The translations under genes were made by a program, and so were the position numbers. From the NCBI RefSeq assembly GCF_001011115.1, contig NZ_CP008874.1, positions 434,001 to 498,000 on the forward strand: a stretch of 64,000 bases of DNA, given 5' to 3'. Positions 1-64,000 of the stretch are shown one piece after another; within the stretch, counting starts at the first letter, position 1; each line of letters starts with the position of its first letter. The notes beneath the pieces were generated by a model. It ran no database searches, was not told the origin of the DNA, and worked only from the letters and a program-made list of their open reading frames with translations. Source of the DNA: Halanaeroarchaeum sulfurireducens (GTDB lineage Archaea > Halobacteriota > Halobacteria > Halobacteriales > Halobacteriaceae).

Positions 1-1566
1 GCGGTCGAGGGATACGTGAGCGATCCCGAGACCACGCGGAGCGCGCGAGAATACGTCTCCACCTACGTCAACGACCGGTACGTCCGCGACGGGGACCTGC
101 GTGGTGCGATCGTCTCGGCGTACGGCACGCAGCTCGCCGCCGACCGCTACCCCTTTGCCGCCCTCTTCGTCGAGGTGCCGCCCGAGCGCGTGGACGTGAA
201 CGTCCACCCCCGCAAGATGGAGGTACGCTTCGACGAGGAAGACGCCGTCTACGACGCGGTCGAATCCGCCGTCGAGGACGCCCTCCTCGACCACGGCCTC
301 GTCCGAACCCGGGCGCCACGCGGTCGCTCCGCCCCCGAGGAGACGCCGGTCGAACCGGCGACCGAGGACGCTCACCCCTCCGACCCCGCGGAATCCGGGA
401 CCGAGGGCGACGGCTCGACGACCGCGACCGGCCCGTCCGAGTCGGATCGGCAATCGGCTGGCGGTGCGGACGCCGATGAGCAGGAGCCGACCCCGGACGC
501 CAGCGACGATACTTCCGACTCGGTTCAGGAAGCCTCCGATTCGGCTCAGGAAGCCCCCGACTCGGTTCAAGACTCCTCCGCAGCCGGGATCGCAGCCGAG
601 TCGTCCCGGAACTCGACCGCCGACGAGCCGTCCCATGCTTCGACCGCCGACGAGCCGTCCCATGCTTCGACCGCCGACGAGCCGTCCCATGCTTCGACCG
701 CCGACGAGCCGTCCCATGCTTCGACCGCCGACGAGCCGTCCCATGCTTCGACCGCCGACGAGCCGTCCCATGCTTCGACCGCCGACGAGTCGCATCGGGA
801 ATCCACCGCCGTGGATCCCGATCGCAAGTTCGACGGGGCGCTCGACCAGCCATCCCTCACCGACGTCGAGGCGACCACGGGGACCGACGCCGGGACATCT
901 CCGGAGACCGATGTCGGCCCAGCGACGGACACCGACGTCGAGGCAACCACGGACTTCGAGACGCTCCCGCCGCTTCGCGTCCTCGGGCAGCTTCAGGATA
1001 CCTACGTCGTCGCGGAATCGCCGGCGGGCCTGGTACTCGTCGACCAGCACGCCGCCGACGAGCGCATCAATTACGAGCGCCTCGCGAGTCGGTTGGCGAC
1101 CCGTCGCGACTCGCAGACGCTGGTCTCGCCGGTCGAAATCGAACTCACCGCCCACGAGGCGAGCGTCTTCGAGGCGGCACTCGACGAGGTGCGCGACCTC
1201 GGCTTCGAGGCGCGCCTGGACGGTCGCACCGCTCTCGTCGAGGCGGTTCCGGCGGTCCTGTCGGACGAACTGGACCCATCGCTCTTGCGGGACGTCCTGG
1301 CCGGCTTCCTCGAGCAGGACGGCCAGGACGTCGTGGATTCGGCCGCAGACGCCATCATCTCCGATCTGGCGTGCTATCCGTCGATCACGGGCAACACGTC
1401 GCTCTCAGACGGTGACGTCGTGTCGTTGCTCCAGCGCCTGGACGCCTGTGAGAATCCCTTCGCCTGTCCCCACGGACGCCCCACGCTCATCGAGTTCTCG
1501 GAAGAAGAACTCGAGGATCGATTTGAGCGCGACTACCCGGGCCATCAGGTGCGACGGCCTGAGTAG
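1..1566 (+). CDS. mutL: DNA mismatch repair protein MutL, 5'-truncated by window edge
   Basis: The reading frame is open from base 1, so the N-terminal ATPase lies outside the window. What remains is the end of the transducer domain (NVHPRKMEVRF near base 200), a long acidic linker of about 220 residues, and the C-terminal dimerisation/endonuclease domain. The nicking-endonuclease motif DQHA(x)2E(x)4E is intact (DQHAADERINYE, about 1042-1077), as is the C-terminal CPHGRPT (about 1467). By family knowledge such MutL proteins nick the strand to be repaired after MutS recognises a mismatch, so this should be an endonuclease-active MutL rather than the E. coli type. The linker carries a 9-residue tandem repeat, described separately. 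Convergent with ubaA. Confidence 0.95.
   Translation, partial: AVEGYVSDPETTRSAREYVSTYVNDRYVRDGDLRGAIVSAYGTQLAADRYPFAALFVEVPPERVDVNVHPRKMEVRFDEEDAVYDAVESAVEDALLDHGLVRTRAPRGRSAPEETPVEPATEDAHPSDPAESGTEGDGSTTATGPSESDRQSAGGADADEQEPTPDASDDTSDSVQEASDSAQEAPDSVQDSSAAGIAAESSRNSTADEPSHASTADEPSHASTADEPSHASTADEPSHASTADEPSHASTADEPSHASTADESHRESTAVDPDRKFDGALDQPSLTDVEATTGTDAGTSPETDVGPATDTDVEATTDFETLPPLRVLGQLQDTYVVAESPAGLVLVDQHAADERINYERLASRLATRRDSQTLVSPVEIELTAHEASVFEAALDEVRDLGFEARLDGRTALVEAVPAVLSDELDPSLLRDVLAGFLEQDGQDVVDSAADAIISDLACYPSITGNTSLSDGDVVSLLQRLDACENPFACPHGRPTLIEFSEEELEDRFERDYPGHQVRRPE
613..774 (+). repeat. Six 27-base tandem repeats in the mutL linker
   Basis: Six consecutive, essentially identical 27-base units encode STADEPSHA six times, followed by a partial unit (STADE) at 775-789. 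The unit length is a multiple of three, so copy-number changes keep the frame. They sit in the disordered acidic linker between the ATPase half and the endonuclease domain. Confidence 0.97.
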
Positions 1567-1635
1567 TTGCCGACGGCTGTGTAGCGGTCGGGGGAGGGGG
1601 TGGGGAGTGGGTTCGGTTGGAGAAACGACGTCTGG

Positions 1636-2448
1636 TCAGTCGATGGCGAACCCGTCGGCGTAGTCGATGTCCGCGAGGGAGTCGATCTCGGAATCCACAC
1701 CGCACACCGGGCAGTCGGGATTCTTGCGTATCTCGACCTCCTCGACGTCCATCCGCTCGGCATCGTAAAAGAGGAGCCGGCCGTCGAGGGAAGTTCCCGC
1801 ACCGACGATCCCCTTGATCGTCTCGGTGGCCTGGATGGTTCCGATAGTCCCGGGGACCGCGCTCATGATGCCCACGATGTCCTCCTCCGACTCCGGGTCC
1901 TCGGGCGGGGCCTCCGGGTAGAGACACCGGTAACAGGGCGAGTCCGCCGTGCCTTCGAACGTCGTGACCTGCCCCTCGAACTCGAAGACGGCCCCGTGGG
2001 AGAACGGGATACCCGCGAGCGTACACGCATCGTTCAGCACGTATCGCGCCCGAAAGTTGTCGGTGCAGTCGACGACGTAGTCCACGCCTTCGACCAGTTC
2101 TTCGGCGTTCTCGGGGGTGAACCGAACCTCGTGGGGGATCACGTCCACGTCCGGGTTCAACGCCCGGACGAATTCTGCGGCGGAGTCGACCTTGGGTCGC
2201 CCCTCGTCGGCGTCCCGGTGGAGGGTCTGGCGCTGGAGGTTCGAGCGCTCGATCACGTCGTCGTCGACGAGGTGGAGCGTGCCGACACCCGCCGCCCCGA
2301 GATACTGGATGACGGCCGATCCCAGCCCGCCGGCCCCGACGACGAGGACCTCGGCGTCGAGGAGTGCTTTTTGGCCCGCCGGCCCGATGTCGTCCATGAC
2401 GACGTGTCGCGAGTAGCGATCGCGGTGGTCCTCGTCCAGATGGGTCAT
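1636..2448 (-). CDS. ubaA: UbaA/MoeB/ThiF-family E1-like adenylyltransferase
   Basis: About 270 residues. A Rossmann ATP-binding loop (VVGAGGLGS), the downstream DDDVIERSNLQRQ signature, the adenylating aspartate region (DCTDNFRARY), and two zinc-binding CxxC pairs (CYRC; CPVC) identify a ThiF/MoeB-type activating enzyme. In haloarchaea UbaA is the single E1 that adenylates ubiquitin-like SAMP proteins for protein conjugation and for sulfur transfer to molybdopterin and tRNA. I chose the ATG at 2448 (MTHLDEDHRDRYSRH) over the upstream start at 2493 because family members begin a few residues before the RYSRH motif. Lies tail-to-tail with mutL and downstream of cspA on the same strand, about 98 bases away. 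Confidence 0.88.
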   Translation of the reverse strand: MTHLDEDHRDRYSRHVVMDDIGPAGQKALLDAEVLVVGAGGLGSAVIQYLGAAGVGTLHLVDDDVIERSNLQRQTLHRDADEGRPKVDSAAEFVRALNPDVDVIPHEVRFTPENAEELVEGVDYVVDCTDNFRARYVLNDACTLAGIPFSHGAVFEFEGQVTTFEGTADSPCYRCLYPEAPPEDPESEEDIVGIMSAVPGTIGTIQATETIKGIVGAGTSLDGRLLFYDAERMDVEEVEIRKNPDCPVCGVDSEIDSLADIDYADGFAID

Positions 2449-2546
2449 GGCGCTGCTATGGACCGCGGGTGCAAAAACATGGTCTCCCAGCACCGTCGCT
2501 GGGAGAGTGTGGGAAGTCGGAAAACGATACCTGTGACGAAACGAAC

Positions 2547-2741
2547 TTACTGGCGCGAGAGGTTCGATGCGCGCGGGCCCTTGGGGGCGTCGTCGATGTC
2601 GAACTCAACGTCCTGGCCCTCCTCGAGGTCGGGCCCTTCGATGTCCTCCATGTGGAAGAAAACGTCGTCGTCTGCGTCGTCCGTAGCGATAAAGCCGTAA
2701 CCCTTCCGCTCGTGGAAGAAGTCAACCGTACCTTTTGCCAT
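2547..2741 (-). CDS. cspA: Cold-shock domain protein
   Basis: A complete 64-residue cold-shock domain. RNP1 (KGYGFI) and RNP2 (DVFFH) are intact. These small OB-fold proteins bind single-stranded RNA and DNA and act as RNA chaperones. The start MAKGTVDFF is the universal family start; longer in-frame extensions upstream have unrelated composition and are rejected. The surface is very acidic, as expected for a cytosolic haloarchaeal protein. Confidence 0.95.
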   Translation of the reverse strand: MAKGTVDFFHERKGYGFIATDDADDDVFFHMEDIEGPDLEEGQDVEFDIDDAPKGPRASNLSRQ

Positions 2742-2824
2742 TACAATACAGGGTAGACGGGTCACAGGGATAAGGCTTCCCTGAGTCGTGTTACCGCGAG
2801 GGATCCGCGTTCCCGAGAGTCGTG

Positions 2825-5800
2825 TTACTGCGACGCTCCCTCGTTCCCGAGGGATCGGGGGAGTGCGGCTTCGAGCTCCTCGGCCGGGTGTGGCGGTTGT
2901 CCCTCGGCGACGTCGCTGTCCTCGAACTGGGTGCGACAGGAGGCCCCGGGCGCGGTGAGTTCGTCTCCGTCGCTCTCTCGGACGAGGTCGAAGACCTCCT
3001 CGCCGACGGCCTCGCTCAGGGAGTGGTGCTCGGCCTCGTACCCGAAGGTGCCTGCCATCCCACAGCATCCCGAGTCGAGTTCGTCGACGTCGTAGCCCAC
3101 GCGCTCGAGTAGGGCCGCCGCGTGGTGGTCCTTGTTCGTCCCCTTCTGGTGGCAGTGGCCGTGATAGGTCAGCGTCTTCTCGGGGGCGTCCCAGGCCACG
3201 TTCTCGTCCAGTCCGAAGACGTCGACGTACTCCGAGACGCCGTAGGCGTTCTCCGCGAGCGTCTCGACCTCGCGTCCCGACAGGAGGTCCAGGTAGTCCG
3301 ACTGGGCCATCACCGCGTCGGAGGGCTCGACGAAGACGACGTCCCAGTCCCGTCGAACCCGCGGCGCGAGAGTGCGGACGTTCTCCCTGGCGATGTCGCG
3401 GGCCTTATCGATGAAGGACTTCGAGTAGGCGGGCCGGCCGCTGTCGGTCCGGTCGGCCAGGTCGACGTGGACACCGACGGCTTCGAGGACGCGGATGGTC
3501 GCCGTCCCGACGTCGACCCGGCTGTAGTTCGTGTAGGTGTCCGCGAAGACGACCGCCTTCCGTTCGGCGGCTGACGCCGGCACCTGGCTTCCCCCCCGCT
3601 TCGTCCACCAATCCTCGAGGGTGGTCCGCGTAAACTCGGGCAGCGAGCGCTCCCTGGCGATGCCGATGGTCTCCTCGAGGAGCGTCCGGGCGCCGGGTAC
3701 GTTCGTCGCGGCGTTGGCCACCGGTGCGAGCGTCGACGCGAGGCTCGCGAGCGTGTCGACGTTCGCGAAGAGTTTGTCCCGCAGGGACGAGCCGTGGCGG
3801 TCGTGGTAGGCGTTCACCACCTCGGCTTTGAGCTTGGCCATGTCCACGCCGCTGGGACAATCCGTCTTGCAGCCCTTACAGGAGATACAGAGGTCGAGGA
3901 CTTCCGTGACGAACTCTTCGGAGAGGACCTCCTCGGGGAGTTCGCCGTTCATCGCGGAGCGGAGCAGGTTCGCCCGCCCCCGCGTGCTCGTAATCTCTTC
4001 CTCGGCGGCCCGGTAGGTCGGACACATCACGCCGCCGGTGGTGTCGGTGTAGCCCGTACACCCCCCACAGCCGTGGCAGAGTTCGGTCATGCCCTGGAAG
4101 CCGTTCTCGTTGTCCCAGTTGAGTTCGGGCTCGAAGGGCACCTCGAAGTCGTAGTCGGGGCCGTAGCGCAGGTCGGCGGTCATGTCCGTGATCCCCGCCT
4201 CGTCCCCGCCGACCGGGCCGGGGTTGAGGATCCAGTCGGGGTCGAAGGTGGCCTTCAACTCGCGGAAGCGAGCCCAGAGGTCCTCGCCGTAGAACCCTCT
4301 GTTCCACTGCGTGCGCACGCGACCATCGCCGTGCTCGCCGGAGATGGCCCCGTCGTATTCCGCCACGAGGTCGGTCACCGCGTCAGCGGTCGCCTCCAGC
4401 TTCTCGACGCCGTCCTGCGTCTTGAGGTTCAGCAGTGGCCGGATGTGCAACACGCCGGGCCCGGCGTGGGCGTAGTAGGAGGCGAAGGTGTCGTGTTCGT
4501 CGAGGATGTCCTGGAAGTCAGCGACGTACTCCGGGAGGTTCTCGGGCGGGACGGCGGTGTCCTCGATGTACGTCCAGTGTCGCTCGTCGCCGGTGTTCGA
4601 GAGGAGGATCGGCAGCCCCGCCTTGCGCATCTTCCAGAAGTCGGCCTGGCGCTCCTCGTCGTGGGCCACCATCGCGTCGACGGCGTACCGTTCGGCGTCA
4701 GTTCCCACGTCTGGATCGGGGTCGGGACCGTCGCCGGTGCCGGAGTCGCCGGCCACGTCCGCATCCGGCACCCGGTCGGCGAGCAGGGTGGCGACCTTCC
4801 GCCTGGCCGCCGCCTCCGAGTCGGCGTAGAACTCCACGAGCAGCGTCGAGTCGGTCCCCTCCGGGAGCATCCCGACGACGGAAGCGAACTCGGGCGTACC
4901 CCGGGCCATGTCGAGGAAGACGTCGTCCATGACCTCCACCGCGGCGGGGTCGTGTGCGAGGATGGGCTCGACGTCCTCCATCGCGTCCAGCAGGTCGTCG
5001 TAGGTGAGCATCGCCACGGCGGTCGTCTCCGGGATCGGCTCCAGGGAGACGGTGGCCTCGGTGATCACCGCGAGAGTCCCCTCGCTCCCGGCGAGCAACC
5101 GACCCACGTTGATCTCCCCCCGTTCCTCGGCGTCCTCGACGAGAACGTCCAGGTTGTATCCGGAGACGTTGCGCTTGAGATCCGGATACCGTTCGTGGAT
5201 CTCGTCGGCGTCCTCCTCGATGACGGCTCTGACGGCGTCGTAGATGCGTGCCTCCAGGTCGCCGTCCGGGTCGGCGACACGCTCGAGGTCCGCGAGATCC
5301 ATCCAACCGAACTCCGTGACGGTCCCGTCGGCCAGCACCGCGGTGACGGATTCCACGTAGCCGTCGGCCTTCTCGTACATGAGCGAGTGCGATCCGCTCG
5401 AGTTGTTCGCGATGCAGCCGCCGAGGACCGACTTGTCGCCCCACGCCGGGTCGGGGGCGTACTTCAGCCCCGTCGGTTCGAGGTCGGCGTTCAGCTCGGC
5501 GAGCGTGATGCCGGGCTCGGCGGTCGCCGTGGCCGCCTCCGCATCGATGTCCAGGAGATCGGACATGTACCGCTTGAAATCGAGGACGATGGCCTCGTTG
5601 ACGGTCTGGCCGGCGAGGCTCGTCCCCCCGCCTCGGGGGAGGACCGGGATTTCCCGTTCGCTGCAGTAGGTGACGATCTCGGCGACGTCCGCGGTCGTCC
5701 GGGGCCGGGCGATTCCGATCGGTTTCACCTCGTACATGCTCCCGTCCGTCGCGAACAGCTGTCGGGAGTAGTCGTCGAACTGGACGTCCCCGTCGATCCG

Positions 5801-5911
5801 CTCGTCGATGGCGGCCGCGAGGTCGGGGGCGGCGATCTCCCCGCCGCTATGATCGTACTCCGCCCGCGTGCCCAGATGTGGCGCTGGCACGTCGCCGAAC
5901 TCTGATCCCAT
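2825..5911 (-). CDS. FAD-linked oxidase fused to Fe-S/CCG-domain oxidoreductase (D-lactate dehydrogenase-like)
   Basis: About 1028 residues with two fused halves. The N-terminal half is a PCMH-type FAD domain (RGGGTSLAGQ near residue 95) followed by a FAD-oxidase C domain. The C-terminal half has a ferredoxin-like region with CHGCGGC and CISCKGCKTDC clusters, and a CCG domain (GHCHQKG; GCCGMAGTFG). This is the GlcD-GlcF-type fusion seen in membrane-associated D-lactate or D-2-hydroxyacid dehydrogenases that feed electrons to the respiratory chain. The exact substrate cannot be read from sequence; D-lactate is the best guess. I prefer the ATG at 5911 (MGSEFGD); another possible start is 24 bases upstream. 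Expressed from its own 5' region, 163 bases after the nikR-like gene. Confidence 0.88.
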   Translation of the reverse strand: MGSEFGDVPAPHLGTRAEYDHSGGEIAAPDLAAAIDERIDGDVQFDDYSRQLFATDGSMYEVKPIGIARPRTTADVAEIVTYCSEREIPVLPRGGGTSLAGQTVNEAIVLDFKRYMSDLLDIDAEAATATAEPGITLAELNADLEPTGLKYAPDPAWGDKSVLGGCIANNSSGSHSLMYEKADGYVESVTAVLADGTVTEFGWMDLADLERVADPDGDLEARIYDAVRAVIEEDADEIHERYPDLKRNVSGYNLDVLVEDAEERGEINVGRLLAGSEGTLAVITEATVSLEPIPETTAVAMLTYDDLLDAMEDVEPILAHDPAAVEVMDDVFLDMARGTPEFASVVGMLPEGTDSTLLVEFYADSEAAARRKVATLLADRVPDADVAGDSGTGDGPDPDPDVGTDAERYAVDAMVAHDEERQADFWKMRKAGLPILLSNTGDERHWTYIEDTAVPPENLPEYVADFQDILDEHDTFASYYAHAGPGVLHIRPLLNLKTQDGVEKLEATADAVTDLVAEYDGAISGEHGDGRVRTQWNRGFYGEDLWARFRELKATFDPDWILNPGPVGGDEAGITDMTADLRYGPDYDFEVPFEPELNWDNENGFQGMTELCHGCGGCTGYTDTTGGVMCPTYRAAEEEITSTRGRANLLRSAMNGELPEEVLSEEFVTEVLDLCISCKGCKTDCPSGVDMAKLKAEVVNAYHDRHGSSLRDKLFANVDTLASLASTLAPVANAATNVPGARTLLEETIGIARERSLPEFTRTTLEDWWTKRGGSQVPASAAERKAVVFADTYTNYSRVDVGTATIRVLEAVGVHVDLADRTDSGRPAYSKSFIDKARDIARENVRTLAPRVRRDWDVVFVEPSDAVMAQSDYLDLLSGREVETLAENAYGVSEYVDVFGLDENVAWDAPEKTLTYHGHCHQKGTNKDHHAAALLERVGYDVDELDSGCCGMAGTFGYEAEHHSLSEAVGEEVFDLVRESDGDELTAPGASCRTQFEDSDVAEGQPPHPAEELEAALPRSLGNEGASQ

Positions 5912-6025
5912 AGCGTTCCCGCGGAACGCCACCACCTTAAATCTCCTGAAAACGCGAAATAGAGCCTCCGTACGGCCCGATAACGGCCCATCACGTGTTC
6001 GCAGTCCGAGCAGTCCGTCGGGCGG

Positions 6026-6070
6026 TCCTCTTCTTCCCTCTCCTCTTCTTCCCTCTCCCCTTCTCCTCCC
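6026..6070. repeat. 45-base pure pyrimidine tract
   Basis: Plus strand is only C and T over 45 bases, including a direct repeat of CCTCTTCTTCCCTCT. It lies in the spacer between the nikR-like gene and the FAD dehydrogenase, both minus strand, so any read-through transcript would be pure purine here. It could act as a terminator or DNA-structure element; no function is demonstrated. Confidence 0.7.
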
Positions 6071-6074
6071 GGGC

Positions 6075-6482
6075 TCAGAGTTCGTCGACCGGACGGACCG
6101 AATAGTCGACCGAGAGCGTGTCGTCGGTGGCGCGCACCCGCTCGACGTAGGTGGAAATGTCGTCGAGGGACCCCTCGAGGACGAACAGTTCCATGCAGTG
6201 ATGGTCGCCCACGTGGCTGTGGACGCTCGAGGACACCAGTCCCTCGTACTCGTGGCGCAGTTCGATCATGCGCTGTTCGACGTCACTGCCGTGATAGTCG
6301 AAGAGGACCGTGACGATCGCCATCAATTCGTGGTCTTCCAGCCGCGGGTCGTCGAACTCGTCGAGGAGGTTCCTGCTCGCCTCCCGGACGACCTCGCTCC
6401 GGCCGGTGTAGCCGTGTTCGTCGGCGAAGGCGTCGATGCGATCGACCAGCTCCTCCGGCATCGAGACGCTTACGACGGTCAT
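6075..6482 (-). CDS. nikR: NikR-like nickel-responsive ribbon-helix-helix regulator
   Basis: 135 residues. Residues 1-50 are a ribbon-helix-helix DNA-binding domain ([24 protein letters not shown]). The rest is an ACT-like NikR C-domain with the metal ligands in order: ELRH, then [10 protein letters not shown]. By comparison with E. coli NikR these are the square-planar nickel ligands (His, His, His, Cys). It probably represses a nickel or other metal uptake operon; no nickel transporter gene is in the window, so the target is elsewhere. Start chosen at the ATG before [10 protein letters not shown]; an AT-rich TATA-like stretch lies upstream at about 6505-6520. Confidence 0.88.
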
Positions 6483-6801
6483 GTAATAACAGGTGCCCCG
6501 TTCGCTATTAATAATTAGTATTTTCCCCGGCATTGTCACGCGCCACGACCGAGGCGACGGCAAAAACGGGAATCGGGGGCCATCAACGGGGGGGGGAATT
6601 GTGGGAAGGGGGAATACCGACGACCCGCCGCTTTCCCGTGGAGGTGCGCCCTCCATGTAGTCGCTCTTTCCACCCCCTTGTAAAGTTTGGTGTGTTTTCC
6701 CCGGCCCGACGGTCGGTTTCCGTGCGCAGTGATCCCACCGTCAATCGAGGTGGTACCTGGCACACCGCAACGTTGACCAGTCCACTCCCGTTCGTGTCGG
6801 T

Positions 6802-7092
6802 ATGGGCGAGACGCACTCGGGTATGCACCTCGACGTCCTCGTCGAGGATCAGTTCTCGAAGTTCGTGGCCGACGGTCTGGACCCCGACATCGTCGTCGGC
6901 GCGTTCAAGCGCCGGATCAATCTCGGTATCGACTCCCGAGACGGATCGGTCGACATCTACTTGGGGAACCTCTCCGCCGACGACGCACGACGGCTCGCGA
7001 CGGCGCTGACTGCGGCCGCCGACGCCATCGATGACGAATCCGTCGACGAGGGGGGACAGACCTGGGTCGTCGGAACGGACGACGATCACTGA
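6802..7092 (+). CDS. Conserved haloarchaeal hypothetical protein, 96 aa
   Basis: A small acidic protein with no motif I recognise. It has a predicted alpha/beta pattern (DVLVEDQFSKF; LNLGIDS-like strand; SADDARRLATALTAAADAI helix). Codon use is typical GC-rich haloarchaeal third position, which supports coding. No membrane segment or cysteine motif. Convergent with the MgtC/DUF4010 gene. Function unknown. Confidence 0.65.
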   Translation: MGETHSGMHLDVLVEDQFSKFVADGLDPDIVVGAFKRRINLGIDSRDGSVDIYLGNLSADDARRLATALTAAADAIDDESVDEGGQTWVVGTDDDH

Positions 7093-7179
7093 CCGTCCCG
7101 GACGGTGACGTGCACGATTTTCACTCTCGGCGGTGGGCTTCACCGGGCGACGGGCAACTGTCGGTGGCGTCGTCGAGAC

Positions 7180-8433
7180 TCACACGAGTACGAGGACGAT
7201 GCCGACGAGTGCGACGACACCGAGGACGGCCGTCACCAGCCGACCGAGCTTCCGGGTTCCGAGAACCCAGGCGAGACCCGCCTTCACGAGCGTGTTCGCG
7301 ACCGCGGCGATGACGATGCCGGTCGTCGCGACCTCCGGCGTGATCGCGTCGTCGGCCGCGAGCGTACTGAGGGTGAGGGTGATCGCGTCCACGTCGGCGA
7401 GCCCGGAGACGAACGCCGTCGCGTAGATGCCGGAGGTGCCCAGCCACGCGTTTGCGGACTCCGAGACCAGTAGCACGCCGGCGAAGAGCAGGCCGAACGC
7501 CAGGGCCGGTCGCAGCCGGAACGGGTTCTCGACCTCGGTTTCCACGTCGGTGTCGTCGGTCGTCGTCCGCCAGTAGAGGGCCACCGCGACGAGGGTGCCC
7601 ACGACGGTCATCGCCCCGAGGGGCACGGCGACGTATGGGAACAGGGCGCGGTTGACGACGGCGACCTCGATGAGGGCTCGCGGAAACATGACGATCGCCG
7701 CGACGACCGTCGAGAACGCGCAGATTCGGTACAGGCTCGGCGTCGTGGCCGTCCGATTGGCCATCGAGACCGCCGTCGCGGTCGAGGAGGCAAAGCCGCC
7801 GAGGAGCCCCGTGATCGCGAGCCCCCGATGGGTGCCGATGAGGCGACTCAGCACGTAGGCGACGAAACTCAATCCCGTCACGAGGACCACCATCAGCCAG
7901 ACGTACCGGGGATTGAGGCCCCACAGCGCGTCGATCTCTCGGTTCGGGAGGAGCGGGTAGACGATCAGGACGACGAGGACGAACTTGACGACCGCCCGCC
8001 GTTCGTCCGCTTCGATCCGGTCGGCGAACCCGTGTATCGTCCTCTTGGCGGAGAGGAGGACGGTCACGACACCGGCGAAGATGATCGCCACTGCAGTCCC
8101 GCGGTCCGAATGGACCGTCAGGGCGCCCAGGAGGACGGTGATCAACGCGGCCGTGAGCGTCGTCAGGCCGATGTCGCGTTCCGTCCAGACCTTGGCCGCG
8201 TAGGCGACTGCGAGGGGGAGCGAGAGCGTGGCCACGGCGACCGGCAGCATCCCCGGGAAAAACGCCTGGACGACTGCCCCGTAAAGCGCCAGCAGCGGGA
8301 ACGTGCGACTCCCGGCGAACGTCCCGCCCGATTCGCTCTGTTCGCGTTCCAGGCCGATCAGCGCCCCCAGACCGACCGCGAGGAAGAGACGAACGGCGAT
8401 CGAGAGCAGCGGGTCGGCGGCGAAATCGACCAT
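7180..8433 (-). CDS. MgtC/SapB domain - DUF4010 integral membrane protein
   Basis: 417 residues with about 12 hydrophobic segments. The N-terminal 130 residues match the MgtC/SapB domain (LGALIGLEREQ; TFPLLALYGA). The C-terminal part matches DUF4010 (GLLGGFASSTATAVSMANR; the GLADVDAITL segment). MgtC homologues modulate P-type ATPases and magnesium homeostasis; the DUF4010 fusion is common in archaea with no settled substrate. Starts MVDFAADPLLS. Divergent from the methyltransferase gene, 88 bases away. Confidence 0.87.
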   Translation of the reverse strand: MVDFAADPLLSIAVRLFLAVGLGALIGLEREQSESGGTFAGSRTFPLLALYGAVVQAFFPGMLPVAVATLSLPLAVAYAAKVWTERDIGLTTLTAALITVLLGALTVHSDRGTAVAIIFAGVVTVLLSAKRTIHGFADRIEADERRAVVKFVLVVLIVYPLLPNREIDALWGLNPRYVWLMVVLVTGLSFVAYVLSRLIGTHRGLAITGLLGGFASSTATAVSMANRTATTPSLYRICAFSTVVAAIVMFPRALIEVAVVNRALFPYVAVPLGAMTVVGTLVAVALYWRTTTDDTDVETEVENPFRLRPALAFGLLFAGVLLVSESANAWLGTSGIYATAFVSGLADVDAITLTLSTLAADDAITPEVATTGIVIAAVANTLVKAGLAWVLGTRKLGRLVTAVLGVVALVGIVLVLV

Positions 8434-8521
8434 TGGTTTACCCGTCGACGGCGGGCCATATCAAGGCGTGGGGCGGACCGACGGCGTATTGTGCCGGGGT
8501 CGCCTTCCTTCGACCGCTCGG

Positions 8522-8998
8522 ATGGCGCTCGATCGAACACTGCTGGGGGCCGGAAAGCGGATCCTCGCGGTCATGGCCCCGTACGTCGTCCTCGTGATGG
8601 GGGTGAACTGGGTCTGTCTCCCGGCGCTCAGGGTCCCGCCGGGGCCGTTCGGTGTGACACGGATCCTCGGCGCCGGCGGTATCGCCGTGGGTGCCGCCAT
8701 CCTCTGGACCTCGTTTCGTCGACTCGACACCGCCCGGCGGCGTGAGGAACTGTGTACTCACGGCCCGTACCGATTCGTGCGGCATCCGCTGTACGCCACC
8801 TGGATCTGGGTCCTCCTTCCGAGTGGGGCGCTTCTCCTGGGGCTCCCGCTCCTCGTGACGGCTTCGCCGGTGATGTACCTGGCCACTCGGCGTGCCGTCA
8901 CCGCCGAGGAGGCGACGCTCCGGGACGAATTCGGCGCGGAATACGAGGCCTACCGGGAGGCCACGAACGCTCTCGTTCCGACCATCCCCCGGGATTGA
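8522..8998 (+). CDS. ICMT/PEMT-family membrane methyltransferase
   Basis: 158 residues, four or five membrane segments. The C-terminal SAM-binding signature of isoprenylcysteine carboxyl methyltransferase-like proteins is present: HGPYRFVRHPLY, a following hydrophobic hairpin, then RDEFGAEYEAYREATNALVP. In prokaryotes such proteins methylate unknown lipids or small molecules. The ATG at 8522 (MALDRTLLG) was chosen; the frame is open further upstream but overlaps the neighbouring promoter region. Confidence 0.82.
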   Translation: MALDRTLLGAGKRILAVMAPYVVLVMGVNWVCLPALRVPPGPFGVTRILGAGGIAVGAAILWTSFRRLDTARRREELCTHGPYRFVRHPLYATWIWVLLPSGALLLGLPLLVTASPVMYLATRRAVTAEEATLRDEFGAEYEAYREATNALVPTIPRD

Positions 8999-9185
8999 GC
9001 TCGCCAGGTGCCAGGGCCCGGGCGTCGAGACGGGTGTCGCTCGTGTGGCCCGTCGGGTTCGAATCGCCGTCCCGAGGAGAAATACCAACTTTGTTCTTTC
9101 GTGGGTCGCAAGTGGGGCCTGAGTTCGACGATCCGAACGGAACCATGATCACGCCCAACCACCGTGCCATCGGGGGACGACCGGA

Positions 9186-9836
9186 ATGAGTACGTTCGTC
9201 GAGATAGTGATCACTGCGTTCGCCTTGCAGTTGCTGGCGCTGCCCGGCGAGAAGGGCCAGCTGGTCATCGCGGGTCTCGCCACGAAGTACAACCCCTACA
9301 TGGTCGTCGCGGGCGCGGCCACGGCCTTCGGGGGATGGACGGCGATCGAAATCCTGGTCGGCAACGCCCTCAAGGGCGCGCTGCCGGAGATCTATCTCGA
9401 CGCTGCCACCGCCGGCCTCTTTTTCGTCTTCGGGGTGTGGATCCTGTATACGACGCCCAACCCCGACGTCGAGGTGACCAAAACCGAGCCGACAGACGGG
9501 TCGCCGTCGATCCTCGATCGGGTGCAGGCGGCCATCCCCGTGCGATTTCACGGGTTCGTTCCGTCCTTCTCGCTGATGGTCTTCGGCGAGTTTGGTGACA
9601 AGACGCAGTTGATCACCATCGGCCTGGCCGTCCAGTACGGTGCGACCGCGGCGATCTGGATCGGCGAGATGCTCGCCATCGTGCCGGTGAGCCTCGTCAC
9701 CGCGCTGCTGTTCCACCGGAGTGCACACCGCATCGATCAGGCGTGGGTGCACCGGCTCGCGGGCGGGCTCTTCTTCCTCTTCGCGCTGGACATCACGGCG
9801 AAGTACGTCCTTGGCTTCTCCGTCCTGCCGTTCTGA
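9186..9836 (+). CDS. TMEM165/GDT1 (UPF0016) family cation transporter
   Basis: 216 residues arranged as two three-helix repeats. The second repeat has the canonical metal-binding motif (EFGDKTQL, near base 9590). The first repeat has a degenerate counterpart, LPGEKGQL, where E-x-G-D-K-T/S is expected. Family members exchange Mn2+ or Ca2+ for protons. The altered first motif could change selectivity or break the symmetric ion path. The charged loop between repeats is short. Confidence 0.85.
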   Translation: MSTFVEIVITAFALQLLALPGEKGQLVIAGLATKYNPYMVVAGAATAFGGWTAIEILVGNALKGALPEIYLDAATAGLFFVFGVWILYTTPNPDVEVTKTEPTDGSPSILDRVQAAIPVRFHGFVPSFSLMVFGEFGDKTQLITIGLAVQYGATAAIWIGEMLAIVPVSLVTALLFHRSAHRIDQAWVHRLAGGLFFLFALDITAKYVLGFSVLPF

Positions 9837-9971
9837 GACGGTCCCGGGACGGTTCGCGGTCGTCGATCGGACGGCCCGGTCGCTGGTGGCACTTTTCGCA
9901 CGGAGAGTTCGCAGAAGGTCGTCCCGCCGGGAGACGGGTCGTCGGTTCACACAAGGGGTGGGTACTCTTCC

Positions 9972-10184
9972 TTACGCGACGTCCTCGATCCACTGATCGA
10001 CGACGTCGTCGGCGTAGCCCTCGGGCAGATCGACGACCTTGTACACGACGCCCTCGACGTCACGACTCTCCCGCCGGTCCTGGGCCCAGAGATTGGCCTT
10101 GTCGGGGTCCTCGAAGACGTTGGCGTGGGCTTGATCGGTTTTCGAGTCATAATGTGCGACGATGTGGATCGAATCTTCGACCAT
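9972..10184 (-). CDS. Small conserved haloarchaeal protein, 70 aa
   Basis: A 70-residue acidic protein starting MVEDSIHIVAHYDS and ending in VVDQWIEDVA. It has a beta-alpha-beta look, and no motif I can assign. Start chosen at the first ATG after a change in composition; upstream in-frame sequence looks non-coding. Possibly one of the small haloarchaeal stress proteins; function unknown. Confidence 0.6.
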   Translation of the reverse strand: MVEDSIHIVAHYDSKTDQAHANVFEDPDKANLWAQDRRESRDVEGVVYKVVDLPEGYADDVVDQWIEDVA

Positions 10185-10424
10185 GGATAGGCTTACTCCG
10201 TGAACTGACTTGAAACCCACTGTACCAGATCGCTTCCCGGAATCGGCCCCTGGACCCCTTCTGACCCTCTGTACCTGTCGTTTCTGTTTTCTCTCGTGGC
10301 CCAGCGTCGATCCGAGCGCTCCGCCGGGAGCCACGCCGGATTGGCCCCGCAGCGAAGGGGGGGGGGGTTAGAGTGTGTCCGGTGAGAGCGTCGACTCGCT
10401 GGGCGGGACGGGCGAACTTCCACA

Positions 10425-10940
10425 CCTTCGCTCCCACCGCTCTTCCCTACCGCTCCCCCAACTTCACCTACCCTCATTCCCCTTTCCCAGCTTCCCCACT
10501 CTTCACTTCTCCCGCCTCTTCCCCACTCTTCACTTCTCCCGCCTCTTCCCCACTCTTCACTTCTCCCGCCTCTTCCCCACTCTTCACTTCTCCCGCCTCT
10601 TCCCCACTCTTCACTTCTCCCGCCTCTTCCCCACTCTTCACTTCTCCCGCCTCTTCCCCACTCTTCACTTCTCCCGCCTCTTCCCCACTCTTCACTCTAT
10701 CTTCCCCTTACTCTCCACTCTCTTCCATCCACTCCCTCTACCTTCTCCCATACATACCCAACTCCCACTCTCTTCCCCACCCATCCACCCCCTCCACTCT
10801 CGCTCTCTCGCTTCCATCCACTCCCTCTACCTTCTCCCACACAAACCCCAACTCCCACACTCTCCTACTCCCATCCACACCCATCCATCCCCCTCCCCTC
10901 TCCCCCACCCGCTTCTCCTCCCCTCTCCTTTCCGGGACAC
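10425..10940. repeat. About 500-base G-depleted, pyrimidine-rich tract
   Basis: The plus strand is C, T and A with only a handful of G over about 500 bases, in a genome that is otherwise G+C balanced. It includes the 27-base tandem array (10491-10696) and, further on, two copies of CTTCCATCCACTCCCTCTAC (about 10722 and 10811). It is the whole spacer upstream of the site-2 protease gene. Reading frames across it encode only low-complexity Ser/Pro/Leu-rich sequence and are not credible genes. Confidence 0.85.
10491..10696. repeat. 27-base tandem repeat, seven full copies plus a partial
   Basis: The unit starts CTTCCCCACTCTTCACTTCT and ends CCCGCCT. Seven perfect copies run from 10491 to 10679, followed by 17 bases of an eighth. 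The unit length equals that of the mutL repeat but the sequence is unrelated. No spacers, so this is not CRISPR. Confidence 0.97.
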
Positions 10941-10942
10941 GC

Positions 10943-10949
10943 TCTTTTA
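10943..10949 (+). promoter_or_regulatory. TATA box for the site-2 protease gene
   Basis: CTTTTAT lies 28-34 bases upstream of the ATG at 10977, the distance expected for a leaderless haloarchaeal transcript. It directly follows the G-depleted tract. Confidence 0.6.
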
Positions 10950-10976
10950 TTGCAGTTCATCGATAAGTACCCGCAC

Positions 10977-12131
10977 ATGCGAGGATTCAGAATCGGCTCC
11001 GCGTTCGGCATCCCGGTCAAGCTCAACTGGTCGTTCTTGATCGTCCTCCCGCTGTTCGCCCTGTTCATCGCCTGGGACATCGCCAACCTGGTGTCGGTGA
11101 TCAACCAGGTCTTTGGCGCGGCGATGGACCCGGATCGGCTGACGACGGGCCCGCTCCCCTGGATACTCGGGCTCGCGTCGGCCCTCGGGCTGTTCGCGGG
11201 CGTCCTGATGCACGAGTTCGGCCACTCGCTGGTCGCGCTCCGATACGGCTACGAGATCGACTCCATCACGCTCTGGCTGCTCGGCGGGGTGGCGAGCTTC
11301 GTCGAATTCCCGGAGGACTGGCGCCACGAGCTGGTCATCGCCATCGCCGGTCCCATCGTGAGTCTCCTCCTCGGGGTGGGCTCCTATCTGGCGTTCCTCG
11401 GGCTCCCGACGAGTCTCGACGCGATCCGGTTCGTCTTCGGGTATCTGGCCATCCTGAACGTGGTGCTCGCCGCGTTCAACATGCTCCCGGGCTTCCCGAT
11501 GGACGGCGGCCGCATTCTTCGGGCGCTGCTCGCCCGGAATCAGACCCACGCGAAGGCGACCCAGCAGGCCGCCACCGTGGGGAAGATGTTCGCCTTTGCC
11601 CTCGGCCTCTTCGGGTTGTTCGCCAACTGGTTTCTCATCCTGCTGGCCTTCTTCATCTACATCGCGGCGTCCGGCGAGGCCCAGCAGACCACGATCAAGG
11701 CGGCCTTCGAGGGCGTCACCGTCGCCGACGTGATGACGCCCCAGGAGGACCTCGAGACGGTCACCGAGGAGACCACCATCGCCGAACTCCTGTCGCGGAT
11801 GTTCACCGAGAGCCACGTGGGTTATCCGGTGGTGCGCGACGGCCGGCTCGTCGGGATGGTCACCCTGGACGACGCGGGCACCGTGGAGGCGGTCGAGCGT
11901 GACGCTTACCGTGTCGAGGACGTGATGTCGACGGGCCTCCATACGGTCACCCCCGGCGCCGACGCCATGGAGGCGTTCCAGCAAATGCAGCAAAACGGCG
12001 TCGGTCGCCTGCCGGTCGTCACCGAGCGGGGCGATCTCGTCGGGATCGTCTCCAAGACGGACATGATGCGGGCCTTCGAGGTCATCCAGGGTGGTGGCGG
12101 GCCACTGACGGCCGACCTCAGTCTCCGGTGA
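10977..12131 (+). CDS. Site-2 protease (M50) family metalloprotease with two CBS domains
   Basis: 384 residues. Six or so membrane segments carry the zinc-binding HEFGH motif (residues 79-83) and the second ligand motif NMLPGFPMDGG (from residue 168), so the intramembrane protease site is complete. Residues about 245-375 form a CBS pair (DVMTPQED; DVMSTGLHTVTP) that likely senses adenine nucleotides. Family members cleave membrane-bound regulators or clear signal-peptide remnants. The start is set by the TATA box spacing; a TTG start nine codons upstream is unlikely. Confidence 0.92.
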   Translation: MRGFRIGSAFGIPVKLNWSFLIVLPLFALFIAWDIANLVSVINQVFGAAMDPDRLTTGPLPWILGLASALGLFAGVLMHEFGHSLVALRYGYEIDSITLWLLGGVASFVEFPEDWRHELVIAIAGPIVSLLLGVGSYLAFLGLPTSLDAIRFVFGYLAILNVVLAAFNMLPGFPMDGGRILRALLARNQTHAKATQQAATVGKMFAFALGLFGLFANWFLILLAFFIYIAASGEAQQTTIKAAFEGVTVADVMTPQEDLETVTEETTIAELLSRMFTESHVGYPVVRDGRLVGMVTLDDAGTVEAVERDAYRVEDVMSTGLHTVTPGADAMEAFQQMQQNGVGRLPVVTERGDLVGIVSKTDMMRAFEVIQGGGGPLTADLSLR

Positions 12132-12155
12132 TCGATCCCTCCGCCGACCGGTTCG

Positions 12156-12258
12156 GAGTCCGAATCGACCGATCAGGAGAAGATCCGACCGATCGGGAGT
12201 CCGAATCGACCGATCAGGAGAAGATCCGACCGATCGGGAGAAGATCCGACCGATCCGC
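12156..12258. repeat. 41-base tandem repeat, two copies plus a partial
   Basis: A 41-base unit beginning GAGTCCGAATCGACCGATCA occurs at 12156 and 12197, with a shortened third copy from 12238 (GAGAAGATCCGACCGATC). It sits directly after the site-2 protease stop codon. GATCGG/CCGATC words make it locally self-complementary. No coding function is apparent. Confidence 0.9.
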
Positions 12259-12312
12259 CATACCGGTGACGCCACTGTGTTCGGAGCAACTCCAACGGAA
12301 AACCGGATGAAA

Positions 12313-12335
12313 CCTGGCTCCCGACGGGAGCCAGG
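12313..12335 (+). terminator. Hairpin between site-2 protease and S-layer genes
   Basis: A perfect 10-base inverted repeat (CCTGGCTCCC / GGGAGCCAGG) with a 3-base loop. No T-tract follows, so it may be a terminator, a transcript-end stabiliser, or simply a cruciform. Confidence 0.5.
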
Positions 12336-12479
12336 GTCCCTACTGCCCGGCCAGGGACGTGGAGAGTCCACGACCACATAAACGGTGGGAACGACGGTGC
12401 AAAAGTCCGTCGGCGATTACTCGGTTCCGGGATTGGACGCCGTCTGGCGATTCTCCGCTCGTGGGACGCGGTCACACAG

Positions 12480-12611
12480 GGTTTTACCATCCAGAAAGCA
12501 TTTACCATAGGCGAGTCTTCCCTTCCATGTACCCCTACTGCCCGCTGCTGGTCGGGCTGCAGGCCCGGTGAGACCTGCAAAAGCCAGCGAACGAGCGAAA
12601 ACACGATAACC
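12480..12611 (+). promoter_or_regulatory. Promoter and structured leader of the S-layer gene
   Basis: Two AT-rich TTTACCAT words (about 12482 and 12500) are the best TATA-like candidates. That would give a leader of roughly 75-100 bases, longer than the leaderless norm here. The leader contains a small hairpin (TGCAGG at 12558, CCTGCA at 12574). S-layer transcripts of other haloarchaea also have structured leaders. The exact start site is inferred, not seen. Confidence 0.4.
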
Positions 12612-15023
12612 ATGACAAGCACAAACGACAAACTCCGCGCCATCTTCCTGTCGGCGCTCATGGTCGTCTCCATCTTCGGAGCGGCTGTAGCGTTTACAGG
12701 GAGTGCGGCAGCGGTTAACACTGACGCTGATGAAGATTACGACGATAGGGACGCAGTGTTACAATCGAGTACGACCTTCTGGCAAGGTCAAGAATTGTAC
12801 CTAGGGAATGATACTGATGGGAACAATTACATTGTTTCCTCGGAAAAACTAGCGATCAAGCCCGTCAATAGCGACCAAGATGGGACTGATACGTTAGTGA
12901 AGCAGTTCTACCTGAACGAACATGGTGGATTCCTGCTTGACACATCCGGTCTTGATACGGGCGAATACGTAATCACCCAAGCAGGTGACGCCATTGAATT
13001 TGGCAATAATGGAGAAGCGAATGGTACGCATGATGAAAACTCCGAAGCCGTAACCAACGCTTCGTTCTCCATCACGACGCAGTCGCTCAGTACTGACTTC
13101 GTTGACTCGGATGACGATGTCGTGGAGAGTACGAACAATGTCGAAGAGGGTGAAGATACCCACATTGAATTCGACACCAACCGTGCGGGATTCAATGTCA
13201 CCGTCGAGACGGACGCCTACGACTACGACGATGACGAACTGGTGGACATCTTCGGTGAAGAGTTGGACTGGGACAGAGATGACGAAGACGATGAGTTCTT
13301 CGTCACGGACGTGTCCGACGAGAAGTACGAAGTGAACTTCTCCGACAGAGACGCTGGTGACTACCAGTTCGACTTCGAAGTTCGTGACACTGAGGCCGCT
13401 GATAGTGCCTCTATCACTGTCAACGACGTTGATGCCGACCTGAACTTCGCCGAATCCAGCATTGACGTCACGCAGGGTGATGTTGCTGAGATCACCGTTG
13501 AGATTGGTGATGGTACTGACACCGGCACTGTCCTCATTGGTGACTACGATGACGATGGTTACCAAGCGAACATCTCGGTTACGGACGACAGTGACGATCA
13601 GGTCACGTTCTACTTCAACACGTACCTGGCCGGTATGAATTCGACTGAGCTTGGTGATAGCGATGGTTGGAGTGGCGATATCGTCAGCCTCCACGAGGAT
13701 GCTGAGTCGGACGATGAGGTCACCCTCAAAAACGAGGACAAAGATTACCAGAACGTCTCGGACCTACTAGAGACAGGGAGCTACGAAATCGCGGCCGTCA
13801 ACGGTAATGCTCAGGATGCGATGGATAGTCCCGATAATGTGGGCACGCTCTACATCGAAGAGCGCTCCACTGATGCGGTGAACACCTGGACCATCTCCGA
13901 GAACAACGAAGACGATCTCTCGGACCTCGAAGAGCTGTCCGCCCGTCTCGACGACAACACTCTCACTGAGGCAGGCACTCTCGCAGATGGTGACTACCTC
14001 GTCTCCGAGATCTCTGCCAGTGGCCTCGAGGGCATGATTGAGGCGGAGGGTCTCGTCGATGCAGACGGTGATGTCGCTACGGATGACTTCGAAGCATGGT
14101 TGACTGACGCCGACAACTCGAGCGCCGATTACTACAGTGTTAGCAACGGCGTGGGCAGCGTGGCTGACGACAACTCTACTGTTGGCTTCAGCCTCTACGT
14201 TGAAGAGGCAGACCCGCCGACCAACCGTGACGAGGCTGTTTCCGACTTCAACGACACGGGCGTCGAGAAGGTCATCTACGACAAGAGTGAGGACACGTTC
14301 TACGTTGCCGCATCCGTCGACACCATCCTCGATGGGGATCTGGCTGACCGCTACAGCGATGGTGATCCGTACAACCTGAACTTCGACGTGAAGGACGCGC
14401 GTCTCCTCGACTACTCCGAGAGTGACTGGCAAGACGACGATGACGAGAACTGGGAGAGCGTGAGCGCCGAATTCAACATCGAGGACGCTGACGCCGAGTT
14501 CGACACGCAGGAAATCGACGGTGACGATTACGTCACTGTTGGCGCAGCGGAGGGCCAGACGATTTCCGGCGAAACCAACGTCGCACCTGGCAGCGAGCTG
14601 ACCGTCCGCGCCACCGGTGAGGACGACGCTCGGTTCGTCAAGTCCGACAGCGAAGTTGTCGTCCAGTCCGACGGCACCTTCAGCACCGAACTCGACTTCA
14701 GCGACCGCGCGGTCGATGAAGAGTTCGAGGCGAAGATTTCCCAGGGCGCACTCGGTAGTGACGGCGTGACTGCCGACGGCATGATCGTCGAGGCAGTCGA
14801 AGAGGCGACGCCGACTGAGGAGCCGGAGCCGACGCCGACTGAGGAGCCGGAGCCGACGCCGACTGAGGAGCCGGAGCCGACGCCGACTGAGGAGCCGGAG
14901 CCGACGCCGACCGAGCCGGAGCCGACGCCGACTGAGACCACCTCCACGCCTGGCTTTGGCATCTCCGTTGCCATGCTGGCGCTGATCGGTGCGGCCCTCA
15001 TCGCGCTTCGCCGCAAAGACTAA
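12612..15023 (+). CDS. S-layer (major cell surface) glycoprotein
   Basis: 803 residues. The N-terminus has the haloarchaeal surface-glycoprotein signal region (KLRAIFLSALMVVSIFGAAV ending ...SAAAV). The mature part is extremely acidic with many N-glycosylation sequons (for example NGT, NAS, NVT, NFS, NIS, NVS, NSS, NDT). Residues about 735-775 are a Thr/Pro/Glu repeat likely to be O-glycosylated. The C-terminus is a sorting signal: a PGF motif (TPGFG), one membrane helix, and a basic tail RRKD. By family knowledge archaeosortase A cleaves this and attaches a lipid. The first 350 codons look richer in A/T than neighbouring genes. Start ATG follows the leader; ends before a clear terminator. 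Confidence 0.93.
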   Translation: MTSTNDKLRAIFLSALMVVSIFGAAVAFTGSAAAVNTDADEDYDDRDAVLQSSTTFWQGQELYLGNDTDGNNYIVSSEKLAIKPVNSDQDGTDTLVKQFYLNEHGGFLLDTSGLDTGEYVITQAGDAIEFGNNGEANGTHDENSEAVTNASFSITTQSLSTDFVDSDDDVVESTNNVEEGEDTHIEFDTNRAGFNVTVETDAYDYDDDELVDIFGEELDWDRDDEDDEFFVTDVSDEKYEVNFSDRDAGDYQFDFEVRDTEAADSASITVNDVDADLNFAESSIDVTQGDVAEITVEIGDGTDTGTVLIGDYDDDGYQANISVTDDSDDQVTFYFNTYLAGMNSTELGDSDGWSGDIVSLHEDAESDDEVTLKNEDKDYQNVSDLLETGSYEIAAVNGNAQDAMDSPDNVGTLYIEERSTDAVNTWTISENNEDDLSDLEELSARLDDNTLTEAGTLADGDYLVSEISASGLEGMIEAEGLVDADGDVATDDFEAWLTDADNSSADYYSVSNGVGSVADDNSTVGFSLYVEEADPPTNRDEAVSDFNDTGVEKVIYDKSEDTFYVAASVDTILDGDLADRYSDGDPYNLNFDVKDARLLDYSESDWQDDDDENWESVSAEFNIEDADAEFDTQEIDGDDYVTVGAAEGQTISGETNVAPGSELTVRATGEDDARFVKSDSEVVVQSDGTFSTELDFSDRAVDEEFEAKISQGALGSDGVTADGMIVEAVEEATPTEEPEPTPTEEPEPTPTEEPEPTPTEEPEPTPTEPEPTPTETTSTPGFGISVAMLALIGAALIALRRKD
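14814..14930 (+). repeat. 24-base coding repeats (TEEPEPTP) in the S-layer stalk
   Basis: Four perfect 24-base units encode TEEPEPTP, followed by a 21-base unit TEPEPTP. They form the Thr-rich spacer just before the membrane anchor, and resemble mucin-like O-glycosylated stalks. Confidence 0.95.
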
Positions 15024-15055
15024 CTAACCACGCCTCGCGGGCGTAACCCGCCATC

Positions 15056-15093
15056 CGACCCATCACGGGTCGATACCCCTACCCACCTTTTTT
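15056..15093 (+). terminator. Terminator of the S-layer gene
   Basis: A 6-base stem (CGACCC / GGGTCG, loop ATCAC) followed 16 bases later by a run of six T (15088-15093). It lies 33 bases after the stop codon. Confidence 0.6.
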
Positions 15094-15345
15094 CGAACGC
15101 GAACCGCAGAGCCACGGCTGTCGCACATCACGTACTATTTCATCGCCCCGCCTCGGCTCGATGCCACCCGTCCGCCCAGTACGCCGGTTCGACTCGAGCC
15201 GCGATGCGATGGCTATCTCCGAACCGACCGCGGTGTCCGATGGATCCCTCGACCTGATAGGCCATGACCACGGGACCACCTCGTGTCGAGGGACTGAGAA
15301 AGATCTCAACACTTATGTGGGGCGTTGTTAAAAATCGATGATAGG

Positions 15346-16455
15346 ATGGACGAGAGTGACGGGTTCTTTCGCCGACCGTTTCACGGGCACGCCCGCGAGG
15401 CGGCGCGGCGCTCTGTCGAGGTCCTCTCTCGATACGGCCACTGGTCACTCGTGGCTGTGGGGGTCGGCTTCACGTTCGTCTCGGAACTCGTCTTCTTTCT
15501 CCTGGGGCCCGACCAGCCCGTCATTCATTTTCTGGAACTTCTGCTCCCGATCGTCGTGGGCGTCGGTCTCGTCTGGTACGGATTTCAGTTCGAGCGAAAC
15601 GACTGCTCGAGTCGGCATATCGCGGTCATTTCGCTGGCCGTCCTGCTCGGGATGGGTCTGTTCGTCGTGGTGGCGACCTACACGGCCTTTCTTCTCAGTC
15701 TGGAACATTCCTACCCCGAGCCCAACCAGTACCTGCTGTTGAACGCCATGGCGATCGGCGCGATGATCAACTTCGTCTACGGCTACCAGTACGTTCGAAT
15801 CCAGCGCAGCCGCCGGCAGCTCGAATCGCGGACGAACCGATTGGTCACGATCGCGTCGATGGTCTCTCACGATCTGCGGAATCCGCTGAACGTCGCGCTG
15901 GGCCGGGCCGAGCTGGTCGAGGAGCGCGAAGGCGACGTCGAGGGGATGGGCAGTTTGAAACAAGCGCTCCGGCGGATCGAATCACTCACCGAGGAGTTGC
16001 TCGTCATCGCCCGGGGCGAACCGGACGAGGACGATACCGCAACCGTTTCGCTGGAATCGGTGGCCCGTGAGGCCTGGCAGGTGGTCGAATCCCCCGACAT
16101 CGAACTCACCGTTCGAACTGACGGCCGCGTTACCGCCTGTCCGGACAAACTCCATCACCTCCTGGAGAACCTCTTCCGGAACGCGATCGAACACGGTGAG
16201 ACGACGGGTGCCATCGCCGTCGGCGCGCTGGAGGGCGGAGAGGGGTTTTACGTCGCCGATGACGGCCGGGGCATTGCCCCGGACCTTCGCGAGAGCATCC
16301 TCTCCCACGGGTTCACCACGAGCGAGGAGGGGACTGGACTCGGCCTATATATCGTCGAGGAGATCGCCGAGGCCCATGGGTGGGAGATTCGGGTGACGGA
16401 GAGTGCGGACGGGGGAGCGCGGTTCGAATTCGCCGACGTCGAGTTCGAGCGGTAA
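15346..16455 (+). CDS. Membrane histidine kinase
   Basis: 369 residues. About four membrane helices (residues 30-150) precede a HisKA dimerisation domain with the phospho-acceptor in SMVSHDLRNPLN. The ATPase domain has N box LLENLFRNAIEH, G1 DDGRGI and G2 GTGLGLYI, so the kinase looks intact. No PAS or response-regulator domain is attached and no regulator gene is adjacent, so it is an orphan sensor. Start ATG at 15346; a TTG 21 bases upstream is less likely. A broken paralogue of the same kinase type lies at 60650-61195. Confidence 0.9.
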   Translation: MDESDGFFRRPFHGHAREAARRSVEVLSRYGHWSLVAVGVGFTFVSELVFFLLGPDQPVIHFLELLLPIVVGVGLVWYGFQFERNDCSSRHIAVISLAVLLGMGLFVVVATYTAFLLSLEHSYPEPNQYLLLNAMAIGAMINFVYGYQYVRIQRSRRQLESRTNRLVTIASMVSHDLRNPLNVALGRAELVEEREGDVEGMGSLKQALRRIESLTEELLVIARGEPDEDDTATVSLESVAREAWQVVESPDIELTVRTDGRVTACPDKLHHLLENLFRNAIEHGETTGAIAVGALEGGEGFYVADDGRGIAPDLRESILSHGFTTSEEGTGLGLYIVEEIAEAHGWEIRVTESADGGARFEFADVEFER

Positions 16456-16480
16456 CTGATCGCCGGTCCGGGGCGGCACA

Positions 16481-16648
16481 CTATGTATCGTCGACCTGGA
16501 CATCGACGCGTGCGCCCGCTACCAGGCCGGAATCCGCCTCGATCGAGATGGCGAGGGGAAGTTCCGTCGTGGCGGGCCGGTCGGCAACCTCGTCGAGTAC
16601 GTCGGGATCGACGTGCCGGGCGAGGTAGCGGACTCCTCTTTTCTCACA
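16481..16648 (-). pseudogene. Truncated copy of the small gene at 17593
   Basis: The minus strand encodes about 52 residues (VRYLARHVDPDVLDEVADR ... ADSGLVAGARVDVQVDD) clearly homologous to the C-terminal half of the gene at 17593-17899 (VRYLTRRVDPDVLAEVVDR ...). The N-terminal half is missing: upstream sequence is unrelated and interrupted. It and the other copy bracket the toxin-antitoxin pair, on the same strand as each other. Confidence 0.75.
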
Positions 16649-16690
16649 ATCCAAACCGCTAACCCGGCGAATCGCCAACGTGGAGGTACA

Positions 16691-16825
16691 ATGGCAACCC
16701 CCGACCGCGAGGACTCGGTGGAAATCGACGACGATCTCGCCGAGACCCTCGATGAACGGGCTGATGACGTTTTGGATGGAGAGTTCGCAACTCCCGACGA
16801 ACACGACGAGCGTCGATCTGAGTAG
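16691..16825 (+). CDS. Possible 44-aa acidic protein
   Basis: A short frame starting MATPDREDSVEIDDD and ending DEHDERRSE. The start is preceded at 3 bases by GGAGGT, a perfect match to the 16S rRNA tail, which is the main support. The composition is haloarchaeal-acidic. It could be a remnant antitoxin or a small regulator; no family is recognised. Confidence 0.45.
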   Translation: MATPDREDSVEIDDDLAETLDERADDVLDGEFATPDEHDERRSE

Positions 16826-17010
16826 GTTCGTTTCGATGGGAACGGAGTTCGTATGAATTCGTTAGTGATTCGTGCCCATCCTCCAGCAAGTAAATTATCT
16901 CATCCTACTTCTCCTGTGTCGAGGACGCCGCCTCGAACATGCTCTCGTTGCTTTCATCGACGTCTGTGCCTTTGGAAGACGATGCGTCCGAACAACGGGA
17001 CAGGTTTTTG

Positions 17011-17030
17011 TGTGATACCGATGTATCACA
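17011..17030 (+). promoter_or_regulatory. Palindromic operator before the CopG antitoxin
   Basis: Arms TGTGATAC and GTATCACA (8 bases each, perfect) flank a CGAT centre, ending four bases before the ATG at 17035. This is the expected place and form for a ribbon-helix-helix autoregulatory operator overlapping the transcription start. Confidence 0.75.
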
Positions 17031-17034
17031 GGAT

Positions 17035-17319
17035 ATGAGCACCGACGCCGATGACGGCGACAGCCGGATGGAGAAGATCAACGTGCGGGTCCCCGAGACG
17101 CTCCTAAAAGAGATCGACGCCGAGTGGGAGCGTCGGGGCTATTCCAGCAAGTCCGAGGCGATCCGCGACGCGCTCCGCAACTGGGTGAACCCGCCCGCCA
17201 CGCTCTCCGAGGAGACGCTCGACGACCTGGAGGAGAGCAGCAAGCAGATCGAGCGAGGCGAGACGCGGTCGCTCGACGACGTAGCCGAGGAGTACGACGT
17301 GGACCTCGACGCTGAGTAG
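17035..17319 (+). CDS. CopG-family ribbon-helix-helix antitoxin
   Basis: 94 residues. The N-terminal ribbon-helix-helix (KINVRVPETLLKEIDAEWERRGYSSKSEAIRDALRNW, residues about 14-48, split by the usual turn GYSSKSE) would bind the palindrome just upstream. The acidic C-terminal tail (DDLEESSKQIERG ... EYDVDLDAE) is the likely toxin-neutralising part. The gene is followed by the RelE-type toxin after only 6 bases. Start chosen at the ATG next to the operator; an earlier in-frame start would place the operator inside the gene. Confidence 0.88.
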   Translation: MSTDADDGDSRMEKINVRVPETLLKEIDAEWERRGYSSKSEAIRDALRNWVNPPATLSEETLDDLEESSKQIERGETRSLDDVAEEYDVDLDAE

Positions 17320-17325
17320 GCATCG

Positions 17326-17589
17326 ATGACAGACGTCGAGATCACGCCGCAAGCCGACGAGCAGCTGAAGGAACTCGAAGCCGAGGACCGAGAGCGGATC
17401 CTGAGGAAACTCGCCGAAGCGCGGGAGTGGACCGAGCATCGTATCGATCGGCTCTCGGGATGGCCGTACTACAAACTTCGAGCGGGCGATTACCGAGCGA
17501 TTATTGAATGGGACCGGGAGACCGACGTCCTCTACGTGAAGGCGGTCGGCCACCGGCGGAACGTCTACGACCGTCACCTGCCGCCGTAG
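17326..17589 (+). CDS. RelE/ParE-family toxin
   Basis: 87 residues with the RelE/ParE fold signature: an N-terminal helix pair (ADEQLKELEAEDRERILRKL), then RLSGWPYYKLRAGDYRAIIEWD and the C-terminal KAVGHRRNVYDR. The basic Arg/His/Tyr residues of the last segment are typical of ribosome-dependent mRNA interferases. Co-transcribed with the upstream antitoxin. Target is inferred from family only. Confidence 0.9.
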   Translation: MTDVEITPQADEQLKELEAEDRERILRKLAEAREWTEHRIDRLSGWPYYKLRAGDYRAIIEWDRETDVLYVKAVGHRRNVYDRHLPP

Positions 17590-17592
17590 GAA

Positions 17593-17899
17593 TTAATCTC
17601 CGACCCGAACAGCAACGTGGGCGCCCTCGATTCCGGAGTCGGCCTCGATCGCGACGGCGAGGTTCATCTCGGGCGTCGCGAGCCGATCGACGACCTCGGC
17701 GAGCACGTCGGGATCAACGCGGCGCGTCAGGTACCGCACCCAGCTCTCTTTCGCCCGCTCGTCTCGTCGGGCGTGCTCACAGGCCGCGACGACGGCCCCA
17801 GATCGGGTGTTCTCGTCGAAAACGTCCATTGCACCGTCGAGGGGCGTCCTCTCGATACGATTTGTCGCCGCCCATGCCCATCCAGAAACTGTCTGCCAT
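17593..17899 (-). pseudogene. Small haloarchaeal gene broken by one extra C
   Basis: Reading from ATG 17899 gives MADSFWMGMGGDKSYREDA in one frame; the continuation LDGAMDVFDENTRSGAVVAAC ... VRVGD is in another. The switch falls in a CCCC run (GGGG at 17841-17844 on the plus strand): removing one C joins the two into a continuous protein of about 100 residues. The pattern (GDKSYREDALDGAMDVF, CEHARRDERAK, DPDVLAEVVDRL) resembles a haloarchaeal family of unknown function, possibly DUF7692, but I cannot confirm that. A truncated paralogue is at 16481. Convergent with the toxin, 3 bases apart. Confidence 0.7.
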
Positions 17900-17963
17900 G
17901 CGGGTGGGAATTGAACGAGCCACTCCAAAACCGATGGATTTCGAGTGACTGAACGATGCCCTC

Positions 17964-17973
17964 TTTATATACC
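17964..17973 (-). promoter_or_regulatory. Strong TATA box
   Basis: GGTATATAAA on the minus strand, the best TATA consensus in this region. It points toward the frameshifted gene ending at 17593, with its candidate start about 65-70 bases downstream. Confidence 0.55.
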
Positions 17974-18069
17974 CCACAACCGGTCGCTCATCGAACGTGG
18001 TGATATCGGCGTTTCTGGCAGGCTCTCACGACCTGATTCGGAGCGGCATAGAAACGGGCGCTGTTTGTC

Positions 18070-18130
18070 TGGGCCCTGGCGGATGTCGAACTGGAGGAAG
18101 ACTCGCTTCGCTCGTCTTCCAGAGTTCGAA
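18070..18130 (-). repeat. tRNA 3'-end fragment plus hairpin, distal copy
   Basis: On the minus strand AGTTCGACATCCGCCAGGGC (followed by CCA; plus 18070-18092) is a degraded copy of the T-arm and acceptor 3' end of the CAU tRNA at 18295. It is joined to a hairpin (GGAAGAC 18096-18102 / GTCTTCC 18114-18120, loop TCGCTTCGCTC) and then GTTCGAATCC, an inverted T-loop. Confidence 0.85.
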
Positions 18131-18201
18131 TCCGTTGGCCTATTTCTCGAAAGTGACCGCGTCGAACGACCGCAGTCGCTCGCCGCTTTGGTGAGAGACG
18201 C

Positions 18202-18262
18202 TGGCCCTGGCGGATTCGAACCGGAGGAAGACTCGCTTCGCTCGTCTTCCAGAGTTCGAATC
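18202..18262 (-). repeat. tRNA 3'-end fragment plus hairpin, proximal copy
   Basis: On the minus strand GGTTCGAATCCGCCAGGGCC (18203-18222) matches the 3' end of the CAU tRNA exactly. It is fused to the same GGAAGAC/GTCTTCC hairpin (18226-18250). An outer pair GATTCGAAC (18213-18221) / GTTCGAATC (18254-18262) extends the stem, so the T-loop is mirrored at both ends. Confidence 0.88.
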
Positions 18263-18294
18263 ACGGCCATTTTCCTCGCAGGCCGCTCGGAAAA

Positions 18295-18369
18295 TGGGCC
18301 CTGGCGGATTCGAACCACCGACCACGCGGTTATGAGCCGCGCGCTCTAACCAGACTGAGCTAAGGGCCC
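18295..18369 (-). tRNA. tRNA with CAU anticodon, probably tRNA-Ile2
   Basis: 75 bases with a complete cloverleaf: acceptor GGGCCCT/AGGGCCC, discriminator A, anticodon stem CGCGG/CCGCG with loop CTCATAA, T-arm GGTGG-TTCGAAT-CCGCC. CAU can be Met or agmatidine-modified Ile. It lacks the usual initiator start, and haloarchaeal elongator tRNA-Met genes typically carry an intron, so Ile2 is favoured. Two copies of its 3' end lie downstream. Confidence 0.93.
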
Positions 18370-18459
18370 GCACGTATTCCTTCCCTCGCCCCACTCTTGA
18401 GACTTACTTTCACGACGCGATTTGGAAACTCCGGTCCAGAACGGAGAAATGGAAGAATG

Positions 18460-18532
18460 CGCCGCCGCCAGGTCTCGAACCTGGGACCACCTCGTTAACA
18501 GCGAGGTGCTCTACCAACTGAGCTACGGCGGC
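18460..18532 (-). tRNA. tRNA-Asn(GTT)
   Basis: 73 bases. Acceptor GCCGCCG/CGGCGGC, anticodon stem CCTCG/CGAGG with loop CTGTTAA, T-arm CCAGG-TTCGAGA-CCTGG, discriminator G. It lies 90 bases upstream of the CAU tRNA on the same strand and may be co-transcribed with it. Confidence 0.95.
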
Positions 18533-18736
18533 GCGCACTTGCCCCTACTTGGGATATTTTGATATGGCTTTCGTTTTGTCCGTCCCGAGAGCGACCAACA
18601 ATCGACGCCGCTGACCGCCCCGATCCGCCGACGGCCGTTCACCGTACGTTTTCAGTTAGCCAAGACTAATTTAGACTGAACGAAGAAAATTTTCGCAAGC
18701 GATAAAGCAGTCCCAGACCAATCACCGAATACACTG

Positions 18737-19534
18737 ATGGGGGCCCTCGCCAATCTGACGCTGGTGTTCCTCGCCGGGCTGCTGACAGCTGTCGCGACCG
18801 GCGTAGGCGCGCTGCCGTTTTTCTTCTACGAGGATATCCAACCCCGGTGGAACGTGGTCCTGTGGGGACTGGCATCGGGGATCATGATCTCGGCGTCGGT
18901 GTTCGGGCTCGTCAAGGAGGGGCTGGCGGTGGGGACGCCACGCCAGATTGCACCCGGGATCCTGGTCGGCGTCCTGCTCGTCGTCGTCGGTCACCGTGCC
19001 ATCACGCGGTATGAGTTCAATCCACGTGAGTACGAGGAGGCCGATTACAGAAAACTCGTGTTGATTCTCGGAATCCTCACCGTCCACAGTTTCCCGGAGG
19101 GGGTCGCCGTGGGCGTCTCCTTCGCGGATCTCAATCTCGGCGTCGGCCCCTCGTTTTTCGGCTTTACCGTTCCCGTCCTCGCCGTCTTCATGACAGTCGC
19201 CATCTCGATCCACAACGTCCCCGAGGGGACGGCCATCTCCATTCCGCTCCGGTCGATGGGCGTCTCGAAGTGGCGGATGGTGTGGTGGGCCGTTTTCTCG
19301 AGTCTCCCACAGCCGATCGGCGCCGTGCTCGCGTTCGCGTTCGTCCGGTACGCCAGGGACTTCCTCCCGTTCGGGTTCGGGTTTGCCGCGGGGGCGATGG
19401 TCTACCTCGTCGTGACCGAATTTCTCCCCGAAGCGCTGGAGGCGGGCAAGGAACTCCACAACGGGGGCAAACCCGAACTCGTCGCAGGGGTCCTGGCGGG
19501 CATCCTGTTGATGGTCCCGCTCGCGATGATTTGA
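18737..19534 (+). CDS. ZIP-family metal transporter
   Basis: 265 residues, eight membrane segments. The two metal-binding helices carry HSFPEG (near 19086) and HNVPEG (near 19211), the signature of GufA/ZupT-type ZIP proteins that import Zn2+, Fe2+ or Mn2+. The first start MGALANLTL is used. Followed by cca after 48 bases on the same strand. Confidence 0.92.
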   Translation: MGALANLTLVFLAGLLTAVATGVGALPFFFYEDIQPRWNVVLWGLASGIMISASVFGLVKEGLAVGTPRQIAPGILVGVLLVVVGHRAITRYEFNPREYEEADYRKLVLILGILTVHSFPEGVAVGVSFADLNLGVGPSFFGFTVPVLAVFMTVAISIHNVPEGTAISIPLRSMGVSKWRMVWWAVFSSLPQPIGAVLAFAFVRYARDFLPFGFGFAAGAMVYLVVTEFLPEALEAGKELHNGGKPELVAGVLAGILLMVPLAMI

Positions 19535-19582
19535 AGGGCACCATCCGATATGCTTTCCCCGCCGCCACGAGAACGTGGCCAC

Positions 19583-20935
19583 ATGACTGGGAGGGATCTG
19601 GACGAGGTCGTCTCGACCGTTCGCCAGCGGGTGACCCCGTCCGAGGAGGAACGTCGGCGCCTCCAGCGAACGGCCGACGAGCTGATATCGGAGGCTGAAG
19701 CGGCCATGGACGACCTCGGCATCGAGGCCGACGTCATCCAGGTCGGGTCCACCGCCCGCGGAACCTGGGTCAGCGGCGATCGGGATATCGATGTCTTCGT
19801 CCGATTCGATCCCGACCGTCCGCGGGCTGAACTGGAACGGTGCGGCCTGGAGATCGGCAAACGCGTCCTTCCGGACGGGCGGGAAGAGTACGCCGAACAT
19901 CCCTACGTGACCGGCCAGCGCGACGGCTTCGACGTCGACCTCGTTCCCTGCTACCGGGTCGAATCCGCCACCGAGATCGAATCCGCCGTGGACCGGACGC
20001 CGTTTCACAACGAGTACCTCGCAGCGCGAATCACCGCGGACGTGGCCGACGACGTCCGGCTGTTCAAACAGTTCCTCAAAGGGATCCGCGCGTACGGTTC
20101 GGATCTCAGGACGCGGGGGTTCTCCGGCTACCTGTCCGAACTGCTCGTCCTCGAGTACGGGGGATTCGAGGCCGTCCTCGACGCGGCGAGCGACTGGCAC
20201 CCGCCGGTCCGCCTCGACCCGGAGGACCACGGAACGACAACCTTCGACGACCCGCTCGTCGTCATCGACCCGACCGACCCCGAGCGAAACGTGGCCGCCG
20301 TCGTCGCCGCGGAGAACGTGGCCCGGCTGCAACATCACGCGCGTGCGTTTCTCGCCGACCCCACGGAGTCTCGATTTTTCGCAGAGGAACCCGACTCACT
20401 CTCGAAACGGGCCGTTCGAAACCATCTCGAACGCCGCGATACGACGCCGCTGGCGGTTCGCTTCCAGCCACCGGACATCGTGGAGGATCAGCTGTACCCA
20501 CAATTGCGACGATCGCTCGACGGTCTGCACACGGGACTGGACCAGCACGGGTTCGAGGTGCTCCGGGGCACGGTCCTCGCGGACACGACGGCTGTTCTGT
20601 TCGTCGAACTCTCCGTCGCCAGCCGTCCCGCGGTGGAGAGACACGAGGGGCCCCCGGTCCACGTCGGCGAACACGCCGAGGAATTCCTGTCGAAATACGC
20701 CGAGACGAACGCGTACGGCCCCTTTATCGACGCCGATCGCTACGTCGTCGAGCGCGAGCGGTCGGTCACCACGGCCCGGGAGTTCGTCGAGGAGCGGCTC
20801 TTCGAGGTCTCCCTCGGCGCTCAGGTCGAAACGGCGCTGGCGGAGGACTACGACGTACTGACGGGCGCGGACGTCGCGTCTCTGGCCCCGGAATTCGGAA
20901 CCGAACTCGCCCGCTATTTCAATCCGACGGCGTGA
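19583..20935 (+). CDS. cca: CCA-adding tRNA nucleotidyltransferase, archaeal class I
   Basis: 450 residues. The nucleotidyltransferase core has GSTARGTWVSGDRDIDVFV with the catalytic DxD, and the third carboxylate in DVDLVP. The PAP/OAS-type central domain (RGFSGYLSELLVLEYG) and the tail domain are complete. It adds the 3' CCA to tRNAs, consistent with the tRNA genes here lacking an encoded CCA. Start ATG 19583 (MTGRDLDEV). Overlaps the HDAC gene by 22 bases tail-to-tail. Confidence 0.96.
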   Translation: MTGRDLDEVVSTVRQRVTPSEEERRRLQRTADELISEAEAAMDDLGIEADVIQVGSTARGTWVSGDRDIDVFVRFDPDRPRAELERCGLEIGKRVLPDGREEYAEHPYVTGQRDGFDVDLVPCYRVESATEIESAVDRTPFHNEYLAARITADVADDVRLFKQFLKGIRAYGSDLRTRGFSGYLSELLVLEYGGFEAVLDAASDWHPPVRLDPEDHGTTTFDDPLVVIDPTDPERNVAAVVAAENVARLQHHARAFLADPTESRFFAEEPDSLSKRAVRNHLERRDTTPLAVRFQPPDIVEDQLYPQLRRSLDGLHTGLDQHGFEVLRGTVLADTTAVLFVELSVASRPAVERHEGPPVHVGEHAEEFLSKYAETNAYGPFIDADRYVVERERSVTTAREFVEERLFEVSLGAQVETALAEDYDVLTGADVASLAPEFGTELARYFNPTA

Positions 20936-21930
20936 CGGCCGGCACTGATGTCCTCGAGGAGGGTCTTCGTATCGGATTGGAGGGTGCCCTCCGGTGGTGA
21001 GACCGATTCTCCCTCGAAGAAGTCGTGGACGGCGCCCACTCCTTTGGCGAGCGTTTCGAGTCCGTATCCGCCCTCGAGAACGAATCCCAGTGCGCTGCCG
21101 GCGGCGTCGGCGGTCTCCCGCACACGACGCGTGAGGATGCTGTACCCCTCCGTACTCACGTGCATGCGCGATATCGGGTCGTGATGGTGGGCGTCGAACC
21201 CGGCGCTCACGAGCAGGAGGTCGGGGTCGTAGTCCTCGATGGCGGGACCCACGATATCGGTCAGCGTCGCGTCGTATGCGGCGTCCCCCGCGCCAGGGGG
21301 GAGGGGCACGTTGAGCGTCGTCCCGGCGCCCGGTCCCTCGCCGGTCTCGTCGACCTCACCGGTTCCGGGGTACAGTCCGTCTTCGTGCACCGACACGTAG
21401 AACACGTCCTGTCGGTCGTAGAAGATGTCCTGGATACCGTTGCCGTGGTGGACGTCCCAGTCGAGGATGGCGACCCGCTCGGCGTCCAGATGATCGCGAG
21501 CGTACTGGGCGGCGACGGCGGCATTGTTGAGAAAGCAAAACCCCATCGCGTCGTCGACGGTCGCGTGATGGCCGGGGGGTCGTCCCAGGGAGAAGGGCGT
21601 TTCGTGGCCGCTCGCGCCGTCGAGTGCAACCTCTGCGGCCCATATCGCGCTTCCGGCGCTCGCGAGGGCGGCTTCCCAGGTGGTCTCCGTCGTGGCGGTG
21701 TCGGGATCCCAGTTGCCCCCGCCCGCTTCGATGAACGCACGCAGCTCGGTGACGTACTCGTCGGAGTGTACCGAGCTGATATCGGCTTCGGAGGCCGGCG
21801 CCGGTGAGACGTATTCGACCGCCGTGCGGTCGCTGAGGTATTCACGAATTGCGCGAATACGGTCGGGGTTCTCGGGATGGCGCTGGCCGAGATCGTGTCC
21901 GAGGCAGGCGTCGTTGAATCCAAATCTCAT
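20914..21930 (-). CDS. Histone deacetylase / acetoin utilisation (class II) family protein
   Basis: 338 residues. All zinc-hydrolase motifs are present: RPPGHHA (catalytic His pair), DWDVHHGNG (metal ligands), SAGFDAH, and EGGYGLE. By family it removes acetyl groups from lysines or polyamines. Its ATG (21928-21930) overlaps the histone stop codon as ATGA, so it is translationally coupled to the histone gene, which makes a chromatin or DNA-binding-protein substrate plausible but unproven. Start MRFGFNDACLGH matches the family start. Confidence 0.93.
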   Translation of the reverse strand: MRFGFNDACLGHDLGQRHPENPDRIRAIREYLSDRTAVEYVSPAPASEADISSVHSDEYVTELRAFIEAGGGNWDPDTATTETTWEAALASAGSAIWAAEVALDGASGHETPFSLGRPPGHHATVDDAMGFCFLNNAAVAAQYARDHLDAERVAILDWDVHHGNGIQDIFYDRQDVFYVSVHEDGLYPGTGEVDETGEGPGAGTTLNVPLPPGAGDAAYDATLTDIVGPAIEDYDPDLLLVSAGFDAHHHDPISRMHVSTEGYSILTRRVRETADAAGSALGFVLEGGYGLETLAKGVGAVHDFFEGESVSPPEGTLQSDTKTLLEDISAGRHAVGLK

Positions 21931-22355
21931 TCCACGAGGCGGAGGTACGTTTCCACGTCTTCTGCCTGGATGGTCCGCCGACCCGCGTGTTCGGCCAGCA
22001 CGCGGGCTCCCTCGGCGACAGATTCGCCCCACTCCTCGAGGATCGCGGCGAGAGCGACCCGAGCATCGGAGGCGACGCGGAACTCATCGGCGATGTCGAG
22101 GCGCGCGATGCGGTCGACCGGTGCGATCGGGAGCGTTATCTCTTCGTCGCCGGATGCCTCCGCGCCGAAGTCTTCGACCATCAACGTCTTCCGGCCGTCG
22201 CCCCGGGCCTGCTCCGCGGCTTGGGCGGCCAGCCGTGCCCCCCTGTCCTGAATCCGTCGAGCCAGCTCCTCCGCGGCGTGGTGGCTCACCCGCAAATCCC
22301 CTGCTCGTCGTCGAATGAGCGTATCGACCGGAGCGACCGGGAGCTCGACACTCAT
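21927..22355 (-). CDS. hstA: Archaeal doublet histone
   Basis: 142 residues containing two fused histone folds. Repeat one is ELPVAPVDTLIRRRAG ... RKTLMVEDF and repeat two is TLPIAPVDRIARLDIA ... RRTIQAEDVETYLRL. The tandem arrangement in one polypeptide is the haloarchaeal form; each half has the IAPVDR-type start and the RKT/RRT loop before the last helix. The surface is far more acidic than in other archaea. Start MSVELPVAP. Sits between rpa1 (48 bases upstream) and the deacetylase (4-base overlap). Confidence 0.95.
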   Translation of the reverse strand: MSVELPVAPVDTLIRRRAGDLRVSHHAAEELARRIQDRGARLAAQAAEQARGDGRKTLMVEDFGAEASGDEEITLPIAPVDRIARLDIADEFRVASDARVALAAILEEWGESVAEGARVLAEHAGRRTIQAEDVETYLRLVE

Positions 22356-22403
22356 ACCCAAATTCCCGTCGGAGTCACGCTTAATTGTTTCCGTTCCGCT
22401 GGC

Positions 22404-23837
22404 TCACTCGAACGTCGCCCCCTCGATGTGCCCATCGTCGAGGGTTCCCGTGACCGTTACCTCCTCGCCGAGCTCCACGTCCGCCGACGAGGTCACGGTC
22501 ACGGTCCGTTCGCCGTCGTCGAGGATGATCGGGTCGCCGGCCTGGACGACGACGCCGGTGAACGCGACGTCCTCGCCGTCGGCACCGACCGTCGACGGGT
22601 CGGTCTCCGGTCCGTCGCCGTCGTCTTTGTTTCCCGTCCCTTCGGCCGACGCGTCCGCTCCGCCGTCCGTCGGAGTGAACGCGTCGAGTCCGCCCGTCTC
22701 CGATTCCGCGTCCTCGGTCGTGGCACCATCCTCGAGCGGGATGACAGTCGATCGCCAGTCGGCGGACGCCTCGATGTCGTCCTGCCATCCGTCCTGGATC
22801 TGGACGTCCACGAAGAGGACTTCGTCGCCCGGGCCGAGGTCGCGGTCGGCCTTCTCCCCCCACAACGCGACGCGAATGTCGTCCGTGTCGTCCTGGAGGC
22901 GAACGTTCCGCACCTGCCCTTCGGACCCGTCCTCGCGCTCGAAGGTCCGCTTCGGATCCGCCGAGCGGACGACGCCCGCGATGTCGGCCGTCTCGTCGAT
23001 CTCCAGGTTCTCGATCGGCGTGGCGTCGGGGTCGAATCGAACGTCCTCGTCCGCGGGGTTGACGTCGCCGTGGTCGCCGACGTGCAATTCGAGGGACCCC
23101 TCTCGCTCGCGCACGTAGCCGTCGACGATTTCGACGATGTCGTGTTGATCGAACTCCTCGGCGAGCGCCGCCCGCTCGTCCCAGAGGGTAACTCGGACTC
23201 GCCCGGTGTCGTCACCGACCAGCAGATTTGCGACCTGCCCCTCCGACCCGTCGTCCCGGTCGAAGGTCCGGATCGGATCGCTGCCCAGCACTTCGGCGAC
23301 CAGGGTCACGTCGGAGATCCCCAGGGAAAGGTCTCCGACGTTGTATTCGTCCTGTACCGCCACATCGACCTCGACGTCCTCGTCGACTTCGACCTGCGAG
23401 ACGCTCACCTCCACCCCGTTGTACCCCGACTGCGGGCGGCCTTTGATCCGAAGGACGTCCCCCTCCTCGAGTTCGTCGATGGCGGCCTGTGCCTGCTCGT
23501 CCCAGAACGTCGCCCGAATCTGGCCCGTCTCGTCCGCCACTTCGACGTTGACGACCTGCCCCTCGTCCGGCTCGTCGCCGTCGCCATCCCGATCGAAGGT
23601 GCGCAGTTCCCCGACGCCGGTCACCTTCGCGACGAATTTCGCTTCCTCCATTCCCGCCTCGACGTCGGCGACGCCCTCGACCTCGCCCTCGTCCAGTTCG
23701 TGGGCGACGAGCATCGCAGCGGTCTCCTCGTCGGCCAGTCCGCCCATCTGCTCGACTTTCGACTCGACGGCCTCCCGGAACTCCTCGAGGGAGACGTCGG
23801 TGTCGAGGTCCTCGTAGATTTCCTCGATATCGCCCAT
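22404..23837 (-). CDS. rpa1: Single-stranded DNA-binding replication protein A (Rpa1 type)
   Basis: 477 residues. An N-terminal helical segment precedes three clear OB folds (about 65-165, 175-270, 285-370), each marked by RTFDR/RTFER-D-G-x-E-GQV and an RV(T/A)LW or RATFW strand. An acidic linker (about 385-425) leads to a fourth short OB-like C-terminal piece. No zinc finger is seen. It binds ssDNA in replication, repair and recombination. First gene of the rpa1-histone-deacetylase cluster; as I recall the same order exists in Haloferax volcanii. Confidence 0.93.
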   Translation of the reverse strand: MGDIEEIYEDLDTDVSLEEFREAVESKVEQMGGLADEETAAMLVAHELDEGEVEGVADVEAGMEEAKFVAKVTGVGELRTFDRDGDGDEPDEGQVVNVEVADETGQIRATFWDEQAQAAIDELEEGDVLRIKGRPQSGYNGVEVSVSQVEVDEDVEVDVAVQDEYNVGDLSLGISDVTLVAEVLGSDPIRTFDRDDGSEGQVANLLVGDDTGRVRVTLWDERAALAEEFDQHDIVEIVDGYVREREGSLELHVGDHGDVNPADEDVRFDPDATPIENLEIDETADIAGVVRSADPKRTFEREDGSEGQVRNVRLQDDTDDIRVALWGEKADRDLGPGDEVLFVDVQIQDGWQDDIEASADWRSTVIPLEDGATTEDAESETGGLDAFTPTDGGADASAEGTGNKDDGDGPETDPSTVGADGEDVAFTGVVVQAGDPIILDDGERTVTVTSSADVELGEEVTVTGTLDDGHIEGATFE

Positions 23838-23918
23838 CTGTATACGAATAACCAGACCCGGTATCGTTCTTGAACCTTGTCGTTCGCAGGGGTGGGCGTG
23901 GGCTGGTCTGCCCTTCCG

Positions 23919-24434
23919 TCAGCTTTCCCTGGGAAGTGCGACCGTGGCGACTTCTCTGACCTTGGAGTCCTGCCGGTGGGAGACGACGACATTGTGTGGG
24001 TACCCGCCGCGGAACCGCGCCGTGACCGCGTAGTCGATGGCCGTGAGGCATTCGATACAGACCTCGTCATCCTCGGCTTTCTCGACCGATCGAACGACGA
24101 CCCGGAGCTCGCCCGCCTCCACGTCGTGGATTATTGTATCGAGTGTGGCCACGTAGCACCCGTTGTTGCCGATGATCGTTCCCCGAACGACGACGGTGCC
24201 GTTTTCGACGGCCGCCGTGGCTGTCGTCTCGTCGCCGCTTCCACAGTCGACGTTCAGTACCTCGATATCGGCGCCCTCGTAGGTCGGGCGGGTGGGTGGC
24301 TCGTCTGTTGTCGGTCGGGCGGTCGTCGGCTCGGTCGTGGTCGTCGGTTCGTCGTCCCCCGTTTCGGGACCGAGACAGCCGGCAAGCGGCAGGAGGGCGG
24401 TGGCGGCTGTGGCGAGGACCTGGCGGCGCTGCAT
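23919..24434 (-). CDS. Secreted lipoprotein of unknown function
   Basis: 171 residues. The N-terminus MQRRQVLATAATALLPLAGC has a twin-arginine-like RR pair and a lipobox LAGC (Cys20). A Thr-rich linker follows, then a domain with four cysteines (VDCGSG; NNGCYV; VCIECL) that may form disulfides, and many beta strands. Probably anchored outside the membrane through lipid-modified Cys20. Family not recognised. Confidence 0.8.
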   Translation of the reverse strand: MQRRQVLATAATALLPLAGCLGPETGDDEPTTTTEPTTARPTTDEPPTRPTYEGADIEVLNVDCGSGDETTATAAVENGTVVVRGTIIGNNGCYVATLDTIIHDVEAGELRVVVRSVEKAEDDEVCIECLTAIDYAVTARFRGGYPHNVVVSHRQDSKVREVATVALPRES

Positions 24435-24546
24435 ACGCCACTGAACGATCTGCCACCCGATACCGGTTGTGTAGACTCACATCGCTGTTTGAGATATCGC
24501 TGCCAATCGTAACCGCTTTACATCGGCGCGGAGTAGCGATGGGTGA

Positions 24547-24619
24547 GTCCTGATAGGGTAGTGGACTATCCTCTTGGCTTGCGGAGCCAGGGACCGGAGT
24601 TCAAATCTCCGTCAGGACG
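24547..24619 (+). tRNA. tRNA-Arg(GCG)
   Basis: 73 bases. Acceptor GTCCTGA/TCAGGAC, anticodon stem TTGGC/GCCAG with loop TTGCGGA, T-arm CGGAG-TTCAAAT-CTCCG, discriminator G. Its 3' end is the first copy of a motif reiterated downstream. Confidence 0.95.
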
Positions 24620-25102
24620 TCATTCTCTCGGCATCACGCGGCGAGCGGCCGCCACGCGCTCGCCACGTGGTCGAATGACGTCCTGACGTGCCCCCGGTCG
24701 TTCCTCCCGGGGACTCCGTCAGGACGGTCTTTCAGCATGGCCTGACGAGCAAACTGGGGAATGTCGCTGAAAGGAAATCCGAGAGATTTGAGCAGACAAG
24801 TCGCAGCCCGGGAAGCGACCGAAGGGAGCGACCCGGAACGTCTTGGCGAGTTCAAATCTCCGTCAGGACGTCATTCTCTCGGCATCACGCGGCGAGCGGC
24901 CGCCACGCGCTCGCCACGTGGTCGAATGACGTCCTGACGTGCCCCCGGTCGTTCCTCCCGGGGACTCCGTCAGGACGGTCTTTCAGCATGGCCTGACGAG
25001 CAAACTGGGGAATGTCGCTGAAAGGAAATCCGAGAGATTTGAGCAGACAAGTCGCAGCCCGGGAAGCGACCGAAGTGAGCGACCCGGAACGTCTTGGCGA
25101 GT
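24601..25102. repeat. 251-base tandem duplication starting in the tRNA-Arg T-arm
   Basis: Two copies, 24601-24851 and 24852-25102, are nearly identical (for example GAAGGGAG versus GAAGTGAG near the ends). Each begins TCAAATCTCCGTCAGGACGT, which is the tRNA-Arg T-loop to 3' end plus trailer. A third, divergent start (GTTCAAATTTCCGCCAAGAC) follows at 25101 and forms a 10-base hairpin with the CGTCTTGGCG before it. A 73-residue minus-strand frame recurs in each copy but looks fortuitous. CTCCGTCAGGACG also occurs once inside each unit (24714, 24965). Confidence 0.97.
24610..24688. repeat. Nested inverted repeat containing the tRNA-Arg 3' end
   Basis: CGTCAGGACGTCATTC (24610-24625) is perfectly inverted as GAATGACGTCCTGACG (24673-24688), with an inner pair GGCGAGCG / CGCTCGCC. 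The left arm contains the acceptor 3' strand and trailer of tRNA-Arg. The structure is repeated at 24861-24939 in the second tandem copy. Confidence 0.9.
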
Positions 25103-25133
25103 TCAAATTTCCGCCAAGACGCTACCGTCGTTT

Positions 25134-25355
25134 CTTTCAGTCACACCGTGGGATGAGATGCCACCCACGCAGCAAATGCCGGCCCCCTTGGCGATCCTCT
25201 CCCGGAGCAGACAACACCGACGAAACGTGTGATCTCGGGTGGGTCCACTGGTGTCTGAAGGAAGCCACCATCTGGCCCGTCCCCGCTCGCCTTGAACCTG
25301 TTCGTCACAAACGTTATATTTCTACCGTTGCAATAATTGCCGAGGTGTGTGACCA
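25134..25355. other. Spacer with no gene recognised
   Basis: Between the tandem tRNA-derived repeats and the gene at 25356. It contains an AT-rich stretch near 25307-25325 (CGTTATATTTCTAC) that could be the TATA region of that gene. Nothing else is supported. Confidence 0.5.
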
Positions 25356-25889
25356 ATGGACACGACCATCGACCTGGACGACGACGTCAGTCTCGCGGTC
25401 CGTCGGATGCAGCGAGCACGCGGGCTCGACTCCGCGAGCGAGGTTCTCCGGCGGGAACTCGATCTCGCACCGGACGCATCCGTCGAGAAACTCGTCTCGT
25501 CGCTCCCGGGGGAACTCCGTGCGGCAATCGTCGTGGCCGACGAAACTACGACGGACTGCAAGTACGTGCGGGATGTCGACCAGACTGTCCAAACGATCCT
25601 GTATCGAGAACCCGTGGACGAGCGCGTCATGCTCGAACTGACCATCGAGGACGGGTCGTTTACGGTCCGCGGTCTCGACGCGGCGGGGTCCATGGTCGAT
25701 GTCGCGGGCGGGCGCGCGGAGGACGGACAGGTCACCTTCTGGACGGCGGCGGTCTCGGACGTCGAGGCCGACGATGTCGTCACGGCGTTTCACGAACACT
25801 GCAAGCAGACCTACCGGACGTGGGCGTTCCAGGAACCCTGGCTCTCTGGATGCGGTGTGGCGAAGTGGAAGGGGCTCAAAATCGACTGA
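25356..25889 (+). CDS. Protein with CopG-like N-terminus and unknown C-terminal domain
   Basis: 177 residues. The first 40 residues (TTIDLDDDVSLAVRRMQRAR ... SASEVLRREL) look like a ribbon-helix-helix DNA-binding motif. The remaining 135 residues are an alpha/beta domain ending with HEHCKQTYRTWAFQEPWLSG, containing two cysteines. A TATA-like TTATATTT lies 35-40 bases before the ATG. Perhaps a sensor-type transcription factor; family not recognised. Confidence 0.7.
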   Translation: MDTTIDLDDDVSLAVRRMQRARGLDSASEVLRRELDLAPDASVEKLVSSLPGELRAAIVVADETTTDCKYVRDVDQTVQTILYREPVDERVMLELTIEDGSFTVRGLDAAGSMVDVAGGRAEDGQVTFWTAAVSDVEADDVVTAFHEHCKQTYRTWAFQEPWLSGCGVAKWKGLKID

Positions 25890-25970
25890 TCGCGACCCCG
25901 ATCTCCGTGGTTGATAGACGCCGGCCGACCAGGGGCATACGCTGAGGCGGTCACACCGCAGCAGTCGTGC

Positions 25971-26942
25971 TCAAAACACCATCTCGGACTGGAAGACGAA
26001 GACGAGGACGGTGAGCACGCCGATACTGAGCACGGTCGTGACGAAGATCACGGTGCTCAGGTACTCCGCCGGATCGATCTCGTCGGGGCCGACGTCCGGG
26101 CTGTACTCGATGAGCAACGCGAGCGGAATCGTGGCCGCAGGCGTTGCGCTCTCGAGGACGAACGTGCGGGCGACGGTGAGATTGTCGAAGCCCAGCACCA
26201 GGGCGATACCGAACGCCACGACCGGCGCCACGCCGAGTTTGAGAACCGTCGGCGTGACCGTCTTCGAGAGCGCCTGGATGTCCGTCTCCGCGAGCTTCAT
26301 CCCAACGATGAGGAGCATGAGCGGGATGGAGGCGTCGCCGACGATTTGAATCGTGTCCATGATCGCGCCCGCGGTCGCCCCGCCGTTCGTCGGCAACACT
26401 CCGAGGACCCTGAACAGGACCGCGAGGATCACGGCGTAAATGAGGGGCAGACGAAAGATTTCGAGGACGGACTCGCGAGGGTCCCGATCGGTCCCGCGGG
26501 AGGCGATGTAGACCCCGAGGGTATACACGACGACGTTCTGGATGGTGAGATAGAGGACCGCCGTCGTGCGACCGATTTCCCCGAACGCGAACTCGGAGAG
26601 GGGAATACCGATGAACCCGGAGTTCGGGAACGCGCTCGCCAGCATCAACGCACCGAGCAGGGTCTCTGACGTGCCGACGAACCGGCCGATGGCTCCGGCG
26701 ATCACCACCATGATGGCCGCGTACCCGACGACGCCCGCGGTCAGCTTCATGACCTCGCCCCCGCCAAGCTGGGTGGTGGCGATGCTGTGAAACGCCAGCG
26801 CCGGGATCATGATGTAGAGCCCGACGGTGTTCACTGGATCGATGTCGATGTCGTAGACGCTCGCGAAGAGATACCCCACGACGGCGACGGCGATGATCGG
26901 CATCACCGCCGTCGTGAACGCGCCACTCAGACTCGTCGCCAT
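25971..26942 (-). CDS. AEC-family (auxin efflux carrier-like) transporter
   Basis: 323 residues with ten hydrophobic segments in two sets of five. Family features: the NSGFIGIPL segment in the first half, the central charged loop (SRGTDRDPRESV), and DASIPLMLLIVGMKLA in the second half. Prokaryotic members export or exchange organic acids such as malate or malonate. Substrate unknown. On the minus strand downstream of the azf-like gene (116-base gap). Confidence 0.87.
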   Translation of the reverse strand: MATSLSGAFTTAVMPIIAVAVVGYLFASVYDIDIDPVNTVGLYIMIPALAFHSIATTQLGGGEVMKLTAGVVGYAAIMVVIAGAIGRFVGTSETLLGALMLASAFPNSGFIGIPLSEFAFGEIGRTTAVLYLTIQNVVVYTLGVYIASRGTDRDPRESVLEIFRLPLIYAVILAVLFRVLGVLPTNGGATAGAIMDTIQIVGDASIPLMLLIVGMKLAETDIQALSKTVTPTVLKLGVAPVVAFGIALVLGFDNLTVARTFVLESATPAATIPLALLIEYSPDVGPDEIDPAEYLSTVIFVTTVLSIGVLTVLVFVFQSEMVF

Positions 26943-27058
26943 GACGTCTTCGACAACGAGGGACGTCCCATATCAATATTGGGAGAACCGTCTGCGGTCG
27001 ATCGGGTGCACCGACGATCGGATTGGGCTTCCGGCGAACGCGTCACCGGCTCACCGAT

Positions 27059-27802
27059 TCAATCCTCGTACTCCGCGGAATTGTCCTGTGGGTCGTACCC
27101 GAGGACCTCGCGGGCGCGCTCGATGGAGTAGTACTTCCGGTCGTTGTCGGAGATGCCGTAGACGGTTTCGTAGTCGTACTCCGCCTGGAGCGTTCGATCG
27201 AAGAGATGAGCACAGTCCCGATGGGAGAGCCACATCGCTTGACCGCGCTCGTAGCCCCTCGGCGGATGCCCCTTCGTCAGGTTGCCGATCCGGACGTTGA
27301 CCACGGAGATGCCGTACTCGTCGTGATAGTAGCGCCCGAGGATCTCACCGGTCGCCTTGCTGACACCGTAGAGGTTTCCCGGGCGGGGCTGCTCGGTGCC
27401 GTCGAGTCGGAACTCGTCGCTGACCCGGTAGAGGTCGGGCCGTCGCTCCGTTTCGTAATGTTTGACGGCGTGGTTCGAGGAGGCGAACGCGAATTTCTCG
27501 ACCCCTGCATCGACGGCGGCCTCGAAGACGGTCCGGGTCCCGTCGATGTTGTTCGTCAGAACGCTGTCCCAGGGTGCGTCCGGCCGGGGATCGCCGGCGA
27601 GGTGGATCACCGCGCCGACGCCCGTCATCGCCTCCCTGATTGCCGTCTCGTCCGTGATGTCCGCGACGACGAATTCGTGGTCCAGGTCCTCGACCGGCGG
27701 TTCGCGGTCCAGCAGGCGCCACTCGTAGTCGTCCCCGATGCCGGCGAGAATTGCACGGCCAACGCGGCCCGAGGCACCGGTCAGGAGCACCTGATCGTCC
27801 AT
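27059..27802 (-). CDS. azf: NAD-dependent sugar epimerase/dehydrogenase, azf-like glucose-6-phosphate dehydrogenase
   Basis: 247 residues of extended short-chain dehydrogenase. The NAD loop is TGASGRVGRA, an acidic residue after the second strand (LLDRE) indicates NAD rather than NADP, and the catalytic YxxxK is YGVSK with an upstream Ser (ASSNHAV). The sequence resembles the haloarchaeal NAD-dependent glucose-6-phosphate dehydrogenase Azf that opens the oxidative pentose phosphate pathway. Uronate dehydrogenases are close relatives and cannot be excluded. Divergent from the MFS gene. Confidence 0.75.
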   Translation of the reverse strand: MDDQVLLTGASGRVGRAILAGIGDDYEWRLLDREPPVEDLDHEFVVADITDETAIREAMTGVGAVIHLAGDPRPDAPWDSVLTNNIDGTRTVFEAAVDAGVEKFAFASSNHAVKHYETERRPDLYRVSDEFRLDGTEQPRPGNLYGVSKATGEILGRYYHDEYGISVVNVRIGNLTKGHPPRGYERGQAMWLSHRDCAHLFDRTLQAEYDYETVYGISDNDRKYYSIERAREVLGYDPQDNSAEYED

Positions 27803-27941
27803 TCAATTCAGCAATCGTCGACCGGTAATACGTAGCTTGTGGTTCTGGACGTCCCAGAAACGATCTCGCCTCTCGGTCCGACGTCTTGCCGTCCGGCAAC
27901 GAAACGGTATTTCACGTTTCGGTTCGAACTGCTGGCCGTCG

Positions 27942-29144
27942 ATGAAGACACTCGAATCGATCGGTCGATCCGTCTCCTCGCTACACGGGGAGGGACGCGG
28001 TCGTATCCTCCTCACGGTCGCGACGGGGTGGGGGCTGCTCGTCGGCACGCGAATGGGCTATCCGGTGCTGTTGCCGTACATTCGCGAGGCATTCGGGCTC
28101 TCGCTCTCGGTGGCCGGCCTGCTCGTGACGATCCTGTGGCTCGGCACCGCCCTCGGTCAGCTTCCGGGCGGGATCCTGGCCGACCGATTTAGCGAACGCG
28201 ACATCATGACCGTCGGTCTGTTGGTCGTCGCCCTCGCCCTCTCCGTCGTTGCTCTCACGAACCACGCCATCGTCGTCTTTCTCGCGACGGGCCTCGTGGG
28301 CATCGGTCTCTCCCTGTACCCCATCGCTCGCATCACGATTCTCACGCAAGTCTACCCCGACTCCATCGGCAGTGCGCTCGGGCTGACGATGGCGACCGGC
28401 GACGTGGGTCAGACGGTCCTGCCGCCGCTGGTCGGTTTCCTCGCCGCGGCGGTGGCGTGGCAACTCGGCCTCGGTGTCCTGGTGCCGCTATTCCTCTTCC
28501 TCGCCGCGCTCGTCTGGATCGTCGTCCCCGTCAGTGCGTCGTCGTCGAGCGAGGGCGACGCGCTCTCCCTCGATCACGCCAGGACGGTCCTCGCGGAACT
28601 CCGGACGAAAACGGTGGCGCTCGTCACCGTCGTCCTCTTTTTCTATCTCTTCGTCTGGCAGTCGTTCACCGGCTTCTATCCGACCTACCTGGTGGACGTG
28701 AAGGGGCTCTCGCCTTCCGTCGCCGGCACGGTCTTCGCCCTCTTTTTCGGGGTCGGGGTCTTCGTCAAGCCGGCTGCCGGAACGGCATACGATCGGATCG
28801 GCATGCGTGGATCGCTGCTGGCTGTATTGGTCGGTCCGGTCCTCGGCCTCGTCGCACTCCCGTATATCCAGGGCTTCTGGACCATCGTGGGGGTCACGGC
28901 GCTCGTCAGCACGATGCTCGGGTCAGGGGCGATCACACAGTCGTATCTGGCCGATACGATCTCGGAGGAGATACGGGGCACCGGACTGGGCGTCGTCAGA
29001 ACGACGGCTGCAACCCTCGGATCTTCGGGCCCGGTCCTGTTCGGTGTGGTGGCGGAAAACGGCTATTTCGACGAAGGCTATCTCGTCCTCGCGGGGTTGA
29101 TGGTGCTCGTCATTGGGTTCACGCTTCGAATGCCCCGTCCGTGA
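27942..29144 (+). CDS. Major facilitator superfamily transporter
   Basis: 400 residues, 12 membrane helices. The loop 2-3 signature is GGILADRFSERDIM, and a related motif is found in the second half (GTAYDRIGMRGS). No substrate-specific motif is evident; the set resembles oxalate/formate or nitrate-type MFS proteins only generally. Start ATG 27942 (MKTLESIGRS) is the first Met close to the first helix; the longer upstream frame looks non-coding. Confidence 0.88.
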   Translation: MKTLESIGRSVSSLHGEGRGRILLTVATGWGLLVGTRMGYPVLLPYIREAFGLSLSVAGLLVTILWLGTALGQLPGGILADRFSERDIMTVGLLVVALALSVVALTNHAIVVFLATGLVGIGLSLYPIARITILTQVYPDSIGSALGLTMATGDVGQTVLPPLVGFLAAAVAWQLGLGVLVPLFLFLAALVWIVVPVSASSSSEGDALSLDHARTVLAELRTKTVALVTVVLFFYLFVWQSFTGFYPTYLVDVKGLSPSVAGTVFALFFGVGVFVKPAAGTAYDRIGMRGSLLAVLVGPVLGLVALPYIQGFWTIVGVTALVSTMLGSGAITQSYLADTISEEIRGTGLGVVRTTAATLGSSGPVLFGVVAENGYFDEGYLVLAGLMVLVIGFTLRMPRP

Positions 29145-29256
29145 GGCCGCTGCGATCTCCCGGTGATCTCGGGGCATCGGCGTAACAGTCTCCGGGGATT
29201 TTCCGGTCTTCGACTCGTGACGTGGATTTTTGCCGGTGGCCGCCGAGTGTCTCGGC

Positions 29257-30240
29257 ATGCCGATCGACTTACTGCTGCCGCACGAGACCGAGCGGGACGT
29301 GGCCGAACTGGGGATCTGGGCGGAACGGCTCGGGTACGACGGCCTCTGGCTCGGCGAACTCTGGGGGGCGAGTTCGGTCGTCCGCCTCACCGAGATTGCC
29401 GCCCGCACGGAGGAGATCGACATCGGCACCGCGATCCTCAACGTGTACTCACGAACTCCAGCCGTTCTCGCGATGACCGCGGCCACCCTCGACGACGTCT
29501 CGGACGGCCGGTTCCGACTCGGCGTCGGCACGTCGACGCGGAAAGCGGTCGAAGACCTCCACGGGATGGACTGGGAGGCGCCGAACCCCGTGCGCAGGGC
29601 ACACGAGACGATCGAACTCACCGCGGCGTTTCTCGAGGGAACGGGGCGTGTCGACTACGACGGTGAAGTCTTCACCGTCGAAGATTTCCCGTCCCTGGAT
29701 GCCGACGTCCCGATCTATCACGCGGCGCTCGGCACGGCCAACCGGCGCGTCGTCGGTCGGCTAGCCGACGGATGGATACCCCACAACGTGCCCTTCCCGG
29801 AGCTTCCGTCGGCCTACAAGCACATTCGCGAGACGATGGCGGACGCGGGCCGCGATGCATCGATCGACGTCGCGCCGTTCGTCCCCTCGGCGGTCGCACC
29901 GGATCCCGAGGCGGCACGGGACGTGATCCGCGGACACGTGGCCTACTACGTCGGCAGCGGGCGCGGCTACGAGGCCGCCGTCGCCCAGCGATTCCCCGAT
30001 GGTGCATCGGCCGTCGCGGACGCCTGGCGCGAGGGAGACCGGTCCCGGGCGGTAGACCGTGTTTCCGACGAGATGGTGGCGGCTCTGGGCGTGGCCGGGA
30101 CGCCGGCGGACGCCCGTCAGCAACTCCGTGCGATCGCCGATATCGACTGCGTCGACCGGCCGATGGTGACGATCCCGAGTAACGCGGACGAAACTGTCGT
30201 CGATCGAACCATCGAGGCACTGGCTCCGTCGGGGGAGTGA
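29257..30240 (+). CDS. LLM-class flavin-dependent oxidoreductase
   Basis: 327 residues with the bacterial luciferase-like TIM barrel: GYDGLWLGELWGASS, RTEEIDIGTAILNVYSRTP, DVSDGRFRLGVGTSTR, and the C-terminal GTPADARQQL. Many archaeal members use the deazaflavin F420 rather than FMN, and haloarchaea make F420, so an F420-dependent reductase is plausible. Substrate unknown. The start at 29257 (MPIDLLLPHE) fits the family better than a start nine codons upstream. Confidence 0.88.
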   Translation: MPIDLLLPHETERDVAELGIWAERLGYDGLWLGELWGASSVVRLTEIAARTEEIDIGTAILNVYSRTPAVLAMTAATLDDVSDGRFRLGVGTSTRKAVEDLHGMDWEAPNPVRRAHETIELTAAFLEGTGRVDYDGEVFTVEDFPSLDADVPIYHAALGTANRRVVGRLADGWIPHNVPFPELPSAYKHIRETMADAGRDASIDVAPFVPSAVAPDPEAARDVIRGHVAYYVGSGRGYEAAVAQRFPDGASAVADAWREGDRSRAVDRVSDEMVAALGVAGTPADARQQLRAIADIDCVDRPMVTIPSNADETVVDRTIEALAPSGE

Positions 30241-30374
30241 GCCCGTCGGCGGTTTCACCCGTCAAATCCCTGTGACTGGCTGTCGAGCACTCGAATGAAT
30301 GCGACTCGGCCCGAGAACCGGCGAAACGGGTACGGAGCCACGGGTTCTTCCCTCGCCCGACCAAAGAATACCGC

Positions 30375-30800
30375 ATGGACGACCACGGCACTGCCCCGGA
30401 GGAGCGGACCGAAGCGGAGTGGCGCTCGGTGTTGGGAGAGGAGGAGTACAACATCTTGCGGGAGCGGGGCACCGAGCCCTCGTTCAGCGGGGACCTGCTC
30501 GACGTGGAGGGATCGGGCGTATTCCGGTGTGCCGGGTGTGGCACGGTCCTCTTCGACAGCGAGCGGAAGTTCGACTCGGGGTCCGGCTGGCCAAGCTTCT
30601 ACGACGTCGCGGAGGCGGACAACATCGAGACCGAGGTCGACGAAAGACATGGCATGCGCCGGATCGAGGTCCGGTGTGGGACCTGTGACGGTCACCTCGG
30701 GCACGTCTTCGATGACGGCCCCGAGCCAACGGGAAAGCGGTACTGCATCAACTCCGTCGCCCTGGAGTTCGACCCGGAAACCGACCCCCTCGATTTCTAG
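30375..30800 (+). CDS. msrB: Peptide methionine (R)-S-oxide reductase
   Basis: 141 residues. Zinc-binding pairs CAGC and CGTC, the GSGWPSFYD substrate loop, CDGHLGHVFDDGPEPTGKRY and the catalytic cysteine in RYCINSV are all present. It repairs oxidised methionine in proteins with thioredoxin-type electron supply. Length is typical. Single gene with its own upstream region. Confidence 0.96.
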   Translation: MDDHGTAPEERTEAEWRSVLGEEEYNILRERGTEPSFSGDLLDVEGSGVFRCAGCGTVLFDSERKFDSGSGWPSFYDVAEADNIETEVDERHGMRRIEVRCGTCDGHLGHVFDDGPEPTGKRYCINSVALEFDPETDPLDF

Positions 30801-30847
30801 CTCGTCCTTCACTTCTAACTATCTAGAGTCCATAGATTTGGTCGGGA

Positions 30848-31867
30848 ATGAGCCACTCACAACAACTCTATGAACTTCTCGGTGACGGCAGCGAGATCAA
30901 TATCGTCTGCCACAACAACCCCGATCCGGATTGTCTGGCGAGCGCACTCGCGTTAGGCCGGATCGCCGCTGATGCTGGCATCGACGAGCGGTCGATCCTC
31001 TACAGCGGCCAGATTTCCCACCAGCAGAACCGGGCGTTCGTCAATCTCCTCGATATTGACCTCCAGCCGTTCGAAGCCGCGACCGTCCAGAACCGTCAAT
31101 CGGACTCGTTACTCGCATTCGTCGATCATTCGATTCCAGGCACGAACAACACGGTACCGACGGACACAGACGTCGATATCGTGATCGACCATCACCCCGC
31201 CGAGGACATCGACGCGCGGTTCGTCGATCATCGGGATGAACTGGGAGCGGCCGCGACGATTCTGACGGAGTACGTGCGTACCCTCGACATCGATCTCGAT
31301 ACGGATCTTGCGACAGCACTCCTGATTGCCATCCGTTCGGATACCCTCGATTTTCTCCGCGGAGCGACCACCGAAGAATATGCTGCGGCAGGACATCTTC
31401 ACGAGCACGCGGATCCCGAGATGATCCGACAGCTATCGAACCCGTCGGTCTCAGGGGGAACTCTCGATGCGATCTCGACGGCGATCGACAATCGACGGAC
31501 AGACGGTGCGGTGCTCATCTCCCATGTCGGCCGGACGACCGAGCGGGACGCGCTCCCCCAGGCAGTCGATTATCTCGTGCGACTGGAGGGCGTTCAAACT
31601 GCCATCGTGTTTGGACTCGTCTCTGAGGCCATTCACATTAGTGCTCGGTCACCGGACCCACGAGTACACGTTGGCAATGTACTGCACGAGGCGTTCGACG
31701 ATGTCGGGAGTGGCGGTGGTCATCACGATGTCGCAGGCGGTGAAATCCCGCTCGGGATCTTTGCTGACTACACCTCCGACGACGCACAGGTGCTCGATAT
31801 CATCGAACAGATCATCACCGAACGACTCGTCGCGGAACTCAATCTGTCCGAAACGACGGAGGACTGA
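30848..31867 (+). CDS. DHH/DHHA1-family phosphoesterase
   Basis: 339 residues. The DHH domain motifs appear in order: HNNPDPDCLASALAL, a VDHS motif, and DIVIDHHPAED. The DHHA1 domain ends with GSGGGHHDVAGGEIP. Relatives include NrnA-type oligoribonucleases, RecJ-like nucleases and cyclic dinucleotide phosphodiesterases. The short two-domain layout suggests NrnA-like activity on short oligonucleotides. TATA-like sequence is in the AT-rich spacer at 30815-30835. Confidence 0.88.
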   Translation: MSHSQQLYELLGDGSEINIVCHNNPDPDCLASALALGRIAADAGIDERSILYSGQISHQQNRAFVNLLDIDLQPFEAATVQNRQSDSLLAFVDHSIPGTNNTVPTDTDVDIVIDHHPAEDIDARFVDHRDELGAAATILTEYVRTLDIDLDTDLATALLIAIRSDTLDFLRGATTEEYAAAGHLHEHADPEMIRQLSNPSVSGGTLDAISTAIDNRRTDGAVLISHVGRTTERDALPQAVDYLVRLEGVQTAIVFGLVSEAIHISARSPDPRVHVGNVLHEAFDDVGSGGGHHDVAGGEIPLGIFADYTSDDAQVLDIIEQIITERLVAELNLSETTED

Positions 31868-32459
31868 TCCGATGTGCCATGGACTGTTGTTCGTCCCGAC
31901 ACAGATATCATCATTCCAGCAATTTTACACTGAATAACCGTCTACATTTCGCAGGCGGCCTGGAACGGGGGCGAATCCCCTCTTAGTGGTGGAATGACAT
32001 CACGCAGACCATGTAGGTTCGGTCGTTCGACCGCCAAGAGTTGGTATCGGATTGAACGCGGCCATTCGGCCCCAATCAAAGATGGGGAAACCGGATTCCG
32101 TCCTCGTGGTCGATACTCGTGAGTGACCGACCCCCGATCGAACAATTCCTCCATTTGATGGCAATTGCGAATGACAAGCCCATCGAATTCGAGGGTAGCG
32201 GACGTCGCTGCGAAACGTGAAACAGTCGTCGAACTGCCGGCTTTCGCCGGAGGTATCGTACATATGTGGGGTTTATGTCGCGAACTCTAAAACAGATGCA
32301 AAATTGACGTGGCATCATATAATATTCACTTTCCATCTTTAAAATATCCCAAAACATCAAAATACACCGTTTTCACTCCCACATTCGAACCCTCATCCCC
32401 AGAATAATAGTAACTATTATCGACTTATATTGTTCAAAGTGGCGATCTGGGCAACACCC
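31868..32459. other. AT-rich spacer, no convincing gene
   Basis: About 590 bases, markedly more AT-rich toward 32270-32450. Short frames on both strands lack haloarchaeal codon bias. A 33-codon plus-strand frame (32119-32220, containing IEQFLHLMAIANDKPIEF) may be a gene remnant. The composition change suggests an old insertion or decayed gene. Confidence 0.5.
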
Positions 32460-32466
32460 TTATATG
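32460..32466 (+). promoter_or_regulatory. TATA box for the zinc-finger gene at 32489
   Basis: TTATATG lies 23-29 bases upstream of the ATG at 32489, indicating a leaderless transcript and arguing against the ATG at 32468. Confidence 0.6.
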
Positions 32467-32488
32467 TATGGGGGTGTTGAAACGAGAC

Positions 32489-32683
32489 ATGCACTCGTCA
32501 CTCGAGGCAAATGGCGCGACAGTATGGAGTGGTACGAGCACCTGCCCCTTCTGCGGGTCCACCCTGACCGATCCCGGGGTCGGGTTCATCGAGCACACGG
32601 ATGGGTCACCCACCTGCCGTGGGGCGTTCGAAGGGTGGCGCGACCGCATCGCGAATGACATTCACGCGGAGTGGTCGGGGTAG
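32489..32683 (+). CDS. Small zinc-finger protein (DUF7501-like)
   Basis: 64 residues, starting MHSSLEANGA. A CPFCG knuckle and a distal Cys (SPTCRGAFEGWRDRI), plus HTDGSPTC, suggest a compact zinc site (CxxC ... H ... C). This resembles a haloarchaeal family of small zinc proteins (possibly DUF7501) of unknown function. Typical acidic/aromatic ending HAEWSG. Confidence 0.78.
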   Translation: MHSSLEANGATVWSGTSTCPFCGSTLTDPGVGFIEHTDGSPTCRGAFEGWRDRIANDIHAEWSG

Positions 32684-33183
32684 GCAAACCCGGGCCGGCA
32701 CAAAAAAGAGAGAAGCGGGTTTTTCCTCGCGACGAAAGGGGTCGCGGGCGTTTTCGAGCGCCGCCTCGCGGGTTGCCGGATACGCTTCGACTTTCACCCG
32801 GAACGCGATGCCGTCACCGAGACGGGTCTCGCCTCGGCACCCCCCAGGCTTTGTCGAATTGGAGGGAGGTGTCGTTTTTCTTGCCGATTCGGTCAGGAAG
32901 CTCTGCGGCGATCGTGTTCCTGGCTACATTTTCTTGCAATAGGGAGAACACATATCGCACCTCGGCCGGCAGTTTGAGACGCGTACTCAGGACGACGATG
33001 ATATCGTCGTGGTGACCACCCGATAATCTGTCAACCAAATACCGTCATCGCACACGGACCCCCAGACGGAGGCGAGGCGCGTTCGAATTCCGCATGGGTT
33101 CTATAATCTGGAACCCGACCAAACGAGGGCCAAAATGACCGAAACGAAGGTTACAGCCGCTAAGGAGTCTGAAAACGGACCCA
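32684..33183 (-). pseudogene. Possible decayed minus-strand gene
   Basis: Two minus-strand segments in different frames look protein-like: 32814-33038 (LPAEVRYVFSLLQENVARNT) and, beyond a frame change near 32850, GDGIAFRVKVEAYPATREAA through EEKPASLF (about 32700-32840). Together they could be one frameshifted gene. Alternatively both are chance frames. Nothing else is seen in this spacer. Confidence 0.3.
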
Positions 33184-33205
33184 TAACAAACGCTCGCTTC
33201 GCGAG
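33184..33205 (-). terminator. tRNA-Val terminator hairpin
   Basis: Directly after the tRNA on the minus strand: CTCGC-GAA-GCGAG (33193-33205), followed by CGTTTGTT. A short stem with T-rich tail, as expected for an archaeal tRNA terminator. Confidence 0.6.
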
Positions 33206-33279
33206 TGGGTTCGGGCGGATTCGAACCGCCGCCCTCGTCCTTGTAAGGGACGCGTCATAACCAACTAGACCACGAACCC
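33206..33279 (-). tRNA. tRNA-Val(TAC)
   Basis: 74 bases. Acceptor GGGTTCG/CGAACCC, discriminator A, anticodon stem CGTCC/GGACG with loop CTTACAA, T-arm GGCGG-TTCGAAT-CCGCC. Unlike the CAU, Arg and Asp tRNAs here it has no duplicated 3' fragment. Confidence 0.95.
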
Positions 33280-33340
33280 ACAGACAAATCCAACCGATGG
33301 CCGGCAAAAACGTTTGCCCTTCCGGGCCGAATGACACCAC

Positions 33341-33844
33341 GTGCCCTCCCGTACGCGCCTCCTCGTGGTCGCCATCCTGGTTCTCGCCCTTCCCCTGACG
33401 GTCCTCCTCGCAGGACCGACACCGCAACCGGCGGACGGCGACACCATTGCCGTGACGGCCGTCGACACGTCCGGCGACACCCGGGCCACGGTGACGGCGG
33501 CCGTCGCCGAGACGCCCACGGAACGGACCGTGGGACTCAGCAACACCGAGTCGCTCGCCCCGAACGAGGGGATGCTCTTCGTCTACTCCAGTGAGCGCCG
33601 ACCGCGATTCGTGATGCGGGACATGGACTTCGGACTCGACATCGTGTTCGTCGACGCGAACGGCACGATCACGGCGATCCACCACGCGCCCGCCGCGGAC
33701 GATCACACGACGTACACGGGCCGCGCGAAATGGGTCCTGGAGGTGCCCTACGGCTGGAGCGACCGCCACGACGTCTCGGTCGGGGACCGAATCCGCATCG
33801 ACACCGCGGCCGAGGAGCGCACCGACGCGAACGACGGTGCCTGA
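33341..33844 (+). CDS. Secreted DUF192 family protein
   Basis: 167 residues, GTG start. An N-terminal hydrophobic segment (LLVVAILVLALPLTVLLAG) is a signal peptide or anchor. The DUF192 core follows: ERTVGLSNTESLAPNEGMLF, RPRFVMRDMDFGLDIVFVD, and VLEVPYGWSDRH. Some relatives are extracellular proteins of unknown role. A downstream-facing gene follows on the same strand after 142 bases. Confidence 0.85.
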   Translation: MPSRTRLLVVAILVLALPLTVLLAGPTPQPADGDTIAVTAVDTSGDTRATVTAAVAETPTERTVGLSNTESLAPNEGMLFVYSSERRPRFVMRDMDFGLDIVFVDANGTITAIHHAPAADDHTTYTGRAKWVLEVPYGWSDRHDVSVGDRIRIDTAAEERTDANDGA

Positions 33845-33957
33845 CGCCCCCGGCAACGGCGCCTGATGTCACCGGCGACGGTCCCTGATGTCTCTGAGGA
33901 TGGTGCCGGCAATCGCCGGCGACCCGGCCGGTCGACGGGCACGCTGCATCGGCACCG

Positions 33958-33963
33958 TTTATG
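33958..33963 (+). promoter_or_regulatory. TATA box for the creatininase-family gene
   Basis: TTTATG 24-29 bases upstream of the ATG at 33987 points to a leaderless transcript and fixes that start over longer in-frame options. Confidence 0.55.
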
Positions 33964-33986
33964 CCATCGCCCCCGGAACGGGACGT

Positions 33987-34721
33987 ATGCACCTCGCGGA
34001 CGCCACCTGGACGGATCTCGACGAGGCGGACGTCGACGTCGCCCTCTTGCCGGTCGGGAGCACGGAACAGCACGGCCCGCACGCACCGCTCGGGACGGAC
34101 TATCTCACTGCGGCGGCTATCGCCGATAGCGCCGCCGAGGCGGCGAAGCACGAAGTCGTCGTCGCCCCGGCGGTCCCGATCGGGGTTGCCGAAGAACATC
34201 GCCAGTTCACGGGGACCATGTGGGTCACCCCGGACACCTTCCGGGCGTACGTTCGCGAGGCCGTCGAATCCCTCCTCGGCCACGGCTGGGATCGCGTCGT
34301 CCTCGTCAATGGCCACGGCGGGAACGTGCCGGCCATCGAGGAGGTCGCCGCACGACTCACCCGGGATCACGACGCCCTCGTCGCGCCGTTCACCTGGTTC
34401 GAGGCCGTCGACGTGGACCTGCCGATGGGCCACGCCGGCGCGGTCGAGACGTCGATCCTATTGGCCAGCTATCCCGAGCTGGTGCACGAAGAGCGATTCG
34501 CGGCGGCTGCAGACGACGGCGCCGACCGCTGGGGTGACTGGGTCGGTTCCGTCGACCTGGCCCAGGACAGCGCCGCGTTCACGGACAACGGTGCCGTCGG
34601 CGACCCGGGCGAGGCCAGTGCCGATGTCGGTGACACCCTCGAGGAACAGGCGCGCGAAGCCCTCGTTTCGCTGCTGGACGCGGTCCTCGACCGATCCACG
34701 ACGACGCCCGCGCACAAGTAG
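33987..34721 (+). CDS. Creatininase-family amidohydrolase, ArfB-like
   Basis: 244 residues. The metal ligands of the family are present: GSTEQHGPHAPLGTD (Glu, His, Asp), NGHGGN, and HAGAVETS (Glu). In archaea one branch (ArfB) deformylates the first intermediate of riboflavin and F420 biosynthesis after GTP cyclohydrolase III; another hydrolyses creatinine-like amides. Proximity to mptD, a pterin gene, favours the ArfB role without proving it. Tail-to-tail with the DUF5790 gene with no gap. Confidence 0.82.
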   Translation: MHLADATWTDLDEADVDVALLPVGSTEQHGPHAPLGTDYLTAAAIADSAAEAAKHEVVVAPAVPIGVAEEHRQFTGTMWVTPDTFRAYVREAVESLLGHGWDRVVLVNGHGGNVPAIEEVAARLTRDHDALVAPFTWFEAVDVDLPMGHAGAVETSILLASYPELVHEERFAAAADDGADRWGDWVGSVDLAQDSAAFTDNGAVGDPGEASADVGDTLEEQAREALVSLLDAVLDRSTTTPAHK

Positions 34722-35120
34722 CTACGATTCCTCGTGGGCGTCTTCGAGGCTGCCCTTGAGGTCGGGGATCGACGCCGTCAGCTCACCGACGGTTTCGGAG
34801 GTTTCCTCGACGCGCCGCACGATGGACTCGACGGACTCGATCCGGTCCGCCAGATCGGCCGCGTCGTCGAAGGCGTCAGCCCGTTCGCCCATCGTGTACC
34901 ACTTTTTGGCGTCTCTCAGGTGGTCCCGGGCCGCCTCGACCTCGAGGGACGAGCGGAGGGCGTTGAGGACCCCCAGGGTGTTCGCGGATTCCACCTCCCA
35001 GATGGTGCTCGGCTCGGGGAGTTCGGCGGTCGCGGCGTCGAGGTGGCGTTCGACATCCGCCCGGATCTCCTCGGCGGCCTCTCCGAAGAGATCGTCGTCA
35101 TCGAGGGTCGTCTGGCTCAT
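34722..35120 (-). CDS. DUF5790-like haloarchaeal protein
   Basis: 132 residues, very acidic and mostly helical, starting MSQTTLDDDDLFGEAAEEIR. Conserved-looking core ANTLGVLNALRSSLE and RDAKKWYTMGERADAF. No catalytic motif. Likely a coiled-coil or helical-bundle protein of unknown function restricted to haloarchaea. Confidence 0.75.
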   Translation of the reverse strand: MSQTTLDDDDLFGEAAEEIRADVERHLDAATAELPEPSTIWEVESANTLGVLNALRSSLEVEAARDHLRDAKKWYTMGERADAFDDAADLADRIESVESIVRRVEETSETVGELTASIPDLKGSLEDAHEES

Positions 35121-35175
35121 ATCGAGTCGTTCGGCGGCCTGGGAGTTAAACACACGGCCCGCCACGCCGGTCCGC

Positions 35176-35517
35176 TCACCCCTGGGTCACGGAGACGAGT
35201 TGCATCAACGGGTACCCGTCGACCATCGACATCTCGGCTCTGGCTTCTCGGTCGTCGTACTCGATCGACACCGCGACGTCCATGTACTCGCCCGTCAGTT
35301 CGACGTACCCGTGGTCGTCGGCGTCGCGCGCGATGCGCTCGCCGTCGATGGCGACGGAGACGTCGCTGGCGTGGGGCTGATTCGCGATGCTCTCCTCGAT
35401 GGCGATCTCGAGGCTGTCCGCGCTCTCCCGACTTACGGGGGTCCCGGCGAACTGGTGATAGAGCGCCCCGAACTTGATGCCCGCCTCGAAGGCGGCGATC
35501 TCTGCGTCGGTCGGCAT
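35176..35517 (-). CDS. mptD: Dihydroneopterin aldolase, archaeal MptD type
   Basis: 113 residues. The N-terminal segment AAFEAGIKFGALYHQFAGTP followed by VSRESADSLEIAIEESI, and the C-terminal YPLMQLVSV, match the archaeal MptD family, which is unrelated to bacterial FolB. It splits 7,8-dihydroneopterin to 6-hydroxymethyl-dihydropterin in tetrahydrofolate or methanopterin-type synthesis. Placed 55 bases upstream of the DUF5790 gene on the same strand, so probably co-transcribed. Confidence 0.85.
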   Translation of the reverse strand: MPTDAEIAAFEAGIKFGALYHQFAGTPVSRESADSLEIAIEESIANQPHASDVSVAIDGERIARDADDHGYVELTGEYMDVAVSIEYDDREARAEMSMVDGYPLMQLVSVTQG

Positions 35518-35697
35518 ACTGTCCGTATCGCGGGTGGCCTACAAGTCGATTCGGGTGGGCACGGCGCCATCGGTCTTTGGACTCCGGTCCTATGGAATGG
35601 GGAGGTGGGGGTCGGCGGTCGTCGGTACTCTGGCGGGGCGAAGGGCCGACGATGAAAAACGGTCCGTCCCTCGACTGCTACCGATACCGAGCGCCGA

Positions 35698-36987
35698 TCA
35701 GGGCCAGAGCCCGCGGTAGGCCTTCGCCTCGCCGACGCGCTCGAGCGCGAGGACGTAGGCGGCTTCTCGCCACGTGAGCTCACGTTCCTCGTAGATCTCG
35801 CGGACATCATTCCACGCGGAGAGCATGAACTCCTCCAGTTCCTCGTTGACCCGTTCGAGGTCCCACTTCCGTCGGTTGATGTCCTGGAGCCACTCGAAGT
35901 ACGAGACCGTCACGCCGCCGGCATTCGCGAGGATGTCGGGAACGAGGGGGATGTCCCGCTCCGCGAAGATCTCGTCGGCGCCGGAGGTCGTGGGCCCGTT
36001 GGCGCCCTCGACGATGATATCCGCCTGGATGTCGTCCGCGTTGTCCTCGGTGAGGACGCCGCCGATGGCTGCCGGGATGAGAACGTCGACGTCCAGTTCC
36101 AACAGTTCGTCGGCGTCGAGGATCTCCCCCTCCTCGTACGTGGTCACGGCGTTGGGCTGTTCGTCGTAGGACGGGATGGTTTGCGTATCCAGCCCCTCGG
36201 GGTTGTAGACGGTGCCTTTGACGTCGCTGACGGCGACGACGTCAGCGCCCCACTTGTCGAGTGCGCGCGCGGCGTTCGCACCCACGGAGCCGTACCCCTG
36301 GACGGCGACGGTCGTGTCTTTCAGGTCCCGGTCCTGATAGTCGATGAACTCGCGGGTGATGATGGCGACCGAGTGGCCGGGCGCCTCCTCGCGGCCCACG
36401 CTCCCGCCGACGATCGGCGGCTTGCCGGTCACGACGCCAGGGATGGTTTCGCCCTGTTGCATGCTGAAGGCGTCCATCATCCAGGCCATAGTCTGTGGAC
36501 CGGTGCCCATGTCCGGCGCGGCGATGTCGATGGTCGGCCCGATGACGTCGCGCAGTTCTTCGGTGAAACGGCGGGTCAGCCGTTCGTTTTCCTTTCGCGA
36601 GAGATCGTTGGGGTCGACGACGACGCCGCCCTTGGCGCCGCCGAACGGGAGGTCCATGACGGCACACTTCCACGTCATCCACATGGAGAGGCCGACGGCC
36701 TCCTCGGCGGTGACCTCGGGGTGATAGCGGATGCCGCCCTTGTACGGCCCGCGGACGTCGTCGTGCTGGGCGCGATAGCCGGTGAACGTCTCGATGGAGC
36801 CGTCGTCGCGCTCGACGGGGACGGTCACCTCCACCACGCGCGTGGGGTTTTTCATCAGTTCGAGGACGCCCTCGTCGACGTCAACGTGCTGGGCTGCCCG
36901 GTCGATCTGGTGGAGGGCGGTTCCCAGTGCGGAGTCGTCCGGGTCGTCGATGCTCTCGTCGCCGTTCGGTGTCGTATCGGTTACCAT
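35698..36987 (-). CDS. gdhB: Glutamate dehydrogenase
   Basis: 429 residues. The substrate-binding signature is [10 protein letters not shown] ... [15 protein letters not shown] with the catalytic lysine in GGAKGG, an APDMGTG segment, and a Rossmann loop [13 protein letters not shown]. It interconverts glutamate and 2-oxoglutarate; coenzyme preference is not certain from the loop. Start [12 protein letters not shown] is typical; the frame continues upstream without coding character. Next to the ferredoxin oxidoreductase cluster, which also handles 2-oxoacids. Confidence 0.94.
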
Positions 36988-37218
36988 GATTTGGCTCGTG
37001 TCCCCCTCTCCCTGAGAAGACGGGTTTGTCGGATATGATAGTTTCTTCTCGATTACCTTTCGGCAGAGAGTCACTCCCATGAATTTTGCCGCGAACATAG
37101 TACTAATATAGCCGGGATGGGGGAACGGTGGCCTTGGGTTAATCAGGGAACGCTTCCCCAGGGTACCCTCATGTCCGTTCGAGAAATCGACGTCACCTGG
37201 GTACAATCGAGCGGGCGG

Positions 37219-38169
37219 CTACCGGTCGAGTCCGAGTTCCTCGGCCTGTTCGTCGATGTGTTCCTGTATCTCTTCGATGACCTCGTCGCCGCCCTCCTTC
37301 GAGAACAGGTGCGCGAACCGGCCCTGCGTTTCGAGGTACTCCTCGACGGGCTTGCGATCCGAGAGGCTCATGACGTCCGACAGTTCGCCGTCCACGATCT
37401 CGAACAGCGGCTGCATGCCGGTCTGCACGGCCAGTTTGGCGACGTTGACCGTCTCTGCGGAGTCGAAGTCCCAGCCGAGCATACAGGGTGCGGAGACCTG
37501 AATGTACTTCGCACCGTCGTGTTCGAGGGCCTTCTCGATCTTCCGTTTGAAGTCGGTGGGGTACGCGATGGACGCGGTCGCGACGTACTCACAGCCGTGG
37601 TCGGCCGCGATGGCTGGCATGTTCTTTTTCTGCGTGTCGTTGCCGAAACTCTCTGAACCGGCCGGCGAGGTCGTCGTGGACGCACCGAACGGTGTCGAAC
37701 TGGAGCGCTGGATTCCCGTGTTCATGTACCCCTCGTTGTCGTAGGCGATGTACAGCACGTCGTGGCCGCGCTCCATCATCCCGCTCAGGCTCCGCATGCC
37801 GATGTCGAAGGTGGCGCCGTCGCCACCGATGGCGACGAAGTTGACGTCGTCGTGGTCCTCGAACTCCTCGAAGCCCTCCTTCTCGTCGAAGGCACGGTAG
37901 GCGGCCTCGACCCCTGAGGCGACTCCCGGGGCGTTCGCAAAGACGTCGTGGATCCAGCTCACGTCCCAGGAACTCTCGGGATAGGGGCTCGAGACGACTT
38001 CCATGCAGCCGGTCGCGTGCGAGATGATGGTGTTCTCGCCGGTCGCCTCGGTGATATACCGCATCGCCAGGGCGGGGCCACAGCCGGCACACGCACGGTG
38101 GCCGGGTTTGAACAGGTCGTCGTCGTGACTGATCTCCGGTTCGGGCGGGGCCGTGTCTTGGGAACTCAT
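37219..38169 (-). CDS. porB: 2-oxoacid (pyruvate):ferredoxin oxidoreductase beta subunit
   Basis: 316 residues, the thiamine diphosphate subunit. Fe-S cysteines appear as CAGCGPAL, with a later cysteine in ISHATGCMEV and a further one near PCMLGW. The TPP motif is GGDGATFDIGM ... YDNEGYMNTGIQRSSSTP. The GIQRSS segment is typical of pyruvate synthases rather than 2-oxoglutarate enzymes. Last gene of the cluster; its ATG overlaps the porA stop. Oxidises pyruvate to acetyl-CoA with ferredoxin reduction, or the reverse. Confidence 0.9.
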   Translation of the reverse strand: MSSQDTAPPEPEISHDDDLFKPGHRACAGCGPALAMRYITEATGENTIISHATGCMEVVSSPYPESSWDVSWIHDVFANAPGVASGVEAAYRAFDEKEGFEEFEDHDDVNFVAIGGDGATFDIGMRSLSGMMERGHDVLYIAYDNEGYMNTGIQRSSSTPFGASTTTSPAGSESFGNDTQKKNMPAIAADHGCEYVATASIAYPTDFKRKIEKALEHDGAKYIQVSAPCMLGWDFDSAETVNVAKLAVQTGMQPLFEIVDGELSDVMSLSDRKPVEEYLETQGRFAHLFSKEGGDEVIEEIQEHIDEQAEELGLDR

Positions 38170-39386
38170 CAGTGTGTCACCTCGTCGGGAAGCATGTCGC
38201 GCTTGAGCTGGGGCCAGTCCTCCTCGCTGATGACCCCCGTCGAGGGGCCGGCGGTCGTCGCGTCGACGATTTCGTCGATGATGTCGCTGATATCCCCCTT
38301 GGTCACGTCTCGGCCGGCCAGGCCGAGTACGGAACTGTGGATCGCCGGGTTGTGTCCGGAGCCGTACAGGGCGGATTTCAGCTCGGCGGCGAGGGTCCCC
38401 TGGTGGCCGGGCGAAACCTCCTTCGTGAGCACGCCGACGGATTCGACGCCAGCGAGTGCCTCGCGTAGTGCTTCCTCGGGATACGGGCGGATGACGCGGG
38501 GTTTGACGACCTTCACGGACGCCGGATGGTCATCGGCCACGTCCCGCATCGTCCCGACGATCGACCCGAGGCCCAGGAGGGCGATCTCTGCGTCCTCGGG
38601 GCCGTACGTCTCGAGGAGGCCACCCCATTCGAGGCCGTAGTCGCGACCGAACTGGTCGGCAAACTCCTCGACGGCGTCGCCGATGGTCTCCTTCGAACGG
38701 AGCAGGGCGTCGTGGACCGCAAAGCGCGTCTCCGTCCAGTGTTCCGGGCGGGCGAACGCGCCCATCGTCTTCGGATCTTTCGGGTCGAGGGTCGCGTGCG
38801 GATCGCGCTTCGGGAGATACTCGGCGGTCTCCTCCTCTGTCGGGACCTCGACGGGCTCTTTGACGTGGGTCAGAATGTACCCGTCGAGGTTGGCGAGCGC
38901 GGGCAGGGAGATCTCCGGGTCCTCGGCGACCCGGTAGGCCATCAGGATGTTGTCGACGGCCTCCTGGACGTCCTCGGCGAAGAACTGGATCATCCCGCCG
39001 TCGCGCTCGGCGAAGGCGTCGGTGTGATCGTTCCAGATGGATAGCGGTCCGGAGAGGCTGCGATTCGCCACCGCGAGGACCAGCGGGAGGCGCATTCCGG
39101 AGGCGGTGAACAGGGGCTCGGACATGAGCTTGAGGCCCTGGGAACTCGTGGCGCTGAACACGCGGGCCCCGGCGCCGCTCGCACCGATACAGGATGAGGC
39201 GGCGTTGAATTCGGAGTCGACCTTGAGGAATTGCCCTCGGAGGTCACCGTTGGCATCCATCTCGGAGAGCTTCTCGACGATACCCGTCTGGGGGGTGATC
39301 GGATACGCGGAGACCACGTCGGGCTGGGCGGAGAGCACGGAGTGGGCAACCGCGCGATCGCCCTTGAGCATCGTTTGCTCGCCCAT
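38169..39386 (-). CDS. porA: 2-oxoacid (pyruvate):ferredoxin oxidoreductase alpha subunit
   Basis: 405 residues. Features of the alpha subunit: SAYPITPQTGIVEKL, the FLKVDSEFNAASSCIGAS segment, RVFSATSSQGLKLMSEPL, and the transketolase C-like LGLGSIVGTMRDVADD. The N-terminus MGEQTMLKGDRAVAH is usual. The ATG is one base after the porD stop region. Separate alpha, beta, gamma and delta chains mark the four-subunit class. Confidence 0.92.
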   Translation of the reverse strand: MGEQTMLKGDRAVAHSVLSAQPDVVSAYPITPQTGIVEKLSEMDANGDLRGQFLKVDSEFNAASSCIGASGAGARVFSATSSQGLKLMSEPLFTASGMRLPLVLAVANRSLSGPLSIWNDHTDAFAERDGGMIQFFAEDVQEAVDNILMAYRVAEDPEISLPALANLDGYILTHVKEPVEVPTEEETAEYLPKRDPHATLDPKDPKTMGAFARPEHWTETRFAVHDALLRSKETIGDAVEEFADQFGRDYGLEWGGLLETYGPEDAEIALLGLGSIVGTMRDVADDHPASVKVVKPRVIRPYPEEALREALAGVESVGVLTKEVSPGHQGTLAAELKSALYGSGHNPAIHSSVLGLAGRDVTKGDISDIIDEIVDATTAGPSTGVISEEDWPQLKRDMLPDEVTH

Positions 39387-39387
39387 C

Positions 39388-39681
39388 TCATTTCACCTCG
39401 GGGACCATCTCGATCGCGTCGACGGGGCATTCGGTGGCGCAGATGCCACACCCTTTGCAGTAGTCGTAGTCGATCTCGTGGCGACGGTCCTCGTTGACCT
39501 GCTTGGCCGCGGCGTCGGGGCAAAACGTCTCACAGAGTCCACACCCCGTGCAGGCATCGTGGTCGATGACGGGCCTGAACTCCCGCCACGTCCCCGTCTC
39601 GTTGACCATACTCGTCCCTGGCTCTGCGACTGCACCCTTCGAAATCGTGAGATCGTGATATGGATCGGATGATTCACTCAT
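39388..39681 (-). CDS. porD: 2-oxoacid:ferredoxin oxidoreductase delta subunit (2x[4Fe-4S] ferredoxin)
   Basis: 97 residues. Two full ferredoxin cluster motifs: CTGCGLCETFCP and CKGCGICATECP. Preceded by the WREFRPVID segment usual for PorD. It wires electrons from the beta subunit to external ferredoxin. Overlaps porC by 4 bases (ATGA). Confidence 0.95.
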   Translation of the reverse strand: MSESSDPYHDLTISKGAVAEPGTSMVNETGTWREFRPVIDHDACTGCGLCETFCPDAAAKQVNEDRRHEIDYDYCKGCGICATECPVDAIEMVPEVK

Positions 39682-40220
39682 ACTGAAGCTACCTCCGCGA
39701 ACGCGTCGGCCGTCGCCGCGACGTTCTGTTCGCCGATCTCGCCTGGGAACTCCGACATGATGACGGATTCCAGGCTCTCCTGTTGAAGGACCCCGGTCAC
39801 GCTCGCGAACGCACCCATGAGCGCGGTGTTCATGATCGGCTTTCCGAGGTGTTCGAGCGCGATGTCCGTCGCATCGACGGTCACGACCTGTGTTGCCGTC
39901 TCGATATCGAGGTCGGCCGGATCCGCCGAGGAATTCACGACGATGGCGCCGTCCTCGTCGACGCCCCGGGTGACGTCGACGAACTCGATGAGCGACGGGT
40001 CCTGCACGACGACGTAGTCCGGTTCGTCGACCTGACTGCGGTTAGTGATTTTCTCCTCGTCGATGCGGGCGAACGCCTCGACCGGTGCGCCGCGGCGCTC
40101 GACGCCGAACGACGGAAATGCCTGTGCCCACTTGCCCTCCTCGTACGCCGCTTCCGCGATCAGGTGGGCCAGCGTGACCGAGCCCTGACCGCCGCGGCCA
40201 TGAATACGAATCTGTTTCAC
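39678..40220 (-). CDS. porC: 2-oxoacid:ferredoxin oxidoreductase gamma subunit
   Basis: 180 residues. Starts with the classic KQIRIHGRGGQGSVTLAHLI, then FPSFGVERRGAPVEAF and the C-terminal GKPIMNTALMGAFA. The GTG at 40220 is chosen because GAGGTGA lies 5-11 bases upstream as a ribosome site; a GTG nine bases earlier would sit inside that site. First gene of the porCDAB operon. Confidence 0.9.
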   Translation of the reverse strand: MKQIRIHGRGGQGSVTLAHLIAEAAYEEGKWAQAFPSFGVERRGAPVEAFARIDEEKITNRSQVDEPDYVVVQDPSLIEFVDVTRGVDEDGAIVVNSSADPADLDIETATQVVTVDATDIALEHLGKPIMNTALMGAFASVTGVLQQESLESVIMSEFPGEIGEQNVAATADAFAEVASV

Positions 40221-40733
40221 GATAGTCACCTCGTGGCCTGTCGCGAACGGCAAACGACGTCCGCGACGGTGCCGCCGGGAACGGCGGCCGTTCCACACCG
40301 TATACTAACCGATGTCGAGGGATATTCCTCACTCCTGTATTTTATGGGCAGTTAAGTGTATGGACATCCTTAATATACTTTAATTTACATCGACTTTACC
40401 CACGTTTATCCGACGGTCGGGCCAAGTGAAATGGCTACTACCGCCGGCCTACGCGCCTTTTAACGGTATTTTATGGTGATGTGCAAACCACGATATACCA
40501 CCTCGCCTATATATTTGTGGGCCCACCGTGTTTGGGGTATCGCTGACACGAACCGTCGCTCGACGATTGCGGTCTCCGTGACCGGTATCGCTGCGGTGAC
40601 GGCATCCGTCGTCCGGTCGCCGACGACACAGACGGACGAAAGCGGCGAAATTCGCCACGTGAGAACCCGAAACGTCGGTATCGTGTTCCGGAGAAACAAT
40701 GCTTTTCCCGCTACGCGCACTACCGTCTGCTAC
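40221..40733. promoter_or_regulatory. Divergent promoter region of porCDAB and the MIP18-family gene
   Basis: An AT-rich spacer of about 510 bases. On the minus strand CATAAAATAC (about 40338-40347) could be the por TATA box, giving a leader near 90 bases. On the plus side CTATATATTTGTGGGC (about 40507-40522) is another TATA-like element, far from the ATG at 40734. Several short frames here lack coding character. Confidence 0.45.
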
Positions 40734-41102
40734 ATGGTCGACACTGAGGAAGTACGGGAGGCGCTCCGGGAGGTCTACGACCCCGAGATACCGGTCAACA
40801 TCGTCGACCTCGGTCTCGTGTACGACATTTCGGAACCCGAGGACGAGGAGAACGCCGTCCACATCGAGATGACGCTCACGAGCATGGGCTGTCCGATCGC
40901 CGACACCATCAAGCGAAACGTCGAGGTCTCCGCCGAATCAGTCGAGGGAGTCGAGTCGGTCAGCGTCGAACTCGTCTGGGAACCCGCGTGGTCGCCGGAG
41001 ATGGCCACCGACGAGGGCAAAGCCCAGATCCAGTCGCTCGGCATTCGGGTCCCGAACTACAATGGCGACGACGAGGCGGCCGCCGACCAGGCCCCGTTCT
41101 AG
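40734..41102 (+). CDS. MIP18/DUF59 family iron-sulfur assembly protein
   Basis: 122 residues. Family features: REALREVYDPEIPVNIVDLGL, the reactive-cysteine loop TSMGCPIADTI, and VELVWEPAWSPEMATDEGKA. Homologues (SufT, PaaD, MIP18) help mature Fe-S proteins. Placement next to the Fe-S-rich Por operon and a NifX-like gene is consistent with that. Start MVDTEEVREAL. Confidence 0.88.
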   Translation: MVDTEEVREALREVYDPEIPVNIVDLGLVYDISEPEDEENAVHIEMTLTSMGCPIADTIKRNVEVSAESVEGVESVSVELVWEPAWSPEMATDEGKAQIQSLGIRVPNYNGDDEAAADQAPF

Positions 41103-41165
41103 CCCGTCGATTCCCGACCGAAGGCCGGCACGGAACCGATCCCGCTCGAGTTTTTTCCTGCTCCG

Positions 41166-41543
41166 TCAGTGGTCGTGGTTCTCGCCCCGGTGGCTGTGAT
41201 CGTGCGCGTCGTCGACATCGAGTTGGTGGAGGGCTCCGTCTGCGAAGCGATCCCGGAGGTCCGCGACAGTCCCCGAGGACGCCTGGTACATCTCGATGTC
41301 CCGTTGGGCGAACCGGGTCGCGCTCCGTCTGCCGATGTCCGTCACGATCACCGCGTCGACGTCGAGATCGGCGACGAACGTCGGCGGTAGTTTCGTTCCG
41401 CCCCGGTGATCGCTTTCGTTTTCCACGGTTTCGACCGCGTCCGTCTCCGTGTCGGCAATGGTGTAAAACGGTGCCCTGCCGAAGTGCTCGGAGAGTTCCG
41501 CATCGAGGCCGGCGTCGTCCGTCGTGGGTACGCACACTCGCAT
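41166..41543 (-). CDS. NifX/NifB-type FeMo-cofactor-binding domain protein
   Basis: 125 residues. The fold signature is RVCVPTTDDAGLDAELSEHFGRAPFY ... (split here only for description), DHRGGT and DAVIVTDIGRRSATRF. The C-terminus is His-rich (HDHSHRGENHDH), suggesting metal binding. In bacteria such domains carry Fe-S-Mo precursors for nitrogenase; no nif genes are in the window, so the archaeal role is more likely general Fe-S or metal handling. Convergent with the MIP18-family gene. Confidence 0.85.
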   Translation of the reverse strand: MRVCVPTTDDAGLDAELSEHFGRAPFYTIADTETDAVETVENESDHRGGTKLPPTFVADLDVDAVIVTDIGRRSATRFAQRDIEMYQASSGTVADLRDRFADGALHQLDVDDAHDHSHRGENHDH

Positions 41544-41651
41544 CGGTTGCCGTCGGATTGGCGGTCGGTCGCAGTCAACCCTTCGCTCCGCGGTTTCGGG
41601 TGGAAGCGTTCGCTGGTCGTCGTTCTGTTTGGTGGAGTTTCCCGTAAAACT

Positions 41652-41704
41652 GCCCGAGGCGGGATTTGAACCGGAGGAAGACGTGCTCACTCGCTTCGCT
41701 CGTC
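41652..41704 (-). repeat. tRNA-Asp 3'-end fragment with the same linker element
   Basis: Bases 41652-41672 duplicate the T-arm and acceptor 3' end of tRNA-Asp (41727-41747). They are followed by GAACCGGAGGAAGAC (41668-41682) and ACTCGCTTCGCTCGTC (41689-41704), both identical to the element beside the CAU tRNA, here with a 6-base insert between them. Confidence 0.88.
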
Positions 41705-41725
41705 GTTCGATGAGTGTTGGAAAAG

Positions 41726-41798
41726 CGCCCGAGGCGGGATTTGAACCCGCGTCACGACCGTGACAGGGTCATATGATAGGCCACTACACCACCCGGGC
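41726..41798 (-). tRNA. tRNA-Asp(GTC)
   Basis: 73 bases. Acceptor GCCCGGG/CTCGGGC, discriminator G, anticodon stem TGACC/GGTCG with loop CTGTCAC, T-arm GCGGG-TTCAAAT-CCCGC. Divergent from the rpo operon. A truncated 3' copy lies 54 bases downstream. Confidence 0.95.
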
Positions 41799-42007
41799 TT
41801 GCTGCACTCATTCGTATCCGGGTGATAGATATAAGGCTTTCCAAACGGAAGGGGTGTGTGTTGAGGTATCAGGCGCCGATTCGCCGGGACTCCCCCGCGA
41901 GCCCGGGTAGCAATGCCCGTCCCAGTTGACAAGACTTATCCGTGAGCCGTGGGTAACCCCCTGTAGTATCTCGTGAGACGCACTTCTGTCCTCACCCGGG
42001 TGCATCC

Positions 42008-42235
42008 ATGGTAGACGTAAGCCAACATGAACTCGTTCCAGAGCACACCGTGCTTACCGATGACGAGGTCGATGTCGTACTCGACGAGTATGACATCACG
42101 CCGACCGACCTGCCGAAGATCAAGCTCACCGACCCCGCACTCCCCGACGATGCGGAGCCGGGCGACGTCATCGAGATCGTACGGGACTCGCGAACGACAG
42201 AGAAAGCAATTGTGTACCGACTGGTAATCGAATAA
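42008..42235 (+). CDS. rpoH: RNA polymerase subunit H
   Basis: 75 residues, complete ([40 protein letters not shown]). Homologue of eukaryotic Rpb5 C-terminal domain; sits in the jaw contacting downstream DNA. First gene of the operon; a TATA-like GACTTATC at about 41929-41936 would give a leader near 45 bases. Its stop shares one base with the rpoB2 start. Confidence 0.97.
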
Positions 42236-43797
42236 TGCAAACGGAAGACCGACGCGCCCTATCGCGTTCGTACTTTTCAAAAGAACGGCTCGCAGAACAC
42301 CACTTCCGATCGTTCAACGCGTTCCTCAACAGGGGAATGCAGGACGTCGTCACCGAGAAGGAGACCATCGACACCGACATCGGTGACAAGGAGGAAGAAG
42401 AACCGGTCTGGGTCGAACTCGGCGACGTCCGGGTCGTCACGCCACGCGTGCGTGAGGCCGACGGCTCCGAGGAACTGCTCTATCCCCAGGAGGCCCGCCT
42501 TCGGAACATCACCTACTCCGCGCCGGTGTTCATGGAGATGTCCATCATGCGCGGGGGCGAAGAGGAGGAGATCCAGGAACTGGACACCACGGAGACCAAG
42601 GTGGGCCGAATGCCCATCATGGTCGGCTCCGAGAAGTGCAACATCGCCGGCTTCAGCGACCAGGAGCTCATCGAGATCGGCGAGGATCCAGCCGACCCCG
42701 GTGGCTACTTCATCATCAACGGCTCCGAGCGGGTGTTGATGACCAGCGAGGACCTCGCGCCGAACAAGATCCTTGCCGAGTACGACGAGAAGTACGGGGA
42801 CGAGATCCAGGTCGCAAAGACGTTCTCCCAGCGCCGTGGCTACCGTGCTCTGGTGCTGGTCGAGCGCAACCGGAGCGGCATCCTCGAGGTGTCCTTCCCC
42901 TCCATCTCCGGCTCGATCGACTTCGTCACGCTCGTCCGTGCGCTCGGACTGGAATCCGACGAGGAGATCGTCCACCGCGTCTCCGAGGACCCGGAGATCG
43001 TGAAGTTCATGCTCGAGAACTTAGAGGAGGCCGAGGTCCAGACCCAGGAGGGGGCCATCGAGGAACTGGGCCAGCGTGTCGCCTCCGGGCAGGGCAAGAA
43101 CTACCAGCTCAAACGCGCCAACTACGTCATCGACCGGTATCTCCTTCCCCACCTCCACGAGGAGGGCGTCGAGGAAGAAGAGGTCCGGACCAACAAGGCC
43201 TACTACCTCTGTCGGATGGCGGAGGCGGCCTTCGAGCTGGCGCTCCGACGGCGTCAGCCCGACGACAAGGACCACTACGCGAACAAGCGACTGAAGGTCT
43301 CCGGCGACCTGATGAAAGACCTGTTCCGGACCGCGCTGAACAAGCTGGCCCGCGACGTGAAATACCAGCTCGAGCGGGCGAACATGCGCAACCGCGAACT
43401 CACGGTCAACACGGTCGTCCGATCCGACGTGCTCACCGAGCGACTCGAACACCCGATCGCGACCGGAAACTGGGTCGGCGGGCGCTCGGGCGTCTCACAG
43501 CTCGTCGACCGGACCGACCACATGGGCGTTCTGTCCCACCTGCGCCGGCTCCGCAGTCCGCTCTCCCGGAGCCAGCCACACTTCGAGGCACGGGACCTGC
43601 ACGCGACGCAGTGGGGACGCATCTGTCCCTCCGAGACCCCCGAAGGACCGAACTGCGGTCTGGTGAAGAACTTCGCCCAGGCCATGGAGCTCTCACAGAA
43701 CGTCGAGGACGAACAGCAGCTCAAAACCGAACTCGCCTCGATGGGTGTCGAGGGTATTCCGGGCATCACGACCGAACCCACATCCGCGGACGACTAA
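42235..43797 (+). CDS. rpoB2: RNA polymerase subunit B'' (N-terminal half of beta)
   Basis: 520 residues covering protrusion, lobe and fork regions. Recognisable: [36 protein letters not shown], and the fork ending [20 protein letters not shown] ... [19 protein letters not shown]. Split from B' exactly where archaea split the beta subunit. One base separates it from rpoB1. Confidence 0.97.
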
Positions 43798-43798
43798 C

Positions 43799-45625
43799 AT
43801 GAGTACAGGACGAGACGCAAAAGTATACGTCAACGGAAGCCTCGTGGGCACCCATCAGGACCCCGAGGCGCTCGCAGAACAGATTCGAGAGGCACGCCAA
43901 CGTGGCGACGTCTCCGAGATGGTTAACGTGTCGGTCAACGACCGCACCGACGAAGTCATCGTCAACGCCGACGCGGGACGGGCGCGTCGCCCCCTGCTCG
44001 TCGTCTCGGACGGAGACCTCCTCATCACCGACGAGGAGATCGACGCGCTGAACGAAGGGGCCATCGAGTTCGAGGACCTCGTCGAGGCGGGAAAGATCGA
44101 GTTCATCGACGCCGAGGAAGAAGAGGACATCCTCGTCGCCGTCGACCCCGACGAGATCACCGAGGACCACACGCACATGGAGATCGATCCCTCGCTCATC
44201 TTCGGGATCGGAGCGGGGATGATTCCATATCCCGAACACAACGCATCGCCGCGCATTACGATGGGTGCGGGCATGATGAAGCAGTCGCTGGGCCTGCCGG
44301 CCGCGAACTATCGCATCCGGCCGGACACGCGACAGCACCTCATGCACTACCCGCAGAAGGCGATGGTCAACACACAGACGACTGAGCAGATCGGCTACGA
44401 CGAACGGCCGGCAGGCCAGAACTTCGTCGTTGCCGTCATGTCCTACGAGGGGTTCAACATCGAGGACGCGCTGGTCATGAACAAGGGGTCGGTCGAGCGC
44501 GCACTCGCCCGCTCGCACTTCTTCCGAACCTACGAGGGAGAGGAGCGACGCTACCCCGGCGGTCAGGAGGACCACTTCGAGATCCCGGACAACGACGTCC
44601 GCGGATCGCGAGGCGAAGAGGCGTACACTCACCTCGACGAGGACGGCCTCGTGAACCCCGAGACGCCCGTCGACGAGAGCTCCGTGTTGCTGGGCAAGAC
44701 CTCGCCCCCGCGATTCCTCGAGGAGCCCGACGACATGGGCGGACTCTCCCCGCAGAAACGCCGCGAAACCTCGGTCACGATGCGATCCGGCGAGGACGGC
44801 GTCGTCGACACGGTCACGCTCATGGAGGGCGAAGACGGGTCGAAACTGGCGAAGGTGTCAGTCCGCGACGAACGCATCCCCGAACTGGGCGACAAGTTCG
44901 CCTCGCGCCACGGGCAGAAAGGGGTCGTGGGCCACCTCGCTCCCCACGAGGACATGCCGTTCACACAGGACGGCGTCGTTCCCGACCTCGTCTTGAACCC
45001 GCACGCGCTCCCCTCGCGCATGACCGTCGGCCACGTTCTGGAAATGCTCGGCGGTAAGGCAGGCTCACTGGAGGGCCGACGCGTCGATGGAACTGCGTTC
45101 ACGGGCGAGGACGAGGAGGAACTCCGGGCGTCCCTGGAAGAACATGGCTTCGACTCCAGCGGCAAGGAAGTCCTGTACTCCGGCGTTTCCGGTGAGAAGA
45201 TCGAGGCCGAGATCTTCGTGGGCACCATCTTCTATCACAAGCTCTACCACATGGTGTCGAACAAGATCCACGCCCGGTCGAAGGGACCAGTGCAGGTTCT
45301 GACCCGACAGCCGACCGAGGGTCGCGCACGCGAGGGTGGTCTTCGTCTCGGCGAGATGGAACGCGACACCGTCATCGGCCACGGGGCGTCGATGGTCCTG
45401 AAGGAGCGACTGGTCGAATCCTCCGACAAGGAGTACGTCTACGTCTGTGGCAACTGTGGGATGACCGCCGTCGAGAACGTCGACCAACACCGCGTCTACT
45501 GTCCGAACTGCGGCGAGGAAACGGACGTCCACCGCCTGGAGATGAGTTACGCCTTCAAGCTCCTCCTCGACGAGATGAAGGCGCTGGGAATCGCCCCGCG
45601 GCTCAAACTGGAGGAAGCAGTCTAA
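43799..45625 (+). CDS. rpoB1: RNA polymerase subunit B' (C-terminal half of beta)
   Basis: 608 residues. Hybrid-binding and clamp-anchor motifs are present: [59 protein letters not shown], and [22 protein letters not shown]-terminal zinc site CGNCG ... CPNCG is intact. No intein. Confidence 0.97.
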
Positions 45626-45626
45626 T

Positions 45627-48545
45627 ATGTCAACAGGACACAGCCCCAAGGAGATCGGCGAAATCAGCTTCGGGTTGATGGACCCGGAGGAGTACCGCGA
45701 GATGTCCGCCACCAAAGTGATCACGGCGGACACCTACGACGACGACGGCTTCCCAATCGACATGGGGCTGATGGATCCCCGGCTGGGGGTCATCGACCCT
45801 GGACTCGAGTGCAAGACCTGTGGCAAACGCTCCGGGTCCTGCAACGGTCACTTCGGGCACATCGAACTCGCCGCCCCGGTCATCCACGTCGGGTTCTCGA
45901 AGCTCATGCGACGGCTTCTTCGCGGGACGTGTCGGGAGTGCTCGCGACTCCTGCTCACCGAGGACGAACAGGAGAAGTATTTAGAACAGATCGATCGGAC
46001 CCAGAGTCTTCGCCAGGACATCACCGACGTCACGAAATCCGCGATTCGGGAAGCCCGCAAGAAGGACACGTGTCCGCACTGTGGCGAACCGCAGTACGAC
46101 GTCAAACACGAGAAGCCCACGACCTACTACGAAGTCCAGGAGGTGCTCGCGAGCGATTACTCCGAGCGCATCGCCCAGACGATGCAACCCGACCCCGAGG
46201 ACCCCGACGACGAGGGCATCTCGCCGAAGGAACTGGCCGAGCAGACCGATATCTCTCTGGAGCGGATAAACGAGATTCTCTCCGGGGATTTCCGCCCCCG
46301 CCGCGAGGACAGGCTGGCTCTGGAGTCGGCCCTCGATACGGACCTCTCGACCGAGGACATGAACAAGCTGATGCCCTCGGACATCCGCGACTGGTTCGAG
46401 AACATTCCCGACGAGGATATCGAGGCGCTCGGCATCGACGCCGAGAACTCCCGCCCCGAGTGGATCATTCTCACAGTATTGCCGGTCCCACCGGTGACGA
46501 CCCGTCCCTCGATCACCCTCGACAACGGGCAGCGCTCGGAGGACGACCTCACCCACAAGCTCGTGGACATCATCCGGATCAACCAGCGGTTCATGGAGAA
46601 CCGTGAAGCCGGTGCCCCACAGCTCATCATCGAGGACCTCTGGGAACTCCTCCAGTACCACGTCACCACGTTCATGGACAACGAGATCAGCGGGACGCCG
46701 CCGGCGCGTCACCGCTCCGGCCGCCCGCTGAAGACGCTGTCCCAGCGACTCAAGGGCAAGGAAGGGCGATTCCGCGGATCCCTCTCGGGCAAGCGCGTGA
46801 ACTTCTCTTCACGGACGGTCATCAGTCCGGACCCCACGCTGTCGCTGAACGAGGTCGGGGTGCCCGATCGGGTCGCCACCGAGATGACTCAGACGATGGT
46901 CGTCAACGACCAGAACGTCGAACGCGCCCGCCGCTACGTGCGTAATGGGCCGGAGTCCCATCCGGGTGCGAACTACGTCAAGCGCCCCGACGGTCGACGC
47001 GTTCGGGTGACCGAGAAGGTCTCCGAGGAACTGGCAGAGCGCGTCGAACCGGGCTGGGAGGTCCAGCGCCACCTCATCGACGGTGACATCATCATCTTCA
47101 ACCGGCAGCCATCGCTGCACCGGATGTCCATCATGGCCCACGAGGTGGTCGTGATGCCGTACAAGACGTTCCGGCTCAACACGACGGTCTGCCCGCCGTA
47201 CAACGCCGACTTCGACGGCGACGAGATGAACATGCACGCCCTCCAGAACGAGGAGGCCCGTGCCGAGGCGCGCGTGCTCATGCGCGTCCAGGAACAGATG
47301 CTGAGTCCGCGGTTCGGTGAAAACATCGTCGGCTCCATTCAGGACCACATCACGGGGACCTACCTGCTCACTCACGACAACCCGACGTTCAACGAGACTC
47401 AGGCGTCGGACCTGTTGCGACAGACGAGTATCGACGAACTGCCCGAGGCAGCCGGTGAAGACGAAAACGGTCGCCCGTACTGGACCGGCCGCCAGCTCTT
47501 CAGCGAATTGCTGCCGGACGGTCTCGATCTGGAGTTCACGAGTTCAACGGGCGACACCGTCAAAGTCGAGGACGGTCAGCTCCTGAAAGGGACCATCGAC
47601 GAGGACGCCATCGGTGCCTTCGGCGGGGAGATCGTCGACAGCGTCACGAAGCAGTACGGTCGCACCCGTGCCCGCGTACTCATCAACGAAATTTCGGGCA
47701 TCGCCGTCCGCTCGATAATGCACTTCGGCTTTTCCATCGCCATCGACGACGAGACGATCCCCGGGGAAGCCCAGGCGCAGATCGACGAGGCGATCGAAAA
47801 CGCCTACGACCGCGTCCAGCAGCTCATCGACACCTACGAACGCGGCGAACTGGAGAGCCTCCCGGGTCGCACCATCGACGAGACTCTGGAGATGAAGATC
47901 ATGCAGACCCTCGGAAAGGCCCGTGACTCCGCCGGCGACATCGCCGAAGAACACTTCCAGGACGACAATCCGGCGGTCATCATGGCACGGTCCGGGGCAC
48001 GTGGATCGATGCTAAACCTCACGCAGATGGCAGGCGCGGTCGGCCAGCAGGCGGTCCGCGGCGAGCGCATCAACCGCGGCTACGAGGACCGGACGCTCAG
48101 CCACTTCAAGCCCAACGACCTCTCCTCGGAGGCCCACGGGTTCGTGGAGAACTCCTACGCCGGCGGGCTGACGCCCAAGGAGTTCTTCTTCCACGCCATG
48201 GGTGGCCGTGAGGGTCTGGTCGACACGGCGGTCCGGACCTCCAAGTCCGGGTACCTCCAGCGCCGGCTCATCAACGCCCTCTCCGAACTCGAGACGCAGT
48301 ACGACGGGACGGTCAGGGACACGAGCGACACCGTCGTCCAGTTCGAATTCGGTGAGGACGGCACGAGCCCGGTCGAAGTGTCCTCCTCGGAGGACTACGA
48401 GGTCGACGTCGACGACATCGCCGATCGCGTCATCGACGCGGAGTTCGAATCGGAGGCCGAAAAAGAGGAGTTCCTCAGCGGCCCCACGCTGCCGACGAAC
48501 CTCTCCGAACACGGGGAGAGCTGGGAGGTGGAATCCGATGACTGA
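45627..48545 (+). CDS. rpoA1: RNA polymerase subunit A' (N-terminal half of beta')
   Basis: 972 residues, normal length for haloarchaea. Zinc sites [17 protein letters not shown] and CREC ... CPHCG; catalytic [12 protein letters not shown]; bridge-helix region near residues 810-850 ([21 protein letters not shown]). The catalytic loop, a common intein site in other species, is uninterrupted. Stop overlaps the rpoA2 start by 8 bases. Confidence 0.97.
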
Positions 48546-51201
48546 AATCACCGAGGCCGTGGAGGCCATCGTCGAGGACACGGAGCTGCCACTACGACTC
48601 AGAGAGGACGTCTACGAGACCCTCGAAGATCGCGAGGACCTCACGCTCGAACAGGTCGAGGAGATAGCCAGAGCGGTCGAGAGCAAGTACCTCGACAACC
48701 GGGTGCCACCTCTCGATCCGGTCGGGACTGTCTCCGCCCAGTCCATCGGTGAACCGGGAACGCAGATGAGCGTTCCCTACGATGAGCGTGTGCTCGTCCG
48801 GCGAGGGGGTGAGACCGAGATGCGCGAGATCGGTCGACTCGTCGACGAGACACTCGACGTCAGGGAGACGCGTACTCTCGACGACCACGAGGTAGCTCGC
48901 GCCCCGAACGACCTGGAGGTCCCGAGCCTCCGCGAGGATGAGGGCGTGGAGTGGATGCAGGTCGAGGAAGTCAGCAGACACGATGCACCGGATGAACTCC
49001 TCTCGTTCACGCTGAAGTCGGGCCGGGAGATCACCGCGACACGTGCACACTCGTTCGTGACGCGACGCAACAACGAGGTCGTTCCTGTCGCGGGCGAAGA
49101 ACTTGACGTCGGGGACTGGCTTCCGATCGTTTCCGATCTTACTGTGGATGACGCTCCCGACCACGTCGATCTTCGCGATCACCTCCCGACCGGAGACTAC
49201 TGGTTCACCTCCACGCTCACCGACGGCGGCACGGCGTCGTTCCCAGCGAGCGACGCACAGGTGGCGAACAAACGTGTAGCTCTCGATCGTGGCGAGATCG
49301 ACGGGGACACGGCCTATCCCGTTGGTGGAACCGTTGGTCTCCCCGAACAATTCCCGCTCGACGAGGGGACGGGCTTTTTCATCGGTGCGTGGCTGGCGGA
49401 AGGATCTCTGGCTGACGGCTACGTCTCGATATCGAACGTCGACCCGGTGTTCCAGGAGAGGGTCCGTGCGTTCGCAGACCGGTTCGACCTCTCGGTGAAC
49501 GAGTACGAGAACGAAAGCGGATTCGCAATGGGCTACGACATTCGTATCAACGGGACCGTCCTCGCGGACTTCCTGAGTGAGACCTGTCTCGTCGGGGACG
49601 ACAAAGTGGTCCCCGGATTCGCGTTCGGTGCGCCTGAGGGGTTCGTTCGGGGCCTCCTTGCGGGATACGTGGGCGGTGACGGGAACGCTGGTCGGAACGC
49701 GATTCGGACGAGTTCGACGAGCGAACGACTCACGGAGGGGATCGCACTCCTGTTCGCCAGGATTGGCGTTTACGGAACGATCGGCGATCAAAAGGGCTCA
49801 CGGACGCTCCGTATCCCGCGAAAATTCGTTCCCCGCGTCGATAACCGTCTCGATATTCCCGGCGAGCGTGGTGTGGCCATCGCGGATCTCGCGTCGTCAA
49901 TCGACGGGGGCGGACCGGACACGACCGATCAGGTCCCCAACTTCGGCGATGCATTGAGCGAGGCGGCGTCCCGGGCGGGGATTCCCGCTCGGCAGGTCAA
50001 CAGCGCGACGAACCGGCAGCGAATCGGTCGGAGCCGCCTGTCTCGGCTCGTCGAGGAGATCGATTCGGTTACCGACGAACGCTCGCCCGAAATCGATGCA
50101 CTCGAACGCGCCGTCGACAGCGATGTCGTCTGGGATCGCATCGAGTCTATCGAGGTCGTCGAACCCGACCACGAGTTCGTCTATGACCTCTCCGTCGCTG
50201 GGTTGGAGACGTTCACGACGGGCCGGGGAATCGTCACCCACAACACGATGAACACCTTCCACTACGCTGGCGTCGCGGAAATCGACGTGACGCAGGGGCT
50301 CCCGCGACTCATCGAGCTGGTGGACGCCCGGAAGACGCCCGACACCCCGATGATGACGGTTCATCTGGAGGAGGAGTACGCCAACGACCGCGAGAAGGCC
50401 CACGAAGTGGTCTGGCAGATCGAGGCCACGAAGATCCTCGCACTCGGGGACATCTCGACGAACGTCGCTGACATGATCGTCACCGTCGACCTGAACGAGG
50501 ACACCCTCCAGGAGCGATGGCCCACGCTTCACGACACGAACCAGATCGCCGAGGAGATCGCGACGGCCATGGAGGACGCCCTCGGCGTGTCGGTCACCCA
50601 GCAGGGTACCGTCCTCGAGTTCGGGCCCGAACAGCCCAGTTATCGCGAACTCCTCCAGCTCGTCGAGGAGTTGCGCGACGTCGTGTTCAAGGGCATCGAG
50701 GACATTTCGCGGGTCGTCATTCGGAAGGAGCAAACCGATGACGGCGAGGAGTTCGTCCTCTACACCGAGGGGTCTGCGTTCAAGAAGACGCTCCAAATCG
50801 AGGGCGTCGACGCCTCCCGCTCGACCTGTAACAACATCCACGAGATCCACGAAACCCTCGGAATCGAGGCGGCCCGCGAGACGATAATCGAGGAGACGAA
50901 AGACACCCTCGAAGAGCAGGGCCTCGGCGACGTGAACGTCCGCCATCTGATGCTGGTCGCCGACATCATGAGCAACGACGGGACGATCCAGTCCATCGGC
51001 CGCCACGGCATCTCCGGGAACAAGGAGAGCGTCCTGGCGCGGGCGGCCTTCGAGGTGACGGTGAATCACCTCTTAGACGCCGCCATCTACGGCGAGGCCG
51101 ACGACCTCGATGGGGTCATCGAGAACGTCATCGTCGGCAAAGCGGTGAAGCTTGGAACCGGTGACGTCGACCTTCGCATGTCCGCGAGCAAGTCGGACTA
51201 G
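48538..51201 (+). CDS. rpoA2: RNA polymerase subunit A'' (C-terminal half of beta') with an intein
   Basis: 887 codons, more than double the normal length because residues 78-569 are an intein. The N-extein ends ...[12 protein letters not shown] and the C-extein resumes [10 protein letters not shown], which together recreate the universally conserved trigger-loop region. The mature protein would be about 395 residues. The C-extein is complete to [20 protein letters not shown]. Splicing is therefore essential for RNA polymerase function. Followed by nusA after 2 bases. Confidence 0.97.
48769..50244 (+). mobile_element. Intein with LAGLIDADG homing endonuclease in rpoA2
   Basis: 492 residues. 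Block A begins with Ser1 ([12 protein letters not shown]). Block B has TATRAHSF with its conserved Thr-x-x-His. The DOD endonuclease blocks are FIGAWLAEG and [11 protein letters not shown], with a conserved Asp in the second and a plausible acidic residue (Glu) in the first. Block F is [12 protein letters not shown], block G VTHN, and the +1 residue is Thr. All splicing residues are present, with Ser rather than Cys as the first nucleophile. Presumed to home into intein-less rpoA2 alleles. Confidence 0.95.
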
Positions 51202-51203
51202 GG

Positions 51204-51629
51204 ATGACGGTTACCCTCTCCGAGGAGGCACGCCAGTATCTCGCGACGTTCTCGGACGTCACCGATGTCGACGCCGTCGACTGCGTGGTCGACGAGGAGT
51301 TCGATCGTCTCATATTCGTCGTCCCAAGGGGCGAGATGGGGCAGGCGATCGGCTCTGGCGGGGACTGCGTCGAACGACTGGAAACGACGGTCGGGCGGAC
51401 GGTCGACCTCGTCGAGAACGCCGCCACGCCCGAAGCGTTCGTGGCCAACGCCCTCGCTCCGGCGTCGGTCTATAACGTGACAATTAGCGAGAACGGGGAC
51501 GTCGTTGCGTACGTCGAGGTCGACCACGACGACCGTGGCGTCGCCATCGGGACCGACGGTCGGAACATCCGGGTCGCCAAGACCCTGGCGGCCCGCCACT
51601 ACGGCGTGGACGACATACAGCTCGCGTAA
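51204..51629 (+). CDS. nusA: NusA-like transcription factor
   Basis: 141 residues consisting of two KH domains only, the archaeal form. KH signatures: RGEMGQAIGSGGDCVERLE and RGVAIGTDGRNIRVAKTLA. It binds RNA near the polymerase exit channel. Last gene of the rpo operon; a T-run (51636-51641) follows the stop as a likely terminator. Confidence 0.95.
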   Translation: MTVTLSEEARQYLATFSDVTDVDAVDCVVDEEFDRLIFVVPRGEMGQAIGSGGDCVERLETTVGRTVDLVENAATPEAFVANALAPASVYNVTISENGDVVAYVEVDHDDRGVAIGTDGRNIRVAKTLAARHYGVDDIQLA

Positions 51630-51979
51630 CACCCATTTTTTGCTGTGGGCCGCGCTCCGCGCGGGCTTGCCCGCGGTTCCGTTCCGTCACCGCTCGCGTT
51701 TTCGAGGCGCTCACTGTGTTCGCGCCTCGCAGGCAAAAACGTGGGGAAAAAGCCGGCGTCGCTCCCGTCGCGGTAGTCACTCCTTGGCCCGAGCGCTTCG
51801 CTCGGTGAATCGCTCCGCTCGGGTTCTTCGAACCACTCGCTCGCGAATGCTCGACCACGTTTTTGCTAATATAGCGAAGGACATTATTTTCGACGTAAAA
51901 CCCCTCGGGGCAAGATATAGAGGATGCGTTCAGCAGCTTGTGGTAATACATCGTATGTCCAGAGACAAGCGGACCACCA
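51630..51979. other. Junction between the rpo operon and the accessory island
   Basis: After TTTTTT at 51636-51641 the spacer holds several imperfect palindromic words (GAGCGCTTCGCTC; GAATCGCTCCGCTC; GCGGGCTTGCCCGC) and then shifts to AT-rich DNA from about 51860. No rps12 or rps7 reading frame is found, although these usually follow nusA in haloarchaea. Confidence 0.6.
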
Positions 51980-51986
51980 TTTTATG
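51980..51986 (+). promoter_or_regulatory. TATA box for uspA
   Basis: TTTTATG 25-31 bases before the ATG at 52011; a leaderless promoter. Confidence 0.6.
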
Positions 51987-52010
51987 CACATCCTGACCGT
52001 AGCCAGTACC

Positions 52011-52430
52011 ATGATCTCACGCATTCTCGTTCCGATGGACGACTCGGAGATGGCCCAGCAAGCGCTTGAGTACGCCCTTGAGAACCATCCCGACGCGGAG
52101 ATTACCGTCTTGCATGTCGTGGGCGAACCGTCACCTTGGGGAGGAGCAGCCACGTCACTTGCTCTTGAAGAGGATCTTGAAGAGGTCGCAGAGGAGCGCG
52201 CAGAGGACGTATTCGATGACGCCAAGGAACTTGCCGCCGAGTACGATATCGAGATAACCACCGAAGTTCAACTAGGGAATCCAGCGCGGGCCATTTTGAA
52301 CAGAGCCGACGATTTCGATGCGGTCGTAATCGGGAGCCACGGCGGATCGCTGATCGATCGACTGGTCGTCGGGAACGTCGCCCAGAAAGTGTTCCGCAAC
52401 TCGCCCGTCCCCGTGATCGTCGCTCGGTGA
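52011..52430 (+). CDS. Universal stress protein, UspA family
   Basis: 139 residues, single domain. ILVPMDDSEMAQQALEYAL at the start and the ATP-binding signature GSHGGSLIDRLVVGNVAQKVFRNSPVPVIV (G-2x-G-9x-G-S/N type) at the end. Convergent with a PiT-type carrier, a pairing in which a Usp domain protein may sense nucleotide state for the transporter; the link is inferred. Confidence 0.93.
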   Translation: MISRILVPMDDSEMAQQALEYALENHPDAEITVLHVVGEPSPWGGAATSLALEEDLEEVAEERAEDVFDDAKELAAEYDIEITTEVQLGNPARAILNRADDFDAVVIGSHGGSLIDRLVVGNVAQKVFRNSPVPVIVAR

Positions 52431-52470
52431 GTGGCTGCGACTGAGACCAATGGACGGGCGGGGTGTTCTC

Positions 52471-53751
52471 TTAGGCGAGGAGTGAAAACAAGCCATAGGA
52501 TCCCACGACCGCCATCGTCGGCGTGATGGCCCAGAGCGTCACGATGCGAGCTGCCGCTGCGGGGTCGAACAGACTTTCGGCGGACAATTCTTCCGGGTCT
52601 TTCTCGCCAATACTAGACACATGATCCCCGGATGCGTGCTGCCTGTCCGGGCCAGGAATCTCGCCTTCAGCGAGTTCGCCCACAGTCGGGCTCGCAGCGA
52701 CCCCCTCGTCGCCCTCAACTGGCGGGAGTTTGAGTGCACCAGTTGTAAACTGTGGAGCGGGTTCATCAGCAGGAGACTGTTTGGCTATTTCCGCGAGCGT
52801 CCGGGCTCGGCTTGCACGGCCCCACCCGAGCCCAATGATGCAACTGGTCGTACTCACGGCGAGACTGGCTGGAATTCCGAGCCACGAGAGGACGGTGATG
52901 ATCGTCGCACCCACGGTCGAAACGATAAGCGCTGCTAGAATCGGCATATTTGTAACATCGTTGCCAACGGTCGCCAGCGTCCGCCGGGCAATCGTGAAGC
53001 CACCCACGCTGATGGCCCCGACCGCGAGGAGAATCGCCGGGCTGGGGTCGAGGGAACCGTTGCCGACGAGCGGGGCGACTGCGTTCGCCGCGTTCGAGGC
53101 CCCAGCGCTGAATCCCATGTAGCAGGCAATTGCCACCACAAGCGCCGACCCGATCAAATCTCGAGGTGCCACGTTATCGTTGACCGATAGCCGTGGGAGC
53201 CTCCCCTGGGTATCGATTGCGATCAACGGGTTCGTGAGGCGACCAAATGCGAATTTGGCGTCGAGATGCGGGTACAGATATCTGCCGATAAACACACCTG
53301 TGAAGACAGCGATCAGTGGAGCGACGATCCATGCCGACAGGATGGTAAACATCAGGGCAGTGTTGAGCGTCCCCGTTGCTAATCCGAGTCCGACGATTGC
53401 CCCGACGGCTGTCATCGAGGTTGACGCCGGGACACCATAGAGGTTCGAGATCAGGAGTGCGAGCCCGGTGAAAAAGAGGACGCCAACGCTCGCTGCGGGT
53501 GTAAAGGCTGCTGCATTGATGATTTCGGTACTCATCGTCGTGATGACCTTCCGCCCAATCGTCCACGCTCCGAGGAACGCGAACACGGTAAACAGTGCTC
53601 CGGCGGTGACTTTTCTGACGGCCCGGCTGCCGACCGCCGGACCGAAGGCAACACCGGTTGATGACCCGCCGATATTGTACCCGACGAACACCGCCACCAG
53701 CAATCCCACGAGAATTAGTAATTCTGCCACGTGCTTGCGTTCGGTTCGCAC
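52471..53751 (-). CDS. PiT-family inorganic phosphate (or sulfate) permease
   Basis: 426 residues, about ten membrane segments and a long acidic cytosolic loop (about residues 325-395). The second PiT signature is recognisable (FSAGASNAANAVAPLVG). The first is altered (YNIGGSSTGVAFGPAVGSRA), lacking the usual GxNDxxN asparagine-aspartate pair, a variation I associate with an archaeal subgroup. Na+- or H+-coupled phosphate uptake is the usual role. Start GTG or ATG at 53751 (MRTERKHVAE). Confidence 0.85.
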   Translation of the reverse strand: MRTERKHVAELLILVGLLVAVFVGYNIGGSSTGVAFGPAVGSRAVRKVTAGALFTVFAFLGAWTIGRKVITTMSTEIINAAAFTPAASVGVLFFTGLALLISNLYGVPASTSMTAVGAIVGLGLATGTLNTALMFTILSAWIVAPLIAVFTGVFIGRYLYPHLDAKFAFGRLTNPLIAIDTQGRLPRLSVNDNVAPRDLIGSALVVAIACYMGFSAGASNAANAVAPLVGNGSLDPSPAILLAVGAISVGGFTIARRTLATVGNDVTNMPILAALIVSTVGATIITVLSWLGIPASLAVSTTSCIIGLGWGRASRARTLAEIAKQSPADEPAPQFTTGALKLPPVEGDEGVAASPTVGELAEGEIPGPDRQHASGDHVSSIGEKDPEELSAESLFDPAAAARIVTLWAITPTMAVVGSYGLFSLLA

Positions 53752-53899
53752 GTGACAAAATAGTGCCGTTTCACTGCTGAACTGTTGGCTACGACCGATA
53801 GACGCAGTAACACGGGGATCTAGTAATTCACAACTGAAGTCCCACTAGTCTCTACCGATTCGTCTCCACACTGGTTGGCCAAAGATCAGTGACCGATAT

Positions 53900-53916
53900 G
53901 CGCGTTCAATTCAGCA
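53900..53916. repeat. Dispersed TTCAGCA repeat, variant copy
   Basis: GCGCGTTCAATTCAGCA, related to GCGCCTTCTATTCAGCA found elsewhere in the island. Facing it 35 bases away is GACTGCTGAATTTAGACC. Confidence 0.6.
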
Positions 53917-53979
53917 GTGGTCAAATGTACCTATTTAGATGATATTAAGAGCTGACTGCTGAATTTAGACCTTCGGCCG

Positions 53980-54209
53980 TGTTTAGACGCTAGCGAGAAC
54001 GGCTCTATGGCTTGATTTTTTGTTATAGATGAGTACTCGTCGGAAGTGTCATTCCCGGATCACGGGATGTAAAATCCGATATCATCATTAGAACGGTTAA
54101 AACAACGAAATCACCATGATTTTCCTTGCTCACCAGGTCTTTTCTCACTCCTTGGGGAGCTATTCCCGAAATAGAGGCGCTATACCATTTGAATATTGGC
54201 GTCTAAACA
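53980..54209. mobile_element. 230-base MITE-like element
   Basis: Bounded by perfect 11-base inverted ends, TGTTTAGACGC (53980-53990) and GCGTCTAAACA (54199-54209). The inside is AT-rich and non-coding. No clear target-site duplication is visible at the flanks. Size and ends fit a non-autonomous derivative of an insertion sequence. The rest of the 53752-54398 spacer holds no gene. Confidence 0.6.
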
Positions 54210-54398
54210 AGGCTCCAATATCCAAAACGGGGTAATGTACTGAGACCGATATTCCTCAACAGTTGGTTGTGACTATTTAGGTCGTTGCCAAAAACCGAGT
54301 GATAACCTTAGAGAGTGATTCCACAGAGAGGTGACTACAGACGAAGTTCATCTCGGCACAGGCGGCCCGATTTGCGAGATGGGTGTGTTGGACCGTTG

Positions 54399-54731
54399 CT
54401 ATTGGTCTATGAGTTCCAGTATCCGTCTGTGAACGTCCTCGCCTGAATCAAATATTTGGACATCAGTTGATGAGAGTACGTCCTCCAGGGATTTCTTGCC
54501 GTCCTGGGTTTCAAGTTCATAATCGCCATAGGCCTCAACCAACTCATTTGTCGTGGCTGGATAGTCGTGCGATTTGAGCGCTTCATCAAGATCGCCAAGC
54601 TGCTCATTAGGGTCGACGCGCATCGGCTGTTCTTCATCGGCTCGGGTACGTGCCTCCTCTTGCATCCGCTCTCGCTGGCGACGTTTTTCGTCATCCGCTT
54701 GTTCATCTCGGCCCTGTTTATCATCTGCCAT
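54399..54731 (-). CDS. DUF5789-like haloarchaeal protein
   Basis: 110 residues. An N-terminal highly charged helix (MADDKQGRDEQADDEKRRQR) leads to a small helical domain (LGDLDEALKSHDYPATTNEL) and a C-terminal segment (FDSGEDVHRRILELI). Resembles a widespread haloarchaeal family of unknown function. Start at 54731 is clear; the upstream frame is repeat DNA. Higher A/T at third positions than the chromosomal backbone genes. Confidence 0.75.
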   Translation of the reverse strand: MADDKQGRDEQADDEKRRQRERMQEEARTRADEEQPMRVDPNEQLGDLDEALKSHDYPATTNELVEAYGDYELETQDGKKSLEDVLSSTDVQIFDSGEDVHRRILELIDQ

Positions 54732-54886
54732 ATACCACGGTAGGGGATCCTGGCAGATAACAGTAGGGCTGCCTATCGGTAGGACTATCTTGAACACACT
54801 GCAGGATCACTCAACCCGGCCTGCTGTTGGTATATTCGTACGACTCCTAAAAGAGCAAATCCATCGAAAAGACATCTACAAGATAA

Positions 54887-54945
54887 GCGCCTTCTATTCA
54901 GCAGGTACAGATCCTATCCATCCGGATTATGTCAGTAACGTACTG
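54887..54945. repeat. 59-base dispersed repeat, copy A
   Basis: Begins GCGCCTTCTATTCAGCA and contains CATCCGGATTATGTCAGTAA. Copy B is at 55390-55448. The two copies flank the DUF4242 gene in the same orientation. Confidence 0.88.
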
Positions 54946-55021
54946 GAAGTTTTAGACCTTGAAGTCAGCGAAGGGGGCCCGACACTATCCACAGCGACCC
55001 GCCAATCGCATTTCAACGGTA

Positions 55022-55321
55022 TTACTCGCCCTCAAGCGGTTCGCCACGACGATCAATACGGGTGGCGGGAAGGCCAGCACGATCGGCATGCTCACGAACA
55101 GCATGTTCGTCCTCGGCCTGATAGTGACAGAATGTCCCGGTGATTTGCCCTGCCTCGTTCATTAGCACTTCCGATTCCACCCATCGAATCCCGACGCCTT
55201 CCTCTCGGAGTTCCTCGAGAACCTCACCGGAGTGTTCACCAACTGCTTCAAGCTCCTGCTTACTTATCGGCTCATCCAATTCTCGCAGGATGAGGAAATC
55301 CTCCAACTCTTGCTCAGACAT
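55022..55321 (-). CDS. DUF4242-like protein
   Basis: 99 residues. LILRELDEPISKQELEAVGE, EEGVGIRWVESEVL and the C-terminal AVREHADRAGLPATRIDRR match the ferredoxin-like DUF4242 pattern. Relatives in actinobacteria bind nickel. A single Cys and several His (TFCHYQAEDEH) could bind a metal. Role unknown. Bracketed by the 59-base repeats. Confidence 0.75.
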   Translation of the reverse strand: MSEQELEDFLILRELDEPISKQELEAVGEHSGEVLEELREEGVGIRWVESEVLMNEAGQITGTFCHYQAEDEHAVREHADRAGLPATRIDRRGEPLEGE

Positions 55322-55389
55322 GCCATTCTCAAATAGGGCATCGTGGTAGTTAACAGTACCTAACGTGTTGAAATTGTAGTGAGAGATAC

Positions 55390-55448
55390 GCGCCTTGAAT
55401 TCAGCAAATATAGAACCTATTCATCCGGATTATGTCAGTAACGGACTG
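55390..55448. repeat. 59-base dispersed repeat, copy B
   Basis: GCGCCTTGAATTCAGCA ... CATCCGGATTATGTCAGTAA; the same 59-base layout as copy A with a few substitutions. Confidence 0.88.
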
Positions 55449-55513
55449 CAAGATTCAGAGGATGTGTTTAGCGCTGACTCAGTGACTGGCTGTCTCCAGA
55501 TACGGGGAGACAT

Positions 55514-55756
55514 TTACAAAGACAGCATGAGAGTTAGTAGCCAACTACTTCCAACAACGACTGAGGCCGCGGTCGTAGACGTGGTCGGTTCGGTCGGGGG
55601 GTTCCGGAAGAGTATTTCATACAAGAAGAGCGTCGCTACCAGACTCCCACTAGCGAGCCCCTGGTGGAACTCTACCAGGGGGTGAAGACCCACTGCTGTA
55701 CCAGCGATCATCACCGCGGCGATCGCCAGGAGAATCTGGTCATAGTAATCGAGCAT
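55514..55756 (-). CDS. Small membrane protein, 80 aa
   Basis: Two or three hydrophobic helices (ILLAIAAVMIAGTAVGL; GSLVATLFLYEILF; SVVVGSSWLLTLMLSL) joined by a Pro/Thr loop. Start MLDYYDQ. Resembles small haloarchaeal membrane proteins of unknown function. Confidence 0.65.
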   Translation of the reverse strand: MLDYYDQILLAIAAVMIAGTAVGLHPLVEFHQGLASGSLVATLFLYEILFRNPPTEPTTSTTAASVVVGSSWLLTLMLSL

Positions 55757-55858
55757 CTCTTGTTGACAGTTTGATAGCCACAAACAAATGCTGCTTGCTC
55801 ATTCCCGCTCACTGAAAATAAAAATCGTCGTTATCGACGTCCTCTGTATGCTGTATAT

Positions 55859-55942
55859 GCGCCTTCTATTCAGCAAGCGTCGAGGTGATCTATTCGTCTC
55901 TTGGTAATAATCGACTGCTGAACTCAGACCTTGTATTCAGCA
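55859..55942. repeat. Dispersed TTCAGCA repeats, further copies
   Basis: GCGCCTTCTATTCAGCA at 55859-55875, then GACTGCTGAACTCAGACC (inverted form) and TTGTATTCAGCA within the next 65 bases. The pair could mark the two ends of a lost or very small element. Confidence 0.75.
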
Positions 55943-56042
55943 ACGGGTCCGTTGCAACAACCGAATGACTATGCGTCCGGCGACCCTACCCTTCGGTGGA
56001 TGAGCAATCAGCCACCCAGCACGAATACGCCGTCCTCCATAG

Positions 56043-56561
56043 ATGAGCGGTGATGAGCAGTCACCGCCTCCAGAGGACTCCTCCGGCCCTATCGGACACG
56101 CGGAGGACTTGGCAACACGGTACTCACACGCCATGGGCCGATTCGTCCAGTGGATAGAACTGGCCGCCGCAACCGTTTTCTCCGTCCTATTCGCGATCGG
56201 GGTCGCCGATTTGACACTGAAGATATTCAGGGCCGTCAGGTCGGGTAACATCACCGATCCACTCGTCGTCATTGGCTTCATAGACACGGGACTCCTCCTG
56301 CTAATCATTGTCGAGGTGCACCAAACGGTGCTTGCGTACGTGGAAGGGGACGACACCCAACAGATAGTCCAGCTCGTAATCTACACCGGCGTCATAGCGA
56401 TGGTCAGGAAAGTCATCATCTTTCGCACGGGCGAGTATGCTACACTTGAGGGCGCCTTCTTCGCCGCCGGATCCTATGCAATCATCATCTTCGCGCTGGT
56501 AGCTCTGCTCTTTGCCGAACGAATCTACGGGAGCGATTCCTCGCTGCTGCCCGACCGGTAA
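56043..56561 (+). CDS. PsiE-family (phosphate-starvation-inducible) membrane protein
   Basis: 172 residues, four membrane helices. The PsiE pattern is seen in GFIDTGLLLLIIVEVHQTVLAY and YTGVIAMVRKVIIF. Function is unknown in any organism; in E. coli psiE responds to phosphate starvation, interesting given the PiT carrier 2.3 kb away. Cytosolic acidic N-terminus. Confidence 0.85.
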   Translation: MSGDEQSPPPEDSSGPIGHAEDLATRYSHAMGRFVQWIELAAATVFSVLFAIGVADLTLKIFRAVRSGNITDPLVVIGFIDTGLLLLIIVEVHQTVLAYVEGDDTQQIVQLVIYTGVIAMVRKVIIFRTGEYATLEGAFFAAGSYAIIIFALVALLFAERIYGSDSSLLPDR

Positions 56562-56605
56562 GCCGTGATGAAATGTACCGACGATAGTTGACTCCGTTAT
56601 GATCC

Positions 56606-56628
56606 GCCTCGGGGTCAAACCCCGAGGC
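56606..56628 (+). terminator. Strong hairpin after psiE
   Basis: A perfect 9-base stem (GCCTCGGGG / CCCCGAGGC) with loop TCAAA, 45 bases after the psiE stop. No T-run follows. It may be a terminator, or the subterminal palindrome of a lost IS200/IS605-type end, which in haloarchaea often looks like this. Confidence 0.55.
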
Positions 56629-56727
56629 ACTCGCCTTGCACATCTGTCGATGTGAATGGCTCAGCCGTGTTCGAGGAGAAAGCCAACAAAAGCCTCATAC
56701 GTCCCGATACGAACGTGTGTAAAACAC

Positions 56728-57614
56728 ATGAGGCATCCTGCACTCAAAATACGGATGGCCGTGGTGGGTGGGATCCTCGCGGCATTCTATCTCGTCGCAG
56801 TCGCCGTCGCAATGGTCGTATTTGGCCAAGGTATTCTACCCATCGCAATCGCTGGCAGTTTACTCCTCATCGGCGTCCAGTACAAAGTCGGGAAGTGGAT
56901 GGCTCTCCGTAGCGTCGGTGCCGAAGATCTGTCTGAACAACAGTACCCTCAGATCCATCAGATAGTGGAAAGCCACTCTCGGGAAATGGGTATCACGAAA
57001 CCCGAATTGAAAATCGCCCGTATGGGTGTGCCGAACGCGTTCGCCGTCGGTCGGAAGGGCGCGGGCGTCGTCGTCATTTCCGAGGAACTCACCCAGTTGT
57101 TGGATCGCGATGAAATTGAGGGCGTTCTGGCCCATGAAATCGCACACATAGCCAACCGAGACGTCGTGACAATGCAACTCGGGCAGGGCATCGCGTCCAT
57201 CGTCGCCATCGTTGCCCAGTACATCGTGCTATTCACGGGCGACAGCGATATCGCGGATTTCTTCCTCGCAATCGTCGTCGGCAACCTCATGCAGTTCTTT
57301 GTGATGATCTTCGTCCTCGCTATCTCGCGGTACCGCGAGTACGTCGCCGACGCTGACGCCAAGCGCACCATCGGTTCCGGCGACCCGCTCGCCAATGCAT
57401 TGGAGAAAATCCACCAGGGTAATCAGGAGGCCCGCGAATCGGGCCGGACTGGCAGGCGCGGTCGCTCTCGCGGTGGTCGGGGACGGGACGGGACGGGAAC
57501 CTGGACCAGCAGGTGAGCGCGCTCTGTATTTCCAGCCCCGATCGTGGTTTCCTCCAGCGGATCGTCTCCACACATCCTCCGATGGAGAAACGCATTCAGC
57601 GGCTCCGGTCGTAA
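56728..57614 (+). pseudogene. htpX: HtpX-like M48 membrane metalloprotease, frameshifted near the C-terminus
   Basis: The frame from ATG 56728 encodes membrane helices, the zinc site VLAHEIAHIANRD with third ligand in YREYVADADA, then is thrown out of frame and stops at 57516. In another frame the expected C-terminus continues (DQQVSALCISS ... STHPPMEKRIQRLRS) to a TAA at 57612-57614, immediately followed by the ATG of the next gene. The break lies at three GGGAC units (57480-57494); removing one unit restores a continuous protein of about 293 residues. HtpX degrades misfolded membrane proteins. Either a recent pseudogene, a phase-variable gene, or a sequencing error. Confidence 0.85.
57480..57494 (+). 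repeat. GGGAC x3 at the htpX frameshift
   Basis: Three tandem copies of the pentamer GGGAC followed by GGGAAC. Five bases is not a multiple of three, so each gain or loss changes the reading frame; two copies would keep htpX open. Confidence 0.9.
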
Positions 57615-57851
57615 ATGACCGGCACCCGCGAACTACTCGCAATCGTTCTCGGTGCCGCCCTAGGCGTGACGTTACTCGTCGCGCCACGAGCTGCACTGAA
57701 ATTGTCCGTGTTCGTCGGCCCGAACCGGCGGCGCCGCGGTGACTACGGTACTGACGACACCGTCTCAGACCAGTGGGTGTGGATCGTCAGAGGGGTCGGG
57801 GTTGCGTGTCTCGCCATATCCGCGTATATTGCCTACCTGACGTATATTTAA
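57615..57851 (+). CDS. Small two-helix membrane protein, 78 aa
   Basis: Helices ELLAIVLGAALGVTLLVAP and WIVRGVGVACLAISAYIAYL separated by an Arg-rich loop (GPNRRRRGDYG). The ATG directly abuts the TAA of the restored htpX frame, so it was evidently part of an htpX operon. Similar small proteins are common in haloarchaea; function unknown. Confidence 0.72.
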   Translation: MTGTRELLAIVLGAALGVTLLVAPRAALKLSVFVGPNRRRRGDYGTDDTVSDQWVWIVRGVGVACLAISAYIAYLTYI

Positions 57852-58038
57852 CGGGACCCCCATATCCGCGCTCCATGCAATGGAGCGATGCTTTTGGGTG
57901 TGGAATGCAGGAAATTATCGACCGCTATCGAAGGCATTCCACAAATTCCGACATTTCCGCCGTCCATTGATACCAATTGGACGGGGTGAAATCCCCGATC
58001 CGGTGGGGCAGAATACTTTTCTTGATTCTGGCGAAGGA

Positions 58039-58899
58039 ATGAGTATGACCGCTTCGGGTGAAACAAGTGACTACGATGGGCTACAGGGGTTCTTGCGTGA
58101 ATCGGTCGTTACGGGGACAGCCATCATCTTGCCCCTTCTCGTGACGGTATTGGTACTCAGATTTTTCGTCAATTTCGTCTCGCAGATCCTCGAACCGGTC
58201 GTGCAACTCGTCTCAGTGGCCACGAGTACTGGGGGTTTGCCGGATCCGGTCCTCAAACTTATCACGTTCCTCACGCTCGTCACTGCCATCCTGTTCGTGG
58301 GTGCTATCAGTGAGTCTGGGTCTGTAAACGTCGGCGGGGGTGCCACATTAGAGACGCTCATTGCGCGCATTCCCGGTATCGGGTCGCTCTATCAAGGGGT
58401 CGACGAGATGAGTCAGGTCCTTTTGGACAACGATACGGACAGTTTTCAGGAGGTGAAAATCGTCGAATTTCCAACAGACGGTTCGTTTTCGCTCGCATTT
58501 CTTACGGCTGAAACTCCCGAAGTGGTCATGGATCCGCTCGAACACGAGGAGATGGTAACCGTGTATCTTCCGCTCGCCCCCAACCCCGTCGTGGGCGGTT
58601 ACGTCCTTCACGTTGCCGCAGAACGCGTCTACGACATCGATATGACCGTCGAAGAGGGAATCCAATCAATTGTCACCAGCGGGGTGGCAACCGGCCACCA
58701 AAGTGGGGATGCTCTCTCAGAGGACATGATAGACAGGATAAATCGACGGTTCAACCGGATGGACATCGTCCCACGGGTCGAATCCGTCGAAGAATACGCA
58801 CAGGTTGCATACGAGAAGTTGGGGCCGACCCACAGCGAATCGGCGGACAGATCAGAGACGTCTGAGGAATCCGACGATTCCGACCCAGGCGACCGCTAA
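58039..58899 (+). CDS. DUF502 family membrane protein
   Basis: 286 residues. Two N-terminal membrane helices (SVVTGTAIILPLLVTVLVLRF; LITFLTLVTAILFVGAI) then the DUF502 cytosolic core: RIPGIGSLYQGVDEMSQVL, PTDGSFSLAFLTAE, VYLPLAPNPVVGGYVLHV. Acidic Ser-rich tail. Homologues occur in bacteria, archaea and plants; some are linked to membrane stress or trafficking. Start ATG 58039 chosen; the longer upstream frame has non-coding composition. Confidence 0.85.
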   Translation: MSMTASGETSDYDGLQGFLRESVVTGTAIILPLLVTVLVLRFFVNFVSQILEPVVQLVSVATSTGGLPDPVLKLITFLTLVTAILFVGAISESGSVNVGGGATLETLIARIPGIGSLYQGVDEMSQVLLDNDTDSFQEVKIVEFPTDGSFSLAFLTAETPEVVMDPLEHEEMVTVYLPLAPNPVVGGYVLHVAAERVYDIDMTVEEGIQSIVTSGVATGHQSGDALSEDMIDRINRRFNRMDIVPRVESVEEYAQVAYEKLGPTHSESADRSETSEESDDSDPGDR

Positions 58900-59172
58900 A
58901 TCGCCGGTGAACGAAATGTTTTGATACTGGCTGCTTCTGTTAATGCCATTCATCTTTCCTAAGTCCTTTTTGGGTGATCGGGTCCGATCTGACGATTCTT
59001 CTTTCCCCTGACCAATTTCTGGGATGTGGCAAAAGACAATCCCGCGCAAGAGTGCGGTTAATCAGCAGGCACAGACTGTACTACGATCTCTTGGGTTCTA
59101 GTTCGGGGACGTAATGAACGCTACCCCGCTGCGAGAACGTCCGCTTGGCCGAGCGAACGCCCGGGGTCCATT

Positions 59173-60264
59173 TTACTCACCCTCGTCGTCGACGCCCGCG
59201 CTCTCCCCGCTCTTCGCGTCGGTTTCGCCCCAGTCGAGGTCGTGAGACCGGTCGGTCTCTCGGAGGATGAACGGCCCGATGGAGAGCGTGTGCTTCGTCA
59301 CGGTGACGATGCGAAGAATGTAGGATAACAGGAACGCGAACGGCAGCAGGGAGACGGCCACGCCCGCACTCACCACCACGACGAGCGTACGCACGCCGAA
59401 CACGGTCCCCGGGAACAGCGCCGGTTCGAGGTAGACGATGCCCGCGACCGCCGTGAGGAGCGCGGGCACGGACGCGTACAGCATCGTCCGGGAGAGGTCG
59501 ATGAGCGCCCACTGGAAGTACAGCGTCTTGAAGTGCTCGCGCGCCGGCCCGAACAGTTCGAGCGCGTTGATGAGTTCGTCGAACGCCGCGCGCGCCTCCT
59601 CGGTAAGCACATCCTCGTTCTCTGCGCGGATGCGGCGCGCCGCGTACAACTTCCACGAGTAGTTGAAGTTCAGCGCGGAGAACACCACGTCGAACTCGCC
59701 GAACTGGGCGTCCTTGAGACCGTTCTCGACGGCCTCCGCGTTCCCCTTCACGTTCTCTGTGAACGCAGCCACCTGGTCGTTGAGAGCCTCGTCGTCAATG
59801 TCCTGAATGGCGTCCGAGACGGCTTTGGCGCGTCGCTTCGTAAGTTTCACGAGCGACCGGAGGAACGCCGAGGGCTGGGCGGGACTCACGGGCTCCTCGA
59901 TAACGTCCTCGACGTCCTTCCGGAACGCCATCGCACCCTCCATGCGTTCGCGCTGATCCCCGATTGGGCCCAGTTCCTGAGAGAGCACGAGCTGGCTGAG
60001 CGCAAGCACGAGCGTGACGCCCGTGATGATGGACGTGAGAAGCCCCTGGAACAGCGTCTCGATGGGGTCCGCCTGGCGAAACAGCGCCGGCGTCCCGGTC
60101 GGGTGGAACTGTCCGATGATAGCGAGTGCGAGGAACACGCCGCCCGAGATTCCGGCAGCGACCAGCCACCGGTTCGCGTTCAACAGTACCCAGAACTTCC
60201 GACTGTTCTCCGGCACGCGCTCTCGCATCGTGTCGCTCGGGCGACTCCCCTCGCTGTCGCTCAT
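59173..60264 (-). CDS. Haloarchaeal membrane protein of unknown function, 363 aa
   Basis: Two N-terminal membrane helices (WLVAAGISGGVFLALAIIG; LLTSIITGVTLVLALSQLVL), a 150-residue helical soluble domain (SLVKLTKRRAKAVSDAIQDI; NFNYSWKLYAARRIRAENED), then two more helices near residues 270-320. GC content is higher than its island neighbours, closer to the chromosomal backbone. No known catalytic motif. Function unknown. Confidence 0.8.
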   Translation of the reverse strand: MSDSEGSRPSDTMRERVPENSRKFWVLLNANRWLVAAGISGGVFLALAIIGQFHPTGTPALFRQADPIETLFQGLLTSIITGVTLVLALSQLVLSQELGPIGDQRERMEGAMAFRKDVEDVIEEPVSPAQPSAFLRSLVKLTKRRAKAVSDAIQDIDDEALNDQVAAFTENVKGNAEAVENGLKDAQFGEFDVVFSALNFNYSWKLYAARRIRAENEDVLTEEARAAFDELINALELFGPAREHFKTLYFQWALIDLSRTMLYASVPALLTAVAGIVYLEPALFPGTVFGVRTLVVVVSAGVAVSLLPFAFLLSYILRIVTVTKHTLSIGPFILRETDRSHDLDWGETDAKSGESAGVDDEGE

Positions 60265-60649
60265 ACCATTCTATTCCGGTTACAATTGAAAATACTTGAG
60301 GATACCATAGAAGAGTTCTCACGATGTGATTATGGTACTTCCTGGCTTGTCTCCACGTCCGTAGGTGGTGATTGTGACGACGATCAGCACCGGAACTGAA
60401 GTTGAATGGGATCGGTGAGAGGGAGGAAAGGACTAACGTGCATTGGTTTCGGAGCTGTCCACGCGCTGTTGGAACCGTCGGATTGACCACTTGGATTGGT
60501 ACACGGGCTCACATGACAAACAAGTGTGCTCCGGTCGAAGAAGCGCTCGGCTCCACACAGGACCTGTATGAGGTGGTGGACTGGGAGGTTCGTACGAGAC
60601 TTGACCGACTGGCCGCCGCGGTACACAGCGGCTTGCGGCGTTCCAGCCG

Positions 60650-61195
60650 GTGGCTCCTCATCACGGTCGCAATGCCCTGTTTGTTGCCCAACTCGGGTTT
60701 GCGGCGTACGCATCGGTCATCCGCCCGACGTTCGGGTTGTTGACGCTGTTGTCAACCTTCTCCGCGCTGGCGCGGCAGGATGAAGACTTGGGAGACGTGA
60801 GGTCCGTCCAACTCGAAACCATCGCCACCGATGCATGGGAAGCTATCGATACGCGTGATGCAGTCTTAGAAACGGAATAGGGCATGATCAACGCCGACCC
60901 GACCATGCTGCAGACGTTATTCGAAAATTTATTTCGCAATGCAGTCGGTCATGGTGGATTTGACGTGACGGTGCGTGTCCAGCCACTTCCTGACGGATTC
61001 CTTGTAGAAGACACTGGGAGCGGAATATCAATGGATCTGCGTGAGGAAGTGATGGAGCACGGATTCACGACGGGATACAGTGGGACTGGGATTGGTTTGA
61101 CGATTGTACAGCGGATCGCTGAAGACCATGACTGGTGTGTCAGTCTCGGCGTAAGTTCCGAAGGCGGGGCTCGCTTTGAGTTCCGTCAATGCTGA
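60650..61195 (+). pseudogene. Remnant of a sensor histidine kinase
   Basis: Two pieces in the same frame are separated by an in-frame TAG at 60878-60880. The first ends LARQDEDLGDVRSVQLETIA-type sequence, the tail of a HisKA domain; the second (from 60884) has the N box LFENLFRNAVGHGG, G1 EDTGSGI and G2 GTGIGLTIV. The phospho-acceptor His and sensor region are missing or scrambled upstream. The intact relative is at 15346-16455. Confidence 0.75.
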
Positions 61196-61216
61196 ATTCG
61201 CGCCTTCTATTCAGCA
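61190..61216. repeat. Dispersed TTCAGCA repeat with perfect 8-base ends
   Basis: TGCTGAAT and ATTCAGCA flank TCGCGCCTTCT: a 27-base inverted repeat containing the GCGCCTTCTATTCAGCA word, overlapping the stop codon of the kinase remnant. Confidence 0.8.
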
Positions 61217-61282
61217 CACATGTATTTCTCAGATCTTTGAGGTTCCCATTTGGAATGGAGTCTGAAAATTGCCAAAATCAAT

Positions 61283-61391
61283 GTCTTCTACTATAGATGC
61301 GTTGGGGCTATCTCGGCGGTGCCGACCAAGCGTTCGCGGCGCGAGTGGTCCGATGAACCCGGAGGGTCCGCGATTTTCTATAGTGGAAGAC
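61283..61391. mobile_element. 109-base element with near-perfect inverted ends
   Basis: GTCTTCTACTATAGA at 61283 and TCTATAGTGGAAGAC at 61377 are inverted copies with one mismatch in 15 bases. The interior is GC-rich relative to its flanks and non-coding. Possibly a small MITE or an internally deleted insertion sequence. The rest of the 61217-61582 spacer holds no gene. Confidence 0.5.
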
Positions 61392-61582
61392 TTGGATTGT
61401 GGTATTTTCAGACCGGATTCCTAGGTACTACAAAGAATTGAGAGATGTCGGCGTGCTGCATACAGTGCGCTTATTCACCACCAATCGAATTCGAGTTTCG
61501 GATTGTGGCCTGCATAGTCCATCAGTGACGGGGATGAACGTAATGAAAACACAATTGAGCCTACACTTATGATTAGTATACG

Positions 61583-62389
61583 ATGGTCAACGGAACACTC
61601 GTAAACGACCTCCTTCCGAATCCCAGTGTGTACCTTCGGATAATTCGATTCCTTGCCATTTTGATCATTGGTATAATATTGACTCGAGCAGCCATAGTCC
61701 CGGTAATCCGAAGGGTACTGCGGAAGCGAGAAGCTGGCACTGAAACGATCCATTCCGTGGTGAGTCTCACCAGCGTCATTGGGTATTTTTTGAGTTTCAC
61801 GATAGCGTTGCAAGCCGCAAATTTCGGCAGCATAGTGACGATACTCGGTGCGATGACCGCAGCCTTGGTAGTAGCTATGGGGTTTGGAATGCGAGATCAG
61901 ATTTCAAACATCGTTGCCGGGTTTTTAATCTATGGGTCCAATCCGTTCATCGTGGGTGATTATATCAAATCCCAAACCGCCGAAGGTGTTGTCGAATCGA
62001 TCGACCTCGTCTCTACCACTCTGAGTGGAAGTTCAAGTCAAAAGATTGTGGTTCCGAATGCGCAGTTGACGACCGAAGAGTTGAGAAATTATACCAAAGC
62101 CTCTCGGACGAAAGCGTCCATCCGGGTAACGCTCCCACTTGAACAGCTCGTGGAGGGGACTGAACTACTCAAAGACCTCGTTGACAAACGGTCAGAGGTA
62201 CTCGATGACCCCGCACCTGACATCTTCTACAGCGAGACGGACGGTGAGGTGTATGCTGAGATACATTTTTCGTTGGAAACCTCGCGAAACGCGAAGGAAA
62301 TCAAGAGCGATATTCTCGAGGATTTCACCCGACAGATGGTGGAAGCTGGACTTGCCGACATGGGCGATCTAGACGAAAATGAAGGTTGA
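61583..62389 (+). CDS. MscS-family mechanosensitive ion channel
   Basis: 268 residues. Three membrane helices; the pore-lining TM3 and beta domain are recognisable (ILGAMTAALVVAMGFGMRDQ; NIVAGFLIYGSNPFIVGDYI; VVESIDLVSTTL; VVPNAQLTTEELRNYT). Minimal MscS architecture. Releases ions under hypo-osmotic shock. Own promoter in AT-rich spacer (TTATGATTAG before the start). Confidence 0.93.
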   Translation: MVNGTLVNDLLPNPSVYLRIIRFLAILIIGIILTRAAIVPVIRRVLRKREAGTETIHSVVSLTSVIGYFLSFTIALQAANFGSIVTILGAMTAALVVAMGFGMRDQISNIVAGFLIYGSNPFIVGDYIKSQTAEGVVESIDLVSTTLSGSSSQKIVVPNAQLTTEELRNYTKASRTKASIRVTLPLEQLVEGTELLKDLVDKRSEVLDDPAPDIFYSETDGEVYAEIHFSLETSRNAKEIKSDILEDFTRQMVEAGLADMGDLDENEG

Positions 62390-62484
62390 ACGCGACTAGT
62401 TGTTAGTAACGAGTATGTTGACCAAAAAACGGGTCGAGGATAATTGACCCGAGGTACTATATGTTAAGACAGTAATGATTTAAT

Positions 62485-62703
62485 ATGGTAAACGTGCCAA
62501 CAATTCTGAACGACGCCACAGCCACACAATCCCTGCCGCTGCTGTTCGGCGGGGACCTCATTGGGCTCGCGATCTTGTTTCTGATACTCGCAGTCGTCGC
62601 AGTAATCTTCGGAGCAAAGGGTATCGCTGGTCTCAGTATGGACATCGCAAAATGGCTCGTCATCATTTTCATTGTGCTTGCGATCATCTCGTTCGTTCTG
62701 TAG
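62485..62703 (+). CDS. DUF1328-like small membrane protein
   Basis: 72 residues with two hydrophobic helices ([39 protein letters not shown]). The [18 protein letters not shown] segment and helix pattern match DUF1328/YtjA small membrane proteins, often stress-induced. Role unknown. Confidence 0.8.
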
Positions 62704-62883
62704 AATACGCCAGTCGCTTTCGATGACTCCGCAGATATTCCAGCGATCGGCCGAATGAATCCGTTATATTTGCCAGGTGGATCTGATATCACCTCGTTAC
62801 TGTCAATCACTCCGAGCTGAATAGAGGGGGCAAATCGACAACCCAACCGATGGTGAAACGGACAGTATCTACCTACGCCTGTT

Positions 62884-63054
62884 TCATTCTTCTAGTAGTT
62901 CATCCGCACACTCGGTACAAACCTCAATCCCTCCTTTCATGGTCACGTCATCTGCATCGTGATCGGTTGCTTCTACTAATTCACTTGTAATGGCAGCGGG
63001 TGGAATCATGCGCAAGCTATCGACTTCGCGGCCACACCGAGGACATTCAGGCAT
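62884..63054 (-). CDS. Small zinc-ribbon protein, 56 aa
   Basis: Two cysteine pairs, CPRCGREV at the start and CTECADELL at the end, form a probable zinc ribbon. Start MPECPRCG. Unknown function; similar small zinc proteins are very common in haloarchaea. Confidence 0.72.
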   Translation of the reverse strand: MPECPRCGREVDSLRMIPPAAITSELVEATDHDADDVTMKGGIEVCTECADELLEE

Positions 63055-63095
63055 GGTATCATATAGCAAAGAGATGAATAAAAACTTATCGACAA

Positions 63096-63242
63096 CTAGT
63101 TGCGTTTTCTACTGGCCATCAACAGCCGGAATGTCCCGCTTGCCGTACTGCCGTCATCAGTACCGTCGTCGCTTCCGAAACAGCCCGCAAGGAGGACAGT
63201 TCCGAGCCCGTCTGTGGTTGCGACGAACGTCCGTCGCTTCAT
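63096..63242 (-). pseudogene. Truncated lipoprotein gene (DUF4382-like N-terminus)
   Basis: MKRRTFVATTDGLGTVLLAG followed by C: a Tat/lipobox signal, then a Gly/Asp/Ser linker and GTFRLL, which resembles the beginning of haloarchaeal DUF4382 lipoproteins. The frame then runs into MASRKRN and stops; the remaining 150 or more residues are missing. A decayed fragment. Confidence 0.55.
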
Positions 63243-63451
63243 TTGTTCTGTCACAAATCCAAAAACGAGAGCCGTATGCGTGTGTCTGTGGCTGGGTACA
63301 CCAGGATGGTAACTCACTTCCTCCGTATACCATATTCGATCACCAGGAGACACTACCGTCATAGCATGAGTTAGATGATGGCTAGTCAATTGCCTCCCGG
63401 GAAGGCGCCGACCGAACCAGCGCCGTGACGGTGATCGATTAGCCGCGAAAT

Positions 63452-64000
63452 TTAGGAGCCACCATAGTCACGCACTTGGCTTGCGTAAACGGTGTTTACA
63501 ACTGCGCCGAGAAGAATGAGCACGCTGGCGAAATACATCCACATGATGAAGAGTAGGACCGCGCCCAGAAAGCCGTACGCCTGATACTGACCGGCATTAG
63601 CGGCATACAACTGAAATCCGGCTTGCAGAAGAAGCCATCCAACACCCGCGACGAGTGCGCCTGGCAGGATTTCTTTGACCGAGACGTCGACTGGTGGCAA
63701 TACGTAATAGAAGGGCAGAAAAATCAAAAAGAGGCCGACGGTCAAGCCCACCCACCCGAGAACACCAATAAATGGAACACCAACGAGTGATGGACGAGCG
63801 AGGAGCATGCCTAATCCAATCATTGCGACGACTGCGAGACCGACGATTCCCAGAACGATCAACCCATTAATGATCTGTTGGGCCAGGGATGTTTCGGGTT
63901 CGGATCCGTATACTTCGTCGAAGGCGAGGTCAAGGCCGCGAACGACCTTTATCGCGCTCCACGTCAAGGTGACTAAACTCACTACGGATGCCGTGCCTCG
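63452..64000 (-). CDS. YihY/BrkB-family membrane protein, 5' end beyond window
   Basis: The frame is open to the window edge, so the start lies outside. At least 183 residues with five membrane helices. YihY features: WSAIKVVRGLDLAFDEVYG, the FLPFYYVLPPVDVSVKEILPG loop, GALVAGVGWLLLQAGFQLYA, and GFLGAVLLFIMWMYFASVLIL followed by GAVVNTVYA. Once called ribonuclease BN, it is now viewed as a membrane protein of unclear function. Confidence 0.9.
   Translation of the reverse strand, partial: RGTASVVSLVTLTWSAIKVVRGLDLAFDEVYGSEPETSLAQQIINGLIVLGIVGLAVVAMIGLGMLLARPSLVGVPFIGVLGWVGLTVGLFLIFLPFYYVLPPVDVSVKEILPGALVAGVGWLLLQAGFQLYAANAGQYQAYGFLGAVLLFIMWMYFASVLILLGAVVNTVYASQVRDYGGS

Follow-up and report, generated by a model that had tools for sequence, protein, structure and literature searches.

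Hairpin units carrying copied tRNA 3′ ends form a class-wide haloarchaeal family that includes a 251-nt tandem duplication behind tRNA-Arg(GCG) of Halanaeroarchaeum sulfurireducens

Introduction

The repeats of Escherichia coli tyrT (tyrTV) have been known for decades, as a one-off. They are tandem non-coding units lying directly 3′ of a tRNA gene and are represented in Rfam by the RtT RNA (RF00391; rttR, tpr). In E. coli K-12, tyrT is followed by three 178-nt units, each with 19 nt of the tRNA-Tyr 3′ end (positions 58–76, starting inside the T-loop); in the unit, the antisense sequence GGGGAAGGAT, complementary to tRNA-Tyr ATCCTTCCCC, precedes the tRNA-end copy. REP/BIME and MITE-like elements are short non-coding intergenic hairpin arrays, presumably moved in trans, and we know of none with arms matching an adjacent tRNA gene. 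Elements targeting tRNA genes bear a 3′ part that restores the gene (PMC4383910), and in the case of the T-loop-targeting phage Ms6, strand exchange has been placed in the 7 T-loop bases (PMC1762012). Integration of archaeal proviruses and plasmids also leaves partial tRNA genes, as described for Haloquadratum walsbyi (PMC3119063) and Thermococcaceae (PMC9897764).

Here we analyze a tandem duplication behind a tRNA-Arg gene of the haloarchaeon Halanaeroarchaeum sulfurireducens, located in a stretch of 64,000 nt (contig NZ_CP008874.1, positions 434,001–498,000; hereafter the window, whose coordinates are used throughout unless a contig is named). The duplication had been noticed in an earlier note made from the letters alone, which proposed that it could be a tandem non-coding RNA, an array of attachment sites or a tRNA-processing decoy. 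In the open-access literature, no description of such haloarchaeal units was found.

Results

The Duplication at tRNA-Arg(GCG) Is Built From Two Units

The 251-nt duplication is real. In the assembly, Tandem Repeats Finder and a repeat search gave direct copies at 24597–24847 and 24848–25098, and comparison of one copy to the other showed 250/251 identical positions, with a sole mismatch (G at 24825, T at 25076). The third variant start that the earlier note had placed after them was also present, at 25099–25121, as a degenerate 22-mer with an 87% match. The description of the 251 nt as one repeated unit held for the length only, since each block consists of two units, Y (about 107 nt) and X (about 144 nt). 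Both follow a common plan, in which the tRNA end (S) is followed by a hairpin that includes the trailer (H1), by an antisense S′ corresponding to the T-arm and acceptor strand of the same tRNA, by a central hairpin (C, or H2) and by a further sense S; this succession may repeat. Units of this kind are tiny (about 70–160 nt), non-coding and situated directly 3′ of tRNA genes. The features of the window are as follows:

24547–24619, + strand: tRNA-Arg(GCG) (ARAGORN; Rfam RF00005, 51.1 bits)
24598–24619, + strand: S, reference sequence, the last 22 nt of tRNA-Arg(GCG), tRNA positions 52–73
24620–24726, + strand: unit Y, copy 1; H1 24620–24678, S′ 24679–24688 CGTCCTGACG, central hairpin 24689–24713, short S (tRNA positions 61–73) 24714–24726
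24727–24870, + strand: unit X, copy 1; H1 24727–24773, S′ 24781–24791 GAGAGATTTGA, C 24792–24848 (class A), full S 24849–24870, equal to the last 22 nt of the tRNA
24871–24977, + strand: unit Y, copy 2 (tandem duplicate); short S 24965–24977
24978–25121, + strand: unit X, copy 2; S′ 25032–25042, C 25043–25099, degenerate S 25100–25121 AGTTCAAATTTCCGCCAAGACG
18203–18294, − strand: family unit 3′ of tRNA-Met(CAT) (18295–18369, − strand); H1 about 18270–18294, S′ 18254–18269, S 18203–18222
41652–41725, − strand: degenerate unit 3′ of tRNA-Asp(GTC) (41725–41798, − strand); S 41652–41672, without a clear S′

The 16-bp perfect inverted repeat reported around the acceptor strand and trailer was confirmed at 24610–24625 and 24673–24688; it is made of the acceptor 3′ strand CGTCAGGACG and the outer stem of H1, paired with the antisense S′ (24679–24688). 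The sequence CTCCGTCAGGACG, noted in the middle of the block, was likewise recovered at 24714–24726 and 24965–24977, and corresponds to a second, shorter copy of tRNA positions 61–73, the short S of unit Y. As had been stated, there is no credible protein in this region: the listed open reading frames, taken as a group, are mechanical and without family support. Elsewhere in the window, perfect 27-nt tandem arrays occur at 10491–10696 and 613–789 (7.6 and 6.6 copies, 100% matches).

A Y-type unit was also found 3′ of tRNA-Arg(GCG) in G001, a genome of the same genus, and in G050 and G054, which belong to other families, each time with the tRNA sequence of that genome or one mismatch to it. In G001 the order at this gene is X then Y, with one copy each. 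This indicated that the 251-nt tandem in the window is a recent duplication of a two-unit block inside an older array. The recent amplification proposed in the earlier note thus applies to the block and not to the units, which are old and lie 3′ of many tRNA genes across the class.

Related Units Behind Other tRNA Genes of the Same Genome

Homologous units were sought beyond the locus, and were present at other tRNA genes of the same genome, in relatives and in other families. The tandem was searched against its own genome (G000; 2.21 Mb, two contigs), from which stretches around tRNA genes and motif matches were then taken. A unit core of 45–65 nt recurred at several other sites, nearly all of them just 3′ of another tRNA gene. 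Two tandem copies accompany Leu(TAG), and further genes with the core include Ser(TGA), Val(CAC), Ile(GAT) and Gly(GCC). In every case the T-loop-to-3′-end sequence of that particular tRNA comes after the core. Copy 1 of unit X shares a 45-nt core with the loci of tRNA-Leu(TAG), Ser(TGA), Val(CAC) and others. A C core is common to different tRNAs within one genome, and there are C families common to different tRNAs and taxonomic families (CTGCCAGTCGCAGC...GACCGTCTGGCTCC; GTAGACCGAGGTTCTGCG...CGCAGGTTCTCGGGCGT; TCAGGGA...GACCGT). The hairpin-tip motif GCGANCGNAGNGAGC was tried as a family marker and discarded: about two-thirds of its 28 genome matches were in tRNA units, and the remainder fell in other hairpins or in coding DNA without a tRNA-end copy, so the motif is not specific.

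Several other features were observed in these sequences. Two tRNA-Arg(CCG) genes of G000 (G000:C1:264788–264860 and 264995–265067) lie 135 nt apart and differ at their 3′ ends; one scores weaker, and they are perhaps a pseudogene pair. L434 and L438 (G000:C1, about 23.1 kb and 874.9 kb) are identical stretches with a long GC-rich hairpin, probably the end of a mobile element. A dispersed repeat of about 100–130 nt occurs at many sites per genome across G005–G025, which belong to one genus, often beside tRNA genes or units (for example, L082 about 1535–1660 and L074 about 1586–1720). The stretch CACCTTTTTACTCGTCGGGTTCGCC...CAAAAATCTGGACCAAAAAC, similar to this repeat, was seen 3′ of several tRNA genes of G000.

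Copies of tRNA 3′ Ends Are Widespread in Haloarchaea

All tRNA genes of G000, G001, G050 and G054, representing three families, were surveyed, and a full own copy was defined as a sequence with no more than 3 mismatches in 22 nt within 600 nt downstream of the tRNA gene. Full copies of the own 3′ end were found at 23/44, 19/43, 17/42 and 13/44 tRNA genes, respectively. Upstream own copies numbered 0, 0, 0 and 1 (1/173 overall), and control matches to other tRNAs 4/1066, 2/928, 0/904 and 1/1060 (7/3958 comparisons), a rate below 0.4%. When short copies were included, 27/44, 24/43, 24/42 and 19/44 tRNA genes (43–61%) carried a copy. Units were absent from Asn, Leu(CAG), Ser(GCT) and Gln(CTG) in all four genomes surveyed.

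A pattern that runs from the end of C into the T-arm was present in 41/59 related genomes, and its reversed control had 0 matches in all of them. A pattern scan of named genomes extended this distribution: among the matches listed, nearly all the haloarchaeal ones were located about 65–330 nt 3′ of a tRNA gene whose 3′ end equals the copy, and they include matches in Haloferax, Halorubrum, Haloarcula, Natrinema, Halorhabdus, Halorientalis, Halovivax, Halosimplex and Halobellus. The bacterial matches listed in that scan did not show such a position behind a tRNA gene with a matching end. A halovirus origin of the units was also considered and set aside, since, among the matches listed, pattern scans of IMG/VR yielded no unit in any haloarchaeal virus. 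A non-haloarchaeal virus contig (L343, 36% GC) has, on the minus strand near 4831, a predicted tRNA-Phe with an exact 3′-end copy 164 nt downstream.

The Copies Have Exact Borders and Follow Their Own tRNA

The 103 full copies showed 94–100% identity to their own tRNA at every position from 53 to 73, falling to 33% at position 51 and to about 55% right after position 73; the limit of 3 mismatches inflates the identity within the copies and leaves the sharpness of their edges unaffected. A short class covers positions 61–73 only, with its edge between 60 and 61 and 97–100% identity (31 copies at 28/173 loci; control, 10/6586). Left borders occur at 53 or 61 only, on either side of the 7-nt T-loop, and on the right the copies end with the discriminator base (73). 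Because positions 49–51 are not copied, the copied T-arm lacks its own T-stem. A processing decoy, one of the three roles that had been suggested, found no direct support, the copied T-arm being unable to form that stem; an array of attachment sites fits best of the three, given borders running exactly from T-loop edge to 3′ end and precise presence or absence in relatives (see below), and we take it up in a modified form in the Discussion.

T-arms resemble one another, so that a ranking of S′ against the antisense sequences of the other tRNAs carried no information, and specificity for the own tRNA was instead assessed position by position. Positions 57 and 59 vary within the T-loop; S equaled the own tRNA in 89/89 units at the first and in 88/89 at the second, and S′ did so in 85/89 and 86/89, respectively, compared with 62% and 73% agreement expected if unlinked; S′ was anchored with the own tRNA sequence, which introduces a mild bias in its concordance. 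At positions 62–65, concordance was 97–100% in S versus 39–80% in S′. Individual loci illustrate both behaviors. Position 59 of tRNA-Lys(TTT) differs between G000 (C) and G001 (G), and both S′ and S carry the corresponding change while the central hairpin stayed homologous. At positions 64–65 of tRNA-Leu(TAA), within one genus, S tracks the tRNA (...ACT, ACC and ATC in G011, G005 and G020, respectively) and S′ does not always do so. S therefore matches the tRNA more strictly than pairing with S′ demands, which points to exchange between directly repeated S copies.

Units Are Precisely Present or Absent in Relatives

Comparison of relatives revealed filled and empty loci. In one genus of the same family, a conserved T-rich flank stands directly after tRNA-Arg(TCT) in G020, G011, G018 and G023. 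Where units are present, this flank comes after the final S instead: G019 and G005 have one unit in between, and G024 has two. The tRNA-Leu(TAA) locus is filled, with a matching flank, in G011, G005, G022 and G020, and empty in G016–G019, G021 and G023. Ser(CGA) departs from this in G021 and G024, where the loss junction lies inside H1 and not at S. At Ser(CGA) of G022 (L472), a copied S is interrupted by 38 inserted nt that separate its T-stem part from its acceptor part. Loss could also occur by slippage between the 22-nt direct repeats around the palindrome, so a precise absence does not prove a precise insertion.

Between G000 and G001, seven orthologous units are 72–96% identical, compared with 47–63% for their downstream flanks and a background of 51%; at other tRNAs the units are unrelated, one set having replaced the other. 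The high conservation of some units above their flanks could reflect a host function.

Pairing in the Hairpins Leans Toward Structures in DNA

G-U pairs make up 3.7% of pairs in H1 and 5.5% in H2, compared with 9.1% in tRNA genes and 11% in shuffles, and counts of G-U versus A-C mismatches in the units gave no clear G-U excess and hence no RNA signature. C(GNA)G, a class of loop that forms unusually stable DNA mini-hairpins, accounts for half of the H2 loops, and the unit hairpins contain conserved tandem G-A mismatches. In one H1, both partners had changed in 3/11 pairs across five species, as would also be expected from palindrome correction, and G-U pairs are depleted. T-rich, terminator-like trailers are often placed directly 3′ of the tRNA. 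An Rfam scan for known RNAs returned only tRNAs at the gathering threshold, and sub-threshold matches in the unit (sR33 and microRNA models) were judged to be chance. Direct support for the tandem non-coding RNA suggested earlier was thus lacking, with fewer G-U pairs than in tRNAs and with C(GNA)G loops in half of the central hairpins. This evidence leans toward DNA hairpins, with RNA possible.

Discussion

The duplication in the window is one member of a class-wide haloarchaeal family of tRNA-end hairpin units. Since its units appear and vanish precisely between relatives, the family probably recombines at the tRNA end. The best reading, which we consider evenly poised between right and wrong, is that of tiny non-coding elements, present across the class, with S as an attachment-like site, recombination in the T-loop and tandem arrays arising from exchange between S copies. 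It draws on the anatomy of the units, their exact borders, their specificity for the own tRNA, their precise presence or absence, the tracking of the tRNA by S, and the turnover and sharing of C. S would be the recombination site of the unit, and units would enter and leave through strand exchange in the T-loop, gain presumably taking place by site-specific recombination. On arrival, the S of the unit would restore the 3′ end of the tRNA gene and leave the original S, now displaced, at the far end, much as with integrative elements that target tRNA genes, except that no cargo is carried. Further rounds of exchange between S copies, or unequal exchange, would produce tandem arrays such as the 251-nt duplication and would also hold S to the sequence of the tRNA. 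With a length of about 100 nt, a unit has no coding capacity and hence no integrase gene within it; a tyrosine recombinase may act in trans, perhaps using the S′-C-S hairpin as folded DNA. A fixed cassette of attachment sites is hard to reconcile with arms that match some 20 different tRNAs; such arms must somehow be copied or converted locally. A bolder and rather doubtful proposal is that these are self-tailoring palindromic elements of both archaea and bacteria, whose arms S and S′ are taken from the target tRNA, which exchange strands at the T-loop as folded DNA, and of which E. coli tyrT would be a stray example. Such an element could settle behind almost any tRNA gene, because its arms come from the target. 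If true, such a mobile element would inherit its center alone and make its attachment sites anew from the host each time.

The units could instead be a mutational by-product, with no dedicated enzyme and no function, if fold-back template switching at the T-stem palindrome and trailer hairpin makes S′ and S, with the arrays afterwards growing, shrinking and becoming uniform through slippage or homologous recombination among the S copies. Near-perfect palindromes with few G-U pairs (3.7–5.5%, against 9.1% in tRNA genes), compensatory changes in one H1 stem within a genus, which palindrome correction also predicts, the coordinated substitution at position 59 of Lys(TTT), which affects tRNA, S′ and S alike between G000 and G001, precise loss between direct repeats and the same S-H1-S′-C-S order in E. 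coli tyrT are all consistent with this origin. However, random fold-back would give no C families common to several tRNAs and taxonomic families, the left borders fall at exactly two positions, and neither the conserved tandem G-A mismatches nor the C(GNA)G loops would be expected from perfect template copying; we therefore regard it as unlikely, though deserving of weight. A functional RNA, co-transcribed with the tRNA and acting in 3′-end maturation, termination or regulation (for example, with S′ selecting either the S of the tRNA itself or the copied one), would account for the strong hairpins, the seven orthologous units 72–96% identical beside flanks at background, the compensatory changes in H1 and the class-wide persistence. 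We find it improbable, as G-U pairs are depleted with no clear excess of G-U over A-C mismatches, T-rich terminator-like trailers often come directly after the tRNA, units vanish without trace in sister species, and the S copy lacks its own T-stem partner strand.

It is very unlikely that the units are host decoys, spare attachment sequences drawing integrating viruses and plasmids off the real tRNA gene. S does coincide with the portion of a tRNA gene carried and duplicated by integrative elements (PMC4383910, PMC1762012), and its identity to the tRNA is maintained; this model would nevertheless leave the antisense arm and the conserved center without a role, no element was found integrated into a copied S, and units are missing at Asn, Leu(CAG), Ser(GCT) and Gln(CTG) in all four genomes. 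Near-identical tandem copies are a typical assembly risk, but one base differs between the two copies in the window, and the same units occur in G001, of the same genus, in other families and in named records from many projects. An assembly artifact or chance has a negligible probability here and is excluded as an explanation of the family.

For annotation, it matters that the copies look like partial tRNA genes or like scars of provirus attachment, and can lead searches for integrated elements astray. Their distribution opens the questions of how tRNA 3′ ends get copied, why they are kept identical and whether gene-less elements use T-loop attachment.

Compared with known systems, the units resemble elements that target tRNA genes through tyrosine integrases (T-loop subclass; Islander-type genomic islands), in which the 3′ end is restored and a displaced fragment marks the far end (PMC4383910, PMC1762012). 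The block of identity runs from the crossover to the 3′ end, at exactly positions 53–73 or 61–73, and empty and filled sites are precise at Arg(TCT) and Leu(TAA), the loss at Ser(CGA) not being at S. They differ in being about 100 nt long, without integrase or cargo, with arms specific to each tRNA and an internal antisense copy; as there is no integrase capacity within them, they are not assigned to that class. Partial tRNA genes left by proviruses and plasmids are also 3′-end copies downstream of an intact gene, but they lie kilobases off, beside integrases, and are few per genome, whereas the haloarchaeal copies lie about 50–500 nt off, at about half of the tRNA genes, within a fixed hairpin plan. 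With REP/BIME and MITE-like elements, the units share the character of small non-coding palindromic repeats.

A further likeness in architecture is to the E. coli tyrT repeats, whose S-H1-S′-C-S order is that of the haloarchaeal units, these being likewise placed in tandem behind a tRNA gene with its 3′ end copied from within the T-loop or from its edge. The Rfam RtT model had no match in the window, L053, L238 or L250, nor at E ≤ 10 in 24540–25140, and it matched the E. coli positive control (L515) four times. The shared order without an RtT match suggests that the units work or arise like the tyrT repeats and are not RtT members by the Rfam test. The E. coli copy has its left border at 58 instead of 53 or 61, includes CCA and has a short S′-S pairing (10 nt). 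It is also confined to one tRNA, in enterics, whereas haloarchaeal units occur at 19–27 different tRNA genes per genome. A tyrT-like arrangement is thus found genome-wide across an archaeal class, turning an isolated curiosity into a comparative system.
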